Shown here piece by piece: positions 1 to 64,000 of a stretch of DNA of 64,000 bases. The notes beneath the pieces are model-generated. The model made no database searches. It saw nothing but the letters and a program-made list of their open reading frames with translations, and had not been told where the DNA came from. A program made the translations under genes and the position numbers. How positions within the stretch are numbered: the stretch's first letter is position 1; each line of letters starts with the position of its first letter. The stretch is taken from NCBI RefSeq assembly GCF_037914945.1, contig NZ_CP149788.1:310001-374000 (forward strand), written 5' to 3'. This DNA comes from Haloterrigena sp. KLK7. Its GTDB lineage: Archaea; Halobacteriota; Halobacteria; Halobacteriales; Natrialbaceae.

Positions 1-449
1 CTTTGGAGGGAGACAATATGTTTGCAGACGCGGAGCCTATGTTAAAGATAATTCGGCAGCTTCGGATGCCGTATTTGTTCATTTTAGATTCTGATAAGAT
101 GGATCCTGAGGAGAAGACTAAATCGGTGGCTTCGGATCTGGGGGTAAGTCCTGAGAATGTATATGTCCTAAAGAAGCCTGTTATTGAGTCATATTTGATT
201 GAGAGTGCAGAACCTATTGCAAGAGCTTTCAATATTCAGGATCTGGAGGTTGTTGAGGAATTCCTTGATGGAGCTGGAAAGAGGAATCATGCAAAGACTC
301 TGAATAGAATCTGTAAAGAGGAACTGGACCAGAGTATGAGTAAAAAGGCTATCAATGGTATAGTTTCTCGACATATGGAACGAGGTGAGATTCCTGGTGA
401 ACTCGACCAGCTTTTGAGGCGGGTAAGAGATATGCCAAGTGAAAGTTAG
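1..449 (+). CDS. C-terminal part of an OLD-family-type ATPase/nuclease (TOPRIM region), 5' end outside window
   Basis: The frame is open at the left edge, so this is the last ~148 codons of a longer gene. The visible part begins with a TOPRIM-like glutamate segment (LEGDNMFADAE), followed about 20 residues later by ILDSDKMD, the DxD of a TOPRIM metal site. The rest is helical and charged. In OLD-family proteins an N-terminal ABC-type ATPase is followed by such a TOPRIM nuclease domain, and several relatives act in phage defence; that role is inferred here because the ATPase half is not visible. The stop overlaps a 44-aa frame that in turn overlaps a 64-aa frame, so the three are probably translationally coupled. 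The gene is less GC-rich than the metabolic genes of the window, which fits accessory DNA. Confidence 0.6.
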   Translation, partial: LEGDNMFADAEPMLKIIRQLRMPYLFILDSDKMDPEEKTKSVASDLGVSPENVYVLKKPVIESYLIESAEPIARAFNIQDLEVVEEFLDGAGKRNHAKTLNRICKEELDQSMSKKAINGIVSRHMERGEIPGELDQLLRRVRDMPSES

Positions 450-573
450 TTCTGCCTTTCGAGGAACCTTTATAAACACTATCCTTCAGAAGATCGCTGA
501 TAACCAAAACCACTCAATAGCAGGCCAAGTCCAGAACTGGATCGACCGCTTCTACGAGGGCAATACTGAGTGA
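439..573 (+). CDS. Small 44-aa protein coupled to the OLD-type gene
   Basis: A GTG start lies inside the last codons of the upstream nuclease gene and the frame runs 44 codons (VKVSSAFRGTFINTILQKIA..., ending IDRFYEGNTE) to a TGA at 571-573. That stop overlaps the GTG start of the next frame (GTGA). Overlapping starts on both sides are the main support. The product has no recognisable domain. It may be a small accessory subunit, or the N-terminal part of one protein split from the next frame by a frameshift, since the two frames are contiguous and offset. Confidence 0.4.
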   Translation: MKVSSAFRGTFINTILQKIADNQNHSIAGQVQNWIDRFYEGNTE

Positions 574-764
574 AGGAGATCAACGGCTCAGATGAGGACG
601 AGTTTGAATACTGGCTGGAACGCCAATTAGGAGCTGATCCCAAGGCCCAGAAGTTGTACAAATTTCACGGCTACCTCCATAGTGACGGGATTGATACTGG
701 CACACGGCTTGGCTATCAGCGGAAGGTTCGAGACGAGTTGAACGAGGGTGGTAGCTTATTCTAA
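570..764 (+). CDS. Small acidic protein, 64 aa, unrecognised
   Basis: It starts with GTG overlapping the stop of the preceding 44-aa frame. The N-terminus is acidic and aromatic (INGSDEDEFEYWLERQLGAD), followed by a basic patch (GYQRKVRDELNEGG). No family is recognised. Its position as the last gene of the run that begins with the OLD-type nuclease suggests an associated small protein. A continuous fusion with the 44-aa frame, interrupted by a frameshift, is a real alternative. The 240 bp that follow show no gene. Confidence 0.4.
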   Translation: MKEINGSDEDEFEYWLERQLGADPKAQKLYKFHGYLHSDGIDTGTRLGYQRKVRDELNEGGSLF

Positions 765-1006
765 GTCATGTTAATAGTTCGAACGTACTTTCAATCCGGT
801 GGCCGTCACTGCAGGTTTGTATGCATCGAATCTCATCATCCTTATCGCCAGGTTCCATGTGATACTTTTCTGATCTGATGTCGGACTGGTAACGATCGCC
901 GGCCTTTGATGCACTCTGACTCCTCCCTACCGTATTCTAACGTTTTTCGAGAAGTATAATGCTGCTTTGTCAAAGAAGGATAGAAGACTGTCGGCGAAGA
1001 TGCCGA

Positions 1007-1603
1007 TTAAATCTTATCGAGAAGTTCCTCTTTCTTCTCCTCGAACTCTTCGTCGGACAATACATCGTCCTCATGTAGTTCTTTTAGCCGCTGCAACTGT
1101 TTAGTCGGGTCCAGTTCACTGCTTGAAACGGTTGTCTGCTGCAATTCTTCTACTTTGTTCCGAAGGAATTTGACAATTTCACGGCACTCATCCTTCCCTG
1201 GCTTGTCAACTTCGATGTGATACGCTTGGCTGTTCGTTTTCAATGACAGCCGCTTCTTCAACAGTCCGGTGTCCAGATCAATACTAGTAATATTTTGGTA
1301 TGGCACTGATCGTTCGTCAGTCCCGGTTAACTGCGGGATTTTAATCGCGGCTCGTGTATCGGTGAACGCGGTCCGGACGTAGCCTTTCGTCCCTGATTTC
1401 CGGCCTCTGTCATTGCCGAACAACGAGGTGCCGGACTCGTCCCCTGCGACATCGATTGTGCTGCCAGCGGTCATGTAGTGGATGGGTTCATCGTCGTCGA
1501 TAACATCGCCCATTTTCTTGACGCGTTTTTCGGTCACGTGGTTGCCTTGCGGTGAGGCGTTCATATTGCCGGATAAGTCGTCGTCTGACCCGAAGATTCC
1601 CAT
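1007..1603 (-). CDS. PH-domain protein with C-terminal SHOCT helix pair
   Basis: The 198-aa protein has an acidic disordered N-terminus, then a bacterial PH-type beta sandwich at roughly residues 40-150 (the KGYVRTAFTDTRAAIKIPQL and SLKTNSQAYHIEV strands), and finally a classic SHOCT module at about 165-198 (LQRLKELHEDDVLSDEEFEEKKEELL). SHOCT modules are short helical oligomerisation segments found at the ends of many small bacterial and archaeal proteins, and PH-SHOCT proteins are common in haloarchaea and their viruses. No signal peptide or membrane span is visible, so it is probably cytosolic. It is divergent from the small gene at 1759 across a 155-bp AT-rich spacer. Molecular function unknown. 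Confidence 0.75.
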   Translation of the reverse strand: MGIFGSDDDLSGNMNASPQGNHVTEKRVKKMGDVIDDDEPIHYMTAGSTIDVAGDESGTSLFGNDRGRKSGTKGYVRTAFTDTRAAIKIPQLTGTDERSVPYQNITSIDLDTGLLKKRLSLKTNSQAYHIEVDKPGKDECREIVKFLRNKVEELQQTTVSSSELDPTKQLQRLKELHEDDVLSDEEFEEKKEELLDKI

Positions 1604-1720
1604 TATAGTAGTGAGAATAACATCACAACCAATAAATGTACGTCTTCTAGTTTAGTCTGATTTTTGATAAGACAAGCACAACGAATCTGCCGACTGAAGG
1701 AGAGGTAATATCCAATCAAA

Positions 1721-1731
1721 CATATATAAAC
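1721..1731 (+). promoter_or_regulatory. TATA-box-like element for the gene at 1759
   Basis: CATATATAAAC lies about 30 nt before the ATG at 1759 in an AT-rich spacer. This is the expected distance for a haloarchaeal promoter with a leaderless or nearly leaderless transcript. Confidence 0.5.
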
Positions 1732-1758
1732 GGTAATTATTATATTAATTTCATTACA

Positions 1759-1977
1759 ATGAAAGAGGTTGAGATGAAACTGGCCGAGGTACACAGCGAT
1801 CTCGATTACGAAGACGTACTGATACTACGACCGGAGACATTCAGAGATGTATTATCGTCAATGGGCCTTCGACGCCGGGCAAATGCCCGTCTGGTCTACC
1901 AGAAGTTCTCAAGGAGACAGAACTATTATCTGAGGATGCCACTCGGAGCGGTATTATATCAGGATACAAGTCTGTAG
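1759..1977 (+). CDS. Small hypothetical protein, 72 aa
   Basis: The ATG sits about 28 nt after a good TATA-like element, which is the best support for this gene. The product begins with an acidic part (MKEVEMKLAEVHSDLDYEDV) and ends with a basic one (RRRANARLVYQKFSRRQNYYL), suggesting a small nucleic-acid-binding or antitoxin-like protein, but no family is recognised. It is divergent from the PH-SHOCT gene. The stop is followed by the remnant gene at 2057. Confidence 0.5.
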   Translation: MKEVEMKLAEVHSDLDYEDVLILRPETFRDVLSSMGLRRRANARLVYQKFSRRQNYYLRMPLGAVLYQDTSL

Positions 1978-2056
1978 TCAAGGGTCTCATAGAGTAGTTC
2001 TCACATCGTGATCACGGTGCTTCCCAGGTTGTCTCCGCGTTCGTAGTTGGTGAGAG

Positions 2057-2262
2057 CGACGACGGGAGATCGTCGAGACACTCAGCACCCGAGCAGTTCA
2101 GTTCGATGTCGAACCGTCGGTCTCGGTGACGACGAAAGGAGGTACGACTCGCTGGACGAGCTGCGCGACTCCAATCGGGACCGACTCGAGGGTGTGCCGG
2201 GGAGTGGTGAAGAACTGGCCGACGCCGTGCTCGAGAACGTACCCCGGATAAACGAGTCGTAG
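2057..2262 (+). pseudogene. Remnant of the small integrase-neighbour protein family (compare 18706)
   Basis: One frame from 2057 encodes RREIVETLSTRAVQFDVEP, closely matching the C-terminal part of a haloarchaeal small-protein family (I believe DUF7692) that is also present, broken, at 18706-18960. The N-terminal half is missing. After about 25 codons the sensible reading moves to another frame (DDERRYDSLDELRDSNRDRLEG...), pointing to a frameshift or a fusion with other coding debris. As at 18.7 kb, the remnant is followed on the opposite strand by the 3' end of the same integrase, so both loci look like copies of one module. Confidence 0.45.
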
Positions 2263-2538
2263 CCAGATAGTCCCAGATTAGTAAAACGATCCTCTATACT
2301 GTTCAGACAGGTTTTATCGATGTATTCGGTTATTTTTCGAGTATACAGACTATCCAGTGTTAAGTACTCTCGAGGTCATTTCCAACGATTGAGACGCTAC
2401 GCCGATGATTGGTGCCGGAGTCCGGATGTTATCGATCACTGAGAGAATCGTGTGTGGACTGAAATCAGACGCGAGCAGATCAAGGTGGGTGATATCGAAG
2501 GTTCGGGAGATCGAACGACGATAGATAGGTAGGACTGA

Positions 2539-2674
2539 TCAATCGCGAACCGCGTCAATACTGTCAGAGACCTCCTTCATCTTGGTATCTGAGTAGGCTT
2601 CGTGCGTCGTCTCGATCGACTGGTGACGCAGTACTTCTTGAGCCTTCTCTGAGAGCCCGTTCGCGTACAGATCA
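2539..2674 (-). pseudogene. 3' fragment of a tyrosine integrase (copy of the gene at 19024)
   Basis: The minus strand reads LYANGLSEKAQEVLRHQSIE...KMKEVSDSIDAVRD followed by TGA. This is nearly the same as the last ~45 residues of the intact integrase at 19024-20166, including the conserved His of LRHQS and the active-site Tyr of EAYSD. Similarity stops abruptly after GCGTACAGATCA, where the sequence changes to IS-related DNA. It is therefore a 5'-truncated remnant and not a gene. Confidence 0.85.
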
Positions 2675-2716
2675 GTCTTCCCAGCACTCAAGCGGCTGCG
2701 GTTCCAGAGAGACAGT

Positions 2717-2761
2717 GAACAGGTCTTGGACGGTCATAGCATCCGTCTCTAAGACCTGTTC
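2717..2761. repeat. 11-bp perfect inverted repeat at the edge of IS debris
   Basis: GAACAGGTCTT at 2717-2727 is repeated inverted as AAGACCTGTTC at 2751-2761, with a 23-nt loop. It lies between the integrase fragment and the IS630-type transposase remnant and is most simply an IS end or the junction of two nested elements. Confidence 0.55.
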
Positions 2762-2774
2762 GCTCTTTGGCTAG

Positions 2775-3275
2775 ACAGTGCCTGGCTACCGCATTGTCGC
2801 GATTAACCAGCACACGGAAGCGGTCGCAACCAACCAGAAACCCGATTGGTTCCCAGTGAACTCGCGCCCGAGACTGCCGGTCTCGGGCGCTCGTAGAAAG
2901 GTAAACATGCTCGGTGCAGTCAGTGACGACGGCGAACGGTTCATCGCTCTCACACCAAACCAGTTCAATGCTGAGGTCGCGAAACACTTCCTTCGGGCGG
3001 TACGCCAAGAGTTCGGCGAAAATCTTACGATCGTCCTAGACAATGCGAGCTACTTCATCGCGAAGGCGCTAAAGAAGCAGGCCGCCGCAGACGGCCTGCT
3101 TCTGGAATATCTGCCATCGCATTCGCCGGAGATGAACCCGCTCGAAAACTGCTGGCGGCAGCTCCGGGAAGGGCGAGCTAATCAGCTGTTTCAAACGGCT
3201 AATGGGGTCAAAGAGTACCTCTTAGCAGCTCTGCCAACACTCAGATCGCTGCAAATCTATGAGTATCTCTGCTAA
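2775..3275 (+). pseudogene. IS630-family transposase remnant (N-terminus missing)
   Basis: About 165 residues of an IS630/DDE_3 transposase remain. They include the INSRPR-type segment (WFPVNSRPRLPVSGARRKVNMLG), the second acidic residue in IVLDNASYF and the glutamate motif PSHSPEMNPLENCWRQLR. The helix-turn-helix half and the first catalytic aspartate are missing: an in-frame TAG lies just upstream of the visible part. The element is therefore inactive. No convincing pair of terminal repeats was found around it. Confidence 0.8.
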
Positions 3276-3591
3276 TGCCTATAGCATGTAAATTGGAGAT
3301 ACGGAGTAGGGTTCCCTGCCAGGAGAGTTGTGTATCTCGGTTGTCGCAGATCGGACAACCAATATACATCCACTCTCTGGTTTACTTTACCAATTGGGGG
3401 AATTCCTCCTTATCTTACTAATCAACCCATCGTCGTCAGATGTACGTCGCGTTCGACTGAAGCCGCCGTGCCTGTTGGAACACGGTTTCAGCCGCCCATT
3501 TCACCTGATCAACTATAATATCCTCAACGTGCAAAGCCGAGGGGTTTTCAAGATACTGGGTGTTGAGTATCTCCAGTGTCGAGAAACCTTC
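3276..3591. other. Gene-free stretch
   Basis: These ~315 bp between the IS630 remnant and the end of the next minus-strand gene hold no convincing gene, repeat or promoter. Longer plus-strand frames here run antisense through the gene at 3592-4293 and are taken as shadows. Confidence 0.5.
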
Positions 3592-4293
3592 TTATTTAAA
3601 GTGTTTTTCGAGTTTCTCTGCTGCCCGTTCCGCATTCTGTTCAACCTGATTGACCGTCTTTCCTCGCCGTTCAGCCCACTTTTCAACATTCGTATGGGTA
3701 CTATGCTTGAGCATCCGATAATCAAGTACTTCGTCAGTAGACAGACCAACCTCAAGCAGGAAATTGATTTCTCTGTTAGGAAGCGATTCACCGCCAATCC
3801 AACTGTATGTTTTTTGTATTACAACTGGACTGCCTCCGAGAAGGGCCGGTTGGCCTGTGATCCGACAGAGGTCTCGGGTTTCCACGAGCTCACGTGCCTG
3901 AAGGTCATGCGCTTTAAGCATACAATTTTGGAGACCTTGATCACCTGGAATACCGGTTTCGTCATCGAAATCTTGTTCCATCACAACGCCAATGTTTGGG
4001 GAAAGGTTCTCCAGAATAACATAATCGTGGGTGTTTATATACCAGTCTAACCCAGTCCCTCCTTCTTCCAATAATTCATATTTGGCCCCTTCTTCGTAAC
4101 ACTCCCTTAGAATCTCAGCTAAATCTTCATCTTCGAATCGGTCTTGAAAAGCCGCCAGAGCATCGTTAACTACTTCATTTGTATAGGTGCCGTAATCATC
4201 GGATACCCCTTCTATTGCTTTTTCAACATTCTCATCTGAAATTGGGTGGCTACTGGATCGGTGACGTGGCATAGATATACTTTCGAGTATCAT
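3592..4293 (-). CDS. Hypothetical protein with possible C-terminal helix-turn-helix, 233 aa
   Basis: The N-terminal ~130 residues are acidic and predicted alpha-helical (VEKAIEGVSDDYGTYTNEV...). The last 70 residues (LLEVGLSTDEVLDYRMLKHS, then VEKWAERRGKTVNQVEQNAE) have the spacing of a sigma-like or HTH module and may bind DNA. No family is recognised. The upstream ATG (4293) is kept because an AT-rich TATA-like AATAAAA lies about 20-25 nt before it; an internal ATG at 4272 is the alternative. Composition is moderately AT-rich, like the other accessory genes around it. Confidence 0.6.
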   Translation of the reverse strand: MILESISMPRHRSSSHPISDENVEKAIEGVSDDYGTYTNEVVNDALAAFQDRFEDEDLAEILRECYEEGAKYELLEEGGTGLDWYINTHDYVILENLSPNIGVVMEQDFDDETGIPGDQGLQNCMLKAHDLQARELVETRDLCRITGQPALLGGSPVVIQKTYSWIGGESLPNREINFLLEVGLSTDEVLDYRMLKHSTHTNVEKWAERRGKTVNQVEQNAERAAEKLEKHFK

Positions 4294-4354
4294 CTATATT
4301 ATTCTCATGGTTTTATTTATCTTGACGATGTAGATTAGATATACCTTCTTTCCA

Positions 4355-4486
4355 CTAGAGTAGGTCGGTCAGTTCGTTAACTGTCTCCTCGAGTTCCTGC
4401 TTTTCCTCGCGAAGTTCCGCTATCTGCTCGTCTTTCTCGTCGCTCTCTTCGCGGAGTTCTTCCACTTCCTCGCAGCAATCACACAT
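4355..4486 (-). CDS. 43-aa coiled-coil protein with CDCC N-terminus
   Basis: This short frame starts with an ATG overlapping the stop of the 77-aa gene upstream (4479-4712). It encodes MCDCCEEVEELREESDEKDE and then a continuous heptad-like coiled coil ending in NELTDLL. Start-stop overlap and strong heptad periodicity support it. The N-terminal CxCC may bind metal. Function unknown; it is probably made together with the 77-aa protein. Confidence 0.5.
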   Translation of the reverse strand: MCDCCEEVEELREESDEKDEQIAELREEKQELEETVNELTDLL

Positions 4487-4712
4487 CACTACCACCCCCG
4501 AACTTACTGTCAACTTCTTTAATTGTCTCGGTAATCTCGTCTACCCGCTCTTGTGAAAGGCCGTACTCGAGTAGAACGTACTCAACTGCTGCCGTAGCTA
4601 CGTAATCCTCTTGGATTACCGTTAGACGTTCTTTCTGTTTCCGAACCGTCTCCAGCAGCTCGGTGATCACTTCCCCGCTTGCTTCCTCTTCGCGCGTATT
4701 CTCTTTAGACAT
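4479..4712 (-). CDS. 77-aa hypothetical protein whose start codon abuts the IS element
   Basis: The product is a charged helical protein (ELLETVRKQKERLTVIQEDY...) of no known family. Its ATG straddles the exact boundary of the ISH3-type element: the A is the outermost base of the terminal repeat and the TG is host DNA. The original gene may therefore have been longer and been cut by the IS, with this frame now depending on a codon made at the junction. It overlaps the coiled-coil gene downstream. Confidence 0.5.
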   Translation of the reverse strand: MSKENTREEEASGEVITELLETVRKQKERLTVIQEDYVATAAVEYVLLEYGLSQERVDEITETIKEVDSKFGGGSDV

Positions 4713-4727
4713 CGGTAGTTCCCATCG
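4712..4727. repeat. Left terminal inverted repeat of the ISH3-type element
   Basis: TCGGTAGTTCCCATCG, perfectly complementary to 6138-6153. Confidence 0.85.
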
Positions 4728-4831
4728 TTCCTGATTACTGACTCGGTTTCTGGAGCAAAACGAACGCGATCAGTGCGACCGATCCAGTGAGTCAAAAGAG
4801 AGACGGCGATCTCACGCCAGTGAGAGCGCCG

Positions 4832-6067
4832 TCAACCCAGCCAAGACGCGAAGCTGTCGCTCGTTCGCAGGACTGCCGCTGGACGCGGGCTGAGACCGCC
4901 CGCGTCCAGCTGGTTGTAGGTCGCCGGGATGCCGACATCGTTGGTCGTCACTTCCCACTTGCGGCGTAACGTTTCGTCCAGAGAATGGTCGATGAACTCC
5001 CGGAACATCTCGAAGCGGAACCAGACGGGCAGTGCTCGCCCGCCGCGTCGTGGCGTGGCGAGCACGCCCCATCGCACGATGAGCCACAGATTCCGCAACA
5101 GGAAACTTACCAGCACGAACAACAACCGCACGACTGGATCAGTTGTGCTGGTCCGCGCACGCGCTTCGCACATCGTCCGGAAGGCTGTTTCAATGGCTGC
5201 GCGTTTCCGGTAGAGGGCTTCGACTTCTTTCGGCGTGCGATCGGCCAGATCGCACGCTACGTACGCTCGCACGAGCAAGCCATGCTTGCCCCGGTTTCCC
5301 TGCTGGGAGGAGACACAGACCGCGAGCGGGAAGCGCAGTTCCCGCTCGCTCCCCTCGTACATCACGTACTCCGTCCAGTAGGAGACTGTCATATCCAGTT
5401 TCTCGGCCATCTGTTTCCCACGGCGGATGATTGGGAGAGCGACTGGTGCAACTGCAGCCAGTCGCTCGATCGATGTGCCATCGTAGAAGCTACGGTCAGC
5501 GAGGAGTCCGGCCACGGTGAACGGAAGGGCCGCGACGTGGTCGAGCAGTCGCTCAACCACGTCGCTCTTCGGGTTGTCACTACGGACGGGTGTGACTGCG
5601 ATGACGAGTGGTTTAGCCCGACAGAGGACGAATCCAGCGAGGTAGCGATGGCACTGGGAGGTGCCATCGCGAGGCTTCGTGTGATAGAGTTCGCCAGGTT
5701 CAGCGTGTGGACAGCCGTGATAATGGATATCCACGAAGTCGACGCAGATGATCCTCGGCGCTGGGCCGAGGATCATCACCGCCTGCTGGCAGAGAAGACG
5801 GTTGACGGTAACTTCGAGTTCAGCGGCCGGAACGGTGTGAAGCTGGGCAAACGTGTAGTCATCGGAGTACGTTCCACAAGTGGTATCAGTAACAGCCTTG
5901 ATGGATTTCTGATCGACAGCGGCCTGGAGGAGCGTCTGTCGGATAATCCCGGAGTCGAAGCCGCAGCCTTCGACTCCGGGGATTGGGATCTCAAAGAGGA
6001 GATCAAGCGCTAAGGTTTCAAGGTCAGAGGCCGTAAGAACGGTGTCTGGATGGTAGAGGAACTTCAT
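4832..6067 (-). CDS. ISH3-family DDE transposase, 411 aa
   Basis: This is the single gene of the surrounding insertion sequence. The three acidic residues of the DDE site can be placed in ICVDFVDIHYHG (D110 or D113), LLADRSFYDG (D191) and YRKRAAIETAFR (E293), with the Y-x-K/R-R-x-x-I-E layout of IS4-superfamily transposases and the late hydrophobic segment LLFVLVSFLLRNLWLIV usual for ISH3 relatives. Length is near that expected for the family and there is no internal stop, so it is probably functional. It catalyses cut-and-paste transposition using the 16-bp terminal repeats. Confidence 0.88.
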   Translation of the reverse strand: MKFLYHPDTVLTASDLETLALDLLFEIPIPGVEGCGFDSGIIRQTLLQAAVDQKSIKAVTDTTCGTYSDDYTFAQLHTVPAAELEVTVNRLLCQQAVMILGPAPRIICVDFVDIHYHGCPHAEPGELYHTKPRDGTSQCHRYLAGFVLCRAKPLVIAVTPVRSDNPKSDVVERLLDHVAALPFTVAGLLADRSFYDGTSIERLAAVAPVALPIIRRGKQMAEKLDMTVSYWTEYVMYEGSERELRFPLAVCVSSQQGNRGKHGLLVRAYVACDLADRTPKEVEALYRKRAAIETAFRTMCEARARTSTTDPVVRLLFVLVSFLLRNLWLIVRWGVLATPRRGGRALPVWFRFEMFREFIDHSLDETLRRKWEVTTNDVGIPATYNQLDAGGLSPRPAAVLRTSDSFASWLG

Positions 6068-6137
6068 ACACCCATCCAGACGCTTCCTGAGAATCTAACC
6101 TTCTCAGTTCTAACTAACTCCTGACTAACTCCTGACT

Positions 6138-6153
6138 CGATGGGAACTACCGA
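6138..6153. repeat. Right terminal inverted repeat of the ISH3-type element
   Basis: CGATGGGAACTACCGA, the inverted partner of 4712-4727. Confidence 0.85.
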
Positions 6154-6376
6154 CTGTGAAAGTCGGACAGAAGACAGTGAATCAGCGGTAAGTCTAGATC
6201 GAGTAGTTACTAGAGCAGTTATCAAACTAACCGGTAGCTATCAAGAACAGCGTGCTGAACACTGTATTCACCGTCAATTCCGGTGTGTCGTTTAATTTGT
6301 CTGTACCGATGGAGAGTATCCTTCCCCTCTAATGATCCCAAGATTGAACCCTCAGTATTGGTAACTGCGTTACAAC

Positions 6377-6868
6377 ATGGTATTTGAGGTGAAGACTGAC
6401 GATAAACGGCCAGAGTACTTAGAGAACATTGACGTGGATTCAGAGTCTGGACTTGTGATTTTGCCAGTCTATAGCCCTCTATCTGAGGAGTCAAACAAAC
6501 TAGTAGATGCACCAGAAGCGGCTACGGTCGAAAAACTGTGGGAACAGAATGAGGTACATCATGAGCGAATTGAAGGAAAGGGCACGCTTGCTCAGTTCTC
6601 CGACGCGACTTCTCTCCCACCATTATACGCTACGTTTGAATTCATTAAAGACAATCCAGAAATTGTAATGATGGCCTTTGAAACTCTACAATTATACTAC
6701 CAACGACGAACTTCTGATGACGTAGAATTGGAAGTAACCGTAGAGTCAGAAAATAAATCTACCTCAATGAAATACACCGGATCTGTTGAAGGGCTCAAGA
6801 ATATCCCAGAGAAGATGTCCAACAAGTTGGAAATGGATTTCGAAATGAAAGAAGAAGACAATGACTGA
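6377..6868 (+). CDS. Hypothetical protein, 163 aa, first of an overlapping pair
   Basis: The protein has no signal peptide or membrane span. Its second half (about 95-155) reads as a long helix followed by a beta strand and another helix: FEFIKDNPEIVMMAFETLQL, then VELEVTVESENKSTSMKYTG, then SVEGLKNIPEKMSNKL. This layout resembles small effector-associated adaptor proteins of bacterial conflict systems, but the similarity is only in pattern and I do not assign a family. It overlaps the next gene by 8 nt, so the two are probably translated together. Composition is AT-rich relative to the metabolic genes. Confidence 0.6.
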   Translation: MVFEVKTDDKRPEYLENIDVDSESGLVILPVYSPLSEESNKLVDAPEAATVEKLWEQNEVHHERIEGKGTLAQFSDATSLPPLYATFEFIKDNPEIVMMAFETLQLYYQRRTSDDVELEVTVESENKSTSMKYTGSVEGLKNIPEKMSNKLEMDFEMKEEDND

Positions 6869-7691
6869 AATTCCCACTTCACCTCTCTTGAATGAAACTG
6901 TAGAGGAGGTGGCAGAAGAATACAATGAGGTGGCAACTGATGCTGAACGGTTTGCGTTCTTACCTCGTGGAATCGAGTATCAAAAAGAGAGGATTGATAA
7001 TCTGGATGAGTTTCTCGACTGGGTAGAAGAGAAATTTGAGGTCGCTCAGCAAAACCCCCTGAAAGGCGTAGGTAAGACGGGTAACCCAGGTCGCCCTGCT
7101 AATCAAATTCTCATGTTCATCTGTATGGCAAGGGCCCTGCGTAACGAACTCCAGATGTGGGTTCAGTTGAAAAACGAGGAGTGGGAATCTGCTTGGGGAT
7201 CGTTAATTGATGCTCAAGAATGGGCAAGCAGCGCAAAATCTGCTGATCCGATTTCTCAATTTTGTGGTATGGAAGGATACAAAGAAAAATTGATAAGTCA
7301 CGAGAGGTTCTTGTTCCCGCCCCATCAGTATGTGAGTCCGGGTATGGTGGTAGGTTCGTATATATGCAGTATCTGTGGTGAGGAATATGACTCATGCCCT
7401 CATCTCGAGGGTATTGCATACAATGGAGTTTTCTGTAACCGAGTTATCCGTGATATCGAATTTACTGAGGTCTCTTTCGTGGATGAGCCACACGACAAGA
7501 AAGCTCGTGTACGAGGACATTACACTGACGATGGATTTAGAAATCAGATGACCTGGGAAATCGAAGACGGTGAAGACGGCAGGGATGAAGAATTAGTTGG
7601 AGAGACACCAGATTATATTGATGATGATGACGTTGAAGACTTCCTTCAGATAGAGGCTACTGTGATGACAGCGGACGACGTTGAAGAATAG
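6861..7691 (+). CDS. Hypothetical protein with CxxC-type zinc site, 276 aa, second of an overlapping pair
   Basis: The N-terminal 150 residues are helical. In the centre is a cysteine cluster, CSICGEEYDSCPHLEGIAYNG (C169, C172, C179, H181, then C192), followed by IRDIEFTEVSFVDEP. The arrangement of a CSICG-x6-CPH knuckle followed by an xxSxVDxP strand recalls the segment seen in phage prohead-protease-like and related proteins. No catalytic residue can be named with confidence. The acidic C-terminus (IDDDDVEDF) is typical of haloarchaea. It overlaps the upstream gene; no other gene joins the unit. The pair sits right beside the IS element and could be a conflict or virus-derived module. Confidence 0.6.
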   Translation: MTEIPTSPLLNETVEEVAEEYNEVATDAERFAFLPRGIEYQKERIDNLDEFLDWVEEKFEVAQQNPLKGVGKTGNPGRPANQILMFICMARALRNELQMWVQLKNEEWESAWGSLIDAQEWASSAKSADPISQFCGMEGYKEKLISHERFLFPPHQYVSPGMVVGSYICSICGEEYDSCPHLEGIAYNGVFCNRVIRDIEFTEVSFVDEPHDKKARVRGHYTDDGFRNQMTWEIEDGEDGRDEELVGETPDYIDDDDVEDFLQIEATVMTADDVEE

Positions 7692-7862
7692 GTTCCCAAT
7701 TTGGTACTATATATAAGGGTGTCATAGAACAGTTCGCATACCCCTCTCTGTGACTCTCAAGCGACCGGTAAGTACAGGTACCAGCGTTAATAGCAACCGA
7801 ATCATGATAAAATCTTGACAATGTTAGATAGGTTCATGTAGTTTGATTGAGAGTACTGCCAT

Positions 7863-8210
7863 ATGCTTGGCCACTCCCGTAACAGAGTAACTGATGAGGT
7901 ACTGGATACATTGAGTCACCCCCTTCGACGTCGGCTACTTTTTAGCCTCTATGAACAGGGCCAAGATATCAGCGAATTATCTTTTCACCAGATTTCAGGT
8001 CTTGCGTTTGAGGAGAGGAACATACAGAACGAACTGTATCACGTACATCTTCCGAAGCTTGAGGACAAGAGATACGTACGTTGGGATGATGACGAGCACA
8101 CTATAATCAAAGGCCCAAAGTGGAACCAAATCGAACCTCTTCTCAGGCTGGTCTACAATCATTTGAAGGACCTTCCACCCGAATTAAGAGGGACCCGTTC
8201 AATGGCGTAG
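7863..8210 (+). CDS. Haloarchaeal winged-helix regulator (DUF7344-like), 115 aa
   Basis: The sequence VLDTLSHPLRRRLLFSLYEQGQDI followed by NIQNELYHVHLPKLEDKRYVRWDDDEHTI matches the pattern of small haloarchaeal winged-helix DNA-binding proteins, in which the HPxRRxLL helix and the H-x-HLPKLED recognition segment are conserved; a second example with added membrane spans is at 58024. It probably acts as a stand-alone transcription regulator. It lies 170 bp after the unknown gene pair on the same strand and may regulate it or be independent. A minus-strand frame overlaps its 3' end but is not accepted. Confidence 0.8.
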   Translation: MLGHSRNRVTDEVLDTLSHPLRRRLLFSLYEQGQDISELSFHQISGLAFEERNIQNELYHVHLPKLEDKRYVRWDDDEHTIIKGPKWNQIEPLLRLVYNHLKDLPPELRGTRSMA

Positions 8211-8409
8211 CTCCCACAGGCAGGTATCTTTCGAGGAATAGCTCGTTGGTGACAGAACATTCAGCGGGACATTCGCATCTGTAGTGAACGGATAGTCCAG
8301 CCCGAATGGGGCGAAAAGAACGCCATGCGGATCGTTCTATGACACCCTCAACTGAAGCTACTATATCGGGCAAATAGAGAGAAGACGAGGCAGAACGATG
8401 GTCTAGACC

Positions 8410-10947
8410 CTATGTAGCTTTAGAAGAAAGCGGCTGCTGCTCGAGCGGTGGGCCTATCTGTACACAGAGTTCGTTCCGAGGAGTGTCTGTCGCTGTGAGC
8501 GCAGCTGCTAGTCGCAGCCACGAGCCAACTCGGTGGTGATCGAATAATCGCGATGGATCCGGCGGCCAGAACAGTACGCTACCAAGTCGGCCGTCAGGAT
8601 CACCGTATCGCGCTGGCGGGAGGAGTGTCTCGAGAAATGCATCGGCGGCATCGAGGAGCGTCTGGTTCTCTTTGAGGACTGCTGGAACAACGGGATCGCG
8701 GCGTTCGGAAGTAGTCTGGAACGATAGTGCGAGACGATACCCGTTCTCGTCAACCCGAATGAGATCGAACGCCTTGAGCCGGTTGTGATAGGTCCGGATG
8801 GACCGTGCTGAGACGCCTGCTCGGTTGGCGAGGTCACGCTGTGACAGGCGGGTTTCGGCTGTGAGAAGCATCTGAACGAGTCGGCCAACTGTCGGTGGGA
8901 GATCGGAGAGCAACTGTTCGGACTCGAGCGTTCCCAACGCGTAGCGGAGTTCGTCCGGTCGGAGCTCTCGGCTGTCGTCTTCGGTGGCGAGTTGCTGGAG
9001 TGCTTGGGCAGTGGTGTACGGTGAGGAGGTCACTGCGTGAAGCAGCGAGACAGCGTCTCGAGTCGGTCGGAGATTTTTGGCCTGCAGGATCCGCGTTGCA
9101 GCCCTCGCGTAGCCCGTTCGATCGACCGTCGAGAGGGAGACGTGGACAGCGAATTCGGGAGCGTCATCAGCGACCGCTGCTGGCCTCTCGAGTGCTTCCT
9201 CCAGAGATGGGTGAAGACGGTGGACATCCTCACCACGAACGACGACAGAGCCAATGAGCGTCCCTAACGGGTCATCTGCATCAACAGTCGGTGTGAGTGC
9301 GGTGCGACGCTTTTCCTCGCGGGACTCGAACAGTTGTCGGTATGAGGCAAACACACCGTATTTCCCCTGAATCGCAGCCGAAATACTGATCGAGGTTGCG
9401 AGTTCGTCTAGCGAATCGGTCTCGAGTCCCGACGGGACGCGAAGCTCTCGAACGATATCGATTTCGAGAGCATCGAACAGATGCACAATCGAACCAGCAA
9501 GGCCATGGGCTGAGCGCATGATCGATCCACGGAAGCGGTCGCGATCTTCATAGTCGCCGGCTGCGAGTTTCGCGGTGAGATCCTCGAGGTCAGTCCCCCA
9601 CTCGATGAACGCCTCACGGAGCGTCTCTGGATCCTCGAGCGCTTCGTCGGAAAGGACGCCAATACAACGAGCGTCCCGCAAGATTGCCGGCGGGTCTTCC
9701 AGTGACTCGAGACGGTTGTCGGTGAGCACTCGGTTGAGCAATCGCGGCGAGGCTAACGCTGTCGCGAGACTCACCACATACTGCAGGGGCCCACTTGCCC
9801 GAACGGCAACGATGGCTTCCTCGCGATCAGCGTCGAAACTCACGTATCGAGTATGATCAGGACCGTCCGTACGGTCCTCGAACGGGGCCTCAACAAGAGT
9901 GATCCCGCCGTTCTCTCCACAGCCAGCGGCGGCGGCATGTCCTGGACGGTCGAGGTAGGCCGTTCGGTAGGGGTTGCTGTCCTCGCTGGTGTGGTCGCAC
10001 CCCTCCCCTCGTGTGCGCGGGGTTACACGGCACTGTTGGGAGGATGTTCCGGTGTCGCTCACGGCCTCGGTCAGTTCCTGCTGACGGCCGATCTGAGCAT
10101 CGAGCGTGGCGAGTAGCTGTCGGCCGGCCTCGAGCAACTCGACAGTCCGATCATCGGCGGGACCAAACTCAGCGACCAGTCCAAGCTCAGTGAGCGAGTT
10201 CGTCTCGGAGACCAAGAGCTGGGAGATCCGACTCCGATCGACGTCGTGCATCGCCCGCAACGCGTGTCGAGAGAGTGTTTCAGCGGGTTCGTCGGCGAGT
10301 TGCCGGAGAAGTTCGACTTTTCGACCGTCCGGATCCAGCGTCTCGAGGGCGTCGTCGACGTGGTCCTCAGCAGGGTGGTGTGTCTCTCGCCATTCGCTCA
10401 CGCCGGGGAGGTCTGCGCGATGCTCTCGAGCGAGCCAGTGGTGGGTTCTCCCAGTGGCGACAACGCGGACGTCGAAGCCAGTCGCGAGGACGGCGAGCAG
10501 TCGACAGATCGACTCTCGTTTCCGTCGTGGGGCGTCCTCAAATTCGCGGTCGATAGTGACTGCGAGCGTTGGTGGGTGGTCGTCGGGGACGTGGGCAGCG
10601 AAGAATTGGGCGGTCGCGAACAGATCCTCGAGACTTGCATGGCCCTGTCCGAGCTTCGGGACGAGGTCGGCGGCCAGTCGCCAAGCCTCGCGCTGATTAC
10701 CACGTGCGACCTCGAGGATCCGGGAGCGCAACCAGTAGGGGACATTCTGCTCCTCGAGCGCGTCGTAACACTCAGGGACAGTCCGGCCGTCAGCGAACCG
10801 ACGGACGGCACGGATGAACTGGTCTCGGAGCGACTGCTGGGCGAATAGCTGGTCCCACAGCTCCGAGACAGGATCGGTGTCGATCTCGAGGGTGGCCTGT
10901 GGGGACAGCGGCGGCTGCTGGGTCGGTGTGAGTCCCGCGTCGGTCAC
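8410..10947 (-). CDS. Large winged-helix protein of plasmid type, 845 aa; possible replication or maintenance protein
   Basis: This is the largest gene of the window. No P-loop is visible. The N-terminal third is helical and contains a Rossmann-like stretch (PTLAVTIDREFEDAPRRKRE, then LLAVLATGFDVRVVATG); the middle has a cysteine-containing low-complexity linker; a clear winged helix lies near residues 690-740 (LSQRDLANRAGVSARSIRTY). Large proteins of this kind with a late winged helix occur on haloarchaeal plasmids and integrated elements, and the two small minus-strand genes upstream plus iteron-like repeats at 11818-11884 fit a replication or copy-control unit. That role is inferred. The gene is GC-rich, unlike its neighbours to the left. 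Confidence 0.6.
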   Translation of the reverse strand: MTDAGLTPTQQPPLSPQATLEIDTDPVSELWDQLFAQQSLRDQFIRAVRRFADGRTVPECYDALEEQNVPYWLRSRILEVARGNQREAWRLAADLVPKLGQGHASLEDLFATAQFFAAHVPDDHPPTLAVTIDREFEDAPRRKRESICRLLAVLATGFDVRVVATGRTHHWLAREHRADLPGVSEWRETHHPAEDHVDDALETLDPDGRKVELLRQLADEPAETLSRHALRAMHDVDRSRISQLLVSETNSLTELGLVAEFGPADDRTVELLEAGRQLLATLDAQIGRQQELTEAVSDTGTSSQQCRVTPRTRGEGCDHTSEDSNPYRTAYLDRPGHAAAAGCGENGGITLVEAPFEDRTDGPDHTRYVSFDADREEAIVAVRASGPLQYVVSLATALASPRLLNRVLTDNRLESLEDPPAILRDARCIGVLSDEALEDPETLREAFIEWGTDLEDLTAKLAAGDYEDRDRFRGSIMRSAHGLAGSIVHLFDALEIDIVRELRVPSGLETDSLDELATSISISAAIQGKYGVFASYRQLFESREEKRRTALTPTVDADDPLGTLIGSVVVRGEDVHRLHPSLEEALERPAAVADDAPEFAVHVSLSTVDRTGYARAATRILQAKNLRPTRDAVSLLHAVTSSPYTTAQALQQLATEDDSRELRPDELRYALGTLESEQLLSDLPPTVGRLVQMLLTAETRLSQRDLANRAGVSARSIRTYHNRLKAFDLIRVDENGYRLALSFQTTSERRDPVVPAVLKENQTLLDAADAFLETLLPPARYGDPDGRLGSVLFWPPDPSRLFDHHRVGSWLRLAAALTATDTPRNELCVQIGPPLEQQPLSSKAT

Positions 10948-11092
10948 GGTGGACTCTCCTCGAGTGCGAGCTGAGGGCGTGCTGACTGGCGACTGGAGTG
11001 GCGTGCCATCGAGTCCTGGAAGCGAGTGCAGAGAGTGCGGACAGCCGAGTGCAGTGGCTCACCGGCTGTCGGCGCGAGTGCGTGTTAGAGGC

Positions 11093-11461
11093 TCACCGAT
11101 TCGGGATGGGGATCGCCTCTGGTTCGGCAGCCCTGTTGGAGGGTGGACTCGAGTCGTGGATCTCGGGCTCGAGAGCGACGAATCGTGTCTGCTGGGTGGG
11201 CAGATCAGCGCGGGTGCCGAGCCTGCACTCGGCGAGGAGTTCCGTACAGCCAAGGGTTGGCTCTGTGATGGTGTCGGGACTGCAGGCCACGCAGTAGGGG
11301 CGATGGATCGCCCAGTGGTCGGTGTCGGCTGGACGGGAGGCAAGGATGGTCACGCGGTCGCCTTCGTACAGTCGGTACTCACAGTGTTGGCACGTGGTGG
11401 TGTCGTGGGCACCGACCGGGAACCCCTCGAGGAGTTGGGTGGGGGTGGTGACGACCTTCAT
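11093..11461 (-). CDS. Zinc-ribbon protein, 122 aa, in the 845-aa-protein operon
   Basis: A treble-clef-like pair of CxxC motifs (CQHCEYRLYEGDRVTILASR ... HRPYCVACSPDTI) covers the first 60 residues and probably binds zinc. The C-terminal part is proline-rich and looks disordered. The start overlaps the stop of the 100-aa gene upstream (ATGA, 11458-11461), and the 845-aa gene follows after 145 bp, so all three are likely transcribed from the repeat-rich region at 11.8 kb. Proteins of this type are usual companions of large haloarchaeal plasmid proteins. Exact role unknown. Confidence 0.65.
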   Translation of the reverse strand: MKVVTTPTQLLEGFPVGAHDTTTCQHCEYRLYEGDRVTILASRPADTDHWAIHRPYCVACSPDTITEPTLGCTELLAECRLGTRADLPTQQTRFVALEPEIHDSSPPSNRAAEPEAIPIPNR

Positions 11462-11760
11462 TGGTCGTCACCCTCGAGTGCGTCGACGAATGAGTTCGTG
11501 AGACTCGAGTAGAGGTGTTGAGTTGTAAAGCCGCGTTCGGCTTGGACGTACTTGATCCAGTCATCGATGTCCTGGTCGCAGGTGGTGAGGTCGTAGCGGT
11601 AGGTGCGTTCTGTGGTGTGGATGACGTGGATGGTTTCGTCTGTGGTGCGGTAGACGTGGTGTGCGCCCTCCGTGTCGATGCCGACGAGAATGTAGTCTGG
11701 TCGGGGGTCGGTGCGACTGTGAGCCGAAACCGTTTCGGTTGTGCGTGGTTGAATTGACAT
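11458..11760 (-). CDS. Hypothetical protein, 100 aa, first gene of the three-gene unit
   Basis: The protein is predicted as a small alpha/beta domain: strands DYILVGIDTEGAHHVYRTTD and ETIHVIHTTERTYRYDL, then helices DIDDWIKYVQAERGF and LYSSLTNSFVDALEG. No family is recognised. It overlaps the zinc-ribbon gene by four bases, and its start is directly downstream (on the minus strand) of the GGCAACC repeats, which may be its operator. Confidence 0.6.
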   Translation of the reverse strand: MSIQPRTTETVSAHSRTDPRPDYILVGIDTEGAHHVYRTTDETIHVIHTTERTYRYDLTTCDQDIDDWIKYVQAERGFTTQHLYSSLTNSFVDALEGDDQ

Positions 11761-11817
11761 TGGTCTGTTGCTCCAGACCGAGGTCGGCTGTTGGCGCAGC
11801 CGGCCAAGATTTTTCCT

Positions 11818-11884
11818 GGCAACCCTCGGTCTCTATTCTGTGTTATTTCGGCAACCCTATTAAACATATTGATCGTAGGTTGCC
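11818..11884. repeat. Iteron-like GGCAACCCT repeats between divergent genes
   Basis: GGCAACCCT occurs at 11818-11826 and 11850-11858, and its inverted form AGGTTGCC at 11877-11884. The second and third copies form an inverted repeat around an AT-rich loop (ATTAAACATATTG) that could hold a promoter or an opening site. The position between the minus-strand replication-type unit and the plus-strand winged-helix gene fits an origin, or an operator for one of the two regulators. Either use is inference. Confidence 0.55.
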
Positions 11885-11927
11885 ACCCATAGGTTTTTGG
11901 CGATTGCCGCCCACTTATCAGACACCA

Positions 11928-12158
11928 ATGAGTAGGGCAACTCAACCTATGGATGCAGACGACATGCGAGATGCTGACTGGGCAATTGTAGACGTGCTTC
12001 GCGAAGGGAGAGCGAATGCACCATTAATTGCTGAAGAGACGGGATATTCCTCGCAATATATTCGCGAGCGTCTTGGGCGGCTGAAGCAAGACAATATCGT
12101 TAAGCCACTTGGTCACGGAATATATGAAGTAGTTCCTGAAGAGTTGCCAGATGAATAA
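11928..12158 (+). CDS. Small winged-helix DNA-binding protein, 76 aa
   Basis: The whole product is one winged helix: MRDADWAIVDVLREGRANAP, IAEETGYSSQYIRERLGRLK, and a wing HGIYEVVPEELPDE. Such short MarR/PadR-like proteins are common in haloarchaeal plasmids as repressors of adjacent operons. The ATG at 11928 is used; an ATG seven codons later is possible. The gene is divergent from the three-gene unit and shares the GGCAACCCT repeats with it, so it is a good candidate for the factor that binds them. Confidence 0.75.
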   Translation: MSRATQPMDADDMRDADWAIVDVLREGRANAPLIAEETGYSSQYIRERLGRLKQDNIVKPLGHGIYEVVPEELPDE

Positions 12159-12525
12159 TTCATTGAAGAGACGCTCACAAGGCGAATTTGCCTCCTAGCG
12201 CAGCGCCAGATCGGCGTCGTAAACACGATGACACGATTGCCAATCACAACGGCTTACAGATAAGACAGCAACGGCAGCCGTGAAAGGACCTCTCTCAATA
12301 ACAAGCAATCTTGAGGCCAGTATTGGGTCCTTTAAAAACCGCAGGAATGAGAGATGGTGGAGTTGTGGCATCAGCTGTGAAACTTCTGGCTTGTAGTCAA
12401 CTCTAGACTAGCACATTATAGTTCTCCTGCAAACTAGCAATTTCATAATTCTAAACGGCACAAAAATCTGGCGCGAAATCATCGATTTTAGGAACTCTTT
12501 TCTGCATTGTCACGCATTTGTCTGT
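12159..12525. other. Gene-free spacer with one hairpin
   Basis: These 367 bp contain no convincing gene. The only structure seen is the inverted repeat listed at 12283-12333. Confidence 0.5.
12283..12333. repeat. Inverted repeat AAAGGACC...GGTCCTTT
   Basis: AAAGGACC (12283-12290) pairs with GGTCCTTT (12326-12333), and inside it CAATA (12296-12300) pairs with TATTG (12321-12325), giving an interrupted stem. It could be a decayed terminator or mobile-element end between the winged-helix gene and the lipoprotein gene. Confidence 0.4.
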
Positions 12526-13281
12526 ATGAAATTCGACCGCAGGCAATTCATCGCTCTCGGGGCCACGAGTCTAATCGCCGGGTGTATCGGTGATTCAGAC
12601 TCGGATGATGAGGGGGCTAACGGGAATAACGACCCCAACAACAATTCCTCGACATCCAATAATGAAGAAGGGAACAACGATTCCGAAGGGGAATCAGAGA
12701 ATACCGGCGAACCGAGTATCGAGATCACGAACCACGAACTGGTAACGTACGAAGGGGAGTACGATGACAGAGTGTATGCGCATGGGTGGATCGAAAATAG
12801 CGGTGACGCCGTTAGTGGTTTTGTCGAAGGAGAAGCCGTCTTCTATGACGATAGCGGCGAAGAACTCGGCGTCGAAACTTCGTCTCTGATTGGTGTCCCA
12901 GCAGGAGATACATGGGAGGTGTTCATTGAATACTTCGGTGATGGGTCTCCGTCAGATTACGATTTCGACGCGTCGCACGACTCCGGAACCACTCCGAGCT
13001 ACGGCGTTCCCAGTGCTGAACTCGTCGATTCATCATTGGATACTACGGGGAACGTGAAAATCACCGGTACTGTTGAGAACACGAGTGATGCGTCGATTGA
13101 TTACGTAGAGGCGAATCCACATTTCTACGCTGAAAACGGGAATCTTCTGTGGAGAGGGATGACGAACGTGACGGAGCTTGGTGCTGGGGAGACGTGGGAA
13201 TTCAGCAACGACTTCCTTTACAACGGGGTTGCTGAGATTGAAGACCGCGTCACAGACTACGAGGTTCGTATACAGAGCTAA
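12526..13281 (+). CDS. Secreted Tat lipoprotein with two FxLyD-like domains
   Basis: The N-terminus MKFDRRQFIALGATSLIAGC carries a twin-arginine motif and a lipobox with Cys20, so the protein is probably exported folded and anchored to the outer face of the membrane. A low-complexity Asp/Asn/Ser/Glu linker (about 21-65) follows. Two similar beta-sandwich repeats come next: ITNHELVTYEGEYDDRVYAH ... GEAVFYDDSGEELG and SLDTTGNVKITGTVENTSDA ... NPHFYAENGNLL, the pattern of FxLyD domains. These are binding or structural modules without enzymatic residues. It stands alone, with its own spacer on both sides. Confidence 0.8.
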   Translation: MKFDRRQFIALGATSLIAGCIGDSDSDDEGANGNNDPNNNSSTSNNEEGNNDSEGESENTGEPSIEITNHELVTYEGEYDDRVYAHGWIENSGDAVSGFVEGEAVFYDDSGEELGVETSSLIGVPAGDTWEVFIEYFGDGSPSDYDFDASHDSGTTPSYGVPSAELVDSSLDTTGNVKITGTVENTSDASIDYVEANPHFYAENGNLLWRGMTNVTELGAGETWEFSNDFLYNGVAEIEDRVTDYEVRIQS

Positions 13282-13498
13282 CGTCCATCGCTGTACTGGT
13301 GATTGGATCGGACGTCGTCTTTTCCTCTATTCTCGGTAGAATCGGCACTCAGAGGCGACTAAGTCGGCTCACCACCAGTGCTACCCCCTGCTTTAAGGCG
13401 ATAGAATCATATCTTCAACGTCTCATTTAAATAGGAAAGATCACTGATGATATCTGTGATCGGAAGACTAAGGAGTGTGTCATGTCTATCATTGTTTT

Positions 13499-15613
13499 AT
13501 GGCAACTAATTCAGATGAACCGCGACTTCTCCCCGATTCATCACTAGAAAAACCGGAAGAAGATCAGTTGGGATACGACGAGTTTGCTAAGGATATCGCA
13601 GACTCGATCACTTCAGAAGTCCCTGGAGAAGAATTCATTATAGGAATTTACGGTCCTTGGGGATCGGGGAAAAGTACAGCACTCAACTTTATTGAGTACT
13701 ATCTCGAGCAGAGTCAAGAATCGCCAGCTGTAATCCGGTTCAATCCCTGGTGGTTTTCCGGACAAGCGGATCTGCTAGAACGATTCTTCGCTCAGTTAGA
13801 GTCGGGATTAAAACATGAGGACGGATTCGACAAAGTTAGGACCCAACTGTCCAACTTCTCTTCTGCACTCTCGACTGTCCCTTTGTCGGCGGTTACAGGG
13901 GTTCCTTCTCAGAGAGTCCTTCAGTATTTAGCCCAGAGACTGGATCCGACCCCCAGTGATGTCGAAGAGCTAAAACAGGATATTTCAGATACGCTTGAGA
14001 AAACAGACCGTCGGATTGTTGTCTTTCTCGATGATATTGATCGATTGACCGAGGATGAGATGGCGCAGATGTTCCGGCTTGTGAAAAGCGTAGCCGATTT
14101 CCCAAATGTAACCTATATCTTAGCGTTCGATCACGAGGTCGTCACTAATGCACTGGAAAGAGAAGAAGTAGTTCAAGACGGTGAAGAGTATCTGGACAAG
14201 ATTATCCAGTTGCCACAGCATCTTCCTGTTCCTGAAGAGGGTTCACTTGATCAATTTTTCATAGATCGACTTCTACAGATAATTGGAGACAGAGAACTCG
14301 AGATCGACGAGCATCACTGGCAGAACGTCTACGGAGATGGTATCCTGCCCACTTTGAATACTCCGAGGGATGCTGTCAGACTATCAAATTCAATACGATC
14401 TTCATTCAAAAAACTTGAAGATGAAGTGAATTTCATTGACCTGGTTGGAGTTGAGACACTACGGATCTTCTACATTGATGTTTACGAGTATATCCGTGAA
14501 CATCCAGAAGAGTTCACCAACAAAGGGAGAACACGCCGATTACGGGACGAAGATGACTATACCGAGTTTTTGGAAGAGAATGTTTCAGGAGATATCGACC
14601 GCGAAAGAGTGGAAGCTATTCTAACGTATCTCTTTCCTCGCTTCGATACCGGATCCTCGCCTATGGGATCACGGTACAGTGAAGACTACAATACGTTTCG
14701 CAAACGGAAACGGATCTGTCATCCCGAGATCTTTCCATTCTACTTCCGCCAGACCGTGCCTCGAGGAGAGCTTACTACCACTGAAATTGAATCAGTGCTT
14801 TCAGTTTCCGAGGACTCAGAGGCGTTCGTTGAGGAGCTCAAACGGTTATCGACAGAGGAAGGGAAAAATGGCCGGTCCAAGGCAAACCGGCTTCTGAACC
14901 GGTTCACGGACTATACAGATGAGCTTTCAGAGGAACAATTCGAGGGAGCGATGAAAGCGTTGTTCCTCATTGGAGATGAGCTGTGTGCTGTAGATCCGTC
15001 TAAGAGCATTATGGATGGTGGTACTCGGAACCGGATCAACTCGATCGTTTGGAGTATACTTAGAGAGATGGAGGACCGGGAAGAACGGTTATCACTGCTC
15101 AAACAGAGCGTTCAGGTAGGAAATTCTCCTTATGTATCGAGTCTTATTACCGGTATTCTGTACCAAGAGCATGGTGAGATGGGTGGTGAGGGTGTTGATG
15201 AGGAAGAGCGTTTGCTGAACTACGATCAGCTTGAAGAACTTACATCGGTTGTAGTTAAGAAGATTGAGGAAACCGATGAAGAGGGCGACCTACTGGAGAC
15301 CCCGAATCTGGATGTTGTTCTCGCAAGATGGATGGAATGGTCTGATTCAGAGAAACCGGTTAAATGGGTTCAACAGAATACACAAGAGACAGATGATCTA
15401 CTGCTCTTTCTTAATCAATATGTTAGTGAAGGAAGGTATGCTTCCATGGCTGAAAGCGGTAAACAACAGTTTTTTGATCCGCAGAGACTCGAACCCTTCT
15501 TCGAACTCTCCGAATTAGAGGATCGGTTGGACGAACTTGATAAAGAAGAACTGGAGGATTGGCAACAACATACTATAGAATTGTTTAACCGGGGGAAAAG
15601 AAATGCTGGATAA
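13499..15613 (+). CDS. KAP-family P-loop NTPase, 704 aa
   Basis: The ATG at 13499 is preferred over one at 13475 because the KAP domain begins a few residues later. The Walker A motif is GPWGSGKST (52-60), preceded by EFIIGIY; the FNPWWFSG signature of KAP NTPases follows at 81-88; Walker B is VVFLDDID (174-181). The C-terminal half is alpha-helical. KAP NTPases (named for Kidins220/ARMS and PifA) are often membrane-associated, and in prokaryotes several take part in phage exclusion or other conflict systems. No hydrophobic insertion typical of the membrane-anchored branch is visible, so this may be a soluble form. It stands alone in a region of other conflict-type genes. An ATP-driven defence role is an inference. 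Confidence 0.85.
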   Translation: MATNSDEPRLLPDSSLEKPEEDQLGYDEFAKDIADSITSEVPGEEFIIGIYGPWGSGKSTALNFIEYYLEQSQESPAVIRFNPWWFSGQADLLERFFAQLESGLKHEDGFDKVRTQLSNFSSALSTVPLSAVTGVPSQRVLQYLAQRLDPTPSDVEELKQDISDTLEKTDRRIVVFLDDIDRLTEDEMAQMFRLVKSVADFPNVTYILAFDHEVVTNALEREEVVQDGEEYLDKIIQLPQHLPVPEEGSLDQFFIDRLLQIIGDRELEIDEHHWQNVYGDGILPTLNTPRDAVRLSNSIRSSFKKLEDEVNFIDLVGVETLRIFYIDVYEYIREHPEEFTNKGRTRRLRDEDDYTEFLEENVSGDIDRERVEAILTYLFPRFDTGSSPMGSRYSEDYNTFRKRKRICHPEIFPFYFRQTVPRGELTTTEIESVLSVSEDSEAFVEELKRLSTEEGKNGRSKANRLLNRFTDYTDELSEEQFEGAMKALFLIGDELCAVDPSKSIMDGGTRNRINSIVWSILREMEDREERLSLLKQSVQVGNSPYVSSLITGILYQEHGEMGGEGVDEEERLLNYDQLEELTSVVVKKIEETDEEGDLLETPNLDVVLARWMEWSDSEKPVKWVQQNTQETDDLLLFLNQYVSEGRYASMAESGKQQFFDPQRLEPFFELSELEDRLDELDKEELEDWQQHTIELFNRGKRNAG

Positions 15614-16122
15614 TGGTAAAGATCCTAGTGATTTCTCTGCTTGGCGTTTCGATAGATAAAACAATAACATTTGGCCCTGTTTAGACGCTGTAGAGAGGAA
15701 CTCACCACATGCATTTGAACTCTGCTGTTGACTGCCCTGCTCACGAGAAGACGCTTGAGATGCCGACAGCGACCGCTAACGATCCCCTCCCACTTCGCCC
15801 ATTCGTATACCTACTTATCGGCCAATTCATCGTAGAAGTGGACGCAATCAACGCTGAGACGATTTCTATGATGCTCCGAAAGCGCGTGATTGGATCATAC
15901 TGATTCTCGTGGATGGTGAGGCCCGTCATGGAAGTGGAGTCCTCCATAACTCCAGATTTTCTCTGTTGTAGCCCTTAACAGAACGATCATTGCAACACTG
16001 GATCATAGAGTCCAGAAACAAGCGTCTCTATGACCGAGTCGACTACGCCGAACCCCAACGGTGACCACTACGAGCAATCCACTATCGAACCTTTTTGCTG
16101 CAGGGGTGCATCAGCTCTGCAG
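15614..16122. other. Gene-free stretch
   Basis: About 500 bp between the KAP NTPase and the frameshifted coiled-coil gene. A plus-strand frame of 64 codons starting at 15709 has no recognisable content or good promoter and is not called. Nothing else is seen. Confidence 0.4.
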
Positions 16123-16480
16123 ATGTCTCGCATCACGTTCACGGCTGAGAAGAGTCACGAAAACTACCTCGCCGACCTCGAGGAACGTGATGACATCGAC
16201 AGCACTGCAGCAGCGGTGCGCCACTGCATCGAGATTGCAGCAGACGATCAGCAGCGTGATGCAGAGCTGCAGCAGCGCGTTAAGGAGCTGCAGCAAGAGG
16301 TCGAACGGCTGCAGAACGAGAAGCGGACGCTAATCGAGGACCGGCAAGGGAGGCAGGAGCTTGTCCGATATGTTGAGGAGGAGCAAGAGATCCAGCGCGC
16401 GTCAGCAGCGAGAGTCGGCACCTGTGTGGAAACGAGCGAAGTGTTGGATCCTCGGTGCGCCGACTAGTGACGACGATTGA
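16123..16480 (+). pseudogene. Frameshifted small coiled-coil protein of haloarchaeal type
   Basis: From the ATG at 16123 the frame encodes MSRITFTAEKSHENYLADLE, a possible ribbon-helix-helix start, then ERDDIDSTAAAVRHCIEIAA and a long coiled coil (LQQRVKELQQEVERLQNEKR), then RQELVRYVEEEQEIQR. After about 16397 this frame gives an unusual tail, whereas the next frame continues with ESAPVWKRAKCWILGAP and a TGA at 16478-16480, the expected ending for this family (normally RAKWW-LxG). One extra base in CGCGCG near 16397-16400 explains the break. It is a 1-nt frameshifted gene, or a sequencing error; the visible first frame would end at 16467. Confidence 0.7.
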
Positions 16481-16627
16481 TTTTCAGTCGAGGTTTACAG
16501 AATCAGACTGATAAAGTCCAATCCAATCTGATGGTTATCTGTTTCCCATGAAGCGTACAACACCCAACGTGCGAAGCCGTATTTTTAAGCTATATATGGA
16601 ACATAGCTATAGTTAGAGTTGGTATCT

Positions 16628-17293
16628 ATGATTGTGAATTTCCAGGTTTACTCAGCTGACTTGGTAGCTCAACTAGTCTGGATTTATCCAGTCATCCAAA
16701 TTTTCAATGTCTTCTTTGCTCTGCTTGTGACTCTGATTCCATTGTTCTATCCTAGCTACTACTCTAAGCAAGCGGAGAAAGGGATTGATGAACTGGATAA
16801 TTTGAAAGAAATTGAGGAACTGACCGATCTACATAAGGATAATCGATCTATTGAACTCGTTAGTAGTCTTAACGATGGTCATAATGGAGGAAACATAACG
16901 TACTGTAGTATCAGTGAGAGGGATGATGGATTTAAGCAGATCTCAGAGGCAATTCAGAAGGAGGCAGTCGAACGCAGTCAATGGCTTACTGGAGTTTCTG
17001 ACGAGATCGAGGAGATTAGGTATTACAAGGGTACTCCTGAATATTTTGCCAGCTATTTTGAAGAATACTCAATGCAATATGGGATAGCTACCAATTATCT
17101 TCTATCAGTGCGGTATGAGAACGGTGATGAGGAACCTGTGTTCTACAATCAGTGGCAACCAAGAGCGGGTCTAGATCATGTTCAGTTACGGTCATCAATA
17201 GCTGCTATCTCTCAAAAAAGAAGTCAGACTGCTACTTCGATTTTGGCAGTTATCTGGACAGCACTGGCAGTTGCTAGTGTTACTATTCCATAA
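16628..17293 (+). CDS. Membrane protein with N- and C-terminal spans, 221 aa
   Basis: The ATG at 16628 is chosen over an upstream TTG; a TATA-like TTTTTAAGCTATATATGG lies upstream. Residues ~5-50 contain two hydrophobic stretches (VAQLVWIYPVIQIFNVFFAL and VTLIPLFYPSYY). A cytosolic-type region with charged helices follows, and the protein ends in one more span (TSILAVIWTALAVASVTIP). No family is recognised. The gene is AT-rich, like the CBS-HEPN gene 240 bp downstream on the same strand. The two may form a functional pair (membrane partner plus HEPN protein), but the spacer is long enough for separate promoters. Confidence 0.6.
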   Translation: MIVNFQVYSADLVAQLVWIYPVIQIFNVFFALLVTLIPLFYPSYYSKQAEKGIDELDNLKEIEELTDLHKDNRSIELVSSLNDGHNGGNITYCSISERDDGFKQISEAIQKEAVERSQWLTGVSDEIEEIRYYKGTPEYFASYFEEYSMQYGIATNYLLSVRYENGDEEPVFYNQWQPRAGLDHVQLRSSIAAISQKRSQTATSILAVIWTALAVASVTIP

Positions 17294-17532
17294 GCTCAAC
17301 TTCTATGTGTCACAGCTCAGTTGAATTCGTAGATAGAGGTAAGATAGGTCGTTAGGACCGTAGTAAAGCAGGTGAGTCGAATAAATCTTCGCACTACCGG
17401 GAAGGTCACTAAAAAAACTACAGTGCCCTGCCCTACCTCCGCACGCAGAACTCCAGTTGAAGCATACAAAACAGAGGATAGCCGATCAACCAGAGATACA
17501 GAATTTTGTATAGGGCAGCATAACTGCTCTGT

Positions 17533-18477
17533 ATGGATATTGAAAGTCATTTGCACACTGCAGCAGAAATCAGCACTCACCCAGCAGACATTGAAACCTT
17601 AGATACATACGAGAGTCAGATTGGACATTATGAATCACGAAATTATACATATATACCAATCCCCTCTTCAGAGAAATACTACAACACTGAACAGGGGTGG
17701 ATTAAAGATATAGATCAAGACCAAATTATCGAAGAGGATACACACCTGATGGAAGTACTTAGGAAAATGCAAGAGTATCCTTTCTTACTCATAGACTTCC
17801 TAGGTGATGAGGAATTCTATGTCTATGATACGGGGGAAAATAAAGATGTCACACAAGTGAGGATGGTCGAAAAACATCATGAAAAAATCCACATGAAGAT
17901 TGAAGGAGAAATACTCTCAGATGAAGAAATTAAAGAATACTTCTCAGAAAAAGAGCCACTCACAGTACACGAACTACGAGAAGAATATCCAGATATTGCG
18001 AGTAACGAATTAACATATGAATATGACAACCAATACGGAATCATCACTCTCGTTGATATTAATAAAAGGGGAGTGAAACAAATGCTGTATAAGGTGATAT
18101 CGGAACTCTCTGCGTCATTAGGGGAGAAAATCGAATCAGAATATCCTGATTCGAATACGGTTTTAAAACACTTGCGGCCTGTTACAATTGGAAGGTGGAG
18201 AAAGGATCAAATCAATGGGCTTGATATGCATGTCTCAGAGCACATGAACTTGTTAGAAATGATGCAGGTCATTCAGAGTTCGGATAGCGATTTTGTTGAA
18301 GAGTGCGGATTTGAGTCCAAAAGTGATGTTGAAACCCTACATAGTATAAACAATATTAGGAATAGAGTTATGCATGCAAATAGATCTCTCGTATATGAGA
18401 GAAAAGAAATATCTGAGATATTAGAGATGGTAAACAATTCACAACGAATAGCATCCAGGATTTCTCAGACTAGATGA
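17533..18477 (+). CDS. CBS-like domain fused to a HEPN domain (possible RNase effector), 314 aa
   Basis: The N-terminal ~175 residues look like a CBS-type ligand-binding region: DTHLMEVLRKMQEYPFLLID is followed later by NQYGIITLVDINKRGVKQML, the usual end of a CBS repeat plus connecting helix. The C-terminal part is a HEPN (Swt1-like) helical domain with the motif IRNRVMH: R276-N-R-V-M-H281 is the RX4H signature of HEPN nucleases, preceded by a helix-rich region from about 185. HEPN domains are ribonucleases in many toxin-antitoxin and anti-phage systems. The CBS part may sense a nucleotide. The gene is markedly AT-rich against its neighbourhood, suggesting recent transfer. Target and trigger are unknown. 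Confidence 0.65.
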   Translation: MDIESHLHTAAEISTHPADIETLDTYESQIGHYESRNYTYIPIPSSEKYYNTEQGWIKDIDQDQIIEEDTHLMEVLRKMQEYPFLLIDFLGDEEFYVYDTGENKDVTQVRMVEKHHEKIHMKIEGEILSDEEIKEYFSEKEPLTVHELREEYPDIASNELTYEYDNQYGIITLVDINKRGVKQMLYKVISELSASLGEKIESEYPDSNTVLKHLRPVTIGRWRKDQINGLDMHVSEHMNLLEMMQVIQSSDSDFVEECGFESKSDVETLHSINNIRNRVMHANRSLVYERKEISEILEMVNNSQRIASRISQTR

Positions 18478-18705
18478 ACCTGTGTTCTTTCTTTTAGCTC
18501 CTCTTTTCTGCGGTTGCACGTCGCAAAGAGCGATTTCCCCGATACGAACACGAGCCGAGTAGCAGTCGTGTTCAGATCTCGTAGGCCGCCGCGGAGCTCC
18601 TCCCGACCCCCGCGCCAATCGGACTGGATCAGGCGCTCCTCTTTATAAACGGAACCCGCTCGAGTGAACCGAAAAAACGAGGAATAGCGGGTCGTGTTCA
18701 CGGCC

Positions 18706-19018
18706 ATGGCTCACAACGAGACACCTGGATCGATTCGCATTCGAACCGACGACGGGAACGAATAGCAATTCAACGCGATCCAGAAAGCCGCCCAGTTCTA
18801 CGACTGTAACCGAAGCAACGCCGTCGCGTTCACGTAGGAAGATGTCGACACGCTCATCTCCGCAGCTCGGCACGTCCTCGAGCGCGACGACCTGACTTGG
18901 GAACAGCGCCGGGAGATCGCTGAGACAATGACGGCGAAAAAGCGATATCAGATGCCGAGTTTTGGGAGATGGCAAAGAATTTACTCGACTCTCATACTGC
19001 TACCGCATAATTCGTAGG
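18706..19018 (+). pseudogene. Small integrase-neighbour protein broken by two stop codons
   Basis: Reading from the ATG at 18706: MAHNETPGSIRIRTDDGNE, stop (18763-18765), QFNAIQKAAQFYDCNRSNAV AFT, stop (18835-18837), EDVDTLISAARHVLERDDLT WEQRREIAETMTAKKRYQ. Without the stops this is the haloarchaeal small-protein family of which the 3' part is also seen at 2057 (I believe DUF7692). The normal C-terminus is replaced by unrelated sequence. Members usually sit head-on to a tyrosine integrase, as here: the integrase stop is only a few bases away. Confidence 0.75.
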
Positions 19019-19023
19019 CCAGA

Positions 19024-20166
19024 TCAGTCACGTACTTCGTCGATACTGTCGGAGACGTCCTTCATCTTAGTATCCGAATACGCTTCGTGTGTTGTCTCGA
19101 TCGATTGGTGGCGGAGAGCTTCTTGCGCCTTTTCGGACAAGCCACTCGCGTACAGATCACGACCGAGCGCTCGTCGTGCGCCATGTAATGTGAGATAGTC
19201 GTAATCGCCGTCCGGTTCGATACCCGCCTCTTCCGTGAGGCGTTTCATCAACCGCCGAACTCCCTCTTTGGAGATCGACGGCGGTGGGACCTCATGCTCA
19301 CGGTGTAGTCGGTCAAGGACCTCAGTTTTCCCCACGCCACCCCTACCCTCGAGTGCTGCAGAAACCGTCTCCTCACCGATCGATTCGACGAGTACCTCGC
19401 GTTTCGACTGATAGTGGCCGGTCGGGAAAACAGGCCACTCCTCGGTCGGTGGATCAAGGAGTCCGCGCCATCGCTCGAGGACATCATGAACGCTCTCGGG
19501 GAACGGTGCAGTTTCATAGTCTCGTGACTTCCCATAGACCTCGATCGACCGCTCTTCGAAGTCGACATCTGACCAGCGGAGACCATCACGTTTCTCGTCC
19601 TTTGGATCCGAGAACAGTTCCGCTCCACGCGCCCCCGTTCCATCGAGCATGACGACGATCGCTCGGTCGCGGAACGCAGTCTTCCGATCGACGCGGATGG
19701 TTCCTTCGAGCGCCATGTCGACGCGCTTCGTGACGTAGTTGATGAGTTGCTCGCGCTCGTCTTCCGACCAGTACTGCGTTTTCCGCTTCCCATCGTCTTC
19801 GGGGAGCGGATCCATCGCCTCGGTTGTGTCCGCTGGGTTCGTCTCGAGGAGTTGGTCTCGAACGCACCAGGACAGAAAAGCACGGACGTATGCGAAGTAC
19901 GTCTGTGCCGTCGACGCCGAGATCTCCTCGTCGATCTTGGTTCGGTCGTATAGGTCCTCGCTGTATCGCCGAATGTGCGCCGGCTCGAGATCTCTAATGT
20001 CCTCGATGCTGAGTTCGTCTCGACAGAACTCGGCGAACCCCATCAGCGGCGAGCGCATCGTCGTCCGTGACCCTTCAGCTTGGATCTTGTACGTGAGGTA
20101 GCGTTCGACCGCATCTTGGACGGTCTTCTCCTGGGAGTGAGCCCGTTTCTCGCTGGGAGTAGACAT
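19024..20166 (-). CDS. XerC/D-type tyrosine recombinase (integrase), 380 aa
   Basis: The protein has an N-terminal SAM-like core-binding domain (about 15-115) and a catalytic domain with the full set of residues: R180 in LDGTGARGAEL, H328-x-x-R331 in LTLHGARRALG, H353 in ALRHQSIETT and the nucleophile Y363 in HEAYSDT. It is therefore probably active in site-specific recombination of an integrated element. It is convergent with the broken small gene at 18706. Two further partial copies occur at 2539-2674 and 32902-33399, showing that this integrase, or the DNA around it, has been duplicated and rearranged. No tRNA gene or clear attachment repeat is visible near either end. Confidence 0.9.
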   Translation of the reverse strand: MSTPSEKRAHSQEKTVQDAVERYLTYKIQAEGSRTTMRSPLMGFAEFCRDELSIEDIRDLEPAHIRRYSEDLYDRTKIDEEISASTAQTYFAYVRAFLSWCVRDQLLETNPADTTEAMDPLPEDDGKRKTQYWSEDEREQLINYVTKRVDMALEGTIRVDRKTAFRDRAIVVMLDGTGARGAELFSDPKDEKRDGLRWSDVDFEERSIEVYGKSRDYETAPFPESVHDVLERWRGLLDPPTEEWPVFPTGHYQSKREVLVESIGEETVSAALEGRGGVGKTEVLDRLHREHEVPPPSISKEGVRRLMKRLTEEAGIEPDGDYDYLTLHGARRALGRDLYASGLSEKAQEALRHQSIETTHEAYSDTKMKDVSDSIDEVRD

Positions 20167-20434
20167 TCGTATGTGGGGTACAGTATCGACCCTAGTAAAG
20201 TCCCTTGGTTAAACTGGTATTTAGACAAGTACTCTCCGAAACGCTTCTATCGGGCGTTCACGGGACTCCCGAGTCTTCTACCCTGAAAATAGAACCATCT
20301 AAATTGTATATCGCTATATAGAACAGCGGCCGAAGCTCAAGATTCGACTCGAGAAGTGAGTCGTCTGAAACCAAAGGTTTCGAAAAGCAACGGGGCGGTT
20401 CGGGTCTTTCGACTACGCTGACTCGCTGCTCGTG
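20167..20434. other. Spacer upstream of the integrase, no gene seen
   Basis: The spacer would be the place for an attachment site or integrase promoter, but I find no tRNA-like sequence and no repeat shared with other parts of the window. Confidence 0.4.
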
Positions 20435-20896
20435 CTAAGAAATATGCTTAAGGGCTTCTTCTTGAAGTTCTTCTGCCTTCCCGACTACCTTCTCACCAAC
20501 CTCGTCAAATTCCTCAGCACCACTACCAACGCTGATTCTCGTATCATAGAGATCACGGCAGTAGTCTGCTGTTTCTTCTAAATCATCAACCACAGATTGG
20601 TCAACCTCTAGATCTGCACTTCCGCTAGCGTGGGAAGACAACTGGCTTGCATAGAGATTCATCTCCTTCTTTATTTCGTCAAAGTCAGCAAATGCGCCAT
20701 TTTCGGAGGGGCGTTTATACTTTCTACGCCAAGTTTGTTGCACTTGTCGTGCCAGTTCGGCTGTTTCTGCATACCATGACTCAATCTCTTGTCGGTCTTC
20801 GTAGCTGCGTTCTCTCCGGTGACGGTACTCAAAGGCTGCAAGAGATACCACTAACGATACGCCTGCACTAGTTACGATAGTCTCAACTGCAACCAT
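20435..20896 (-). CDS. Single-span membrane-anchored helical protein, 153 aa
   Basis: An N-terminal hydrophobic segment (IVTSAGVSLVVSLAAFEY) is followed by a basic stop-transfer cluster (RHRRER) and a long charged helical domain (SYEDRQEIESWYAETAELAR...) likely facing the cytosol. No family is recognised beyond a general resemblance to haloarchaeal one-span proteins of unknown function. The start overlaps the stop of the zinc-finger gene upstream (TGATG), so the two are an operon. Confidence 0.65.
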   Translation of the reverse strand: MVAVETIVTSAGVSLVVSLAAFEYRHRRERSYEDRQEIESWYAETAELARQVQQTWRRKYKRPSENGAFADFDEIKKEMNLYASQLSSHASGSADLEVDQSVVDDLEETADYCRDLYDTRISVGSGAEEFDEVGEKVVGKAEELQEEALKHIS

Positions 20897-21180
20897 CAGA
20901 ATATGTTGCTGAGCGAGTCTTCTATTTCTTTCAGACCCTCTTTTACGTCAGAATCCTCGAGATCCAGGTCTATCCGAGAATTGCATTCGCGACATACAGC
21001 GGCTCCCTCAAGCCCGCCAGCATCGGTCGTCCATAACTCTGCATTAAAGGCCTCACTGTCACAACCATCAGAGGGACAATCGATACCACCTTGTTCGATC
21101 TGGTCTGCGTAGGCGTCTGCGAGTTCTTCTAACATTCCGTCCGTATCAATATCCATACTGTCTACCTCTATATCGATCAT
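20896..21180 (-). CDS. Small zinc-finger protein, about 94 aa
   Basis: Two cysteine pairs, DCPSDGC (C-x5-C) and AAVCRECNSRIDLDL (CxxC), probably form one zinc-binding knuckle. The rest is acidic. Three in-frame ATGs are close together (21198, 21180, 21156); 21180 is taken because MIDIEVDSMDIDTDG is the natural domain start. It is coupled to the membrane-anchored protein downstream by a TGATG overlap. A partner-protein role at the membrane is possible but unproven. Confidence 0.6.
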   Translation of the reverse strand: MIDIEVDSMDIDTDGMLEELADAYADQIEQGGIDCPSDGCDSEAFNAELWTTDAGGLEGAAVCRECNSRIDLDLEDSDVKEGLKEIEDSLSNIF

Positions 21181-21243
21181 TACTGTTGAAAGGTACACGA
21201 AGGAGAAAAGAGTTGTCGTGCCGAGGTGAAAGTGAAAGTGAAG

Positions 21244-21516
21244 TTAGCTACCCTCGAGCCACTCATCCAGCTCGTCGAGCGCGCCCTCGCGAACGACCAG
21301 ATGATCATACTCCGGCGGTCGAACCGGCGAGTTGGTGGGCTTGCGCAACGTGACGAAATAGTAAGTCTCCTCGAGCGCGACGGTCGCACCCGTGACGGCA
21401 CAGACCGCCGCCCCGGATTTGTTCGTCGATCGGCGAGCAACGGTCGAGACCTGCCAGCCGGGCTCGCGGTCGGGCGGCGATCGGCCACGGAAGCGTTGGG
21501 TTCGGGACTGGGACAT
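21244..21516 (-). CDS. Conserved-looking haloarchaeal small protein, 90 aa
   Basis: The sequence VCAVTGATVALEETYYFVTL and YDHLVVREGALDELDEWLEG has the shape of a small haloarchaeal domain with a degenerate cysteine knuckle followed by a helix. The high GC content and codon-position bias of the frame fit a real gene. Plus-strand frames over the same DNA are low-complexity and taken as shadows. Function unknown. It belongs to the decaying partition region. Confidence 0.5.
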   Translation of the reverse strand: MSQSRTQRFRGRSPPDREPGWQVSTVARRSTNKSGAAVCAVTGATVALEETYYFVTLRKPTNSPVRPPEYDHLVVREGALDELDEWLEGS

Positions 21517-21888
21517 GCGCGAGTGGAGGTACTCGAGAATCGTCAGTCCACCGGACAGGGACAGGCGAGAGAGTGAACGGTCCTGTCTTCCCTGTCGGCC
21601 GGACCGTGCGACCGGCCGTGTAGAACGCCACCAGATTGATTGATAGGTTTTCGGACTAGTTGCAGACGGTGAAAGTCTTCGGCGTGGGTAGAATCAGCGT
21701 GTCGGCTACCGAAGGTCCGTCGCCTCGAGCCCGCAATGGCCCAACTCTTCAGGAATCGGTCCCTGAATCGCGGGCGTGATGGACTCAGTACTAGCAACCA
21801 TATCAGCAGTGTGACGAGTTGATCCAGCGGCGTCTCGAGTTGGGTATCAGCGTACCAAGCGCCCATATTGTTCAGATATTTGTTTCTA
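21517..21888. other. Uncertain stretch between small gene and broken partition block
   Basis: A minus-strand frame from the ATG at 21866 begins MGAWYADTQLETPLDQLVTL and has a hydrophobic stretch (LLIWLLVLSPS) but then degenerates into basic low-complexity sequence. It may be the 5' remnant of a small membrane protein. No other feature is seen in these ~370 bp. Confidence 0.3.
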
Positions 21889-22327
21889 CTACGACTCTCG
21901 TCGTTTCTCCGCGAGACGCTCCGGGATCTCATCGATGTTGTCTATAACAATCTCGAGAGCAACATCATGGACTTCACGGAGTTCGTCATCCCGAATTCCC
22001 ATTTCGACGGAGTTTTGGTGTGACGGTGAAGTCCAGTTCGTCCTCGAACTCGGTCCAGGTTTCCTCGCGAGCGTACAGCGGGCTCTGTTTGACTTCGCTG
22101 TAGGGGAACGCCGGCCCTGTCTCAGTCGGATCGGGTTCGTCCTCGGCGTCGTCGTCCCCAGGCATATCGACCTCTGACGGATCTGGGCCAACGTCCTCGG
22201 AGTGTTTGCTCTCCGGCTCATCCATCGTTTCAGTATTGGGTTCTGTGTCTGTGGTCTCGTCGGGCTGTTCTTCTTCCGGTTCGTCGTCGGCGTCGGGCGC
22301 TGGTTCACCGAGGTTGAAGTCCGTCAT
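21889..22327 (-). pseudogene. Frameshifted ParA-partner protein
   Basis: The first frame (ATG at 22327) encodes a very acidic N-terminus (PDADDEPEEEQPDETTDTEP...) and EFEDELDFTVTPKLRR, then quickly meets a stop. The neighbouring frame continues exactly there with EMGIRDDELREVHDVALEIV IDNIDEIPERLAEKRRES and a TAG at 21889-21891. A single extra C near 22007 joins the two. The gene overlaps the end of the ParA fragment by 4 bases (ATGA), the usual parA-partner arrangement on haloarchaeal replicons. The partition function is probably lost, as ParA itself is truncated. Confidence 0.7.
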
Positions 22328-23001
22328 TGTGTGACCCCTCCCTGTTCGATGATATCAGCAACTGCGCTGAAGTGCTCGAGTTGTGGATTCTCCGGCTGGT
22401 AAGCCGTCAGCGGTTGGCGGTGTTCGTAGGCGTCGCCGACCGCGCCCGTGTGTCGAATCGGTGGCTTCGGCGGCGTCATCTCGCCGGCGTCGATCGCCTC
22501 CCATTCGTCGGGTCGGATCCTCGCGAACGGCGGAACATGGTCATCGAGCACGGACTCAAGATCGTAGCCGTCGGGGAGCGACCCCTGTTGTGGCTCCACG
22601 CCGTCACGGCCGGCCAACAGGTAACTCGCGAAGCTCTCCTGAGTGTTCATCGCCTCGAGTAGCTTCCGGTCTTTCGTCTGGTGATCGATATGAGCGCTCA
22701 GGTCGTTGGGAACGGTCGCAAGAATTTCGAACTCCCCGAGCTGGCCTCGGATCGGCGCGACCAGCCGCGTCGCAGTCTCTCGAAGTCCGTTCAGCGCCTC
22801 CGGAACAGGCATCAACGGGAGGATCGCATTCGGTGCGGCGACGACTGCGTTGTTCGTGAGCTTGTTTCGCGAGCCCGGCACGTCGAACAGCATGTAGTCG
22901 TACCGGTCGCCAAGATGTTCGTCGACCAGCTCCTGTTTCATTTTCAAATCCGACGCAAGCACCGAGTCTTTCGATAACTCATCAGTGACGGTCTCGAGCA
23001 C
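22324..23001 (-). pseudogene. ParA-type ATPase lacking its N-terminal Walker A part
   Basis: The remaining ~225 residues contain the ParA/MinD Walker B-type segment (YDYMLFDVPGSRNKLTNNAV) and the following GLRETATRLVAPIRGQLGEF region, but the deviant Walker A (KGGxxKT) that should precede it is absent. Homology stops at about 23001, where the sequence turns into a fragment of another gene. It is therefore a 5'-truncated partition ATPase. The internal ATG at 23001 is not a natural start. It overlaps its partner gene by four bases. Confidence 0.8.
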
Positions 23002-23002
23002 C

Positions 23003-23200
23003 TACGAACAGAGCCCCAGTATAGTTCTGTATCAGAGTTCGACCCGCTCCCGCTGTAGATGGTTCGGACTCACCTGATTCAAGCGTGAACCCTGATGAGA
23101 AGTAGAAGGTATGGTCTGCATCGTCGGCAAGAGTCCAACCCGTCATATCGATAGACGATCTCTCTTCATTGGACGCCACCGAGCGTGCTGAAGTGAACAA
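23003..23200 (-). pseudogene. Fragment of a lamin-tail-domain protein
   Basis: The minus strand reads EERSSIDMTGWTLADDADHT FYFSSGFTLESGES, matching the core of the lamin-tail domain (GWxLxDDAxHTYxFPxGxTLxPG) found in secreted haloarchaeal proteins. The expected following strand is out of frame, and both ends are missing. It abuts the truncated ParA, marking a deletion or recombination junction near 23000. Confidence 0.65.
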
Positions 23201-23420
23201 TCGAAGGACAATCCAGCCTCCAGACCTGTAGTTCCGGATTTCGCGAGTTCACTCGCCACTCAAAGATACCTTTTGAGTCTTCTGTGCATCACAACCCCTT
23301 ACAGACTACTCCCAGTGAGGCCAGTGTATATATCTGGAGGGGTGGTCCGTTTTCTAATGTAGTATTCTAATCTGCTAAACTTCGGGTATATTTTATAAGA
23401 GCTGCACAAAAAATTTGACG
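23201..23420. other. Spacer before the regulator at 23421
   Basis: No gene is seen. The last 70 bp are AT-rich with a TATA-like TATTTTATAAGAG about 25 nt before the ATG at 23421, a likely promoter. Confidence 0.5.
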
Positions 23421-23792
23421 ATGGCAATACCCAGTTGGATCTGGCCTGGTAATCAGTATGGAGATAAAGAGACCCATCAGTCTCCTTCTTTTGAAGGCTC
23501 AGAAATCGAGCACGCAACCAACGTATTCGAGGTTCTATCGAATACTACCCGATTGGAAATTCTCGTCGCACTTCATGAACAATCCGAATCACTCTCTTAC
23601 ACAGGGCTTCGAGAATCGATATCAGTTGATGATAAGGGGAAATTCAATTATCACCTCCGTAAACTAAAACCCTTCGTTTGTACCCAAGATGGAGAATACA
23701 CGCTGACGAATCGTGGTCAAACATTCATACAGAGGATCGTATCTGAAGATGTAGTCCTTAACCACGAAGAACTAGCAGTTGAGGAGAAATAA
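23421..23792 (+). CDS. ArsR-like winged-helix transcription regulator, 123 aa
   Basis: The DNA-binding domain is clear: HATNVFEVLSNTTRLEILVA LHEQ, then LSYTGLRESISVDDKGKFNY HLRKLKPFVCTQDGEYTLTN RG. This is the haloarchaeal ArsR-type winged helix (HTH_20/DUF7347-like) with a NYHLxKL recognition helix. No metal-binding cysteine pair is visible, so it is not a typical metal sensor. It precedes azlCD by 90 bp on the same strand and may control it. The ATG at 23421 is used, with a TATA box at the right distance. Confidence 0.8.
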   Translation: MAIPSWIWPGNQYGDKETHQSPSFEGSEIEHATNVFEVLSNTTRLEILVALHEQSESLSYTGLRESISVDDKGKFNYHLRKLKPFVCTQDGEYTLTNRGQTFIQRIVSEDVVLNHEELAVEEK

Positions 23793-23883
23793 ATTTCTCC
23801 GAACTTTTAGATAGGCCCGTACCTAACATGCAACTATGCTAGTTTCAACTAAATGCAAGTGGTGTGAATCATGGAGGGAATAG

Positions 23884-24621
23884 ATGAGCACTGGATCTGC
23901 TGATTCAGCACACCAATCAGAGGAACCGGAAGGTCCTACTGTGGAATTTTCACTTAGTGGTGTGCGAGATGGCTACATTGAATGTGTGCCGATCGCCCTC
24001 GGCGTGGCTGGATATGGTATCGTCTTTGGAGTCCTCTCCCGTCAAGCCGGATTAAGTGTTGCAGAAGCAGCATTTATGAGCGCAACCGTTCTTGCAGGAG
24101 CAGCTCAGTTAATCGCAATCAAGCTATGGGAAACACCAATTCCAATACTTACTGTTATTGGCACGACGTTTATCGTTAATTTACGTTACGTGCTGATGGG
24201 TGCAGCGTTACGTCCCTGGTTCAGCCAGCTTTCTCCGTTGAAAGCGTATGGAAGCGTCTTCTTCACGGCAGACGAGAATTGGGCACTTACTATGGGGAAG
24301 CTCAAATCGGGGAGCCATCAGGGTGCGTATCTTCTCGGAAGCGGGCTCGCAATCTGGTCGTTTTGGATCGTTGCAACGGTTCTCGGTGCGATAGCTGGCG
24401 GTGTGATAGGAGAGCCAGCCCAGTATGGACTTGATTTCGTTCTTACAGCGGTCTTTCTTGCGATTGCTGTCGGGCTTTGGGAGGGGAAGTCAAGTTTTCT
24501 GCCTTGGATAACTGCCTTCAGTATCGCTGTTCTCGGTGCGCATTTTCTGCCTGGGCGTTGGTACATTCTCTTTGGAGGCGTGGCCGGTAGTCTCGTTGAG
24601 GTGATTCGCTTTGATGAGTAG
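23884..24621 (+). CDS. azlC: AzlC-family branched-chain amino-acid exporter, large subunit
   Basis: The 245-aa protein is a polytopic membrane protein with the AzlC signature near the N-terminus (VRDGYIECVPIALGVAGYGI VFGVLSRQAGLS) followed by AAFMSATVLAGAAQLIAI and the NLRYVLMGAALRPW segment. AzlC pairs with AzlD to export branched-chain or related amino acids. The azlD gene follows with an 8-bp overlap, so the pair is intact and complete. Substrate is not visible from sequence. The regulator at 23421 is the likely controller. Confidence 0.9.
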   Translation: MSTGSADSAHQSEEPEGPTVEFSLSGVRDGYIECVPIALGVAGYGIVFGVLSRQAGLSVAEAAFMSATVLAGAAQLIAIKLWETPIPILTVIGTTFIVNLRYVLMGAALRPWFSQLSPLKAYGSVFFTADENWALTMGKLKSGSHQGAYLLGSGLAIWSFWIVATVLGAIAGGVIGEPAQYGLDFVLTAVFLAIAVGLWEGKSSFLPWITAFSIAVLGAHFLPGRWYILFGGVAGSLVEVIRFDE

Positions 24622-24925
24622 CGTCCAATTTGATCCGTTAGTTGTTGCTGTCATCATCGGGATGAGTGCAGCTACCTACGTGACAAAGGCTGGCGGACTC
24701 TGGCTTCTGGGTCATATTAATGTTTCAGACCGGACTGAAGCTGGACTTGAGGTGTTACCGGGTGCGATTATTATCTCAATTCTTGGCCCTGAACTGACTA
24801 GTGCTGGTCCTGCGGAATGGAGTGCTGCTGCCGTCGTGCTATTAGTGATGTGGCGAACGGAGAACGTGCTTGTTGCACTCGTTTGTGGGGTTGCGGCCGT
24901 TCTCCTGTTTAGAACTATCTCATAA
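24614..24925 (+). CDS. azlD: AzlD-family small subunit of the amino-acid exporter
   Basis: The 103-aa protein has three to four membrane spans and the AzlD pattern: AVIIGMSAATYVTKAGGLWL at the start, LEVLPGAIIISILGPEL in the middle and VLVALVCGVAAVLLFR at the end. The ATG at 24614 overlaps the azlC stop by 8 nt, indicating translational coupling. It forms the exporter together with AzlC. Confidence 0.88.
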   Translation: MSSVQFDPLVVAVIIGMSAATYVTKAGGLWLLGHINVSDRTEAGLEVLPGAIIISILGPELTSAGPAEWSAAAVVLLVMWRTENVLVALVCGVAAVLLFRTIS

Positions 24926-25090
24926 GCCCTCCAAAAATCCCATCGTTAAGACCAGCAGTAAAATGAGAGCAAAAAAGCAGCCAAGATTTGATGAGTAGAG
25001 CTGATGAAGGCAACTAGAAGATATAAACATATTATAACCTAGTTTTGAATCAATAAACTAAAGTCATAGAAGATAACTATTAGATATGAA

Positions 25091-26212
25091 ATGCCCAAAA
25101 TAACCGAAATCGAAGCGATACCAGTTCGGCTAGACATATGTCCCCTCTCAGAATCACTCGGCATCGCACCCTACGTGACAACGTACACTGAGTTCTACGA
25201 CATGGAGCGAGTCCTCATTCGACTCGACACCGATAGCGATATCACCGGGTGGGGTGAAATGCGCTCGACCCTCTCGACTGACTCTACAAAGGCGATCATC
25301 GAGACTGATATTGCAGACAAACTCATCGATGAACCCGTTTCGGCCGTTGAGTTACTTCCCGAGCGATTCGACTCGTTCCAATACTTCGACATTGATCCCT
25401 TCCTCGGTGGCGTCGAGATGGCAATGTGGGACGCGTGGGGTCAGTACCTCGAACAACCCCTCTACAAGCTCCTTGGTGGAAAGGTCCGCGAGAAGGTCGA
25501 TGTCTCGTTTTGCCTTGGCGTACTTGAACCGGCGGAGTCTCGCGAACACGCCCGTATAGCCCTCGAACATGGGTTCGACGTACTCAAGACCAAAGCAGGC
25601 CGCGACTGGCGACAGGACATCGAACGCATCGTGGCAATGCACGATGAGGTCGACGGCCAACTAGAGTTCCGACTTGACCCTAATGAGGGCTGGACCACCG
25701 AGGAGGCCGTCAGGGTCGCTGCCTCACTCGAAGACGAGGGAATTTACCTCCAGTACCTCGAACAGCCGATGCGTATCGACAACTTCGGGTCATTCAAGCG
25801 CCTACGTGAGCGACTCCAGACACCTATCGCTGCCAACGAGGATATGTATTTCCGACACAATCTGCTCGAGCTCATCAAGCGAGACGCCATTGACGCGGGC
25901 GTTATCGATATGGTTCCCGCGGGTGGATTGCAGGCCGCTAAGCGACTTGCAGGCATCGCCGACGATGCTGGAATCTCTCTGTCCCACCACTGTGCGTTTG
26001 ATCTTGGCATAAAGTCCGCAGCGCTGGCTCATCTCGTCGCCACTACACCCGCAATTAACCTGCCACCGGACAGTGTCTACTACGCTTGGGATGAGCACAT
26101 TATCGAAGAACCCTTCGATTTATCCGACGGGACACTACCAATACCTGAGGCGCCTGGCCTCGGTATAACCGTCGATGAATCCAACGTCGAAAAGTACCGA
26201 ATCGATCGATAG
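25091..26212 (+). CDS. Enolase-superfamily enzyme (mandelate racemase/muconate lactonizing group), 373 aa
   Basis: The N-terminal capping domain (1-125) and the TIM barrel are complete. The strand-2 base motif is VLKTKAG (K166-x-K168). Metal ligands are D196 (FRLDPNEGW), E223 (YLEQP) and E250 or D251 (AANEDMY). After strand 7 there is LSHHCAFDLGIKSAALAHL (H299/H300), like the His-containing motif of glucarate-dehydratase and mandelate-racemase relatives. The second lysine of true muconate cycloisomerases (strand 6, usually xIxK) is absent: here VIDMVPAGG. The protein therefore abstracts an alpha proton of a carboxylate, but the reaction (dehydration, epimerisation or isomerisation) is open. 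A TATA-like ATATAAACATATTATAA lies upstream. It begins the cluster that continues with a methyltransferase. Confidence 0.85.
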   Translation: MPKITEIEAIPVRLDICPLSESLGIAPYVTTYTEFYDMERVLIRLDTDSDITGWGEMRSTLSTDSTKAIIETDIADKLIDEPVSAVELLPERFDSFQYFDIDPFLGGVEMAMWDAWGQYLEQPLYKLLGGKVREKVDVSFCLGVLEPAESREHARIALEHGFDVLKTKAGRDWRQDIERIVAMHDEVDGQLEFRLDPNEGWTTEEAVRVAASLEDEGIYLQYLEQPMRIDNFGSFKRLRERLQTPIAANEDMYFRHNLLELIKRDAIDAGVIDMVPAGGLQAAKRLAGIADDAGISLSHHCAFDLGIKSAALAHLVATTPAINLPPDSVYYAWDEHIIEEPFDLSDGTLPIPEAPGLGITVDESNVEKYRIDR

Positions 26213-26277
26213 CTCTGGACTAATTTCTAATAATCTTTATCCGAAAGATTAAACTAATCTACTGACAATTAAATCCC

Positions 26278-27024
26278 ATGGATAACGATAGTCCATACTC
26301 GGACTGCTTCTATAATTTCGAGCGTGAGATAGACGAAGAGGAGTGCATCAAGTTCGTTACGTCATTGCTTGATGTTGAGCCTGACCGTGTTCGAAGGCTG
26401 TACAGAGAGATTCGAGGCGATGAGACATTCCACGACATTATTGAGTCTGGGTTAGCTGAGACTAGCGTTAGACCCGACGAACTTGGACCGAACTGGCGGG
26501 ACGTGCTCTACGTTCTCGTCCGTTTCCAAGCGCCTGATACTGTGGTTGAAACTGGCGTCTTCGACGGACTGAGTTCAGCGTATTTGCTTCGAGCACTCGA
26601 CGTAAACGGAGGAGGAACACTGCACTCTATCGATATTAAGGACCCCGAAATTCTGCCGAGCGACATTGAAGATCCTACTCCAGGTTGGACGGTTCCCGAT
26701 GACTTACAATCGTACTGGGACCTGAGAATTGGCGACGCCCGTGAAATTCTACCCGAAATCGCAGCTGAGACCACAATAGATCTATTCCTCCATGACTCCA
26801 ACCACGATGCTGACCACATGGCATTTGAGTTTGATGCTGCCGCCAAAGGAATGGAAGCCAACGCGATACTCCTTGCAGACAACGTTGAGTACAACGATGC
26901 GTTCGCGAACTTCGCCGAGGATAACCTCCGAAACGTCTCTAAGCTCACTAATGCGAAGAAGTCACTCCAGCGCGACGGCGGTATCGTCCAGAATGATAAG
27001 CTGGGTGCTGGGTTAATCAGGTGA
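26278..27024 (+). CDS. Class I SAM-dependent methyltransferase (Methyltransf_24 type), 248 aa
   Basis: The SAM-binding loop is VVETGVFDGLSSAYLLRAL, followed by the acidic strand-2 end LHSIDIKD and the motif DLFLHDSNHDADHMAFEFDA typical of Methyltransf_24 enzymes and relatives such as CmcI-like and catechol-type methyltransferases. An N-terminal ~75-residue helical extension precedes the domain. It lies 65 bp after the enolase-superfamily gene on the same strand and overlaps the GNAT gene tail to tail by 12 bp. O-methylation of a cluster metabolite is likely but the acceptor cannot be named. Confidence 0.82.
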   Translation: MDNDSPYSDCFYNFEREIDEEECIKFVTSLLDVEPDRVRRLYREIRGDETFHDIIESGLAETSVRPDELGPNWRDVLYVLVRFQAPDTVVETGVFDGLSSAYLLRALDVNGGGTLHSIDIKDPEILPSDIEDPTPGWTVPDDLQSYWDLRIGDAREILPEIAAETTIDLFLHDSNHDADHMAFEFDAAAKGMEANAILLADNVEYNDAFANFAEDNLRNVSKLTNAKKSLQRDGGIVQNDKLGAGLIR

Positions 27025-27600
27025 GTCTCCCCAATCCCCGGTAGTCGAAACCTCCTGACACTCTACTGTTGAGGAGTCCCATTCGTGTCTTAGAAAGCCA
27101 TATCGGTGGCGGTGCCAATACTTACCGTCCACGTATCGACTTTCCCGGAGTACGCCCTCGTGCTTGAACCCAATTTTTTCGAGGACTCGACGCGAGGAAT
27201 TATTGAACTCTCGCACATCGGCCCGAACCTTATGGAGTCGTAACTGGTCGAATGCGTACTGAAGGAGTAACTGGATAGCTTCGGTTGCATGGCCCTGTCC
27301 CTGCTTCTCAGGATCAACCCAGTAACTGATAGCTGCCGTGCCGTGCGTGTAACTCACCTCATGGATAGAGATATACCCGACGCGAGAGTCTGAGGTGGCA
27401 ATAACAAACTGGTAATCACGTTTCTCTGTGTGGTTGTCACGTAACTGCTTAGTGTTGGTTGGGCCGTCACCGAGCATCGCTCGTCGAATCCGAGAGTCGT
27501 TGATATTGTTCCGTAAAAAGTCGAAATCGCCCTCCTCTACAGTCTTTAGTCGGACTTTCTCACCCTCAATAAACGTAGACCCTGGGATATTCTCAGACAT
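27013..27600 (-). CDS. GNAT acetyltransferase (RimJ/RimL type), 195 aa
   Basis: The GNAT fold is visible from VRLKTVEEGDFDFLRNNIND through the acetyl-CoA loop DPEKQGQGHATEAIQLLLQY (Q/RxxGxG/A) to the late RRVLEKIGFKHEGVLRESRY segment characteristic of ribosomal-protein-alanine-acetyltransferase relatives. Such enzymes acetylate small amines or protein N-termini. It is the last gene of the four-gene minus-strand operon that begins with the amidohydrolase, and its start overlaps the stop of the 131-aa gene by one base. A tailoring or resistance role within the cluster is inferred. Confidence 0.85.
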   Translation of the reverse strand: MSENIPGSTFIEGEKVRLKTVEEGDFDFLRNNINDSRIRRAMLGDGPTNTKQLRDNHTEKRDYQFVIATSDSRVGYISIHEVSYTHGTAAISYWVDPEKQGQGHATEAIQLLLQYAFDQLRLHKVRADVREFNNSSRRVLEKIGFKHEGVLRESRYVDGKYWHRHRYGFLRHEWDSSTVECQEVSTTGDWGDSPD

Positions 27601-27995
27601 TACTCTTCAAGTGCCTCTGTAACTTTGTCGACGAACTCGTCAGCTTCAATTTCGAATACTGTGTAGCCGTCTGGACTCCGGTGTCGGCCAATGTCGGTCA
27701 TCTTTTCGCCGTCGATTTGGACTTCCCAGTCGTCCCGATACGAGACGTCTCGGCCGACGAACCGGATGGAAACTCCGAGTTTCGTCTCTAGTTTCTTAAC
27801 GACGGCGCGCTTGAGCGTTCCGTCAGCGAACCGCGGTGGTCGGTACGCTCGGAGGTTGTAAGCCTCAAACTCCTGAACTGCATCCGTCCACCAATCAGGA
27901 AGAGATGCTACTTCAATCTCATCGTAGGGGTCGTCATCTTCTCCGGGATCTCGGTCTGCAATAGCCTCAACGGCGCTGGATGTGTCCTGTGACAT
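27600..27995 (-). CDS. Unknown protein of the amidohydrolase-Rieske operon, 131 aa
   Basis: After a short acidic start the protein reads LPDWWTDAVQEFEAYNLRAY RPPRFADG, then LKRAVVKKLETKLGVSIRFV and DWEVQIDGEKMTDIGRHRSP, with a C-terminal helix (DEFVDKVTEALEE). It is an alpha/beta protein without cysteines or obvious catalytic pattern; no family is recognised. Tight spacing (7 bp after the Rieske gene, 1-bp overlap with GNAT) makes a role in the same pathway very likely, perhaps as a small subunit or a chaperone. Confidence 0.75.
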   Translation of the reverse strand: MSQDTSSAVEAIADRDPGEDDDPYDEIEVASLPDWWTDAVQEFEAYNLRAYRPPRFADGTLKRAVVKKLETKLGVSIRFVGRDVSYRDDWEVQIDGEKMTDIGRHRSPDGYTVFEIEADEFVDKVTEALEE

Positions 27996-28002
27996 TCTAC
28001 AA

Positions 28003-28365
28003 TTAGAGGATCACGTAGAGGTCACCGCCCTCCTCAACAACCTCGTAGGTAGGGACTCGATACTCGTCGGATCGAGCGAGGTTATAGCCTGACTTAATAT
28101 CAAACTCCCAGCCGTGCCAAGGGCAGCAGACGAATTCACCATCACGCTCGTAGCGGAGTTCTCCATCATCATCTTCAACGAGTTCTCCGGTTAGTCGCCC
28201 CTCACAGGCAGGACCACCTTGATGGGTACAGTAATTGAGGAGACCGTAGTAGTCTCCGTCAAGGTTGAATACCGCTATCTCGCGCTCCCTGATGTCCACG
28301 ATAACGTGTTCGCCATCGTTGAGGTCGTCTGCAGTTGTAACAAAGTGTTTTTGTTTCCCACTCAT
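28003..28365 (-). CDS. Rieske [2Fe-2S] ferredoxin, 120 aa
   Basis: The cluster-binding motifs are complete: C46-T-H48 in LNYCTHQGGPACEGRL and C81-P-W-H84 in FVCCPWHGWEFDIKSG. The protein is a single-domain ferredoxin of the type that feeds electrons to Rieske oxygenases, or a small stand-alone Rieske protein. No oxygenase or reductase gene is present in the cluster, which is unusual. Its start overlaps the amidohydrolase stop by four bases (ATGA), so the two are made together. Confidence 0.9.
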   Translation of the reverse strand: MSGKQKHFVTTADDLNDGEHVIVDIREREIAVFNLDGDYYGLLNYCTHQGGPACEGRLTGELVEDDDGELRYERDGEFVCCPWHGWEFDIKSGYNLARSDEYRVPTYEVVEEGGDLYVIL

Positions 28366-29474
28366 AGGTCGAATACATTTGCAGCAGTCTGGCCGTAGAT
28401 ATTCTGTATCTCATCGGCGTTGAACTCGGTGCGGAGTGAACTCAGCAGTGCATCAGTGTAGTCAAAGTCGTAGTGGGGATAGTCGGTTGAGAACATGAGG
28501 TTCTCGGCACCGCCGAACATCCGAATAGTGTGACAGAGGTATTCCGGATCATCGATCCCTTCAGTCGGTTGGCTGGTGAAAAAGAACTGGTCGCGGATGT
28601 AGTCGCTTGGGCGCTTTTCCAGCAAGGGCGCGTCGTTCTGCTTTTTGCCATACTCGTTGTCGTACCGCCGCATGAAGTACGGAATCCATCCAATTCCAGA
28701 CTCCTGAATGACGAAATCAAGGGCAGGGAACCGGACCGGAACGCCGTTCGTGAGCATGGTTGATAGGTGCCACATCTGTTCAGCGGAGTGGTAAGGAACG
28801 TGGACCTCGATATAGCGTTTCGTGCCGCGCCACTGGATAGGGTAGTTACCAACGATGCCAGTCGCAGCATTATGAATCATTACTGGGAGTCCGGCGTCCT
28901 CGGCAGCTTCGTAGATAGGGAAATATTGCTTACGGCCTAACGGAGGGTGGACACCACCGCCAGGAATCATAACCGCCTTTATTTGAGATTCACTAGCTAG
29001 CCGGTCGATTTCCTCGGCTGATTTCTCGGGCTTCTGGGGTGTGACAACCATCGAACCGTGATAGCCTTCATCAAGAATGGTATCAAGTAACCAATTATTG
29101 TAGGCTGTCATGAATCCTGCCGCGAGTTCGTCATGGTGGACTAACCCGAGGCGGAGATTCAGGCCAGGCGTGAGGATGGCGTCGTCAAGATTGAGTAGTT
29201 CCATCGCGCGCTCAACGTCTTCGGGACTCCGAACGTCGTCGGTCTCGGCTCGACCGGTATCAGTCGGAGTGAGGTGGCCTGCGGAAGGGTACAACTGGCT
29301 CAGGTACCCGCCCTCTACCTGTCCTCGTTTTTCCTGATTGTTAACGTTAAGAACCTTGTTAAACGGTTCTTCAAGGTATGGCAGGATGTCATCCTGCTGT
29401 TCCGTCAGGTGAAGATCGGTATCTACGACTGTGAGCTCATCTACTGAGGAGACCGCTTGGTTTTTCTCCTTCAT
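28362..29474 (-). CDS. Amidohydrolase-2 family (ACMSD-type) metal-dependent hydrolase or decarboxylase, 370 aa
   Basis: The TIM-barrel metal site can be traced: D20-x-H22 (VVDTDLHL), H201 (PVMIHNAATG), a conserved E258 in the IQESGIGWIPYFMRRYD signature, and D331 in MFSTDYPHYDFD. This is the layout of the 2-amino-3-carboxymuconate-semialdehyde decarboxylase group, whose members decarboxylate or hydrolyse aromatic and unsaturated carboxylates. It is the first gene of a four-gene operon (hydrolase, Rieske ferredoxin, unknown, GNAT). Upstream is a ~100-bp very AT-rich promoter region. A catabolic or biosynthetic role on an aromatic acid is inferred. Confidence 0.88.
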   Translation of the reverse strand: MKEKNQAVSSVDELTVVDTDLHLTEQQDDILPYLEEPFNKVLNVNNQEKRGQVEGGYLSQLYPSAGHLTPTDTGRAETDDVRSPEDVERAMELLNLDDAILTPGLNLRLGLVHHDELAAGFMTAYNNWLLDTILDEGYHGSMVVTPQKPEKSAEEIDRLASESQIKAVMIPGGGVHPPLGRKQYFPIYEAAEDAGLPVMIHNAATGIVGNYPIQWRGTKRYIEVHVPYHSAEQMWHLSTMLTNGVPVRFPALDFVIQESGIGWIPYFMRRYDNEYGKKQNDAPLLEKRPSDYIRDQFFFTSQPTEGIDDPEYLCHTIRMFGGAENLMFSTDYPHYDFDYTDALLSSLRTEFNADEIQNIYGQTAANVFDL

Positions 29475-29949
29475 ATTTCTTCCTACATAGTAATCATAAA
29501 TAAATTTAACTCATTAGCTATAACTTGAATATAAAAGTATATAATATATAAATTGTATTGGGATATATTATATGACTAGTTGATAGAAACCGCCGTCCCA
29601 TCACGACGAATCTGAACTCATAGAGTGTCCCAATATCTCTAAATAATATGCCCCCGACTATACTGTTACGTGGGTTCGACAACCGTCTACTGTCTACCCC
29701 TATTTTGAGTCTCTAGCGAAGCAGCTCTTCATACGAATCGTGGCATCCGGAGCAACGAAGGTAGTCGATACTTGTCGTCATGGAAATAGGCAACCACTCG
29801 GCTAGCGGAAGACCAATGACAGCCGTTTCGTCGAACTAATCTCGTCTCCTCTATTCAAACCGAATGGAGTTGAGATTTCATCGTAAGATCGACTTGTGAG
29901 TTCTTGCCCGAACCTCGACGGTTGCAATCATACGTTGATAATTAGCTGC
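29475..29949. other. AT-rich promoter region then gene-free DNA
   Basis: The first ~110 bp (to 29590) are extremely AT-rich with several TATA-like stretches and must hold the promoter of the amidohydrolase operon. The rest has no accepted gene. A 22-codon minus-strand frame at 29714-29782 (YLRCSGCHDSYEEL) looks like the first zinc knuckle of a larger lost protein. Confidence 0.5.
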
Positions 29950-30219
29950 TTAACGTTCGGTTGAGGACGTTTTTGTACGTTTTGGCCTCGAAATAAGATT
30001 GTCAACGTTAATGGACTCATCAACGGTATGAACGTCGTCCTCAATATTACCCGGGCCGAAAAGGACGGTGGGAATATCAAGACGGCGGAGGTAACGCGCA
30101 TCGCTCGCTGCGTTGAACCCGACCGGTTCGGAATCTATACCCACGCTGTCCGCAGCATTGACAACAGCTTCAACGAATGGGTGGCCCGGTTCAACACTCA
30201 TTCCCTCGAAAAAGAGCAT
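29950..30219 (-). pseudogene. C-terminal fragment of an M20-family peptidase/deacylase
   Basis: The sequence GHPFVEAVVNAADSVGIDSE followed by GFNAASDARYLRRLDIPTVL FGPGNIEDDVHTVDESINVD NL is the end of the catalytic domain of ArgE/DapE/ACY1-type metallopeptidases, including the DARYL and H-T-V-DE metal-site region. The N-terminal two thirds are absent, replaced by an IS4-type transposase fragment. An inactive remnant produced by transposition. Confidence 0.8.
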
Positions 30220-30611
30220 CGATCGATATCCACATTGACTGGCTCTCCATTTAACCGAGCCCGGGAGATGGAATCTTCAAGCTGTTCGTCGTACGCAGTG
30301 GGGTCGTCGCCAGCATCAGGTAGTGTCCGCCAGAAGACCTCCATTAGCACGAGGTGATTGACTGATCGCCAGAGCGAAAACAAGAGACACGCAAACCCGA
30401 AGTAGAAAAATCGCAGGACGAAGTCCGTCGACGTCGTTGCGGCCATAAACCGTTTGATGGTCTTGTATCCGCTCTCGATCTCCCAGCGTGCTCCGTGCCC
30501 GATGGCAGAGGGTGAATAGCGATTCGTCATGAAGACGCTGTACTGCCGATTATCGGTCGCCTCGGAGCTTTTGTTTCGTCTGTAAATGGGGGTCGTCTCG
30601 TGCCAGTCGTT
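30198..30611 (-). pseudogene. IS4-superfamily transposase remnant (C-terminal part)
   Basis: The readable frame includes DWHETTPIYRRNKSSEATDN RQYSVFMTNRYS and RWEIESGYKTIKRFMAATTS, which holds the Y-x2-R-x3-E-x6-K type glutamate motif of IS4-like DDE transposases, then the hydrophobic tail DFVLRFFYFGFACLLFSLWR. The first two catalytic aspartates are missing and an in-frame TAG closes the frame at its left end. It is fused to the M20 peptidase fragment at about 30200-30220. Confidence 0.75.
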
Positions 30612-30806
30612 CTACGTTCTTTCCTCATGAGCCAGAAAATGGCCAGCCCGAGCGTTTCAGTATCCCCTCCCCCTCCGCAATACAGACGCAGGAATATGCT
30701 TTCGCCGAGATAGGGTATCTGACCCTCTCTAGAAGAGTGATTCTGCTTTCACAGAAAGCGGTGGTCTAGCGGAGACGTAACTGGGTACACCGAAAGGACT
30801 TAGAGT
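30612..30806. other. Gene-free spacer before vapBC
   Basis: No gene is seen. It contains sequence of IS-debris character. Confidence 0.35.
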
Positions 30807-30827
30807 ATGTATACATCATGCATACAT
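30807..30827. promoter_or_regulatory. Near-perfect 21-bp palindrome directly before vapB
   Basis: The sequence runs from ATGTATAC at its left to GCATACAT at its right; only the centre base and one symmetric pair (positions 7 and 15) depart from dyad symmetry. It ends at the base before the GTG start of the antitoxin gene. VapB-type antitoxins repress their own operon by binding such palindromes, so this is the likely operator. Confidence 0.65.
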
Positions 30828-31025
30828 GTGAGCACATCCATCCGCGTTTCAGACGAGACGAAAGAAAAACTCGATCGCCTCAAGCGCGATGACGAGAGTT
30901 TCGACGAGTTGCTAGCGCGATTGGCAAACGAAGAGGAACCGATCACTATCGGTGCGTGGGATTCGGACACAGCGGATAATGCCCGTGATGCCGTCGAGCG
31001 CTCTCGAGAGAGCTTCGGGCAATGA
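30828..31025 (+). CDS. vapB: VapB-type antitoxin (ribbon-helix-helix like), 65 aa
   Basis: The GTG at 30828 is preferred over the ATG at 30807, which lies inside the operator palindrome. The product starts STSIRVSDETKEKLDRLKRD DESFDELLARLANEE, the usual haloarchaeal VapB pattern (a short DNA-binding strand and two helices), followed by a toxin-wrapping tail (NARDAVERSRESFGQ). It overlaps vapC by four bases (ATGA). It would neutralise VapC and repress the operon. Confidence 0.85.
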   Translation: MSTSIRVSDETKEKLDRLKRDDESFDELLARLANEEEPITIGAWDSDTADNARDAVERSRESFGQ

Positions 31026-31417
31026 CGTTTCTCGACGCGTCGGTTATCATCGACATGCTTGAGGGAGTCGATGAAACCGTCGAGTACGTCGAATCGCAGG
31101 ACGAGCCCTATCTCACGTCGTCGATTTGCGTCTACGAAGTTCTGGCTGGGACGCTTGGACAGGGAGCAACCGATGTCAACGCGGAACGACAGCGGTTCAG
31201 TGGTGTCCGTGCCCTCGAGTTCAACGAGAATCTCGCGCTCGAAGCCGCTCGGCTCCAAGACGAACTCCTCGCAGCAGGTGAACGGATGGCCGTTCGGGAT
31301 CTCATGATTGCGGCTACCGCTCGTTCGACCGGTGATCACCTCGTCGTCGCTGACGCTGATTTTCAGACGGCCGTACTTGAGCCCAAAATGCGAGTGACGA
31401 ATCTCTGCGACGACTAA
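31022..31417 (+). CDS. vapC: VapC-type PIN-domain ribonuclease toxin, 131 aa
   Basis: All acidic residues of a PIN nuclease are present: D5 (MTFLDASVII), E39 (ICVYEVLAG), D93 (AVRDLMIAATA) and D111/D113 (VVADADFQTA). VapC toxins are Mg-dependent endoribonucleases that usually cut tRNA or rRNA. The start overlaps vapB. The pair looks intact and active, a typical stability module of plasmids and islands. Confidence 0.9.
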   Translation: MTFLDASVIIDMLEGVDETVEYVESQDEPYLTSSICVYEVLAGTLGQGATDVNAERQRFSGVRALEFNENLALEAARLQDELLAAGERMAVRDLMIAATARSTGDHLVVADADFQTAVLEPKMRVTNLCDD

Positions 31418-31788
31418 TCAGTTAAGTTAGTTATGTACCGTGCTGACGGAGATACTACCATATCGACTTCTTCCGTTGGCGTTTGATGCTGTGAATCTAC
31501 TTGAATTCATTCAAGAGTTTGAAAACACCCTGTCCGGCACCGTCTAGTTAGGCCAGTTTGAGGAATGAGCAGGTCACAGAGTTAATTTGGTGCTTGTCAT
31601 CACACACGCTCCGATTCATCAGTCACGCGGGACGTTCCGCCTCCGAACGGAGGACGATCCGAAAACGGTCGCCGATACGTTCACCGGTCCGACACTACCG
31701 GTACTCGCATTTCAGAGGGGATCGCGAGTCGTCGAATACCTTCTGGTGAGCCAACAGACAATCTGGGGAGCTCACACAGCAAAGCAGA
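31418..31788. other. Gene-free stretch
   Basis: About 370 bp with no convincing gene. Plus-strand frames exist but have no recognisable domain. CACCGTCTAGTTA near 31540 recurs at about 56092, probably shared IS-end debris. Confidence 0.35.
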
Positions 31789-32217
31789 TCAATTGCTGTC
31801 CATTACCGCGACTACCGGTCGGTCCGCGTCCAGAAGGATCGATTGAGTGACGCTTCCGAATAGCGCCTTGCCGACTGGCGATCGTTTCCGTCCTCCCAGC
31901 ACGAGATATCGGGAATCTACTTCGGTAGCATAGTTCAGGATTTCTTCAGCGGGGTTTCCTGTTCGTCCGATCACTTCGTGCTCCCGCGAAATCCCCTCGG
32001 AAGCCCGTTCGGCGACCGTTCGAGCGATTTCTTTTCTGTCCTCATCCGTCGCCTTTTCATCGATGTTAATTTTCTCGTTGAGGAGATGGTCGTGCTCCGA
32101 CTCTTCATACACGGACACGATGTGAAGCGGTTCGTCAAAGCGATCGGCTAACGTCGCCGCTTCCTTCACTACTGCTTTCGATCTCTCTTCGTCATCAACT
32201 GAAGCAACAATCGTCAT
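31789..32217 (-). CDS. UspA-family universal stress protein, 142 aa
   Basis: A complete single Usp domain: MTIVASVDDEERSKAVVKEA at the start, the DEPLHIVSVYEE strand, and the nucleotide loop LVLGGRKRSPVGKALFGSVT QSIL (GxxG-x9-GS pattern, ATP-binding type), ending DRPVVAVMDSN. Such proteins bind ATP and are induced by stress; targets are unknown. It has its own spacer on both sides. Confidence 0.9.
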   Translation of the reverse strand: MTIVASVDDEERSKAVVKEAATLADRFDEPLHIVSVYEESEHDHLLNEKINIDEKATDEDRKEIARTVAERASEGISREHEVIGRTGNPAEEILNYATEVDSRYLVLGGRKRSPVGKALFGSVTQSILLDADRPVVAVMDSN

Positions 32218-32901
32218 ATCATACTACTAGCTGCTGGAAGGCAAATAAATTTGGATTTGGTTGTAAAGGATTGACAGAAAGTAGCGCGTAGTGTTTTACG
32301 GACGGTCAAGACAGATAACTATCGAAATCGGAGAGGAAGCTATTGCCTGACAGCCACTTCTTTTCGTACGTCCATCAGAGTGTGAAAACGTCAATAATTA
32401 CCAGTACTTGGAGCATCAAGATAGGTGGCGTAATACTGTTGTCGGCACTGGAGTGTTCTAGGCCTAATTCAGCGAGAGAATTCCGTCCGAAAGCCGAGCG
32501 GAGCGAGGTATCGGCAGATAACTGGCCGCAACGAATGTCGAATAGAGCCCTGTACGAGACGCGCTCGTGATCGAGTGTCGTTCGCCGAACAGTTCCGTTC
32601 GGAGAACTTGCTCGCCAACGATTCCAACAGATCGGTAGCCGTGTCGAGGCCGCAAGTGACAGGGTGTGAAGAGCCGATTCCGAGTCTGTTAGAATCGTGA
32701 CTGGGTTGATTAACCCTTGCGCCGAACATATCCACTGTCGCGTACCTCTCCCACGCGACAGAGCGATCCCATCTCCCCACCCGCCCTTATCGTCATTCAC
32801 CGTGGGCCCGCCCCGGCCCGCTGTGACTTTTCACTTCGCGAATTCGGTACAGTCGCCCGCCCCGAGCGGGTCGTCGTCGCCTCACGAACCGACTGTCACA
32901 G
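32218..32901. other. Gene-free stretch between uspA-like gene and integrase fragment
   Basis: Nearly 700 bp without an acceptable gene. Minus-strand frames of up to 141 codons have shifting composition, no domain and no promoter. The right boundary is the abrupt start of integrase homology at 32902. Confidence 0.4.
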
Positions 32902-33399
32902 ATCGCTCGAGGACATCATGAACGCTCTCGGGAAACGGTGCGGTTTCGTAGTCTCGTGACTTCCCATAGACCTCGATCGACCGCTCTTCGAAATCGACGT
33001 CAGACCAGCGGAGGCCATCACGTTTCTCGTCTTTCGGATCTGAGAACAGTTCCGCTCCACGCGCACCCGTTCCGTCGAGCATGACGACGATCGCTCTATC
33101 GCGGAACGCAGTCTCTCGATCGACCCGGATCGTTCCTTCGAGCGCCATGTCGACGCGCTTGGTGACGTAGTTGATGAGCTGCTCGCGATCGTCATCTGAC
33201 CAGTACTGCGTTTTGCGCTTCCCGTCGTCCTCAGGGAGCGGATCCATCGCCTCGGTCGTGTCCGCTGGGTTCGTCTCGAGGAGTTGGTCTCGAACACACC
33301 AGGACAGGAAAGCACGAACGTACGCGAAGTACATCTGTGCCGTCGACGCTGAGATCTCCTCGTCGATCTTGGTTCGGTCGTATAGGTCCTCGCTGTATC
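32902..33399 (-). pseudogene. Internal fragment of the tyrosine integrase
   Basis: About 165 codons correspond to residues 68-232 of the integrase at 19024-20166 with only a few changes (for example SDDDREQ for SEDEREQ, DRETAF for DRKTAF). The catalytic R180 region (LDGTGARGAELF) is included, but both the N-terminal part and the part with HxxR, His and Tyr are missing. Homology starts and stops abruptly at both ends. It is a gene fragment copied or left behind by recombination. Confidence 0.9.
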
Positions 33400-33428
33400 C
33401 TCTGCTAAATTAACAGTGCCGAAACGGA

Positions 33429-34277
33429 TCACGATTTGCCTAAACTCTCGGGATCAACCTCGATATCCCCGGGATCGCCCGCTTTGATCGCCTGGCCGTA
33501 GTTGAGCAATGCAACGAAGACGGTCCCACCCACGGCGTTTCCGATCGTTGTCCAAACGAGGAAGTGGCCGAACTCACCGAGAGTGATACCTTGGCCCAAG
33601 AACATCGCAGAGAGTACTTCGGTCGTCCCGAGAAGGGCATGATGGAAGGGGCCGAACCCGATAATGCCCGTGATCATCCAGATCAGCAGGACTTGACCGG
33701 CCGTATCACGGCCGGCAGCGACGAGCCAGGTTGCCAACCCCATAAGCCACCCTGCAATGATCCCGCTCAGCACGATCGCCCACCACGAGAGCGGAAGCAG
33801 GGCGCTAACGAGCGTATTGGCTGCTGCCGGCGTGAAAATTCCGAGTGCTGGACCAGCAATAGCGATAAATCCAGCAAACCCCGTACATCCAAGCAAATTA
33901 GCGACATACACTATCCCCCACAGCCGACCGAGATCACCCAGCGAAGCACGGCGGTCGATGACCGGAAGCACCCCTAACATAACATGAGCAGTGAACAGCT
34001 CCGTCTGGCCGATGATAACGACGATGAAGCCGACCGTCGCGACGTTTGCCAGAACGAATCGTTGGATGAGCGGCGACGAGAACCCTCCCGAAAAGGTCAC
34101 TGCCATACCCATGAGAAGGGCCCCTACGCTCACGTTGATGCCAGCAGCGACGCCAGCGATGAACAATCCGCTTGCTGGCCGTCTGATCTGTTTGAGTGCG
34201 ATGACGAGTTCTCGTTGTAATATCTGGCGGACTCCTAGGGTCGGTTCAGGGGTCCCCGTCTCTTCTTTGGATGCCAT
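33429..34277 (-). CDS. Formate/nitrite transporter (FNT) family channel, 282 aa
   Basis: Six membrane spans with FNT landmarks: GLFIAGVAAGINVSVGALLM near the start, VLANVATVGFIVVIIGQTEL FTAHVML in the middle (the GxxELFT signature), and GFGPFHHALLGTTEVLSAMF later. FNT pores carry small monovalent anions such as formate, nitrite or hydrosulfide. The substrate cannot be fixed from sequence and no formate or nitrite enzyme gene is next to it. A second, clearly different FNT protein is encoded at 40956. It is flanked by the integrase fragment and repeat-rich DNA. Confidence 0.85.
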   Translation of the reverse strand: MASKEETGTPEPTLGVRQILQRELVIALKQIRRPASGLFIAGVAAGINVSVGALLMGMAVTFSGGFSSPLIQRFVLANVATVGFIVVIIGQTELFTAHVMLGVLPVIDRRASLGDLGRLWGIVYVANLLGCTGFAGFIAIAGPALGIFTPAAANTLVSALLPLSWWAIVLSGIIAGWLMGLATWLVAAGRDTAGQVLLIWMITGIIGFGPFHHALLGTTEVLSAMFLGQGITLGEFGHFLVWTTIGNAVGGTVFVALLNYGQAIKAGDPGDIEVDPESLGKS

Positions 34278-34974
34278 AGTATTCGATCACCGTCATCTTG
34301 GTTTGCGTGGTAGTGGCATGAACCCCTGTCCCTGCATTCAACCATGGCTGTGCCGACCAGCACGATGGAGCGCGGTGCCAGTCACAGAGAGAGTATGGAA
34401 ACTCTTCTATGACAGCCCGTGTTCCAGCGTATCACTGAACTCGAGTTCATGGTTGAACTCGACAGCAGTAGGGGACTGTCAATTGCGAGCTTCAGTTCAG
34501 TGGGACTCTCCACGAGCGATACGGCGCCGTGTGCGTCGGTCAATACGCGATAGGGGGACTGTCAGACCTCGTGACCACGAATCACCGAACTCGAACAGCA
34601 ACAAGGGACTATCACCACATGCAGCCCTCAGGGGCTACCAGAGATGTACAAACGACTGAAAACAGCGGCTCTGTTGAAATCCTCAACTGATGACAGGCTT
34701 GACACCCTCAGCGATAATGGATTTCCAAGATAGGGGGTTCGTCGACTGTTTCGTTGGAGGTCATGATTGTACGTTCTGTTCAGTTATAGGTTTTCTTCCA
34801 TCTTGTCAAGAACCTCTGTTGAACAGTGTACTACCTGTACAGACCAACGTGAGCTGGATTCCGCGAGCGCTCGACACCAACGACAATCCTGACCAAGGGA
34901 ACATCGCGATTCGCCCGAACGCCTTCATTACGAATATCGAGAATATCCACGACTATGTGTGGCGTAGTTAGGGT
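34278..34974. other. Repeat-containing, gene-poor DNA with IS-end remnants
   Basis: About 700 bp without a convincing gene. It carries the irregular GGGACTRTCA repeats (34454-34613) and, at 34667-34684, GGCTCTGTTGAAATCCTC, which resembles an IS6-family terminal repeat and recurs at 37946-37963 as GACTCTGTTGAAATCCTC in the same orientation. The end of the stretch holds the promoter of the asparagine-synthase-like gene. Confidence 0.5.
34454..34613. repeat. Irregular direct repeats built on GGGACTRTCA
   Basis: GAACTCGACAGCAGTAG plus GGGACTGTCA (34454-34480) is echoed by GAACTCGAACAGCAACAA plus GGGACTATCA (34586-34613). Shorter related copies lie at 34501-34510 (GGGACTCTCC) and 34554-34563 (GGGACTGTCA). 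Spacing of 30, 53 and 50 bp is too uneven for a CRISPR. Nested mobile-element ends are the simplest explanation. Confidence 0.5.
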
Positions 34975-34975
34975 A

Positions 34976-34984
34976 TGTATAATA
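34976..34984 (+). promoter_or_regulatory. TATA box of the asparagine-synthase-like gene
   Basis: TGTATAATA ends 27 nt before the ATG at 35011, the normal distance for a leaderless haloarchaeal transcript. This supports 35011 as the true start rather than the in-frame ATG at 34975, which lies at the TATA box. Confidence 0.6.
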
Positions 34985-35010
34985 GAGTCGCTCAAACCTG
35001 GTGGTCAGAT

Positions 35011-36837
35011 ATGGTCGGACTCTGCGGAGCGGTCAGCGATATCTCTGGTATCGATCCTCTTGTCGAGGACCTTCACTGGACTGGTGACGAACGCTCGCTG
35101 GAGGGTGAAGAGGGAGATGTAGCGGTGGCGTCGGTCACTCACCCCTTCGAGGCCGACCTCGGCTACGCGGAGACCGAGGGCGGTGACCGGATCTGGCTCT
35201 GGGGATCGGTGTGGGGGTTCGATGGCCCGGACGGATACGAACGGTTCAGAGAGACCGGGGCAGAGCAGTGTGCTACCAGATACGAACGCCACGGGATGGA
35301 GTTCGTCTCGGGACTGAACGGCAACTTCGCCGGTGCGATCCACGACAGCGAGACCGGACAGCTTTCCCTCTTCACTGATCGGTTTGGGACCCGTCCGTTG
35401 TACTATTCCGTGACCGACGACGGGATCGTCTTCTCGACTAACATTCAGTCGCTCCCCCTCCACCCGGGCGTCGAGACGGAGTTCGACGAGGCGTATCTCG
35501 CCGAGTACTTCGCCCTCCACCGACCGTTCGGCGTCCGGACACCACTGACCGGCGTAAAGAAAACACAGCCCGGCTCGGTGATGACGCTGGATCCCGACGG
35601 CAGTTACGAGAGACACCGGTACTGGCGGCCGGTCTATACGCCACGCGAGCGATCGCGGGAGTACTTCGCCGACCGCCTCGCCAGGACGTTCCGCGACGTC
35701 GTTGCTGACCGCACCGATCGAGCAGGCGAGTACGGACTCCTGTTGAGCGGTGGGAGCGATTCTCGACTCGTCCTGGCTGCGCTCACCGCACTCGATAGGC
35801 AGGTACAGACGTTCCATCTGGCCGAATGGCACAACCGGGAGGCGAAGACCGCCGCGAAGGTAGCTGCGGCGGCCGGCGCTCCCCTCACACTGCTCATCCG
35901 TGACGAGGATTATCTGGCCCGTTCACTCGCCAGTAACCCGGTGATGTCTAACTTCGTCGGCTACTTCAACCAGGCACACGCGAACGAATTCGCTGAGACG
36001 CTCTCCTCGAGCGTCGACGTCCTCCTCACGGGTCACTACGGAGATATGTTGTTCAAGGGTGACCACCTCCGCAAGTCATCGGTCGACCTTGGCCCGCTCG
36101 GGTCGTTCGACCTGCCACGCGAACAGCCGATAGAGACGGTCGAGGAGTTTGTCGACTACCGGGCCGATGTGAACACCCCCGCGTATCTCCAGCTACCACG
36201 GAGCGTACGGGAGATATACCGTGACGACGTCCGACAGGAGGGTGAGGAGGTCATCGATCACGGCGTCTCATACCCCTCGCTCCGGGAGGCGACGCTCGCC
36301 AGTCGCTGTCCACTCACGAACGGTACCTCGCAGTTCTTCTATCATGGGACCAGCCAGATGATGCCGTCGGGGACGCCGTTCCTCGACAACCGGCTGTTCG
36401 ACCTCTTCCTCACCATCCCCGTTCGTCACCTGCTCAGGGGTGACCTGATCAACGAGGCGATCCGTCGTCTGGCGCCGGACCTGGCCGACTATCCACACGG
36501 GAGCGGCGTCGTCCCGATCCGATATCCGTTAGCAGCCCAGCGAGCAGGGGAACTCGCAACTGAGTTCATGCAGAAATACCTCCTGAGTGACCCCGAGAAA
36601 TCACACTGGGGACGTGGACCCTGGCCCGACCACCACGAGCTTATCCGCACACACGAGTTCATCCCCAAAACACTCGAGAGACACAAGGAGACGATCCGAT
36701 CGCTCCCGTTCCTGAGCTGGGAGGGAGTGAACGACTGCTACGAGGCCCACCTCGCCGGCGAGAGCCAGCTGGGGCCACTCTACTCGCTCGTCACCTTCCT
36801 CGAGATGCCTCTCGTATCCCGGGTCCAAGAGAGATAA
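35011..36837 (+). CDS. Asparagine-synthase-like protein with altered glutaminase site, 608 aa
   Basis: The start at 35011 (MVGLCGAVSD) is fixed by the TATA box. The N-terminal class II glutamine-amidotransferase-like domain is recognisable (GLNGNFAGAIHD, LFTDRFGTRPLYYS), but the residue after Met is Val where active enzymes have the catalytic Cys, so glutamine hydrolysis is unlikely. The synthase domain carries a good PP-loop (LLLSGGSDSRL, 246-251) for ATP-dependent adenylation and later VDVLLTGHYGDMLFKGDH. It may use free ammonia or another amine, or serve in a secondary or surface-glycan pathway, as many haloarchaeal asparagine-synthase relatives do. It is GC-rich and has no operon partner. 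Confidence 0.85.
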   Translation: MVGLCGAVSDISGIDPLVEDLHWTGDERSLEGEEGDVAVASVTHPFEADLGYAETEGGDRIWLWGSVWGFDGPDGYERFRETGAEQCATRYERHGMEFVSGLNGNFAGAIHDSETGQLSLFTDRFGTRPLYYSVTDDGIVFSTNIQSLPLHPGVETEFDEAYLAEYFALHRPFGVRTPLTGVKKTQPGSVMTLDPDGSYERHRYWRPVYTPRERSREYFADRLARTFRDVVADRTDRAGEYGLLLSGGSDSRLVLAALTALDRQVQTFHLAEWHNREAKTAAKVAAAAGAPLTLLIRDEDYLARSLASNPVMSNFVGYFNQAHANEFAETLSSSVDVLLTGHYGDMLFKGDHLRKSSVDLGPLGSFDLPREQPIETVEEFVDYRADVNTPAYLQLPRSVREIYRDDVRQEGEEVIDHGVSYPSLREATLASRCPLTNGTSQFFYHGTSQMMPSGTPFLDNRLFDLFLTIPVRHLLRGDLINEAIRRLAPDLADYPHGSGVVPIRYPLAAQRAGELATEFMQKYLLSDPEKSHWGRGPWPDHHELIRTHEFIPKTLERHKETIRSLPFLSWEGVNDCYEAHLAGESQLGPLYSLVTFLEMPLVSRVQER

Positions 36838-37040
36838 GAAGCGACTCATTAACACGACGCCTCCCGCCGTCTCGACCCGTCGTCACTCACGCTGTGCTGG
36901 GTGAATCATCGAACCCAACCGCTGTTCCTCGGATGATCTAGGGTGACTGTCCACCGTTCGCCAGCAACAGCGGCCGCGGTGCGGTGCTGGACGTTCGCCA
37001 CGATCCTGTCCGTTCGAGTATCAGTCGCTAACCCGTCCAT
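36838..37040. other. Spacer after the asparagine-synthase-like gene
   Basis: No gene seen. Confidence 0.4.
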
Positions 37041-37325
37041 TTAGCTCTTCGAACGTCTGCGGCCGATCCTCACGTTCCTCTCCGGCTCTGATCCACTGGA
37101 TAGCTGCTGATTTCCCTGTCCGATTGTCGTGCGGACACGCTGACCGACTCGGGATCCTCGACAGCGTCGGGATCGTCCGGCACCACATCCACACCGGGCC
37201 GGCCTCGACGAGAGCCTTCCGACTCGAGACACGCTGCCGTCGTCCTCGAGTGATCGGAGCTTCTTGTACGCAGTCTCATAGGAGCAATCGATGTAATCGG
37301 CGATGTCTATGACCCACGTAGCCAT
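37041..37325 (-). pseudogene. Broken winged-helix gene
   Basis: From the ATG at 37325 the product reads MATWVIDIADYIDCSYETAY KKLRSLEDDGSVSRV, a good winged-helix start, then becomes arginine-rich nonsense. The neighbouring frame continues with SEGSRRGRPGVDVVPDDPDA VEDPESV, the acidic kind of sequence expected. A frameshift near 37215 is indicated. The DNA from 37326 to 37590 upstream also has short coding-like pieces in several frames (EIFGYVRHCSRRRRGVLAV, HESVLNLDVI), so a larger regulator or antitoxin has probably decayed here. Confidence 0.5.
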
Positions 37326-37590
37326 GATGGACGAGATCGAGAATACGACAGTCGCCGAAACGATCGAGATCCGAGGTCCCAGACCGTATCGTCGTGGCGG
37401 TTGCTGCCCGCCTTGAGACCCACGAGGATCGACGAGGCCTGTCCTAGATCACGTCGAGATTGAGCACTGACTCGTGACGGAGGACGGCGAGGACGCCGCG
37501 ACGTCGTCTCGAGCAGTGGCGAACGTAGCCGAAGATCTCCAACGATCACCTACTAACTCTCTATCATTGGTCTGCCCCATGGGGTGATAG

Positions 37591-37899
37591 GTGGTCGATG
37601 TGAGTACTGACGACGAAGACGACCTCAAGTCGATCAATATTGAGGTCCCGGGGGCCGAGAAGACTCGGTACGTCTCAGTAGAGTTGCCTCACGACCAATA
37701 CGAACGTCTCGACGATCGTAAGGACAAGAATGGGCTCACGTGGCGTAGACTACTTATGCACACCCAACGCGAACTCGAGAACCCAACGGAAGACAGTTCG
37801 AGCCAATACGAACAACTAAATGAGACTCGTCAATGGCATGGCTTCACCAGGACAGGAATGCTGTTGCATGCCGCTCGCGTCCTCGAAGAGTATGACTGA
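37591..37899 (+). CDS. Small protein with two tandem helical repeats, 102 aa
   Basis: The protein contains an internal duplication: QYERLDDRKDKNGLTWRRLL (38-57) and QYEQLNETRQWHGFTRTGML (72-91), each followed by a helix (MHTQRELENP, LHAARVLEEYD). The repeat resembles the helix part of ribbon-helix-helix proteins; the strand YVSVELPHDQ before the first repeat supports this. It may be a two-in-one DNA-binding protein. The GTG at 37591 is used; a GTG three codons on is possible. No neighbour forms an operon with it. Confidence 0.6.
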   Translation: MVDVSTDDEDDLKSINIEVPGAEKTRYVSVELPHDQYERLDDRKDKNGLTWRRLLMHTQRELENPTEDSSSQYEQLNETRQWHGFTRTGMLLHAARVLEEYD

Positions 37900-38188
37900 C
37901 CAGGTCAGCATTTTCACGTGACAGCGACCCCAAAGCCAAATAAACGACTCTGTTGAAATCCTCTTTGAGCGACAATATTCGGAGGAGGATAGCGGGTCAG
38001 CCGCTGCACAGCTACACGTTCTCAGCCGTCAGTTAGCCAGGCACTGTCTAGGATGGGAAAGCGGTCGTGGTAACGGCGTATCCGAACTTTCGACAGGACT
38101 ACAATCGCAGTTCTCGGTTTTTCAGAATAACAGATCGATAGTAATACCGGAGCTATTATTGGATAAGGATCTTAATAGAATAGATATC
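37900..38188. other. IS-end debris before the PadR-like gene
   Basis: No gene. GACTCTGTTGAAATCCTC at 37946-37963 repeats 34667-34684 with one change. GCCAGGCACTGTCTAG near 38037 is the complement of CTAGACAGTGCCTGGC at 2772, inside the IS630 remnant. Both suggest leftovers of insertion sequences. Confidence 0.45.
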
Positions 38189-38464
38189 ATGTACGATTTA
38201 ACTGGATTCCAGCGAGACCTGCTGTACGCTGTCGCTGGGTTTGACAAGCCTCATGGCCTTGCCATCAAAGAAGAACTGGAGAATTACTACGAGAAAGAGA
38301 TTCACCACGGCCGACTGTATCCGAATCTGGATACCCTCGTTGACAAAGGATTGGTTGAGAAAGGTGAGAAGGATCAGAGAACAAACGTATACAGTATCAC
38401 CAGACGCGGCCAGCGGGAATTTGAGGCTCGTCGAGAGTGGGAAGATCAGTACGTCGACCTCTGA
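38189..38464 (+). CDS. PadR-family transcription regulator, 91 aa
   Basis: The sequence from MYDLTGFQRDLLYAVAGFDK through GLAIKEELENYYEKEIHHGR LYPNLDTLVDKGLVEKGEKD to NVYSITRRGQREFEARREW is a standard PadR winged helix with the GRLYPxLDxLxxxGLV recognition segment. The ATG at 38189 fits the family start better than the upstream TTG. PadR proteins are small repressors responding to ligands or acting on neighbouring genes. No obvious target gene is adjacent. Confidence 0.88.
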   Translation: MYDLTGFQRDLLYAVAGFDKPHGLAIKEELENYYEKEIHHGRLYPNLDTLVDKGLVEKGEKDQRTNVYSITRRGQREFEARREWEDQYVDL

Positions 38465-38469
38465 TCACC

Positions 38470-38505
38470 AGAAGGCGCAATAGTACAAGAAGGCGCAATA
38501 GTACA
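38470..38505. repeat. 18-bp perfect tandem duplication
   Basis: AGAAGGCGCAATAGTACA occurs twice in direct succession (38470-38487, 38488-38505) a few bases after the PadR-like stop codon. Probably replication slippage. Confidence 0.8.
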
Positions 38506-39203
38506 GACTTCGGTAGAACTGAGATTCTCGCAACTGCACTCTCCATCGTCACGGGATTCCATACTCCTCCAACTATCGTCATCGTCAGCTAGATCCGAAT
38601 CTGGTTCTCGCCCAACTGAGGGGATTTGCGGTATCGTGTGACGCTGCTGAGCGCTTCCAGTCAATGATCCGTCGAGACGGCTGGGAACGTGAGGAGCGCC
38701 GTCGAGTTGAGGAAGGGCTTGTCGCGGTCATTGCTGGCAGGCGATCAAGCCGTACAGGGTCCACTTTTGGGAGACGGTCTGGGCCGGGATGTGGAGATCC
38801 GCTATCCCGAGTGGCAATGGCGACGGCAGCCACAGACTGGACTCGCGGAGTTTATGGGAGGAGGTCAGCGTGAGTGGAAACACACACTCTACGGGCGGTA
38901 CTGAGCGATCTTGCATTCCGTCCGTTCAAAAGGCAGGAATTCGTTGAATCCCTGCTACGGCAGGTGGTGGGTGTGTCTCGGAACAACTGCCTCTGACATC
39001 CGAGACTAGCTTTTACTTTATTTTGAGGGATTATCAATCTATAGAAATCCATCGCAGGCTGCCGACATCTCCGACAACCAGCGACCGAACGATAGATCCG
39101 GGAAAACAGCGTCGTGACTCAGGCGGTTCGGAATGAAAGAAAGTGATGTCCGCGTCGGTTCGCGTCCGAACGCCGGTAGTCGTCGGTTCGTTCCGTCGCG
39201 ATC
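38506..39203. other. Gene-poor stretch
   Basis: Nearly 700 bp with no clearly supported gene. One plus-strand reading near 38770-38904 (GRDVEIRYPEWQWRRQPQTG, then REWKHTLYGRY) looks protein-like but has no start or family and may be the end of a lost gene. Confidence 0.4.
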
Positions 39204-39578
39204 CTATTCAGCAGTCGACCGGACGGATGGCGAACGGTCGGCAGCGGTCAGACTGTACACGTTGTAGCCACCGAAGCTCGTCATCACAGTCCCCGCGACG
39301 ATGTCGCTCCACAGTGCCGGTCCCTCCAGGCCGAGAGTGAAGGGAGCAACGACGAGCCAACAGCCGAGAATTGCGACGAGTCCTGCACCGGTCGCGCTCG
39401 CGGACCGCCGGCTGCGAACGCTGGCGTAGTTGTAGCCGGCGACGAGGGCGACCGCGGTGCCGACCAAGATGTCGTTCCAGCGGGCGACTCCCGTTACGGC
39501 GAAGACGAAGGGGGCGGCGATCAGCCAGCAGCCGAGCAGGCAGTTTCCGCCGGCGGCGATCCTCGTCGTCGCGTCCAT
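39204..39578 (-). CDS. SPW-repeat membrane protein, 124 aa
   Basis: The ATG at 39578 (MDATTRIAAGGNCLLGCWLI) is chosen over an upstream frame extension. Four spans form two similar halves: FVFAVTGVARWNDILVGTAV ALVAGYNY and FTLGLEGPALWSDIVAGTVM TSFGGYNVY, the W-(N/S)D-(I/L)(V/A)-G signature of SPW-repeat proteins. Function of the family is unknown. It follows the copper-storage-type gene after 7 bp on the same strand, so they form an operon. Confidence 0.82.
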   Translation of the reverse strand: MDATTRIAAGGNCLLGCWLIAAPFVFAVTGVARWNDILVGTAVALVAGYNYASVRSRRSASATGAGLVAILGCWLVVAPFTLGLEGPALWSDIVAGTVMTSFGGYNVYSLTAADRSPSVRSTAE

Positions 39579-39585
39579 TCGCCGT

Positions 39586-39939
39586 TTAGGCCGACGCCAT
39601 GTTACGACAAGTCTCCGCGCAGTCCTGGAGGACGTCCGCACAGACCTGACAGTGTTCGGCGTCGTGGCGTTCACATTCCTCGGCGCACTCCTCGCAGGCG
39701 CCGGCGCAGGCTTCGGCGAGTTGCGCGCTGTAGTTCGAGTTGCGAGCCATGAACCGCGCGTGCATCGTTGTCAAGTCGGCGACGTCGCGACAGAGCCGGA
39801 GACACTTGGCCATCTCCTCGCCCTCGCCGGCGCACTCGTCGGCACACCACTCGCACGCCTGAGCGGCTTCGAAGCAGTTGTCGATACAGTCCTGCATCTC
39901 CTCGTTCTCGCTGATGTGGTCGATCTGAGTCAGTGCCAT
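39586..39939 (-). CDS. Four-helix-bundle copper-binding protein (Csp/DUF326 type), 117 aa
   Basis: The protein is unusually rich in cysteine for a haloarchaeon, with regular helical spacing: MQDCIDNCFEAAQACEWCAD ECAG, AKCLRLCRDVADL, LAEACAGACEECAEECERHD AEHCQVCADVLQDCAETCRN. This is the DUF326 pattern of Csp copper-storage proteins, where cysteines line the core of a four-helix bundle and bind many Cu(I) ions. No signal peptide is visible, so it is cytosolic (Csp3-like). It is the first gene of an operon with the SPW-repeat protein. Confidence 0.88.
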   Translation of the reverse strand: MALTQIDHISENEEMQDCIDNCFEAAQACEWCADECAGEGEEMAKCLRLCRDVADLTTMHARFMARNSNYSAQLAEACAGACEECAEECERHDAEHCQVCADVLQDCAETCRNMASA

Positions 39940-40109
39940 TGCGATCGAACGGTCGTCGGCGATTGGCTTTGTTATCCACCGGCCACGAGGAACCGACCGA
40001 ACGGTGAGGGGCGATACTCGCGACCGGAACCGCGGAATGGCCGATCGGTGAGGCGCGGTTCACGGATCATTACCGCGGGCCTAACGATGGATTTGCCGGT
40101 GGATCACTG

Positions 40110-40490
40110 TCACCGCGCCGCGTTCGCCCAGCCCACGTCGAGTTCGATCGACAAGGCGTCGTCTGTCTTGTCGATCAGGAACTCGAAGGCGCTTCGCTCG
40201 TCACCCTCGAGGTCGACGAACTCGTGGTCGTGGTTGTGATAGCCAAGCACGAGTCCGCGGTCCGCAAGTCAGTCGGCGAGTGCCGAAAGCCGAGTCGCCG
40301 TCTCCCGAACGACCGCCGTGTTCTCGAAATGGCTGTCGTTGAGATACCGGACGACGATCCGATCGCAGTCGAGAGCCACGCAGGTCTCAGCCGCTCTGCC
40401 GGGGTCGTCCTCGAGCACGTCGATTCCGACGTGAACGCCGGCGACCTCGAGGTCGGCCTCTTTACGGACGGTCGCCGCTTCGTCCGGTGA
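40110..40490 (-). pseudogene. Sugar-phosphate isomerase/epimerase-like remnant with internal stop
   Basis: Reading on the minus strand: DLEVAGVHVGIDVLEDDPGR AAETCVALDCDRIVVRYLND SHFENTAVVRETATRLSALA D, stop, LADRGLVLGYHNHDHEFVDL EGDERSAFEFLIDKTDDALS IELDVGWANAA, stop. The GYHNHDHEF motif and the ELDVGW strand are hallmarks of xylose-isomerase-like TIM-barrel enzymes (metal-binding His and Asp/Glu). The internal TGA, the missing N-terminus and the missing last third show that it is dead. Confidence 0.75.
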
Positions 40491-40491
40491 A

Positions 40492-40641
40492 ATAGAGCGC
40501 GTCGGACTCCGGGTAGCCGTTCAACTGGACCGCAGTCGTCAGCACCATCGAACACTCGAAGACGCTGCTGGTGACGTGCCGGTCGACGAGCCACGCCGCG
40601 GCCCGCTCGAGGTCGCGGTCGAGCCAGAAGGCGTTGACCAT
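40492..40641 (-). pseudogene. N-terminal fragment of an unidentified protein fused to the isomerase remnant
   Basis: From an ATG at 40641 the frame reads MVNAFWLDRDLERAAAWLVD RHVTSSVFECSMVLTTAVQL NGYPES, resembling the first ~50 residues of a small family of viral or archaeal proteins that start VNAFxxDxDPxxAAxxLxDxHV. It stops being meaningful at about 40492, where the isomerase remnant begins. The family assignment is from memory of the pattern and weak. Confidence 0.35.
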
Positions 40642-40955
40642 CGACTGGAGATACGTGGCGCGGGTAGTTAGTGGTTCTACCGGCTCGACGTACTGTCCGA
40701 GTTTCGAGTGTTCCAGCTCCCGGATCACCGTTCGGGATCGATACAGTGGTCGTGTCGATGACGGGGTACCCGTCAAGAGCACGAGGGAATCCCGGAAAAT
40801 GTTGGTGCGGACGTCTCGATCTCGAGACCTGTGGCGATCGCGACTCGAGACGCGGCTCCGACCGCCACGGCGTCCGAACGTACTCGAGATGCGACCGATC
40901 TCCGGAGACGCAGGCAGGCCCTATTTCGCCTGTCAGGTGAAACGATTGTCAGCAC
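40642..40955. other. Gene-free spacer before the second FNT gene
   Basis: About 310 bp without an accepted gene. Confidence 0.4.
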
Positions 40956-41732
40956 ATGTCTGTCGCTCCCGATCCCCCGGAGATCTTCGATCGTGCGGCC
41001 GACGAGGGAGAACGACGCCTCGATCAGTCGTGGCTCGAGTTGATTTCGACCAGCTTCATCGCCGGGTTCACGATCGTCTTCGGCCTCGCGGCGCTCGGCA
41101 TCGTCCACTCGGTCGTCGCACCGCGGGCCGGTGACGTCGCGAAACTCCCGGGATCGCTCGCGTTCGGTCTCGCCCTCGTAATGCTTGTCGTCGGACGGTC
41201 GGAGCTGTTCAACGAGAACTTCTTCGATCCGGTCGCGACGGCGATCGAACGAGACGACTCGTGGCTGATCGGCCCGCTGCTCCGCCTGTGGTCCGTCACG
41301 TTCGCGTTCAACCTCGTCGGCGGTGCCCTCATGGTGCTCGTGCTGTCGGTTCCCGGCGCGCTCCCCTCCGGAACGGACCATGCGCTAGTGACGGTCGCCG
41401 AGGAGATCGTCCACCGGGAGCCGACGGGGGTGTTCGCGGACGCTATCGCGGGCGGTGCGCTCGTGGCACTACTCTCTCACCTCCTCGAGGCCGTCGACGG
41501 TGTCGGCGGCCGGATCGCAATGGCGTACATCGTCGGTATCCTGCTGGCACTCGGCCCCTTCGATCACGTCATCGTCACTGTTCTCCACGTCTTCTTCGGG
41601 ATGCAGTTCGGTGCGAATATCGGTGTCGGTGCGCTGGGGACGACGACCGCCGTCGTGACGGCCGGGAACGTCGTGGGAGGGCTCGGGTTGGTTACGGTCA
41701 GCCACATCGCTCAGGTCTCGGGGGAGCGATAG
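40956..41732 (+). CDS. Second formate/nitrite transporter family protein, 258 aa
   Basis: Six spans with FNT-like features: LISTSFIAGFTIVFGLAALG, ALVMLVVGRSELFNENFFDP (the GxSELF(N/T) signature), LWSVTFAFNLVGGALMVLVL and ALGPFDHVIVTVLHVFFGMQ. It differs strongly from the FNT protein at 33429 and belongs to the branch of short archaeal and bacterial FNT relatives with SELF(N)ENFF. Substrate unknown. The TnpB remnant follows convergently after 8 bp. Confidence 0.85.
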   Translation: MSVAPDPPEIFDRAADEGERRLDQSWLELISTSFIAGFTIVFGLAALGIVHSVVAPRAGDVAKLPGSLAFGLALVMLVVGRSELFNENFFDPVATAIERDDSWLIGPLLRLWSVTFAFNLVGGALMVLVLSVPGALPSGTDHALVTVAEEIVHREPTGVFADAIAGGALVALLSHLLEAVDGVGGRIAMAYIVGILLALGPFDHVIVTVLHVFFGMQFGANIGVGALGTTTAVVTAGNVVGGLGLVTVSHIAQVSGER

Positions 41733-41739
41733 TCTCGAG

Positions 41740-42380
41740 TCAGCTACCCACCGCTGAAACGGTGGGCTTGCCAGTGGACTCGCGTTCTGCCGATACAAAC
41801 GTATCGGACGCCACTTCAGTAGCGTTCACGGTCATCGTCCCTGACTTCAGGGCGTACTGACAGAACGCCCCTCCAGCAGGAGACTTCTGCCCCCGCTGGA
41901 GTTTCAACGCTAGCTTCCGCGCCACGTTCTTCGCGGCGTTGTAGTCCGCATTTGCCGTATACTCACAGTCGAGGCACTCGAAGTGTTGGTCGTCGCGGTT
42001 CTCCTCCAGCGTACACCCGCACTTCGAACACTGCTGGCTCGTGTACTGCGGGTTCACAGTCTCCACGACGAGACCACACTCTTCTGCCTTGTACTCGACC
42101 ATTGTCTGAAGAGCGTTGAACGCCCACTGCTGGAACTTCTTCCCGTCGTTGATACGCTCTCGAATCCGCTCCAAGTTCTCGAACGCGATGTGTGTACACC
42201 CGTGTCGGCGGGCTTCTTCTACGATAGTCTTAGAACACTGATGGAGGTAGTCTCGACTCCACTGCCCGAATCTGTCCCCGATGCGGTGGTAGGTTAAGTG
42301 GGCGCTCCGCGTGCCGGTTTGCTGGAGGCTGGCGCGGCGTTTCTCGAACGCGCGGCGTTTGTGATATGAGGGTACTCTGG
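41740..42380 (-). pseudogene. N-terminally truncated TnpB-type protein (IS200/IS605 group)
   Basis: The open frame continues upstream of the first ATG to near 42430 and includes YHKRRAFEKRRASLQQTGTR SAHLTYHRIGDRFGQWSRDY, HGCTHIAFENLERIRERIND (RuvC glutamate), the zinc finger CSKCGCTLEENRDDQHFECL DCEYTANADYNAAKN with the last RuvC aspartate. The N-terminal half with the first RuvC aspartate is absent, so it is a dead TnpB. Its 3' end keeps the terminal hairpin at 41747-41766. Confidence 0.85.
41747..41766. repeat. Right-end hairpin of the truncated IS605-type element
   Basis: CCCACCG (41747-41753) and CGGTGGG (41760-41766) form a 7-bp stem at the 3' end of the broken tnpB, like the hairpin at 43044-43063 of the intact copy. 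Confidence 0.7.
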
Positions 42381-42469
42381 ATCGAAGAGAAAACGGTACC
42401 AGCCGCTTGACGTCACAGGCAGTCGTGATTGGCTAGCGCGACACGCTGACGATGTAAGCCGGGGCGTCC

Positions 42470-42730
42470 CTACGACTCGATCTTGTCGACGATATCTCGA
42501 GCCTCCTCTTCGGCCTTGTCTTCGCCGACGCTTTTCTTGATGAGAACGGACTCCACCTTCCAGTCATCACTATCATCTTCCTGTCCCATTCGCACTTCAC
42601 TCCCCTCTGAAACCGAGTGGGCAGGATCCTCTGCCCAATCAGGCGTCCGAATTTCGTCGAATTGGTCCGGATCTCTAAATCGGACGTGGATATAGTCCTC
42701 TTCTGTCTCTACCTTGTTGACTCCAACCAT
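42470..42730 (-). CDS. Small acidic hypothetical protein, 86 aa
   Basis: The ATG at 42730 (MVGVNKVETEEDYIHVRFRD PDQFDEIRTPDWAEDP) is chosen because the upstream extension is unlike the rest. The protein is a small beta-rich domain ending in an acidic helix (KAEEEARDIVDKIES). The first half has the look of haloarchaeal proteins that bind a phosphate or nucleotide, but no family is recognised. It lies between two TnpB genes. Confidence 0.55.
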   Translation of the reverse strand: MVGVNKVETEEDYIHVRFRDPDQFDEIRTPDWAEDPAHSVSEGSEVRMGQEDDSDDWKVESVLIKKSVGEDKAEEEARDIVDKIES

Positions 42731-42829
42731 GCTTAATCCTATCATTTGAACGATAATGAGAGGGACGGCAGTATTAGCAAGGTATGATCTTCCCATAGAG
42801 TGCTTTACACGATATTTATTTCAGATGGG

Positions 42830-43033
42830 TTATAATTTCTTCTGCTCTCTCTTTTCCAGAGCACTCGCATCGTTACTGAGAATGCGAAAATTGGGATCTT
42901 CGCATCTGCAACCTGATTTCTTGGCTGAACCGATTAATCGTATCTCCCCATCACTCCTGATACGTGCTGGATGAATACTGCCACAGTTGTCACACACTGC
43001 TGCTGCTCGCTGTTTTCCCTCCTCAATAGTCAT
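42830..43033 (-). CDS. Small zinc-ribbon protein, 67 aa
   Basis: Two cysteine pairs, VCDNCGSIHPARI and GCRCEDPNF, form a probable zinc ribbon. The rest is a basic C-terminal helix (ALEKREQKKL). The start is only a few bases beyond the stop and right-end hairpin of the intact tnpB, so the element has inserted immediately upstream of, or into the leader of, this gene. Confidence 0.6.
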   Translation of the reverse strand: MTIEEGKQRAAAVCDNCGSIHPARIRSDGEIRLIGSAKKSGCRCEDPNFRILSNDASALEKREQKKL

Positions 43034-43040
43034 CGGTCAT

Positions 43041-44291
<1,251 letters not shown>

Positions 44292-44394
44292 GACAGACTC
44301 ACATTGAGACTGGTTATTTAAATTAGCAACGATTATTTCAGGAGTCGGATTTGCTGGTATCGGCGGACTATGGCATAGAGTTTACGCGCTTCCT

Positions 44395-44414
44395 CCCACC
44401 CCTAAAGGGGTGGG
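44395..44414. repeat. Left-end hairpin of the IS1341-type element
   Basis: CCCACCCC (44395-44402), loop TAAA, GGGGTGGG (44407-44414). Confidence 0.65.
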
Positions 44415-44463
44415 CTTCCGCGCTGTACTGCTGTGAGAAGCAAGACCCGCCTGAATCCTGGTC

Positions 44464-44871
44464 CTACGATGTGGTTTCAGTGGGTTCGTGACCGGGAAGG
44501 CAGATGAGATTCTCCCGACCCACAGAGATCTTCGTTATCTCTCCGTCGTCTTCCAGGTCCGACAGCAGGCGACTGACCTTGGCTTTTGACCAGTCAACTG
44601 TATCGACGATTTCGGACTGTTTCATCTGTCCCCCGTTCTCCTGCAGCAGTCTGTAGACCCGCTTCTGATCAGAGACTATCTCTGTCTGGCGATGTGCTGA
44701 CTCGATAGTACTGGTCTCCCTGAGCCCGAATCGATCCCTCACGAAAAGAACGCCGAGAACCATGAGAACGCCGATCCCAAGTACTGGTATAAGATCATCC
44801 GCGATCCACGCGAAAGATACTGTAACGTCGCCTGTTCCAAACCTCTCGAAAACGATATCTGTTCTGAACAT
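44464..44871 (-). CDS. Membrane-anchored winged-helix regulator, 135 aa
   Basis: The ATG at 44871 (MFRTDIVFERFGTGDV) is chosen. A single hydrophobic span (DDLIPVLGIGVLMVLGVLFV) is followed by a linker and a C-terminal winged helix: VYRLLQENGGQMKQSEIVDT VDWSKAKVSRLLSDLEDDGE ITKISVGRENLICLPGHEP. This order is typical of the haloarchaeal membrane-bound MarR-like regulators (DUF7343-like). It may transmit a membrane or surface signal to nearby genes; the target is not evident. Confidence 0.82.
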   Translation of the reverse strand: MFRTDIVFERFGTGDVTVSFAWIADDLIPVLGIGVLMVLGVLFVRDRFGLRETSTIESAHRQTEIVSDQKRVYRLLQENGGQMKQSEIVDTVDWSKAKVSRLLSDLEDDGEITKISVGRENLICLPGHEPTETTS

Positions 44872-45171
44872 GTGATATGTCCTTCCTGAGACTCGGTTTC
44901 CGGTCGATACATGTGTTTGCACCATCCGCTAATACGCGGCCAGTGCACATCTTTTCCCGATCTCGCCTCTCAGGCCAGAATCTATGATACCAGACCATAT
45001 ATATCTATTAAATGCTAAATAGCGTAGAGTATCATCTCTCGTGGTATATTCACATGAGGTCCGTCCCACACTTGCAATCGACGGACTCCCCTGGCCGCAA
45101 CCGACCTTGATCGCCGCCGCTTCGAAACCAGAGAGTTGAGGATCGAATCGCGAAGCAACCCACTGGCTCGT
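44872..45171. other. Spacer with AT-rich promoter-like part
   Basis: No gene. An AT-rich stretch (CATATATATCTATTAAATGC, about 44995-45015) could be the promoter region of the membrane-anchored regulator. Confidence 0.4.
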
Positions 45172-45513
45172 CTACTGCAGCCAACTGACGATCCAGATCA
45201 GGACTCCCGCTCCGATTAAGAGCAGCCCTGCGGTCGAGGTAATCGGTTCCGGGAACAGGAAGAGAACGATCCCAGCGGCGACGAGCAGCGTTCCGAGCCC
45301 GTACTTCGCTTTCGCCTGGTCGAACCAACTCCCCGAACCGTCCGTTATCGGTTCCGTTGAACCGCCTCTTACTCGATCCGTCCGACTCCCTGAATCGTCC
45401 GTCGGTGGCTCCGTTGAGCCGCCGCGCACTCGATCCAATAACCCGCCCGACTCGTCCTCAGTCTCCCCTCTTGATTGTCTCCGTCGCATAGATAATGCAT
45501 ACATATGAACCAA
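45172..45513 (-). CDS. Small two-span membrane protein with internal repeat, 113 aa or shorter
   Basis: The N-terminal half has a duplicated stretch (DRVRGGSTEPPTDDSGSRT and DRVRGGSTEPITDGSGSWF). The C-terminal half contains two hydrophobic spans (LGTLLVAAGIVLFLFPEPIT and AGLLLIGAGVLIWIVSWL), a frequent haloarchaeal small membrane-protein layout. Start is uncertain: several ATGs lie in the first 10 codons (MVHMYALSM). Confidence 0.6.
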   Translation of the reverse strand: MVHMYALSMRRRQSRGETEDESGGLLDRVRGGSTEPPTDDSGSRTDRVRGGSTEPITDGSGSWFDQAKAKYGLGTLLVAAGIVLFLFPEPITSTAGLLLIGAGVLIWIVSWLQ

Positions 45514-45932
45514 GAATAGCAGACCGCCTTCCAGCGCCGGCCATTGAACTCCTATCCGGGAGAGACGACTCCACCGAAGCGAAGACCCGATTCAGAGGCT
45601 AACAGATGACGCGAACAAGATGGATATCAGTCCATCCAACTATGGTCTGCTCGCGTACCTTCTCTTCCTCCTTAGCGCTTTGCAGAACGGCGCGGCGGTC
45701 CTCGCCGCCGACCGTCACGTCGATCAGGGAGGGGAGTCGTATACACGTCGTAGTCCCACAGATCGTGGGGTAAAATTTGATTCCGTCACTTGTCTTCTCC
45801 GCTCTCTGGATCGACAGCGACGATCGAATTCGAGTCCCCTGGGTTTAGCCAGGATCGGAGATCGACGGAAACGCACCGACGCGAACGGATGCCCCGAGTG
45901 AAAGAGGGCTGCCGGTTCGGAGAGGATCACTG
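45514..45932. other. Uncertain stretch
   Basis: A plus-strand frame at 45620 begins MDISPSNYGLLAYLLFLLSA LQNGAAVLAADRHV, a plausible single membrane span, but continues as arginine-rich sequence and is probably a remnant. Nothing else is recognised in these 420 bp. Confidence 0.3.
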
Positions 45933-46040
45933 ATGCGCCCGCGAGTTACCGACGGCGAACGCGAGCAGATCGAACTCGAGACATTCGAGATCGCTCGAGC
46001 GCGTGCAACGTATGTTCCTGAAGAGGTGCGCGATGAGTAG
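45933..46040 (+). CDS. 35-aa protein, first of three overlapping tiny genes
   Basis: The frame reads MRPRVTDGEREQIELETFEI ARARATYVPEEVRDE and its stop overlaps the ATG of the next gene by 8 nt. Overlap and typical composition support it. It is a single amphipathic helix with no known family, possibly a partner of the zinc-finger protein that follows. Confidence 0.5.
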   Translation: MRPRVTDGEREQIELETFEIARARATYVPEEVRDE

Positions 46041-46182
46041 CAACTGCCGGAATTGCGGCGCACATCCTTCAGATCGGTACATTCGTGTGTTCGGGGATAC
46101 CGATGGTATCTTGTACGCCTGCTCGGAGTGTCGTGATCAGCGGTTGATGTACCACGGCGCAGGGGTCGTCCCAGAGATCTGA
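46033..46182 (+). CDS. 49-aa zinc-finger protein
   Basis: Two CxxC pairs, NCRNCGAHPSDRYIRVFGDT and YACSECRDQRLMYHGAGV, make a classical haloarchaeal one-domain zinc finger (DUF7563-like). Such mini-proteins are abundant in this group and many affect growth or surface phenotypes. The ATG overlaps the end of the 35-aa gene; the 63-aa gene follows after 2 bp. Confidence 0.7.
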   Translation: MSSNCRNCGAHPSDRYIRVFGDTDGILYACSECRDQRLMYHGAGVVPEI

Positions 46183-46184
46183 CG

Positions 46185-46376
46185 ATGGTGACGATTCTCT
46201 TGGAGGATGGTGAAGGAGAACGGTTCGACTCGTACCAGCCACCCGGCAACGGCTGGATTCGCTGCCGTTGTTCGGATCCTTCACCGCGCAAGAAACTTTC
46301 CGAGCCGACGGAGTACTACAAGGAATTTGCCGACCGTCGGCGGGAGCTCCGGCACGAGATACCGACCAGTGACTGA
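46185..46376 (+). CDS. 63-aa hypothetical protein, last of the tiny-gene trio
   Basis: The protein starts MVTILLEDGEGERFDSYQPP GNGWIRCRCSDPSPRKKL and ends with a charged helix (YYKEFADRRRELRHEI). It has an RCRC pair that could complete a metal site with a partner. Spacing of 2 bp to the zinc-finger gene suggests one transcript and linked function. It ends 8 bp before the convergent aldehyde dehydrogenase. Confidence 0.6.
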   Translation: MVTILLEDGEGERFDSYQPPGNGWIRCRCSDPSPRKKLSEPTEYYKEFADRRRELRHEIPTSD

Positions 46377-46384
46377 GTATCCAG

Positions 46385-47845
46385 TTACTCGTCGGATGTG
46401 CCGTCGGATCCGTCGCCGTAGTCGATGTTGACGGTTTTGAGCTGGGTATAGTGATCGATTGCCTGCATTCCCTTCTCGCGGCCGAGCCCGCTCTTCTTGT
46501 AGCCGCCGAAGGGTGTCTGCGGGTACGAGCCGGAGTACTGATTGACCATTACGCTACCGGCCTCGATTTCGTTCGCAACGCGGTGGCCACGTCCGAGATC
46601 GTTCGTCCAGACCGTCGCGTAGAGGCCAAACTCAGTGTCGTTGGCCCGCCGAATCGCCTCCCGTTCGTCCGAAAACTCGTAGAGGGCGATGACCGGACCG
46701 AATACCTCCTCACAAGAGATTGGTGCGTCGTCGTCGGCCCCTTCGATTACCGTCGGCTCGTAGAAGTACCCTTCACGGTCAGGTACCGCTCCACCGGTCA
46801 GTGCGCTCGCACCGTTCTCGAGGGCGTCGTCGACGTACCCTCGTACCTTTTCGAGACCGTCGTCGGAGACGAGGGGGCCGAGATCGGGATCTTCAATTCC
46901 CGGCCCGATCGAAATCGATTCGACGGCTTCGCGGAGTGCTTCGCGGAATTCGTCATAGCAGCCCTGATGGACGAAGATCCGCGTCGTCGCGAAACAGACC
47001 TGCCCACTCATCAGCGTCAGCGCCTTCATCGCCCCCTCGACGGCGTCTTCGAGATTAGCATCCTCGAAGACGACTGCCGGACTCTTGCCACCGAGCTCGA
47101 GGGCCGTCGGAACCACGTTGTCGATTGCGGCCTTACCGACGATCTGGCCGGTCGCCACCGAACCAGTGAACGTGATCTCGTCGATTCGCGGATCGGTAGT
47201 GAGCGCGGCACCGGTCGTCTCGCCGTCGCCGGTGACCACGTTGAGAACGCCGTCGGGGATTCCCGCTTCGGTGGCGAGTTCGCCGATCTCCAACAGCCCA
47301 AGCGGGGCTTCCGGTGCAGGTTTGACGACGACTGCGTTTCCGGCTGCGAGCGCAGGTCCAATCCCACGACAGCAAAGTAGGATCGGAGCGTTCCACGGAA
47401 TGACCTGGGCACTTACCCCGACTGGTTCCTTTCGTGTGAACGCCTGTTGGTCGCCGGGGACAGGAATTGTCTCTCCTTGAATTTTCGTCGTCATGCCCGC
47501 GTAGTACTCGATGTAGTCGGCAGCGCTACCGACGAGTCCTACCGACTGCCCGATCGGCCGACCGGTCTCCAGCGTGACGGTCTTGCTGATCTCGTCGACA
47601 CGTTCCCGAATCGTCTCGGCGAACGCCGACAGGTGCTGGCCCCGTTCGGCTGGGTCCATCGCCGCCCACTCTGGTTGAGCACGTTTTGCGGACGTGATAG
47701 CATCGTCGACGCCTCCTTCGCTGGCCTCGGCGACGGTCGCAATCGGTGAGCCGGTCGCCGGATTCTCGACGTCGAATGTCTCGGCACCGTCTCGAAATTT
47801 CCCGTCGATAAACATTCCATAGTGATCGGATTGCTCCTCTTGCAT
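46385..47845 (-). CDS. Aldehyde dehydrogenase (ALDH superfamily), 486 aa
   Basis: All active-site landmarks are present: N152 in VIPWNAP, K175 in VVVKPAPEAP, the FTGSVATG nucleotide loop, the general base E250 in TALELGGKSP and the catalytic C284 in MSGQVCFATTR. The C-terminus keeps the PFGGYKKSGLGRE motif. It oxidises an aldehyde to the acid (or acyl) with NAD(P). It is transcribed with the cupin gene upstream, away from the three NMT1-type genes, and probably belongs to the same pathway. Substrate unknown. Confidence 0.92.
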   Translation of the reverse strand: MQEEQSDHYGMFIDGKFRDGAETFDVENPATGSPIATVAEASEGGVDDAITSAKRAQPEWAAMDPAERGQHLSAFAETIRERVDEISKTVTLETGRPIGQSVGLVGSAADYIEYYAGMTTKIQGETIPVPGDQQAFTRKEPVGVSAQVIPWNAPILLCCRGIGPALAAGNAVVVKPAPEAPLGLLEIGELATEAGIPDGVLNVVTGDGETTGAALTTDPRIDEITFTGSVATGQIVGKAAIDNVVPTALELGGKSPAVVFEDANLEDAVEGAMKALTLMSGQVCFATTRIFVHQGCYDEFREALREAVESISIGPGIEDPDLGPLVSDDGLEKVRGYVDDALENGASALTGGAVPDREGYFYEPTVIEGADDDAPISCEEVFGPVIALYEFSDEREAIRRANDTEFGLYATVWTNDLGRGHRVANEIEAGSVMVNQYSGSYPQTPFGGYKKSGLGREKGMQAIDHYTQLKTVNIDYGDGSDGTSDE

Positions 47846-47937
47846 GGGTTGTCAACCCATCCCACTGAACAAAGAACCTTGGCATCCGACCATTCGGACC
47901 GGTGACGCCCACCGGCAGTCGTAACGATGGATTCGCA

Positions 47938-48276
47938 CTACTGTCGCCAGTCGGGGTCTGTCCGCGGTGGTGCGAGGACGCCGAGACCAACCGCGGGCGC
48001 CTCGCTTCGGTTTTCCGCCCCGTGTCGCTCTTGGCTCGGGAACCTGTAGGCGTCCCCTTCCTCGAGGGGGACCTCCGTTCCGTCGACGATCGCCGTCAGC
48101 TGTCCCCGCAGTACGTATCCGATCTGCTCGTGTTCGTGCCGGTGGACCGGCAGCGTCGCGCCCGGTTCGACCCGCCAGTACTTCATGCTCGCTTGCTCGC
48201 CCGTCGAGAGGTCGCCGAGATACACCCCCGGTGCAACTTCCTCGAGATCGACGTCGGCCGTTTCGATGTGGTCCAT
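47938..48276 (-). CDS. Single-domain cupin, 112 aa
   Basis: The start at 48276 (MDHIETADVDLEEVAPGVYL) fits the domain. The two cupin motifs are visible: GATLPVHRHEHEQIGYVLRG (H45, H47 and an acidic ligand) and FPSQERHGAENRS (H85), so a metal-binding small cupin is likely. Such proteins are isomerases, dioxygenase-like enzymes or ligand sensors. It is the first gene of a cupin-ALDH operon and its promoter faces that of the NMT1-type operon. Confidence 0.85.
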   Translation of the reverse strand: MDHIETADVDLEEVAPGVYLGDLSTGEQASMKYWRVEPGATLPVHRHEHEQIGYVLRGQLTAIVDGTEVPLEEGDAYRFPSQERHGAENRSEAPAVGLGVLAPPRTDPDWRQ

Positions 48277-48343
48277 GGTGATGTCCCTCACAGTAAGATG
48301 CGACACTGATCCGGTACGTCAATCTTATTGCACATAACGATGA

Positions 48344-48415
48344 CAGTGTTCCCGATCGACCGTATAAACATTTCCTAGAAACGTTTTATACCACCAGTTA
48401 TCGTCGGGAACACTG
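48344..48415. promoter_or_regulatory. Divergent promoter bracketed by a perfect 12-bp inverted repeat
   Basis: CAGTGTTCCCGA (48344-48355) returns inverted as TCGGGAACACTG (48404-48415), the second copy ending one base before the ATG at 48417. Between them lie TATA-like sequences for both directions: TTTATACGG on the minus strand and GTTTTATACC (about 48383-48392) for the plus-strand operon, 27 nt from its ATG. The arrangement suggests two binding sites of one regulator controlling both operons. Confidence 0.7.
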
Positions 48416-48416
48416 C

Positions 48417-49313
48417 ATGCCAGACAATGACACACTTCGCGTGTTTCACCTCCCCTTCTCGTTCATGTTGCCGCAGCGAGTCGCGGCCGAGCGGGGGTAC
48501 TTCGCGGAGCACGGACTCGATGTCGAACTGATCGAGCGCGATCGGCGACGCGTCGACTGGAAGTACGTCCCTGGGGACGGAACCCTGACCGGAGACCAAG
48601 ACGTGGATCTGTACCCGGTCTGCAAGTGGGAGAGCCTCCGCCGGACGTGGTCGCTCGAGGACGGTCGGATCGTCGCTCACGGCGCGTTCGCAGACCTTCC
48701 GTACACGTTTCACACGCGACCGGAGACGGATATCGACGGACCGGCCGACCTGGCAAACGTCCCCGTCGCGGTCAATCGGCGGACCGGACAGGAGTACACG
48801 GCGATCCGGGCGCTTGAGGAGCACCTCGAGCCGGACGAAATCGAACTCGAACACCACGGAATGCCGACCAACCGGCTCCGAGCCCTCCGGGACGGTACGG
48901 TCGAGGCCGTGACGCTGCTCGATCCCCACAGCGCGCTCGCGGATGGGCTCGGACTACAGCGAATCTTCGAATTCGAAAATCACGTCGGAATCGTTGGAAC
49001 CGACGGCCTCGACGGCACGGCGTTCGAGGCGTTCATGGATGCCTACGGCCGCGCCGTCGAGGAGATCAACGAGGAGCCGTCCGCGTTCCGTCAGCAGTAC
49101 CTCGAGATGCTCGAGAAGGACCGCGAGGTCGCACCCGACCTCTTCGAGGACGTCGACGTGTTGGCGATCCGCGATTCGGTGACCGTTCCGGAGTACGAAG
49201 TTCCCGAACCCGTCGACTCCGGGGACCTCGAGGGGCACCTCGACTGGATGAAAGAGCGAGAGCTGATCGACGAGGACGCGGAGATCGACACGATCGTCGC
49301 ACCCGTCCGCTAG
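48417..49313 (+). CDS. NMT1/THI5-like binding-fold protein, first of three (298 aa)
   Basis: The sequence LRVFHLPFSFMLPQRVAAER GYFAEHGLDVELIERD is the standard start of NMT1/SsuA-type two-lobe proteins (...xxGYFxxxGLDVE...), followed by lobe-2 segments such as NVPVAVNRRTGQEYTAIRAL and GTVEAVTLLDPHSAL. There is no signal peptide or lipobox, so unlike normal substrate-binding proteins it is cytosolic. Relatives include THI5/NMT1 pyrimidine synthases and 4,5-dihydroxyphthalate-decarboxylase-like enzymes, so an enzymatic or ligand-channelling role is possible. The leaderless start lies right after the inverted repeat. Stop and next start are 4 bp apart. Confidence 0.8.
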   Translation: MPDNDTLRVFHLPFSFMLPQRVAAERGYFAEHGLDVELIERDRRRVDWKYVPGDGTLTGDQDVDLYPVCKWESLRRTWSLEDGRIVAHGAFADLPYTFHTRPETDIDGPADLANVPVAVNRRTGQEYTAIRALEEHLEPDEIELEHHGMPTNRLRALRDGTVEAVTLLDPHSALADGLGLQRIFEFENHVGIVGTDGLDGTAFEAFMDAYGRAVEEINEEPSAFRQQYLEMLEKDREVAPDLFEDVDVLAIRDSVTVPEYEVPEPVDSGDLEGHLDWMKERELIDEDAEIDTIVAPVR

Positions 49314-49317
49314 AGCC

Positions 49318-50304
49318 ATGGATATCGACACTCAGCAGTCGGCACTAGACGAACTGCACGCCGATCCCGGGGAATTGCCCGTAATGCGCGCCCGGTTCGA
49401 GCACAATGGCAGCCCGCGGTACATGCTGTACACGATCAAGCGGTTCGGCTTCGACCGCGACCACGGCTTCCACCTCGACGTGGAACTCGTTTCGGACGAA
49501 CTCGAGGGCGGAATCGAGACGGTCGAGGCAAAGCTCCACGAGGGTGACGCGGATCTGATCGACATCGACTTCATCTCGGCGGCTCGCGAGCGGGTCGACG
49601 GCGCGCCGATCGTCGCGTTTCACCCCTACGGGCGGACCGTCGGCGGTCTCGTCGTTCCCGAGGCGTCGTCGATCGAGGGGCTGTCCGACCTCCGCGACTG
49701 CCGCGTCGGCGTCGTCCGACGGCTGGACAAGAACTGGATCCTCACGCGGGCCGCCTGTCTCGAGTATCACGGCTTCGACCCCGAGGCAGAGGCGACATCG
49801 GTCGAGTCCGGATCGAAGGTCGAACTCACGCGGATGCTGCGCGACGGCGACGTCGACGCTGCACTGCAGTTCTGGCAGATCGTTCCCGAGATCGTCGAGA
49901 CCGGGCCGTACCGCGAGGTGATTCCGATGGCGGATCTGGTCCAGCGGCTCTCCGGCGCCGATCAAACGCTGCCGATCTCGACGTTCCTCACGAGCGAGTC
50001 GTACCTCTCCGAGACTCCCGAGGCCGTTCGCGGCTTCAAGCGAGCGTACGCCGACGCGGTCGAGCGGCTCCGGACCGACGACGAATTGTGGGACGAACTC
50101 GGCGAGCGGATGATGTATGAGGACGATCCCGCGGTCGTCCGCGACGGATGGCGAGAGATGGTCGTCGCCGACTGGGACGCGGAGACGACTGCGGCAATGG
50201 AGCAACTGTTCGACCACCTCCTCGAGGTCGCGGGTCCGGACGCGCTCGGTGTCGACCGCATTCCGGATGACCTGTTCCAACTGGAGGTGCCCCAGCCACA
50301 ATGA
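49318..50304 (+). CDS. NMT1-like binding-fold protein, second of three (328 aa)
   Basis: The fold is recognisable in RYMLYTIKRFGFDRDHGFHL DVELVSDELEGGIETVEAKL, DADLIDIDFISAARERVDGA PIVAFHPYGRTVGGLVV and LRDCRVGVVRRLDKNWILTR A, with the usual hinge and lobe 2. No export signal is present. It is different from both neighbours (not a recent tandem copy). It overlaps the third gene by four bases (ATGA), so synthesis of the proteins is coupled, suggesting a complex. Confidence 0.78.
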   Translation: MDIDTQQSALDELHADPGELPVMRARFEHNGSPRYMLYTIKRFGFDRDHGFHLDVELVSDELEGGIETVEAKLHEGDADLIDIDFISAARERVDGAPIVAFHPYGRTVGGLVVPEASSIEGLSDLRDCRVGVVRRLDKNWILTRAACLEYHGFDPEAEATSVESGSKVELTRMLRDGDVDAALQFWQIVPEIVETGPYREVIPMADLVQRLSGADQTLPISTFLTSESYLSETPEAVRGFKRAYADAVERLRTDDELWDELGERMMYEDDPAVVRDGWREMVVADWDAETTAAMEQLFDHLLEVAGPDALGVDRIPDDLFQLEVPQPQ

Positions 50305-51272
50305 CAACCACGACCATCGACTTTCAGCTCAACTGGGAGCCAAACGGGTTCCAGGCACCGTACTTCTTCGCCCGCGAACGGGGGTTCTACGACGAGGAGG
50401 GGCTCGACGTACGCTTCGTCGAGGGACACGGCTCGCCGTTCGCCGCGGAGCAGGCCGCGAAGGGACGCGCGGAGTTCGCGCTGGCGGGTGCGAGCGCCGT
50501 CCTCTCGGTCCAGAGCCGCGGCCTCGAGCCGCTCGCCGTCGCCGCCGTCACGGGGAAGACGCCGGCGGCGATCTACACGCTGCAGGACGTCTTCGGCGAG
50601 CCCCTCGAGCGTCCGGGTCAACTCGTCGGCCGGACGATCGCCCCCTCGGCGACGAAGACGCGCATCCTGACGGCCCAACTGCTCGAGAACGAGGGGATCC
50701 GGGACGATGTCGAGTTGCTCGAGGTCGACGACCACACCCATCACCGCGTCCAGCACAAGGTGCTCGACGGCGCGGTCGACGCCGCCGTGGGTGTCGTTAC
50801 GAACGGCTACGAACTCGAACGTGAACACGACCGGACGGCCGACGAACTCCCGATCGGAAACCACCTCGATGTCTACGGGATGACGATCGTGAGCGATCCC
50901 GACTTCGCTCGTGCCGAGCCGGAGACGGTCCGCGCGTTCCTGCGCGCGACGGCCCGCGGCTGGGAAGCGGCGACGGCCGACCCGGAGGAGGCGGTCGACC
51001 GCCTCGTCGAGCGCAACGCCACGCTCGAGCGGAACCGGCCCGTCGAGGAGCGGAAGTTCCGGACCGCCGCGACTGAACTCCAGTTTACCGATCGGGTCCG
51101 CCGGTCCGGCTGGGGGCTCCACGACGGCGACCGGTGGCGGACGCTCGGAGAGACCCTCGCCGAGACGGATCTGCTCGAGGGAGAGATCGATCCGGACGCG
51201 GTCTGGACCAATGAGTTCGTCGACACCGACGCGGACGTCGTCCGAAACTACGTGGATCGAGTGGGTGCCTGA
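50301..51272 (+). CDS. NMT1/THI5-like binding-fold protein, third of three (323 aa)
   Basis: This is the most typical family member: TIDFQLNWEPNGFQAPYFFA RERGFYDEEGLDVRFVEGHG SPFAAEQAAKGRAEFALAGA SAVLSVQSRGLEPLAVAAV. The W-x-PN-x-QAPYF...GFYxxEGLDV pattern is shared by THI5-like proteins and ABC-type pyrimidine or sulfonate receptors. There is no N-terminal hydrophobic signal, no lipobox, and no permease or ATPase gene near. The cysteine motif of yeast THI5 is absent, so the HMP-synthase reaction is not expected. It is followed after 2 bp by the VOC gene. Confidence 0.85.
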   Translation: MTTTTIDFQLNWEPNGFQAPYFFARERGFYDEEGLDVRFVEGHGSPFAAEQAAKGRAEFALAGASAVLSVQSRGLEPLAVAAVTGKTPAAIYTLQDVFGEPLERPGQLVGRTIAPSATKTRILTAQLLENEGIRDDVELLEVDDHTHHRVQHKVLDGAVDAAVGVVTNGYELEREHDRTADELPIGNHLDVYGMTIVSDPDFARAEPETVRAFLRATARGWEAATADPEEAVDRLVERNATLERNRPVEERKFRTAATELQFTDRVRRSGWGLHDGDRWRTLGETLAETDLLEGEIDPDAVWTNEFVDTDADVVRNYVDRVGA

Positions 51273-51274
51273 GG

Positions 51275-51703
51275 ATGGAGACCGTCGATCATATCAATGT
51301 CAACGTCGACGACCTCGAGTCCTGCTACGCGTTCTACCGTGACGCGCTCGGGCTCGAGGTGGTACGCGATCCCGACGATTTCCAGGGCGAACACGCGATG
51401 TTCCGGGCAGGCGAAACCGTCGTCACACTGGTCGAAACCGGTCGCGGCGAGCGGTGGGACGAGCGCGGTCTCGATCACCCGCTCGACAAGGCGCACCTCG
51501 CCTTCGAGACCGACCGGGACGAGTACGAGTCGCTGATGGACGAGCTCGACGACCAGTTCCCGAATCAGGGGCCCTACGACTGGGACGAGTTCGAGGGGTT
51601 CTACTTCCTCGATCCGAGCGGCAATCTGCTCGAGGTAATCACCTACGAGCCCCCGACGGGCGAACAAGAGCGGTCGCTGCTCACGCACGACGACGTCGAG
51701 TAG
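51275..51703 (+). CDS. VOC-superfamily (glyoxalase/dioxygenase fold) protein, 142 aa
   Basis: A single-chain pair of beta-alpha-beta-beta-beta modules: METVDHINVNVDDLESCYAF YRDALGLEVVRDPDDF with metal ligand His6, and HLAFETDRDEYESLMDELDD followed by FYFLDPSGNLLEVITYEPP with the C-terminal ligand Glu. Family members are lyases, isomerases, epimerases or extradiol dioxygenases using a divalent metal. Two bases separate it from the third NMT1-like gene, so it works in the same pathway, probably on an oxygenated or aromatic intermediate. Confidence 0.88.
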   Translation: METVDHINVNVDDLESCYAFYRDALGLEVVRDPDDFQGEHAMFRAGETVVTLVETGRGERWDERGLDHPLDKAHLAFETDRDEYESLMDELDDQFPNQGPYDWDEFEGFYFLDPSGNLLEVITYEPPTGEQERSLLTHDDVE

Positions 51704-51809
51704 GGACGAGATCGAGTCGGGAGCCGAAGGTGTCCAGCGTGACTATGACTTTGGGCGATATATTTTGCCCAGAGGAAGAAATATGTGTGCTAATCCCGTT
51801 GGTAGGAGT

Positions 51810-52328
51810 ATGACAGACGATATCCGCCACGACGGCCCGCCCCCGTTCGATAGACCGTTCGAAGGCGAGGACACGAAGCAGCGCGTGTACGGTGCGGTGT
51901 TACACGCCCGAGAGCCGATGACGGCCGCCGAGATTGCCGAGCGGGCAGACTGCTCGGAGGAGTCGGCACGGACACACCTGTCCTTCTACGCCGACCTCGG
52001 CATCGTCATTCGGCATGAGGGCCGGCCGGTCAGGTACGAGCGCAACGACGACTATTTCGAGTGGCGTCGGGTCAACGAGCTGGCGCGAGAGAACACTGTC
52101 GACGAGTTGCAGGCCCGCGTATCGGAGTTGACCGACCGGATCGAGGAGTACCGCGGCGAATATGGGGTCGACTCGCCCGCCGAGGTCGATGTCCTCGAGT
52201 TCGACGCGGAGCGGATTGACGACGTGTACGTGGAACTCGGTAATTGGGCCACCAATATCGAGGAACGTCGCCTCCACGAACGCGCCAGGAGAAAGGCCGC
52301 CGGCTCGACGGCCCCGTCGCATAGCTGA
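51810..52328 (+). CDS. Haloarchaeal winged-helix protein (DUF7342-like), possible antitoxin, 172 aa
   Basis: The ATG at 51810 (MTDDIRHDGPPPFDRPFEG) is used. The winged helix is REPMTAAEIAERADCSEESA RTHLSFYADLGIVIRHEGRP VRYERNDDYFEWRRVNELA, followed by a coiled-coil segment (ELQARVSELTDRIEEYRGEY) and a C-terminal acidic helix. Proteins of this type in haloarchaea are often followed by a toxin-like gene, as here: the next start is 1 bp after the stop. It would act as DNA-binding antitoxin and autorepressor. It lies about 100 bp after the VOC gene and could alternatively regulate that operon. Confidence 0.78.
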   Translation: MTDDIRHDGPPPFDRPFEGEDTKQRVYGAVLHAREPMTAAEIAERADCSEESARTHLSFYADLGIVIRHEGRPVRYERNDDYFEWRRVNELARENTVDELQARVSELTDRIEEYRGEYGVDSPAEVDVLEFDAERIDDVYVELGNWATNIEERRLHERARRKAAGSTAPSHS

Positions 52329-52329
52329 G

Positions 52330-52761
52330 ATGGTGCCGGCGGATGACGGTGCGAGTCCCGCATCGATAGACCGGTCGATATTGGAGCGAATGGGTTCCCG
52401 ATTCGGTGGCCGTCGCATGTTCGAGTCAGCGGAGATTGTCAAGGAGGGGAAGCTGCACCTCCGCGTCGAGCTGTCGGGCGACTACTATCCGAACGAGGCG
52501 TCTGCTCGCTTTGAGATTCGCTGGTATCGCAACGACGACTTCAACTTTCACTACCAGGAGGAGCGACGGGACGGGGTGTGGAAGTGTCGATGTGATCGGC
52601 ACCCAAACGCACACAACTCACGGGATCACTTCCATCCACCGCCGGCCGCTAGCCGCACCGACGCGGAGAACGCTCAGTGGCCGGACGACCACCGCGATAT
52701 GAGCCGCCTCGTCCTTGATCACATCGAGGAGCGCATCGAGATGCTATGGGAGCAGCAGTAG
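52330..52761 (+). CDS. TumE/DUF6516-like protein, probable toxin, 143 aa
   Basis: The core reads FESAEIVKEGKLHLRVELSG then FEIRWYRNDDFNFHYQEERR DGVWKCRCDRHPNAHNSRDH FHPP and ends with helix LVLDHIEERIEMLWEQQ. This matches the TumE-type layout: a beta sheet with an R-x-D-R/N-xPHH-like segment (CDRHPNAH), an HxH pair (DHFHP) and a C-terminal helix; TumE proteins are suspected ribonuclease toxins paired with an HTH antitoxin. The start is 1 bp after the winged-helix gene stop. Assignment rests on the motif layout only. Confidence 0.6.
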   Translation: MVPADDGASPASIDRSILERMGSRFGGRRMFESAEIVKEGKLHLRVELSGDYYPNEASARFEIRWYRNDDFNFHYQEERRDGVWKCRCDRHPNAHNSRDHFHPPPAASRTDAENAQWPDDHRDMSRLVLDHIEERIEMLWEQQ

Positions 52762-52893
52762 GCGAAAGCATTGCCGAACGTGTTGAGGAGATCCGTTCGA
52801 GAAGTGCGACTGTTACTTCTGTGCGGTAACTTCAGGTGCAAGGGCAGATACTGTGCCATCAACTATATATTATCGCCCCAAACACTGTTAACA

Positions 52894-54906
52894 ATGGTTC
52901 ACTGGCGACGTCCCGTGTCCACAATCGGTGCGAGACGTATTATTGGCGCTCTTGGGGCGCTTTACGTCGCACTTTCCGTTCTTCGAGCATTTATTGGGTT
53001 TAATATCGGTGCATCGACCAGTAGAATCTTCCTTATAACCCTGGTAATCGCCGTTTCTGGGTTCCTCCTCCTTTATGGCGCATACTGGCTCCCTCAGAGC
53101 GATATCAACACCAAGTTCCACGCTGACATCGCTGGCTGGTGTCTCGTCGGATTCGGGACAATGGCGGGTCTACTCATCTTGTTTCATCTCCAGCCCGAAG
53201 GTGGTTTTTCTGAACCACTGACCGGGATACCGATTCTCACGGCACTGGGTAGCGTCGGAGGGCTCGGCGTCGGTGTCTATGACAGCCAAGCCAAGACGCA
53301 AACTCGGCAACTCAAGCAACGAGCTAATCAGCAAGAGGCTGTGGCCTATCTCGGTCAGTTCGCACTCGAGACTGACGACCTTGACGACCTTATGTATGAG
53401 TCAGCCCGAGAGGTCGCCGATGCACTCGACAACGACTACTGCAAAGTGCTCGACCTCGACTCCGAGAACGAGGAACTACTGCTCCGCCAGGGTGTTGGAT
53501 GGAAGAAGGGAATCGCTGGAGAGGCAACTGTCTCGTCTATTGAAGCGGACTCACAGGCAGCGTATACCTTGGCTAATAATCACCCGATCGTTGTCGAAGA
53601 CCTCGAGACGGAGACACGGTTTAGTGGACCTGATCTCCTTCGAAGCCATGATGTTCGCAGCGGCATCAGCACTATTATCGGGCCGTTCGACGAGCCGTGG
53701 GGAATTCTAGGGACACACGATACCGACCGGCAAGAGTTCACCGAAGAGGACGTCAACTTTGTCCAGAGCGTCGCCAACATCCTCGCGGACGCGATCGAGC
53801 GGGCAGGAAAGGAACAGCAGTTGCGGGAACGGCAGGCGCAGCTGGATATGGCGACCGAAGCCGCGTCGATTGGGATTTGGACATGGGATATTCAGAAAAA
53901 CGTCGTAACTGGTGATGAATACCTCGCGGAACTATACGAAATGAATCCAGTAATTGTCACAGAAGGTGCTCCGATAGAAGCCTTCTACGATCAAATCCAT
54001 GAAGACGAGGCAGAGGAAACGAAGAGTGAAATCAAACGAGCTATTGAGGAGACAGGTGAACTCAAGACCGAGTTCCGGCTCAAAGATGGTGCCATCACCT
54101 GGGTAGAGATACGGGGAGAGGTCGAATACGATGTTTCTGGCAACCCAATCCGGATGCATGGAACGGTTGCTGATATCACCGAACGGAAGGAGCGAGAGCA
54201 ACAGTTAGAACAACTGGTCGCTGAGCTCGAAGAATCGAACGAACGGTTAGAGCAGTTCGCGTATGCAGCCTCACACGATCTGCAAGAGCCGCTGCGGATG
54301 GTCTCGTCGTACCTCCAACTCATCGATAGCCGCTATGACCTCAACGAGGAGGGGGAAGAGTTCCTCGAGTTCGCCGTGGATGGGGCCGAGCGGATGCGGT
54401 CGATGATCGACGGGCTTCTCCAGTACTCCCGCGTCGAAACACAAGGAGACCCCTTAGAGCCGGTCGACCTGGAATGTATTCTTGACGATGTCCGTGATAA
54501 CCTACAGGTAACAATCGAGGAGAATAATGCAACGATCGAGACAGAGCCGCTTCCACGTGTTCAGGGAGACCCCGATCAATTGCGGCAGGTCTTCCAGAAC
54601 CTGCTCGATAATGCCATCGAGTACAGCGACGTCCAGCCGACGGTTCACGTAACCGCAGAGCGGAACGGCACGGACTGGATCGTCTCCGTCGAGGACGAGG
54701 GAATCGGAATTAACCCGGAACAACAGGAGCAGATCTTTGAGGTGTTCCAGCGAGGCCACAGCCGCAGTGAGGGCAACGGTACGGGAATCGGTCTTGCGCT
54801 CTGTGAGCGGATTATCGAGCGTCACGGGGGTGACATCTGGGTCGAGTCCGAACCCGGTGAGGGGTCGACATTCTCCTTTCTCCTCCCTGCGAGTAGTAGC
54901 CAATAG
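52894..54906 (+). CDS. Membrane histidine kinase with GAF and PAS domains, 670 aa
   Basis: The ATG at 52894 (MVHWRRPVSTIGARRIIGAL) starts the first of about four N-terminal membrane spans (to ~residue 130). Then come a GAF domain (about 150-310: EAVAYLGQFALETDDLDDLM ... SGISTIIGPFDEPWGILGTH), a PAS domain with PAC (about 320-440: SIGIWTWDIQKNVVTGDEYL ... IRMHGTVADITERKERE), a HisKA domain with H461 in AASHDLQEPLRM and a HATPase_c domain with the N box (FQNLLDNAIEYS), G1 (VEDEGIGI) and G2 (GTGIGLALCERI). This is a standard haloarchaeal sensor kinase. The expected partner response regulator downstream is only a fragment (54904-54969). Confidence 0.93.
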   Translation: MVHWRRPVSTIGARRIIGALGALYVALSVLRAFIGFNIGASTSRIFLITLVIAVSGFLLLYGAYWLPQSDINTKFHADIAGWCLVGFGTMAGLLILFHLQPEGGFSEPLTGIPILTALGSVGGLGVGVYDSQAKTQTRQLKQRANQQEAVAYLGQFALETDDLDDLMYESAREVADALDNDYCKVLDLDSENEELLLRQGVGWKKGIAGEATVSSIEADSQAAYTLANNHPIVVEDLETETRFSGPDLLRSHDVRSGISTIIGPFDEPWGILGTHDTDRQEFTEEDVNFVQSVANILADAIERAGKEQQLRERQAQLDMATEAASIGIWTWDIQKNVVTGDEYLAELYEMNPVIVTEGAPIEAFYDQIHEDEAEETKSEIKRAIEETGELKTEFRLKDGAITWVEIRGEVEYDVSGNPIRMHGTVADITERKEREQQLEQLVAELEESNERLEQFAYAASHDLQEPLRMVSSYLQLIDSRYDLNEEGEEFLEFAVDGAERMRSMIDGLLQYSRVETQGDPLEPVDLECILDDVRDNLQVTIEENNATIETEPLPRVQGDPDQLRQVFQNLLDNAIEYSDVQPTVHVTAERNGTDWIVSVEDEGIGINPEQQEQIFEVFQRGHSRSEGNGTGIGLALCERIIERHGGDIWVESEPGEGSTFSFLLPASSSQ

Positions 54907-54969
54907 TGAGAATGATGCGAACATTCTCCTCGTAGAAGACAATCCGGATGACGTCCGGCTCACTCAAGT
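54904..54969 (+). pseudogene. Start of a response regulator, cut by a repeat element
   Basis: The frame encodes NSENDANILLVEDNPDDVRL TQ, the N-terminal strand and acidic pocket of a haloarchaeal Rcp1-like receiver, the normal partner of the kinase. The start codon is lost (CAATAGTGAG where CAATGAGTGAG would be expected) and the rest is replaced from 54970 by the 83-bp repeat. The kinase therefore lacks its cognate regulator here; the stand-alone regulator at 58995 may substitute. Confidence 0.75.
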
Positions 54970-55052
54970 TGGGCAGGGGTGGTGGCCCGAGATCGCGACC
55001 AATCTTAGTGGATAATGGGTGGGTCGGAACGAAGTGATGTGCAGACGGCCGT
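54970..55052. repeat. 83-bp dispersed repeat, copy A
   Basis: It starts TGGGCAGGGGTGGTGGCCCG and ends GTGCAGACGGCCGT. It is nearly identical to 58704-58785, with four base differences and one indel. It replaces the body of a response-regulator gene. To its right lies GCTTGGGATTCCCACGTCTT, like the edge of an IS200/IS605 element, so it may be an IS end or a small non-autonomous element. Confidence 0.8.
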
Positions 55053-55197
55053 CCCCCAACGCTTGGGATTCCCACGTCTTCAGGCGCGGTTGGGTGGTAA
55101 TAAGAAGTGCTGTCCCAAGTGCGATTTCGTAACCAATCTTCTCTCCATACACTCCGATATTCGGTACTATTATTCGGACCTTAGATAATACCCACCT
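55053..55197. other. Spacer before the lipoprotein gene
   Basis: No gene. An AT-rich stretch (CGGTACTATTATTCGGACC, near 55165) is a possible promoter of the lipoprotein gene at 55198. Confidence 0.35.
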
Positions 55198-56037
55198 ATG
55201 CGACGACGCGCGATACTTGAGGGTGCCGGAACGGTGCTCTCAGTTACGCTAGCTGGGTGCGGAGACCTTATCGAACCAATGGACGACGAAAGCGAAGAGA
55301 GCCCCGAACAAAACAATACGACTGACAAGAACAACGAGGACGACACTGAAAACGAAACTGAACCGGCCAGCGAACCGAGCGACTTCGATGATGACGACTC
55401 CGGCAACGAGAGTGATGAATCCGTCAATCCGGCTACGCTGATAATCGACGACTTCGAGGACTACGATAGCGGCGGTCAGCTGGGTCCATGGACACTTGAC
55501 GGAACCGGCACTGTTGGCGTCTCCTCGAGCGCGGCCTTACACGAGGACTCGAGTCAGGGTATTCGGCAAAACGGCGACTCGAATATCCGTTCCTTCCCTG
55601 GTCAGGGGCTACCGAACTATCCCGAAGACGGCCGCGTGGTTTCGGTACTTATGCGTCCTGACTCGAGCACCTCCCAGCCCTGGATCCTTCTCGGAATGGA
55701 GGACAACGTGTGGGCCACAGAAACCATAGGGTGGCGGCTTATTGTTGACCCGAACGGTGGAATTCGGATTGCTCGAGAGACAGAGAATGGTGTTGAAATT
55801 CTTGACAAGAACACGAGACTTCCCAATCTGGTCGATAGAACTGTTACATGTCAATTTGTTGCTGACAGTTCTAAAGGAGTTGGATTCCGGATCAAAGACC
55901 CTGACGGTACCGTACTCGGCACCGTTAGCACAAGTGTGACGGATGGCATCGCGGACGAAATGAGTATTGGCTTTCGGTCCTCACAAGGCGTTGACTGGGA
56001 TCGGCTGCGATTCGTCGACAGCGAGAGTGATGGCTGA
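55198..56037 (+). CDS. Secreted lipoprotein with a beta-sandwich (LamG-like) domain, 279 aa
   Basis: MRRRAILEGAGTVLSVTLAG C has arginines before the hydrophobic stretch and a lipobox with Cys21, so it is probably a Tat-exported lipoprotein. An acidic Asp/Glu/Asn-rich linker (22-85) follows. The rest (LIIDDFEDYDSGGQLGPWTL DGTGTVGVSSSAALHEDSSQ, VSVLMRPDSS, WRLIVDPNGGIRIA, GVGFRIKDPDGTVLGTV) is a concanavalin-like beta sandwich. No catalytic residues are visible. It is probably a surface-binding protein. Confidence 0.78.
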   Translation: MRRRAILEGAGTVLSVTLAGCGDLIEPMDDESEESPEQNNTTDKNNEDDTENETEPASEPSDFDDDDSGNESDESVNPATLIIDDFEDYDSGGQLGPWTLDGTGTVGVSSSAALHEDSSQGIRQNGDSNIRSFPGQGLPNYPEDGRVVSVLMRPDSSTSQPWILLGMEDNVWATETIGWRLIVDPNGGIRIARETENGVEILDKNTRLPNLVDRTVTCQFVADSSKGVGFRIKDPDGTVLGTVSTSVTDGIADEMSIGFRSSQGVDWDRLRFVDSESDG

Positions 56038-56169
56038 GCGACACAGCTCAACATTCACGATCGTCTCGAGTAACTTCACCAGCGGTCTCTTAACACCGTC
56101 TAGTTAAGCACTTCTAGCGTAGACCGACGATTCAGAGGCTGCGCGATATCCTTGCGGAGACAGTCCCCC

Positions 56170-57126
56170 TCAGTCAATCGCGGGCAATACCTCATCTTCA
56201 TAGAACTCCATAAACTCGGCCTGGTTCGGCCCGATCTGATGAATCGTCACATGATCGAACCCGGCATCAATGTACTCCTGAATGGCTTCGATGTGCTCGT
56301 CAGGATCGGAGCCGCAGACAACCAGCTCCGCGATATCATCCTTGGACACCGCTGCAGTCGCCTGTTCGAAATGCGCGGGTGTTGGAAGTATCCACATGAG
56401 TTCCCCGGGGAGTGCTGCCTGCGGCCAGATCTCATAAGCGGTCTCAATCGCTTCCTGTTTGTCTTCGGCGTAACAGATATCAAGTTCGGCATACCGAGGT
56501 TCGTCTTCGCCACCTCCCGCTTCGAATGTCTCGATCAGTTCCTCGTCAGGAGCAACCCCAACGAGTCCATCCCCGATCTCTCCCGCAGTCCGCGCCGCTT
56601 TCGGACCGTCCGCGGCAACCCGAATCGGTGGCAGTTCGTCCGGAAGCGTGTATATCTGCGCGTTCTCGACAGTATAATACTCACCGTGATAGCTCGTGGT
56701 GTCACCCGTCCAGAGCGTCCGGATGATATCGACTGCCTCTCGAAGCATGTCAAGTCGAACCTCGTGTTCTGGCCACCGATCGCCGAGGATGTGTTCGCTC
56801 AGCTTCTCACCGGTACCGACACCGAGGAAGAATCTTCCCGGTAACTGGACGCCAGCAGTTGCAGCTGCTTGCGCGATAAGCGCCGGATGATACCGAATGA
56901 TCGGGCACGTAATGGCGGTTCCAAGACGCAGATCGTCGGTTGCCTGTGCAATCGCTCCAATCACATTCCAGACGAACGGGCTTTCGCCTTGTGTTGAGGT
57001 CCAGGGGTGGTAGTGATCGGAGATCATCGCGTACTCGAATGCTGACTGATCGGCGAGGGTCGCGTACTCAACGAGATCGTTCGGACCGTGTTCCTCGCAG
57101 ATGAGTTTGTGGCCAATTTCGGTCAT
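56170..57126 (-). CDS. F420-dependent oxidoreductase of the LLM class, 318 aa
   Basis: The protein matches the F420-dependent glucose-6-phosphate-dehydrogenase-like branch of luciferase-like monooxygenases: start IGHKLICEEHGPNDLVEYAT LADQSAFEYAMISDHYHPW, the GAIAQATDDLRLGTAITCP segment, and LPGRFFLGVGTGEKLSEHIL GDRWP, which contacts the F420 phosphates. It transfers hydride between F420 and an alcohol or carbonyl substrate that cannot be named. It stands alone on the minus strand. Confidence 0.9.
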   Translation of the reverse strand: MTEIGHKLICEEHGPNDLVEYATLADQSAFEYAMISDHYHPWTSTQGESPFVWNVIGAIAQATDDLRLGTAITCPIIRYHPALIAQAAATAGVQLPGRFFLGVGTGEKLSEHILGDRWPEHEVRLDMLREAVDIIRTLWTGDTTSYHGEYYTVENAQIYTLPDELPPIRVAADGPKAARTAGEIGDGLVGVAPDEELIETFEAGGGEDEPRYAELDICYAEDKQEAIETAYEIWPQAALPGELMWILPTPAHFEQATAAVSKDDIAELVVCGSDPDEHIEAIQEYIDAGFDHVTIHQIGPNQAEFMEFYEDEVLPAID

Positions 57127-57257
57127 GGTGTGGGAGATGTGAATCAGGGTTCTACTGCTGGAACGACCCGGACGAGACTATCGGTCGTTCGTATAGGAGA
57201 GGCGGCCACAATCAGTTACTTAGATCCCATACTTGCGGCTGCTTTGTACGCAATCCA

Positions 57258-57572
57258 CTACAAGAAATGAGTGAATGTCGACAGTTCATTCATGAACAAC
57301 GCAGCCAATGCCGCCACAACCAGGATAATACCTATACCGAGTATGAGGACGCCGACCAGGACATCAAAACGATCAGCTCCAAACCGGGATGTGACTCGTC
57401 CCACATCACGACCGTACCCAGAAACAAGAATAACGTGGAGAACATCAGGAACAAGGCCGAATGTAGCGCCGTCCACACTCCCAGATCCGTGCTCCTCCTC
57501 TGGCGAACAGCACTGATTGATATTCGATCGCTTCGTGCCGGTAACAGTCGTTCCGCACCTTGAATGTAGCAC
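57258..57572 (-). CDS. Possible small membrane protein with one span near its C-terminus
   Basis: The last ~45 residues (SRFGADRFDVLVGVLILGIG IILVVAALAALFMNEL) form a strong single membrane span preceded by a basic region. The N-terminal part of the frame is less convincing, so the true start may be internal. Antisense frames are taken as shadows. Function unknown. Confidence 0.4.
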   Translation of the reverse strand: MLHSRCGTTVTGTKRSNINQCCSPEEEHGSGSVDGATFGLVPDVLHVILVSGYGRDVGRVTSRFGADRFDVLVGVLILGIGIILVVAALAALFMNELSTFTHFL

Positions 57573-58023
57573 GAGATTCAGCTTGATTTGCGAAGTTAAT
57601 GATCACTCAGTACAGGGAGTACATTTACCGAGGATCTCCTGAACCACACAGTTGATTATCGCCTACTTTAAGTACTACTCTATCCCGGCATACTTCTTGG
57701 ATATGCATCTATCCAAAATTAGTGGTATGTAATAACATAATCTAAGCCATGTTGTCTAATCGAGATCTTCCCACACACCAAACTCTGTTGGTACACTGCT
57801 TATTATCCTCGAGTCTCCTTCTCTGACCACGGAAACTAACGCTACAGAACGGATCACGAAAGCAGCAGTACTTCTTTTTCGACGCTGGCCCGCCGACGAC
57901 TCGCAAATCTCTCCCGCATAAATCGCTGAGCTTCCAATTTCAATCAAACTCATTCAGAATAATATTTATTTTGTCCCATGGGAAAGCTTATGACGGGATA
58001 GTTTGCTTGTCAGAATATAGATT
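57573..58023. other. Gene-poor spacer with promoter of the 58024 gene
   Basis: About 450 bp. A minus-strand frame at 57756-57953 (MSLIEIGSSAIYAGEICESS) has no recognised content and is not accepted. AATAATATTTATTTTG near 57957-57973 is AT-rich but far from the ATG at 58024. Confidence 0.35.
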
Positions 58024-58680
58024 ATGACAACCGATACAGACCACCTCTGTCGCGCGTCGGACTCTCCCTCCAGTGACTCTCCCTCCGACGCCCCATCGGA
58101 ACTGTCCCTAGATGAGATCTTCCATATCCTCCAGACCAACCGTCGAAGAGATGTGATCGACTATCTACTGGCCGAAGAGGGTCCCGTCAAGATGGGACAT
58201 CTCGCCGAGGTCATCGCAGCGAAAGAGCATGAAACGACCGTTGCACAACTGACCTCTACCCAGCGCCAGCGCGTCTACATCCCACTCTATCAGACACACC
58301 TCCCGAAACTCGACGAGAAAGGAGTCATTGACTACAACAAGCCCCGCGGAATCGTACGCCCGGGCGATCGATTGGACCTCTTCCAGCCCTATCTAGAGGC
58401 AGCGAACTCGAGTGACGGCGAGCGCTCGGAATCCGATCCCGACTCTCTCAGTGCGCGTATCACCAGCGACTATTACGGAGCAGCTATCGGGGCGAGCGCG
58501 AGTCTGCTGCTCGCCTCTGTGGGCGGTCTGCTGATTCCTGATCTGCCGCTCGTTGTGCTCATCACTACCCTGATCATTCTGGCGACAGTTGTGACGACGT
58601 TCTCCAACTTCCGGTCAGCGACCGAGCTTAATGACGCTGTGTCTACCACATTAACTTACAGTGAACAGAATAGTCGATAG
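58024..58680 (+). CDS. Winged-helix regulator (DUF7344-like) with two membrane spans, 218 aa
   Basis: After a serine-rich tail, the winged helix reads SLDEIFHILQTNRRRDVIDY LLAEEGPVKMGHLAEVIAAK E and RVYIPLYQTHLPKLDEKGVI DYNKPRGIVRPG, with the YQTHLPKLDEKGVI segment diagnostic for the haloarchaeal DUF7344 family (compare 7863). The C-terminus has two spans (AAIGASASLLLASVGGLLIP and PLVVLITTLIILATVVTTF). It is probably a membrane-tethered transcription factor. Its 3' end is followed by copy B of the 83-bp repeat. Confidence 0.88.
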   Translation: MTTDTDHLCRASDSPSSDSPSDAPSELSLDEIFHILQTNRRRDVIDYLLAEEGPVKMGHLAEVIAAKEHETTVAQLTSTQRQRVYIPLYQTHLPKLDEKGVIDYNKPRGIVRPGDRLDLFQPYLEAANSSDGERSESDPDSLSARITSDYYGAAIGASASLLLASVGGLLIPDLPLVVLITTLIILATVVTTFSNFRSATELNDAVSTTLTYSEQNSR

Positions 58681-58703
58681 CGCAATCGCTGCTGATCATT
58701 AAC

Positions 58704-58785
58704 TGGGCAGAGGTGGTGGCCCGAGATCGCGACCATTCTTAGTGGATAATGAGTGGGTCGGAACGAGTGATGTGCAGACGGCCGT
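58704..58785. repeat. 83-bp dispersed repeat, copy B
   Basis: It starts TGGGCAGAGGTGGTGGCCCG and ends GTGCAGACGGCCGT, in the same orientation as copy A at 54970-55052. Confidence 0.8.
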
Positions 58786-58994
58786 TCGGAGTGGGATTCA
58801 GCCGGGACGCCGTCTACATTAGCTAATCCTGTCATGCACGAGCAGATCATCACTAGTAACCAGGAGACCGATCCAGACATCCGAACACCTGAGGTCGTCG
58901 ACTCTGCATTCATGTCCATCAGTGAGCGCCACGATACCCTTGGCAAGTTCGCCCACAAGTAACGCGCTCCAGTAGGGACGACAACTACGTGATT
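58786..58994. other. Possible C-terminal gene remnant after repeat B
   Basis: A plus-strand reading ending at 58962 gives ANPVMHEQIITSNQETDPDI RTPEVVDSAFMSISERHDTL GKFAHK and a stop. It is protein-like but has no start or recognisable family. It may be the tail of a gene interrupted by the repeat, as the response regulator is at copy A. Confidence 0.35.
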
Positions 58995-59450
58995 CTATTT
59001 TTTCGAAGGGAGTACAACGTGATCGAGCCAGAAATCTTCAATCGCTTGTGCGAGTCGCTCAAAACGTTCCGGTGACTCTGGTTTTTGGACGTAAGCGTTC
59101 GCGTGGAGATCGTACGTTTGAGCAACCTCTTCCGCTTCGTCTGACCTCGTCAGTACAATCACAGGTATCCGTTTTAACTCGGTGTGATTCTTTATCTCGG
59201 CAAGGATCTTGAGGCCGTCAGTGCTGGGGAGATGGAGATCCAGAAAAACAAGATCGGGTCGTGAAGCGTCCTCGTAGTCGTCGCGTTGGTTGATGAAATT
59301 GAACGCTTCGTCGCCACTGGAGACAGTTGTTACTCTATTAGTGACTTCAGTCGTCTCGAACGAGTCGATGAAAGGTGAGACACTATCGGGGTCTGATTCA
59401 ATAAGGAGGATGTTATATCCTTCACCTTCCCGTGAAGATTCCTCAACCAT
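58995..59450 (-). CDS. Stand-alone receiver-domain response regulator, 151 aa
   Basis: A complete Rcp1-like receiver: YNILLIESDPDSVSPFIDSF (acidic pocket), the phosphorylation site D71 in PDLVFLDLHLPSTDGLKILA EI, the T/S switch in IPVIVLTRSDEAEEV and the conserved lysine in ANAYVQKPES. No output domain is fused. Such proteins are typical partners of haloarchaeal kinases like the one at 52894, which has lost its adjacent regulator. An ATG at 59450 is used. Confidence 0.9.
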   Translation of the reverse strand: MVEESSREGEGYNILLIESDPDSVSPFIDSFETTEVTNRVTTVSSGDEAFNFINQRDDYEDASRPDLVFLDLHLPSTDGLKILAEIKNHTELKRIPVIVLTRSDEAEEVAQTYDLHANAYVQKPESPERFERLAQAIEDFWLDHVVLPSKK

Positions 59451-59711
59451 CTCTAAGTGCCATTATCAGGTAAAGGAACTCTACAGGGCGATAATTTCTA
59501 TCCCCCAAAAATTTGGTGTATTGCTTCTTCGCTTCGCCAGGCTGACTGGTAGTTGTGCATCCTGTACTGAACAGTATGTACTTCGCCTGTACTGATCTCC
59601 CTACTGTGTTGGAGAAAGTAGGAAGGCGACGTACCACCGTACTAGCCGATCAGATAGCAGTGGCTGCTCCTCTATGAATGCTCAATAGGTGTGCATACTG
59701 ACTGCTCGGAG
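59451..59711. other. Spacer, no gene seen
   Basis: Gene-free, with GTACTGAACAGTATGTAC (an imperfect palindrome) near 59565, possibly an operator. Confidence 0.35.
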
Positions 59712-59960
59712 TCAGTCGGTCTCATCAAAAAAGTCGTCCAACGGTTCGGCGAGTTCGTCGAGCCCGTTTCCATCTTCGCCAGGAATGTAGCGGACGACAA
59801 TCATGTCTTGATCATCGACATTGCGCGTCGTATCGAGGCGCCTGGTTTGGTGCCAGATTCCTGTGACTGTGATCTGTCCATGTTCGGCATAGTGGTATCT
59901 TTCACTATCCTCAATAACCCGGTCAGAGACTGAATCAGGACACTGTTCGTTGTTGTTCAT
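59712..59960 (-). CDS. Small haloarchaeal hypothetical protein, 82 aa
   Basis: The ATG at 59960 gives MNNNEQCPDSVSDRVIEDSE RYHYAEHGQITVTGIWHQTR, then DMIVVRYIPGEDGNGLDELA EPLDDFFDETD. It is a compact alpha/beta protein with an acidic tail; the strand pattern recalls small haloarchaeal proteins near sensory genes but no family is assigned. An upstream extension to 60044 exists and is less convincing. Confidence 0.55.
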   Translation of the reverse strand: MNNNEQCPDSVSDRVIEDSERYHYAEHGQITVTGIWHQTRRLDTTRNVDDQDMIVVRYIPGEDGNGLDELAEPLDDFFDETD

Positions 59961-60190
59961 TAAGTGTGGTACTGCCCCAGATCTGTTTTCTCTCATGTCT
60001 GCGAGAGATGGTCTTGTCCTACTCTCAGAAGTAGTGACCATCACTATCTACCCAACCTAATAGTAACTGCGTGTGCTTACTGATCGAAATCCGTGATATT
60101 ACCCAACTGAGATCTTCTCTCTTAGTAAGCGTGATACAATTACCTCGTCCTCCCGTGCGGCGACGAAATCGATTCCAGTCACGGTTGTTG

Positions 60191-61156
60191 CTACGTCATG
60201 AATGGGGTGATTGACGCGATATGCTGGGCCACTGTTGCCACCCGGAGAATAAACGCTATCAGGAGCGCAAGAGGGATGAGACCAACCACAGCCGTCAGGA
60301 GAGCGAAAACGAATAGCATTGGCATAGGGGCAGCCGCCGTGGGAAAGGTAGCGAGCTGGACGAGTAACGCGACTGGGAGCGAAATCGCCAGCACACCGAC
60401 ATACAGGAGTGAGCGAGAGAGCTGTGCGAGTTCCTCCTTCATGAACGCGGTCGTAAAGTACTGTCGAGCGATGTCGAGATTCTTCAAATCCGCGCTCAAG
60501 GCATCGAGCGTGGACAGCAGTTGTTCGTGCTCATCCCCCTCGTAAGCCGACTCAAGCTGATGACATTCGTGAATGTGGGTCGCGTATTCGATACCGAGGA
60601 GGGGAACGATCACTGAAGAAAGCTTATCCGGCCCCGTCCCGAGTTCCTCGCTAATCTGATCGCACTCCTCCGGTAGCTCATCGATAAGGTGGGTATCCGG
60701 GTCACCGCTCGAGTTCGGGAGAAATTCCGCGAGCGAATCGGTCCGTTCTCGGGTCTGCTGAAGGAGCTGTTGCAGGAAGTCGGCTGGATCCGTCGGTGGT
60801 GCCGGCTGGTCAAGTGCTGCCTGCCGATAATCGTCCGATTGGTCGATCTCGTCTCGGAGCGACCCCGGTGACTCTAGTTCCTGGGAGAGAATCACTTGGT
60901 TGATCGCGACCACAAGGGTGATGAGCGTGATATTCCCCCCGATCAATGCGCTCGCGATATAGATCAACGGCGTGAGATTGCGGATGGCGAACTGTGAGAA
61001 GAGAGGGATAAGCACCACCACAGCCATGGTGAAGAGTATCCCAGTGGCGACACTGAACCGATCCCCTGAGAGGAGCAACCATCGACTGACTCGGTCGTCC
61101 ATTCGTTGATTGGTACTTCGCCGGTCAGCCGGAAAAGGTGTGGTGCCTCTCTTCAC
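60191..61156 (-). CDS. Haloarchaeal integral membrane protein, 321 aa
   Basis: Two N-terminal spans (FSVATGILFTMAVVVLIPLF and LIYIASALIGGNITLITLVV AINQV) are followed by a ~140-residue charged cytosolic region (ESPGSLRDEIDQSDDYRQAA...) and two C-terminal spans (LLYVGVLAISLPVALLVQLA and MLFVFALLTAVVGLIPLALL IAFIL). It resembles a group of conserved haloarchaeal membrane proteins of unknown function. A start at the internal Met (61102, MDDRVSRWLLLSG) is equally possible. Confidence 0.75.
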   Translation of the reverse strand: MKRGTTPFPADRRSTNQRMDDRVSRWLLLSGDRFSVATGILFTMAVVVLIPLFSQFAIRNLTPLIYIASALIGGNITLITLVVAINQVILSQELESPGSLRDEIDQSDDYRQAALDQPAPPTDPADFLQQLLQQTRERTDSLAEFLPNSSGDPDTHLIDELPEECDQISEELGTGPDKLSSVIVPLLGIEYATHIHECHQLESAYEGDEHEQLLSTLDALSADLKNLDIARQYFTTAFMKEELAQLSRSLLYVGVLAISLPVALLVQLATFPTAAAPMPMLFVFALLTAVVGLIPLALLIAFILRVATVAQHIASITPFMT

Positions 61157-61303
61157 CTTCTCTCTGTATCAGGATTTCATCCTCCGATTACGAACGATCT
61201 TTGTGCCCCCTATACTGACCGTGATATTCGGTTAGTAACAAGTGAATCAGAGACTCGGGGTTGCAGAGTGTGCCTATATATCGCTCAATACCGACTGTAG
61301 TAA
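61157..61303. other. Spacer, no gene seen
   Basis: No gene or repeat. Confidence 0.4.
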
Positions 61304-61546
61304 TCAAAATTTGATAGCAGTATGGGGTGGTGGTGTATACAAGACCTCTGCATAACCGTCTTCAGCCACTCTCATAGAATGGCAGACATCGGCTGTTTCA
61401 CTGGCCCAACCACAAAGCAGACCGATGGCTGTCGTTACTTCAACGTCATCTCGACCTGAGAGAATTCTCGATTTCTCAAGCGGGTACTCCAGAGCAGTAT
61501 CAGACTCGGTGGACCGCCCCATCGCGACCAGTACATAGCAGTTCAT
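61304..61546 (-). CDS. Hypothetical protein downstream of the NRAMP-type transporter, 80 aa
   Basis: The ATG is 6 bp after the transporter stop on the same strand, so it is probably co-transcribed. The product (MNCYVLVAMGRSTESDTALE YPLEKSRILSGRDDVEVTTA) has no recognisable family. One cysteine sits near the N-terminus and two others in LLCGWASETADVCHSMRV. It could be a small regulator or partner of the transporter. Confidence 0.55.
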   Translation of the reverse strand: MNCYVLVAMGRSTESDTALEYPLEKSRILSGRDDVEVTTAIGLLCGWASETADVCHSMRVAEDGYAEVLYTPPPHTAIKF

Positions 61547-61552
61547 GACGGC

Positions 61553-62794
61553 TCATAGCCACCCGGAAATGGTGGTTGCCAGCGATTCCGCCGTCAGGAC
61601 GCTTCCAAGGAGCATCACGAGTGCGACGAGCGCGAACGCAACATTCTCTTTCCGGCTGACATCGGTATGGTAGTTCACCGCGCCGATCAGCGCGAAGATC
61701 GTGATTGGAAGCGCGATTAACCCATTGACGGCTGGCATGATGATTGCCATCCTGACCGGCGTAAAGCCGGTGTTCGCGAGGAGCCAGAGCGCCGTTACCG
61801 CTGAGAGGCCGATTAGTCCGACGACTGTTGCTCGGAACAGTTTGTCACCGAACACTGTATGTCGGCCCATCGCCTGTGGGACCATGTATCCGGCACCGAA
61901 CAGAGTACCGGTCGCCGACGAGAAACTCGCTAACAGCGCCGCGATAAGGAAGACATAGAGCGCGGCATTGCCCAAGATTGCGGCGAGTGGTTCGCCTGGC
62001 CCCGTCAGCGTCATCTGGCCCTCAGTGAGCGTGATCGCGGAGACGACCATCACGAAGGCGCCGATCGTGAGCGTCGTCGTGATCCCCGCAGCGTTGTCGC
62101 GTCGGTAGGTGTTGACGTCGTTCCACTCTTTCGTCGGCCCCATGCTCGACTGAATGAAGAAGTTCGGCCAGTAGACAGTTGTTCCCAACAGCGCGATGAT
62201 TGCAGTCAGATAGCCAATCTCGCCTCGAATCATCGGGACGAGGCCCGCGGCGACATCTTGGATAGGAACGTCGAGCCCGATCAGCAGGAGGCTGTACGAG
62301 CCGAAGATGACGATCACCATTGTGGCGATTACGCCCTCGATGCGCTCGTAGACTCGCAACTCGACGAGCGCCACGCCGACACCGGCGGACAGCAGGATAC
62401 CGATGATCACGTTGTCTAAGCCCGGCACGAGCCATGCCAGTGCCGCGCCTGCGATTGCGTAGTTAGACACTGACCACAAGCCGCTCATCAATGCCATCAG
62501 AATCACCAGCACTGATCCACTCGGTCCGGGGAGCAAATCGACGATGTAATTGGTGAGCGGTTCTCGCTCGACTGCGAGCCGTGCCGACATATCGTGGAGC
62601 GCAATATCAACGAGAAATGCCAGTGGGAGCACCCACAAGAGTGCAAACGCGAAGTTTGCGCCAGTGTCGGCAAGGATATACACTGAGCCAGCACCGAACA
62701 CATTTGCAGCGAATAGAACACCGAGACCGTATGACTCGAGGAAATCAGCGACTCCAGACTGGACTCGGCCGATCTGGTAGTTTTCACTTGCCAT
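61553..62794 (-). CDS. NRAMP-related divalent-metal transporter with altered metal motifs, 413 aa
   Basis: Eleven or so membrane spans with the NRAMP fold are apparent. The TM1 position, where classical members have DPGN, reads VFGAGSVYILADTGANFAF (D43-T-G-A-N47), and TM6 has VYWPNFFIQSSM in place of MPHN. This places it in the NRAMP-related branch in which metal choice (Mn, Mg or even non-metal) is uncertain. A hairpin lies about 40-56 nt before the start codon, which may control expression. The 80-aa gene follows in the same transcript. Confidence 0.8.
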   Translation of the reverse strand: MASENYQIGRVQSGVADFLESYGLGVLFAANVFGAGSVYILADTGANFAFALLWVLPLAFLVDIALHDMSARLAVEREPLTNYIVDLLPGPSGSVLVILMALMSGLWSVSNYAIAGAALAWLVPGLDNVIIGILLSAGVGVALVELRVYERIEGVIATMVIVIFGSYSLLLIGLDVPIQDVAAGLVPMIRGEIGYLTAIIALLGTTVYWPNFFIQSSMGPTKEWNDVNTYRRDNAAGITTTLTIGAFVMVVSAITLTEGQMTLTGPGEPLAAILGNAALYVFLIAALLASFSSATGTLFGAGYMVPQAMGRHTVFGDKLFRATVVGLIGLSAVTALWLLANTGFTPVRMAIIMPAVNGLIALPITIFALIGAVNYHTDVSRKENVAFALVALVMLLGSVLTAESLATTISGWL

Positions 62795-62833
62795 TGCGGA
62801 CCACCTCGCAGTCCTCTCGATGCATCGCCCATC

Positions 62834-62850
62834 GGAGAGAAGGTCTCTCC
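62834..62850. promoter_or_regulatory. Inverted repeat in the transporter leader
   Basis: GGAGAG (62834-62839) and CTCTCC (62845-62850) form a perfect 6-bp stem with a 5-nt loop. On the transporter strand CAT and ATG flank it and extend the stem with a 1-nt bulge. It may be an operator for a metal-responsive repressor or an RNA hairpin in the leader. Confidence 0.45.
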
Positions 62851-63207
62851 ATGATAGGGATTCACAGCCAAGGTACGCGAATGGATTAGGCTTGCGTGAG
62901 CAACTGCTGGGTAAATCACTTGCAATTGAGAGGCTCGTTTAGGGTCTCGTTTTGGTTCAATATATAATAAAATAATTATTGATGGGAACGACAAATCGGT
63001 GTTAGTGACCGTGACGATTCGCTTTAACGATGCAGATCCATGGGAGAGAGGGCCGTGCTTGAAAGACGAGTTATAGAAATCATTACCGGCCTAGTTACTT
63101 ATTTGCCTATCTAGAGTACGAGCGGCATCGAAACTGGCCTCTCGAAGGATTTCGATCTCGGTTCCTCTATGGTGGCTATTTACCGCCAGAACGTGACAAT
63201 TCGGATG
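62851..63207. other. Divergent intergenic region
   Basis: About 350 bp between the divergent transporter and HTH_10 gene. An AT-rich TATATAATAAAATAATTATT (about 62960-62980) is promoter-like. No gene is seen. Confidence 0.45.
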
Positions 63208-63867
63208 ATGGCTACTGAGGCCACCTTTACGGTTCCGTCCGATCAGTTCCCCTTAGGAACGATCTTCGAACAGTTGCCGGACGTGACTGTCGAACTGGAA
63301 CGGATCATCCCGGCTCAGGACGTCGTAATACCGTACTTCTGGGTGCGAGGAACTGTGATTGACGACGTCGAGGACGCGTTTACCAGCCATCCCGGCGTGG
63401 AAGACATTCGCCTCGTCGATTCGGTCGCAGACGAGTACCTGTTACGTGTCGAGTGGGCGCTAGAGTATTCCGGTGTGCTAAGTACACTGGTAGAGACGGA
63501 GATCCCACTCATCAAAGCGATTGGCACGAACCAGCAATGGACGTTCGATGTACGCGGCGATTCTCGAAGCGACCTCGCGGACTTTCAGGAGCGCTGCCAA
63601 GAGCGGGAGATCCCGATCACGCTCACGGAGATACACGCACTGACACCAGTCGAGACGGTCACTGAGGAAGCACTCACCGAAACCCAGCAAGAGGCGCTGG
63701 TACTCGCCTACCAGCGCGGGTACTTCGAATCCCCACGCGAGGTGACGATGGAAGAGATCGGCGACGAACTCGGCATTTCCCAGCAGGCTGTCGCGTCTCG
63801 TCTCCGGCGTGGAATCAAGCGCATTCTCGGGAGTACACTTTCCGAGACTGGACAGCTACATCGATAG
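63208..63867 (+). CDS. HTH_10-type (bacterio-opsin activator-like) regulator, 219 aa
   Basis: The start MATEATFTVPSDQFPLGTIF (63208) is the conserved beginning of this haloarchaeal family; upstream in-frame codons are less likely. The middle is the sensor-like alpha/beta region (DVTVELERIIPAQDVVIPYF ... WTFDVRGDSRSDLADFQERC). The C-terminal HTH_10 is LTETQQEALVLAYQRGYFES PREVTMEEIGDELGISQQAV ASRLRRGIKRIL. Such proteins activate nearby genes, so the divergent transporter is a candidate target. Confidence 0.92.
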   Translation: MATEATFTVPSDQFPLGTIFEQLPDVTVELERIIPAQDVVIPYFWVRGTVIDDVEDAFTSHPGVEDIRLVDSVADEYLLRVEWALEYSGVLSTLVETEIPLIKAIGTNQQWTFDVRGDSRSDLADFQERCQEREIPITLTEIHALTPVETVTEEALTETQQEALVLAYQRGYFESPREVTMEEIGDELGISQQAVASRLRRGIKRILGSTLSETGQLHR

Positions 63868-63936
63868 GCACTGAAAAAGGGTGTTGTATAGCACCAAGTC
63901 ACTCTCACGCTGCTGGCCGTTGACAGTAGGTATACT

Positions 63937-64000
63937 ATGCCCGATGGGAAGATCGAACGAACAGTCGCTGCGTGTCTCTCCTGTGGGTCCGTCTATGCGG
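63937..64000 (+). CDS. Start of a zinc-ribbon protein, cut by the window end
   Basis: An ATG at 63937 opens the frame MPDGKIERTVAACLSCGSVY A, with a CxxC knuckle (CLSCG) typical of small haloarchaeal zinc-finger proteins. It continues past the window, so nothing more can be said. Confidence 0.5.
   Translation, partial: MPDGKIERTVAACLSCGSVYA

Follow-up and report, generated by a model that had tools for sequence, protein, structure and literature searches.

A nine-gene haloarchaeal cassette encoding an amidohydrolase-related dinuclear oxygenase, a Rieske ferredoxin and a linked protein of a new family

A conserved cassette in variable surroundings

The analyzed window, a stretch of 64,000 nucleotides from Haloterrigena sp. 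KLK7 (contig NZ_CP149788.1, positions 310,001 to 374,000), harbors a cassette with the following composition:

23306..29619, whole nine-gene cassette, with its limits set by DNA homology with a relative
23415..23792, plus strand, winged-helix (DUF7347) regulator (PF24038); opens the cassette, in the same place in three relatives
23884..24621, plus strand, AzlC-like amino-acid transporter (PF03591); cassette-conserved
24611..24925, plus strand, AzlD-like membrane protein (PF05437); cassette-conserved
25091..26212, plus strand, enolase-superfamily enzyme, MR_MLE (PF02746/PF13378)
26278..27024, plus strand, class I O-methyltransferase (PF13578), predicted to be of the cation-dependent type
27013..27600, minus strand, GNAT N-acetyltransferase, 195 aa (PF13302); cassette-conserved
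27600..27995, minus strand, 131-aa protein of a new, ARO-linked family (no family match); proposed effector or coupling protein
28003..28365, minus strand, Rieske [2Fe-2S] ferredoxin, 120 aa (PF00355); presumed electron donor to the ARO
28362..29474, minus strand, amidohydrolase-related dinuclear oxygenase (ARO), 370 aa (PF04909, ligand mapping and fold match)

On the minus strand, the amidohydrolase, Rieske, 131-aa and GNAT genes are closely packed in one operon, joined in turn by a 4-nt overlap, a 7-nt gap and a 1-nt overlap. The AzlC, AzlD, enolase and methyltransferase genes lie on the plus strand, convergent to this operon, and overlap the GNAT gene by 12 nt at the stops. The cassette shares 90.7% DNA identity with a relative over 6.3 kb, and the flanks are non-homologous. 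Three Natrinema-group genomes carry the nine genes in collinear order amid unrelated flanks, and the cassette is also present in Natronobiforma with a changed gene order. In comparison with two relatives, dN/dS was below 0.31 for every gene, indicating purifying selection. According to our analysis, the cassette is small and mobile in behavior, and its integrity as a unit is supported by these computed comparisons.

An earlier note on this DNA had described a cluster of six genes, from the enolase to the amidohydrolase, with AzlCD upstream. All six open reading frames were recovered at the same positions and in the same families, and AzlC and AzlD were found where expected. A conserved functional cluster is supported, but its extent had been underestimated, as the unit comprises nine genes and runs from the regulator at 23415 to just beyond 29474. 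Random assortment of the genes in relatives, which the note had named as counter-evidence, was seen neither for the nine-gene cassette nor for the core of ARO, Rieske and 131-aa genes.

The amidohydrolase gene product as a dinuclear oxygenase

AROs are a recently recognized class of hydroxylases that contain Mn/Fe or diiron sites and for which few substrates are known. The 370-aa protein matches PF04909 (Amidohydro_2; Pfam E 8.1e-29), and its top PDB relatives by sequence are AROs, namely 8SM7 (E 4.5e-53, 33% identity), 8SM8, 8SM6 (SfbO), 8SM9 and AibH2. The AibH2 ligands D25, H27, H211, E265, D337 and H340 correspond to D20, H22, H201, E258, D331 and H334, and the second-sphere D342 corresponds to an identical residue, D336; all seven positions are invariant across the 33 rows of the alignment. 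An acidic residue at the position of AibH2 D342 distinguishes the dinuclear members from the mononuclear ones (PMC7782822). The AlphaFold2 (AF2) model matched entries of ARO systems with Z 36–39.5 (39.5 for 8SM7), and these made up all ten top structural matches; PtmU3 followed at Z 32.3, and ACMSD and other decarboxylases reached at most 30.4. The “amidohydrolase” therefore belongs to the amidohydrolase-related dinuclear oxygenases, together with AibH2 and SfbO.

The product had earlier been taken for an ACMSD-type hydrolase or decarboxylase, an assignment that was not borne out. Such an enzyme was rejected in view of the DxH metal motif (a mononuclear HxH motif in ACMSD-type decarboxylases), the complete dinuclear ligand set and the ranking of decarboxylases well below AROs. 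An ordinary pathway of that type, to which the ferredoxin would be unrelated, can draw on the common PF04909 superfamily, but it is highly improbable, given that both sequence and fold are nearer to AROs than to any decarboxylase and that the Rieske adjacency is conserved.

The 120-aa neighbor consists of a Rieske domain only, with the motif C46-x-H48 ... C81-x2-H84. This motif was kept in all 48 Rieske proteins gathered around ARO loci, and a CxH/CxxH Rieske protein adjoins almost every haloarchaeal ARO examined. Bacterial AROs likewise employ an adjacent Rieske protein, and this adjacency is a published guilt-by-association criterion for the class (PMC10811679). A Rieske non-heme (di)oxygenase was ruled out, as the cassette has no alpha-subunit gene and the Rieske protein is only 120 aa long. 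The earlier statement that the ferredoxin has no oxygenase was thus wrong: the ligands, PDB relatives and fold identify the adjacent gene product as an ARO (PMC10811679; PMC10401708). It is almost certainly an O2-using hydroxylase that would receive electrons from the neighboring ferredoxin. The SfbO sulfate-pocket residues N67, R232, R235 and W341 are not conserved in this ARO; therefore, no sulfonate substrate is proposed.

A protein family linked to haloarchaeal AROs

Profile searches with the 131-aa protein gave no match in Pfam, NCBIfam, PHROG or PDB; the Pfam search, carried out with the single sequence and 29 family members, returned isolated chance-level matches only. The family was found in haloarchaea only. 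A profile search of genome contigs yielded 11 haloarchaeal loci and one match in Pirellulaceae, the latter being an out-of-frame artefact within a ParA-like gene.

The neighborhood survey suggested in the earlier note placed 56 of 58 loci of the family no more than 15 kb from an ARO, with a median gap of 459 bp. The two genes were on the same strand in 29 cases and on opposite strands in 27, so the adjacency survives rearrangement. An ARO was also carried by 49 of the 51 genomes with the family (Fisher p 8e-33, not corrected for phylogeny), and the family tracks two ARO clades. According to these data, the linkage of the family to AROs is dedicated. The gene is missing beside the diverged Natronobiforma cassette, and the same genome has one adjoining another ARO. 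The 131-aa protein is missing at several haloarchaeal AROs and at those from bacteria that were inspected, and it is therefore not universally required.

The WW, PxRFxD, W and R/G motifs are invariant in the family. Conserved acidic residues are few, and neither Cys nor His is conserved at any position. Due to the absence of conserved Cys and His, the protein probably carries no cofactor. Structure prediction, also proposed earlier, gave an AF2 model (pLDDT 83, pTM 0.74) with an alpha-beta-beta-beta-alpha core, but fold searches with Foldseek and VIA-align returned only weak dsRBD-like similarity (Z ~3), and Foldseek gave nothing at E 0.001 or better. No effector of bacterial multicomponent monooxygenases (T4moD/MmoB) was listed among the weak fold matches, nor was one matched by sequence in Pfam or PDB.

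The dsRBD-like topology might point to a cluster-specific nucleic-acid-binding regulator with no part in the enzyme. This we regard as unlikely, considering the weakness of the fold matches, the position of the gene inside the operon, after the Rieske gene, and the IclR-like regulator that many of the loci already have (the family occurs in 17 of 34 surveyed loci). The 131-aa protein is probably a dedicated partner of the hydroxylase, its third component, and by analogy it is most likely a cofactor-free effector or coupling protein. The same linkage data would fit a role in maturation or metal loading, or one as an adaptor for ferredoxin docking, and a loading factor is plausible since AROs are selective for Mn/Fe loading (PMC10401708). 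The lack of conserved Cys and His and the scarcity of conserved acidic residues set the family apart from typical metallochaperones; the data speak neither for nor against an adaptor. Taken together, we consider these alternatives possible but rather doubtful. The fuller proposal, that the family comprises dedicated gating or coupling effectors of haloarchaeal AROs, in a three-component TIM-barrel monooxygenase convergent in design with bacterial diiron multicomponent monooxygenases, is advanced tentatively, as a plausible scenario.

The kind of enzyme is already known, and the novelty lies in the 131-aa third component and the cassette. In the accessible portions of the literature searched, we found no report of an effector for any ARO. 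The search for haloarchaea with a Rieske protein and an amidohydrolase found only one study (PMC10401708), in which haloarchaea are colored in the ARO tree and, in the accessible text, a partner is not discussed. The 131-aa protein also marks out an archaeal group of probable hydroxylases that had been concealed by the label “amidohydrolase family protein.” Published ARO assays have used ascorbate as the reductant and given poor KM values (>100 mM for AibH1H2 and 83 mM for a surrogate substrate of SfbO). A linked third component in haloarchaea offers a testable reason why ARO activity in vitro may be low.

Proposed reaction, related systems and tailoring genes

We consider it fairly likely that the core is a three-part monooxygenase of ARO, Rieske ferredoxin and 131-aa effector, with its product tailored by the cassette enzymes. 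In this scheme, the TIM-barrel ARO would activate O2 at its two-metal site (Mn/Fe or Fe2), supplied with electrons by the ferredoxin, and hydroxylate a C–H bond of a small molecule. The 131-aa protein would bind the hydroxylase in a role like that of T4moD or MmoB, with a different ancestry. The absence of an AibF-like NADH:ferredoxin reductase gene from the cassette counts against this scheme.

Among the closest known systems is the 2-aminoisobutyrate hydroxylase AibH1H2-AibG-AibF of Rhodococcus wratislaviensis (PMC7782822; PMC10401708). Both systems have a PF04909 hydroxylase with the same six ligands and second-sphere Asp, a neighboring Rieske ferredoxin and an amino-acid transporter gene in the cluster. 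In contrast, sequence identity is only ~25%, the cassette lacks the AibH1-like subunit and the AibF-like reductase, and it carries instead a 131-aa partner, an enolase, a methyltransferase and a GNAT. A second, mononuclear AibH1-like subunit is not encoded in the cluster, and the whole genome gave a single match to the ARO. The SfbO/8SM6–8SM9 AROs, the nearest relatives in sequence and structure, also combine an ARO with an adjacent Rieske protein, but they are bacterial and no 131-aa partner has been described for them (PMC10811679). Toluene 4-monooxygenase (T4moH/T4moC/T4moD) is similar in outline, with a dinuclear hydroxylase, a Rieske ferredoxin and a small third protein (PMC4200526); its hydroxylase is a four-helix bundle, whereas the ARO is a TIM barrel. 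T4moD is the effector of that enzyme, and the corresponding role of the 131-aa protein, which has no detected homology to T4moD, is a proposal.

The enolase, methyltransferase, GNAT and AzlCD genes are cassette-specific and lie outside the widely conserved core of ARO, Rieske and 131-aa genes. Together they suggest the tailoring of an amino-acid-like carboxylate, in support of the earlier idea of a carboxylated, possibly amino-acid-like compound; as had also been stated, the cluster matches no described pathway that we found. The GNAT would acetylate an amine of the hydroxylated product, and AzlCD may carry the substrate or product across the membrane, a step that the winged-helix regulator would control. 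The order of these tailoring steps is likewise conjectural.

Alternatively, the cassette might make or disarm an amino-acid antimetabolite, which the ARO and methyltransferase would build or modify, the GNAT would acetylate in self-protection and AzlCD would export. Compatible with an ARO core, this version is suggested by the combination of AzlCD, GNAT and O-methyltransferase in a cassette that has no dehydrogenase, aldolase or CoA enzyme downstream, and by its mobile behavior. We give it a minor share of the probability, as the cassette has no peptide- or amino-acid-building enzyme and the GNAT resembles SpeG/RimL types more closely than it does the known acetyltransferases of antimetabolites.

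The putative tailoring genes of the cassette should help to narrow the native substrate. Alignment of the enolase revealed a mandelate-racemase-type catalytic set: K166 and K168 (KxK), the acidic metal ligands D196, E224 and E250, and the Asp-His dyad D273 and H299/H300. The enzyme may epimerize or dehydrate at the carbon beside the carboxylate; its neighborhoods in other genomes were too varied to point to a substrate. The methyltransferase is putatively of the cation-dependent type, judging from D173 and the Asp-Asn pair in “ADNVEYND,” and could cap an oxygen of the hydroxylated product. Its profile matches PF01596-type O-methyltransferases (e.g., 5LHM, E 7.7e-8), and its close orthologues were found only in the cassettes.

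A very probable oxygenase beside the Rieske ferredoxin

The window is part of a haloarchaeal genome of 4.64 Mb, in which its contig measures 397 kb, and the six ORFs described in the earlier note were confirmed in their positions and families. The first four genes below form a tight operon, towards which the plus-strand genes are heading.

28362-29474, minus strand: amidohydrolase
28003-28365, minus strand: Rieske protein
27600-27995, minus strand: 131-aa protein
27013-27600, minus strand: GNAT
23415-27024, plus strand: winged-helix regulator, AzlC, AzlD, enolase and methyltransferase

Two studies, Liu et al. (PMC10811679) and Powell et al. (PMC10401708), defined the class of amidohydrolase-related dinuclear oxygenases (AROs). 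The nearest solved relatives of the amidohydrolase by sequence are all AROs: 8SM7 (E 4.5e-53), 8SM8, 8SM6 (SfbO), 8SM9 and AibH2. In AibH2 the two metals are bound by D25, H27, H211, E265, D337 and H340, and a further acidic residue, D342, is confined to binuclear members (PMC7782822); its replacement by Ala lowered the activity (PMC10401708). All seven residues (7/7) are identical in our protein (D20, H22, H201, E258, D331, H334 and D336) and invariant in all 33 haloarchaeal homologues aligned (alignment A2). The AF2 model (pLDDT 77, pTM 0.82) matched ten ARO-system entries with Z 36-39.5, compared to 32.3 for PtmU3 and at most 30.4 for decarboxylases, including ACMSD. According to the published rule, AROs are recognized by an adjoining small Rieske protein (PMC10811679), and here the Rieske gene lies directly next to the ARO gene; the CxH/CxxH motifs were found in 48/48 Rieske sequences gathered around these haloarchaeal loci. 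The amidohydrolase is thus, by sequence and model, very probably an ARO paired with the Rieske ferredoxin, which answers the puzzle of the earlier note, where no oxygenase had been seen for the ferredoxin. The pair is a fresh member of an already known class, and haloarchaea are already present in the ARO tree of Powell et al. (PMC10401708).

A nine-gene mobile cassette and its possible substrate

DNA homology delimits the unit at 23306-29619 against the related genome G066 (90.7%), at 23287-29509 (85.4%) when compared to Natrinema sp. SYSU A 869, and at 23498-29512 against Natrinema altunense AJ2 (G050; 80.5%); in none of these three comparisons do the flanks on either side match. All nine genes (9/9) are under purifying selection (dN/dS 0.04-0.31), and Natronobiforma (genome G085, locus L076) has a diverged version in a different gene order that lacks the 131-aa gene. 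Therefore, the nine genes are a cassette mobile as one unit, and not a chance gathering. No description of this cassette or of its 131-aa component was found in the literature text available.

The enolase carries the mandelate-racemase catalytic set (K166, K168, D196, E224, E250, D273 and H299/300), and is hence expected to remove a proton from the position beside a carboxylate. Cation-dependent O-methyltransferases are distant relatives of the methyltransferase, whose Asp-Asn pair is kept in all cassette members and whose close orthologues were found only in these cassettes. Together with GNAT and AzlCD, these enzymes suggest that the cassette handles an amine-bearing carboxylic acid; that it is amino-acid-like is quite possible, if short of probable. 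This substrate would undergo hydroxylation and transport, and possibly also O-methylation and N-acetylation. The purpose may be catabolic, detoxifying or biosynthetic; since no dehydrogenases, aldolases or CoA enzymes were found inside the cassette, we lean away from a full catabolic route. At other haloarchaeal loci the ARO/Rieske/131-aa core is surrounded by catabolic genes and IclR regulators, so it probably serves several substrates.

An intact tyrosine recombinase gene (19024-20166, minus strand) and a truncated, 92%-identical copy (32882-33334, minus strand) lie 13.4 kb apart with the cassette between them, suggesting an integrative island or a recombination scar. Immediately outside the cassette is a pair of VapB-type antitoxin and PIN-domain toxin genes (30807-31417, plus strand). 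Elsewhere in the window, three NMT1/Thi5-like proteins are encoded in tandem (48417-51272, plus strand) near an aldehyde dehydrogenase gene (46385-47845); they show no evident signal peptide and are possibly cytosolic binding or HMP-synthase-like proteins.

The 131-aa protein as a likely partner of AROs

The 131-aa protein had no match in Pfam, NCBIfam, PHROGs or PDB. A profile search revealed its family in 54/391 Halobacteria genomes and, in a broader sample of the phylum, nowhere outside this class; among 72,556 plasmids, tblastn returned 14 records, all haloarchaeal, against 186, mostly bacterial, for the ARO query. W35-W36, D58, W90 and a P-x-R-F-x-D motif are invariant in the family, and its alignment contains no conserved Cys or His. 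The AF2 model (pLDDT 83, pTM 0.74) has a helical N-terminal part followed by an alpha-beta-beta-beta-alpha core, with only weak, dsRBD-like fold matches.

Once fragmentary hits had been removed, the set comprised 58 loci from 51 genomes (the genomes with G numbers are a sample). An ARO (E 1e-30) was also present in 49 of these 51 genomes versus 47 of the 340 others (Fisher p 8e-33, uncorrected for relatedness and inflated by close relatives). At 56/58 loci an ARO lies within 15 kb (median gap 459 bp), on the same strand in 29 cases and on the opposite strand in 27. In one of the two exceptions (genome G042, locus L096) a truncated ARO-like fragment (11254-11670) adjoins the 131-aa family gene, and both are apparently decaying together. 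In the ARO tree the 131-aa-linked enzymes occupy two supported clades (20/24 and 9/11 rows), and other haloarchaeal ARO lineages have no such partner. The genes stay neighbors even where their relative orientation has changed, which speaks for a functional link and against mere inheritance of the operon order, and it is likely from these sequence comparisons that the 131-aa protein serves the ARO in some way.

In the proposed mechanism, the ferredoxin would reduce the two-metal site, where O2 would bind before a C-H bond is hydroxylated; this reaction has been shown for AibH1H2, whereas for the haloarchaeal ARO we infer it. Toluene 4-monooxygenase requires a hydroxylase, a Rieske ferredoxin and an effector, T4moD (PMC4200526). 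The 131-aa protein resembles T4moD in its small size, in its apparent lack of a cofactor and in being encoded together with a Rieske ferredoxin and a dinuclear hydroxylase. By this analogy an effector or coupling role is tentatively judged the most likely option; alternatively, the protein might be a factor for docking, for regulation or for loading of the metals. Taken as a whole, the picture appears somewhat favored, its effector step being the leading but unproven option.

The four haloarchaeal ARO-like proteins of loci L101, L103, L104 and L105, which have no 131-aa partner, carry Thr or Ala at the position of the second-sphere Asp (D336) and keep all six metal ligands. A Halobaculum halophilum plasmid (locus L066, 4273-28309) shows an apparent local ARO expansion: within 25 kb it carries one 131-aa gene and two Rieske genes along with three or more AROs.
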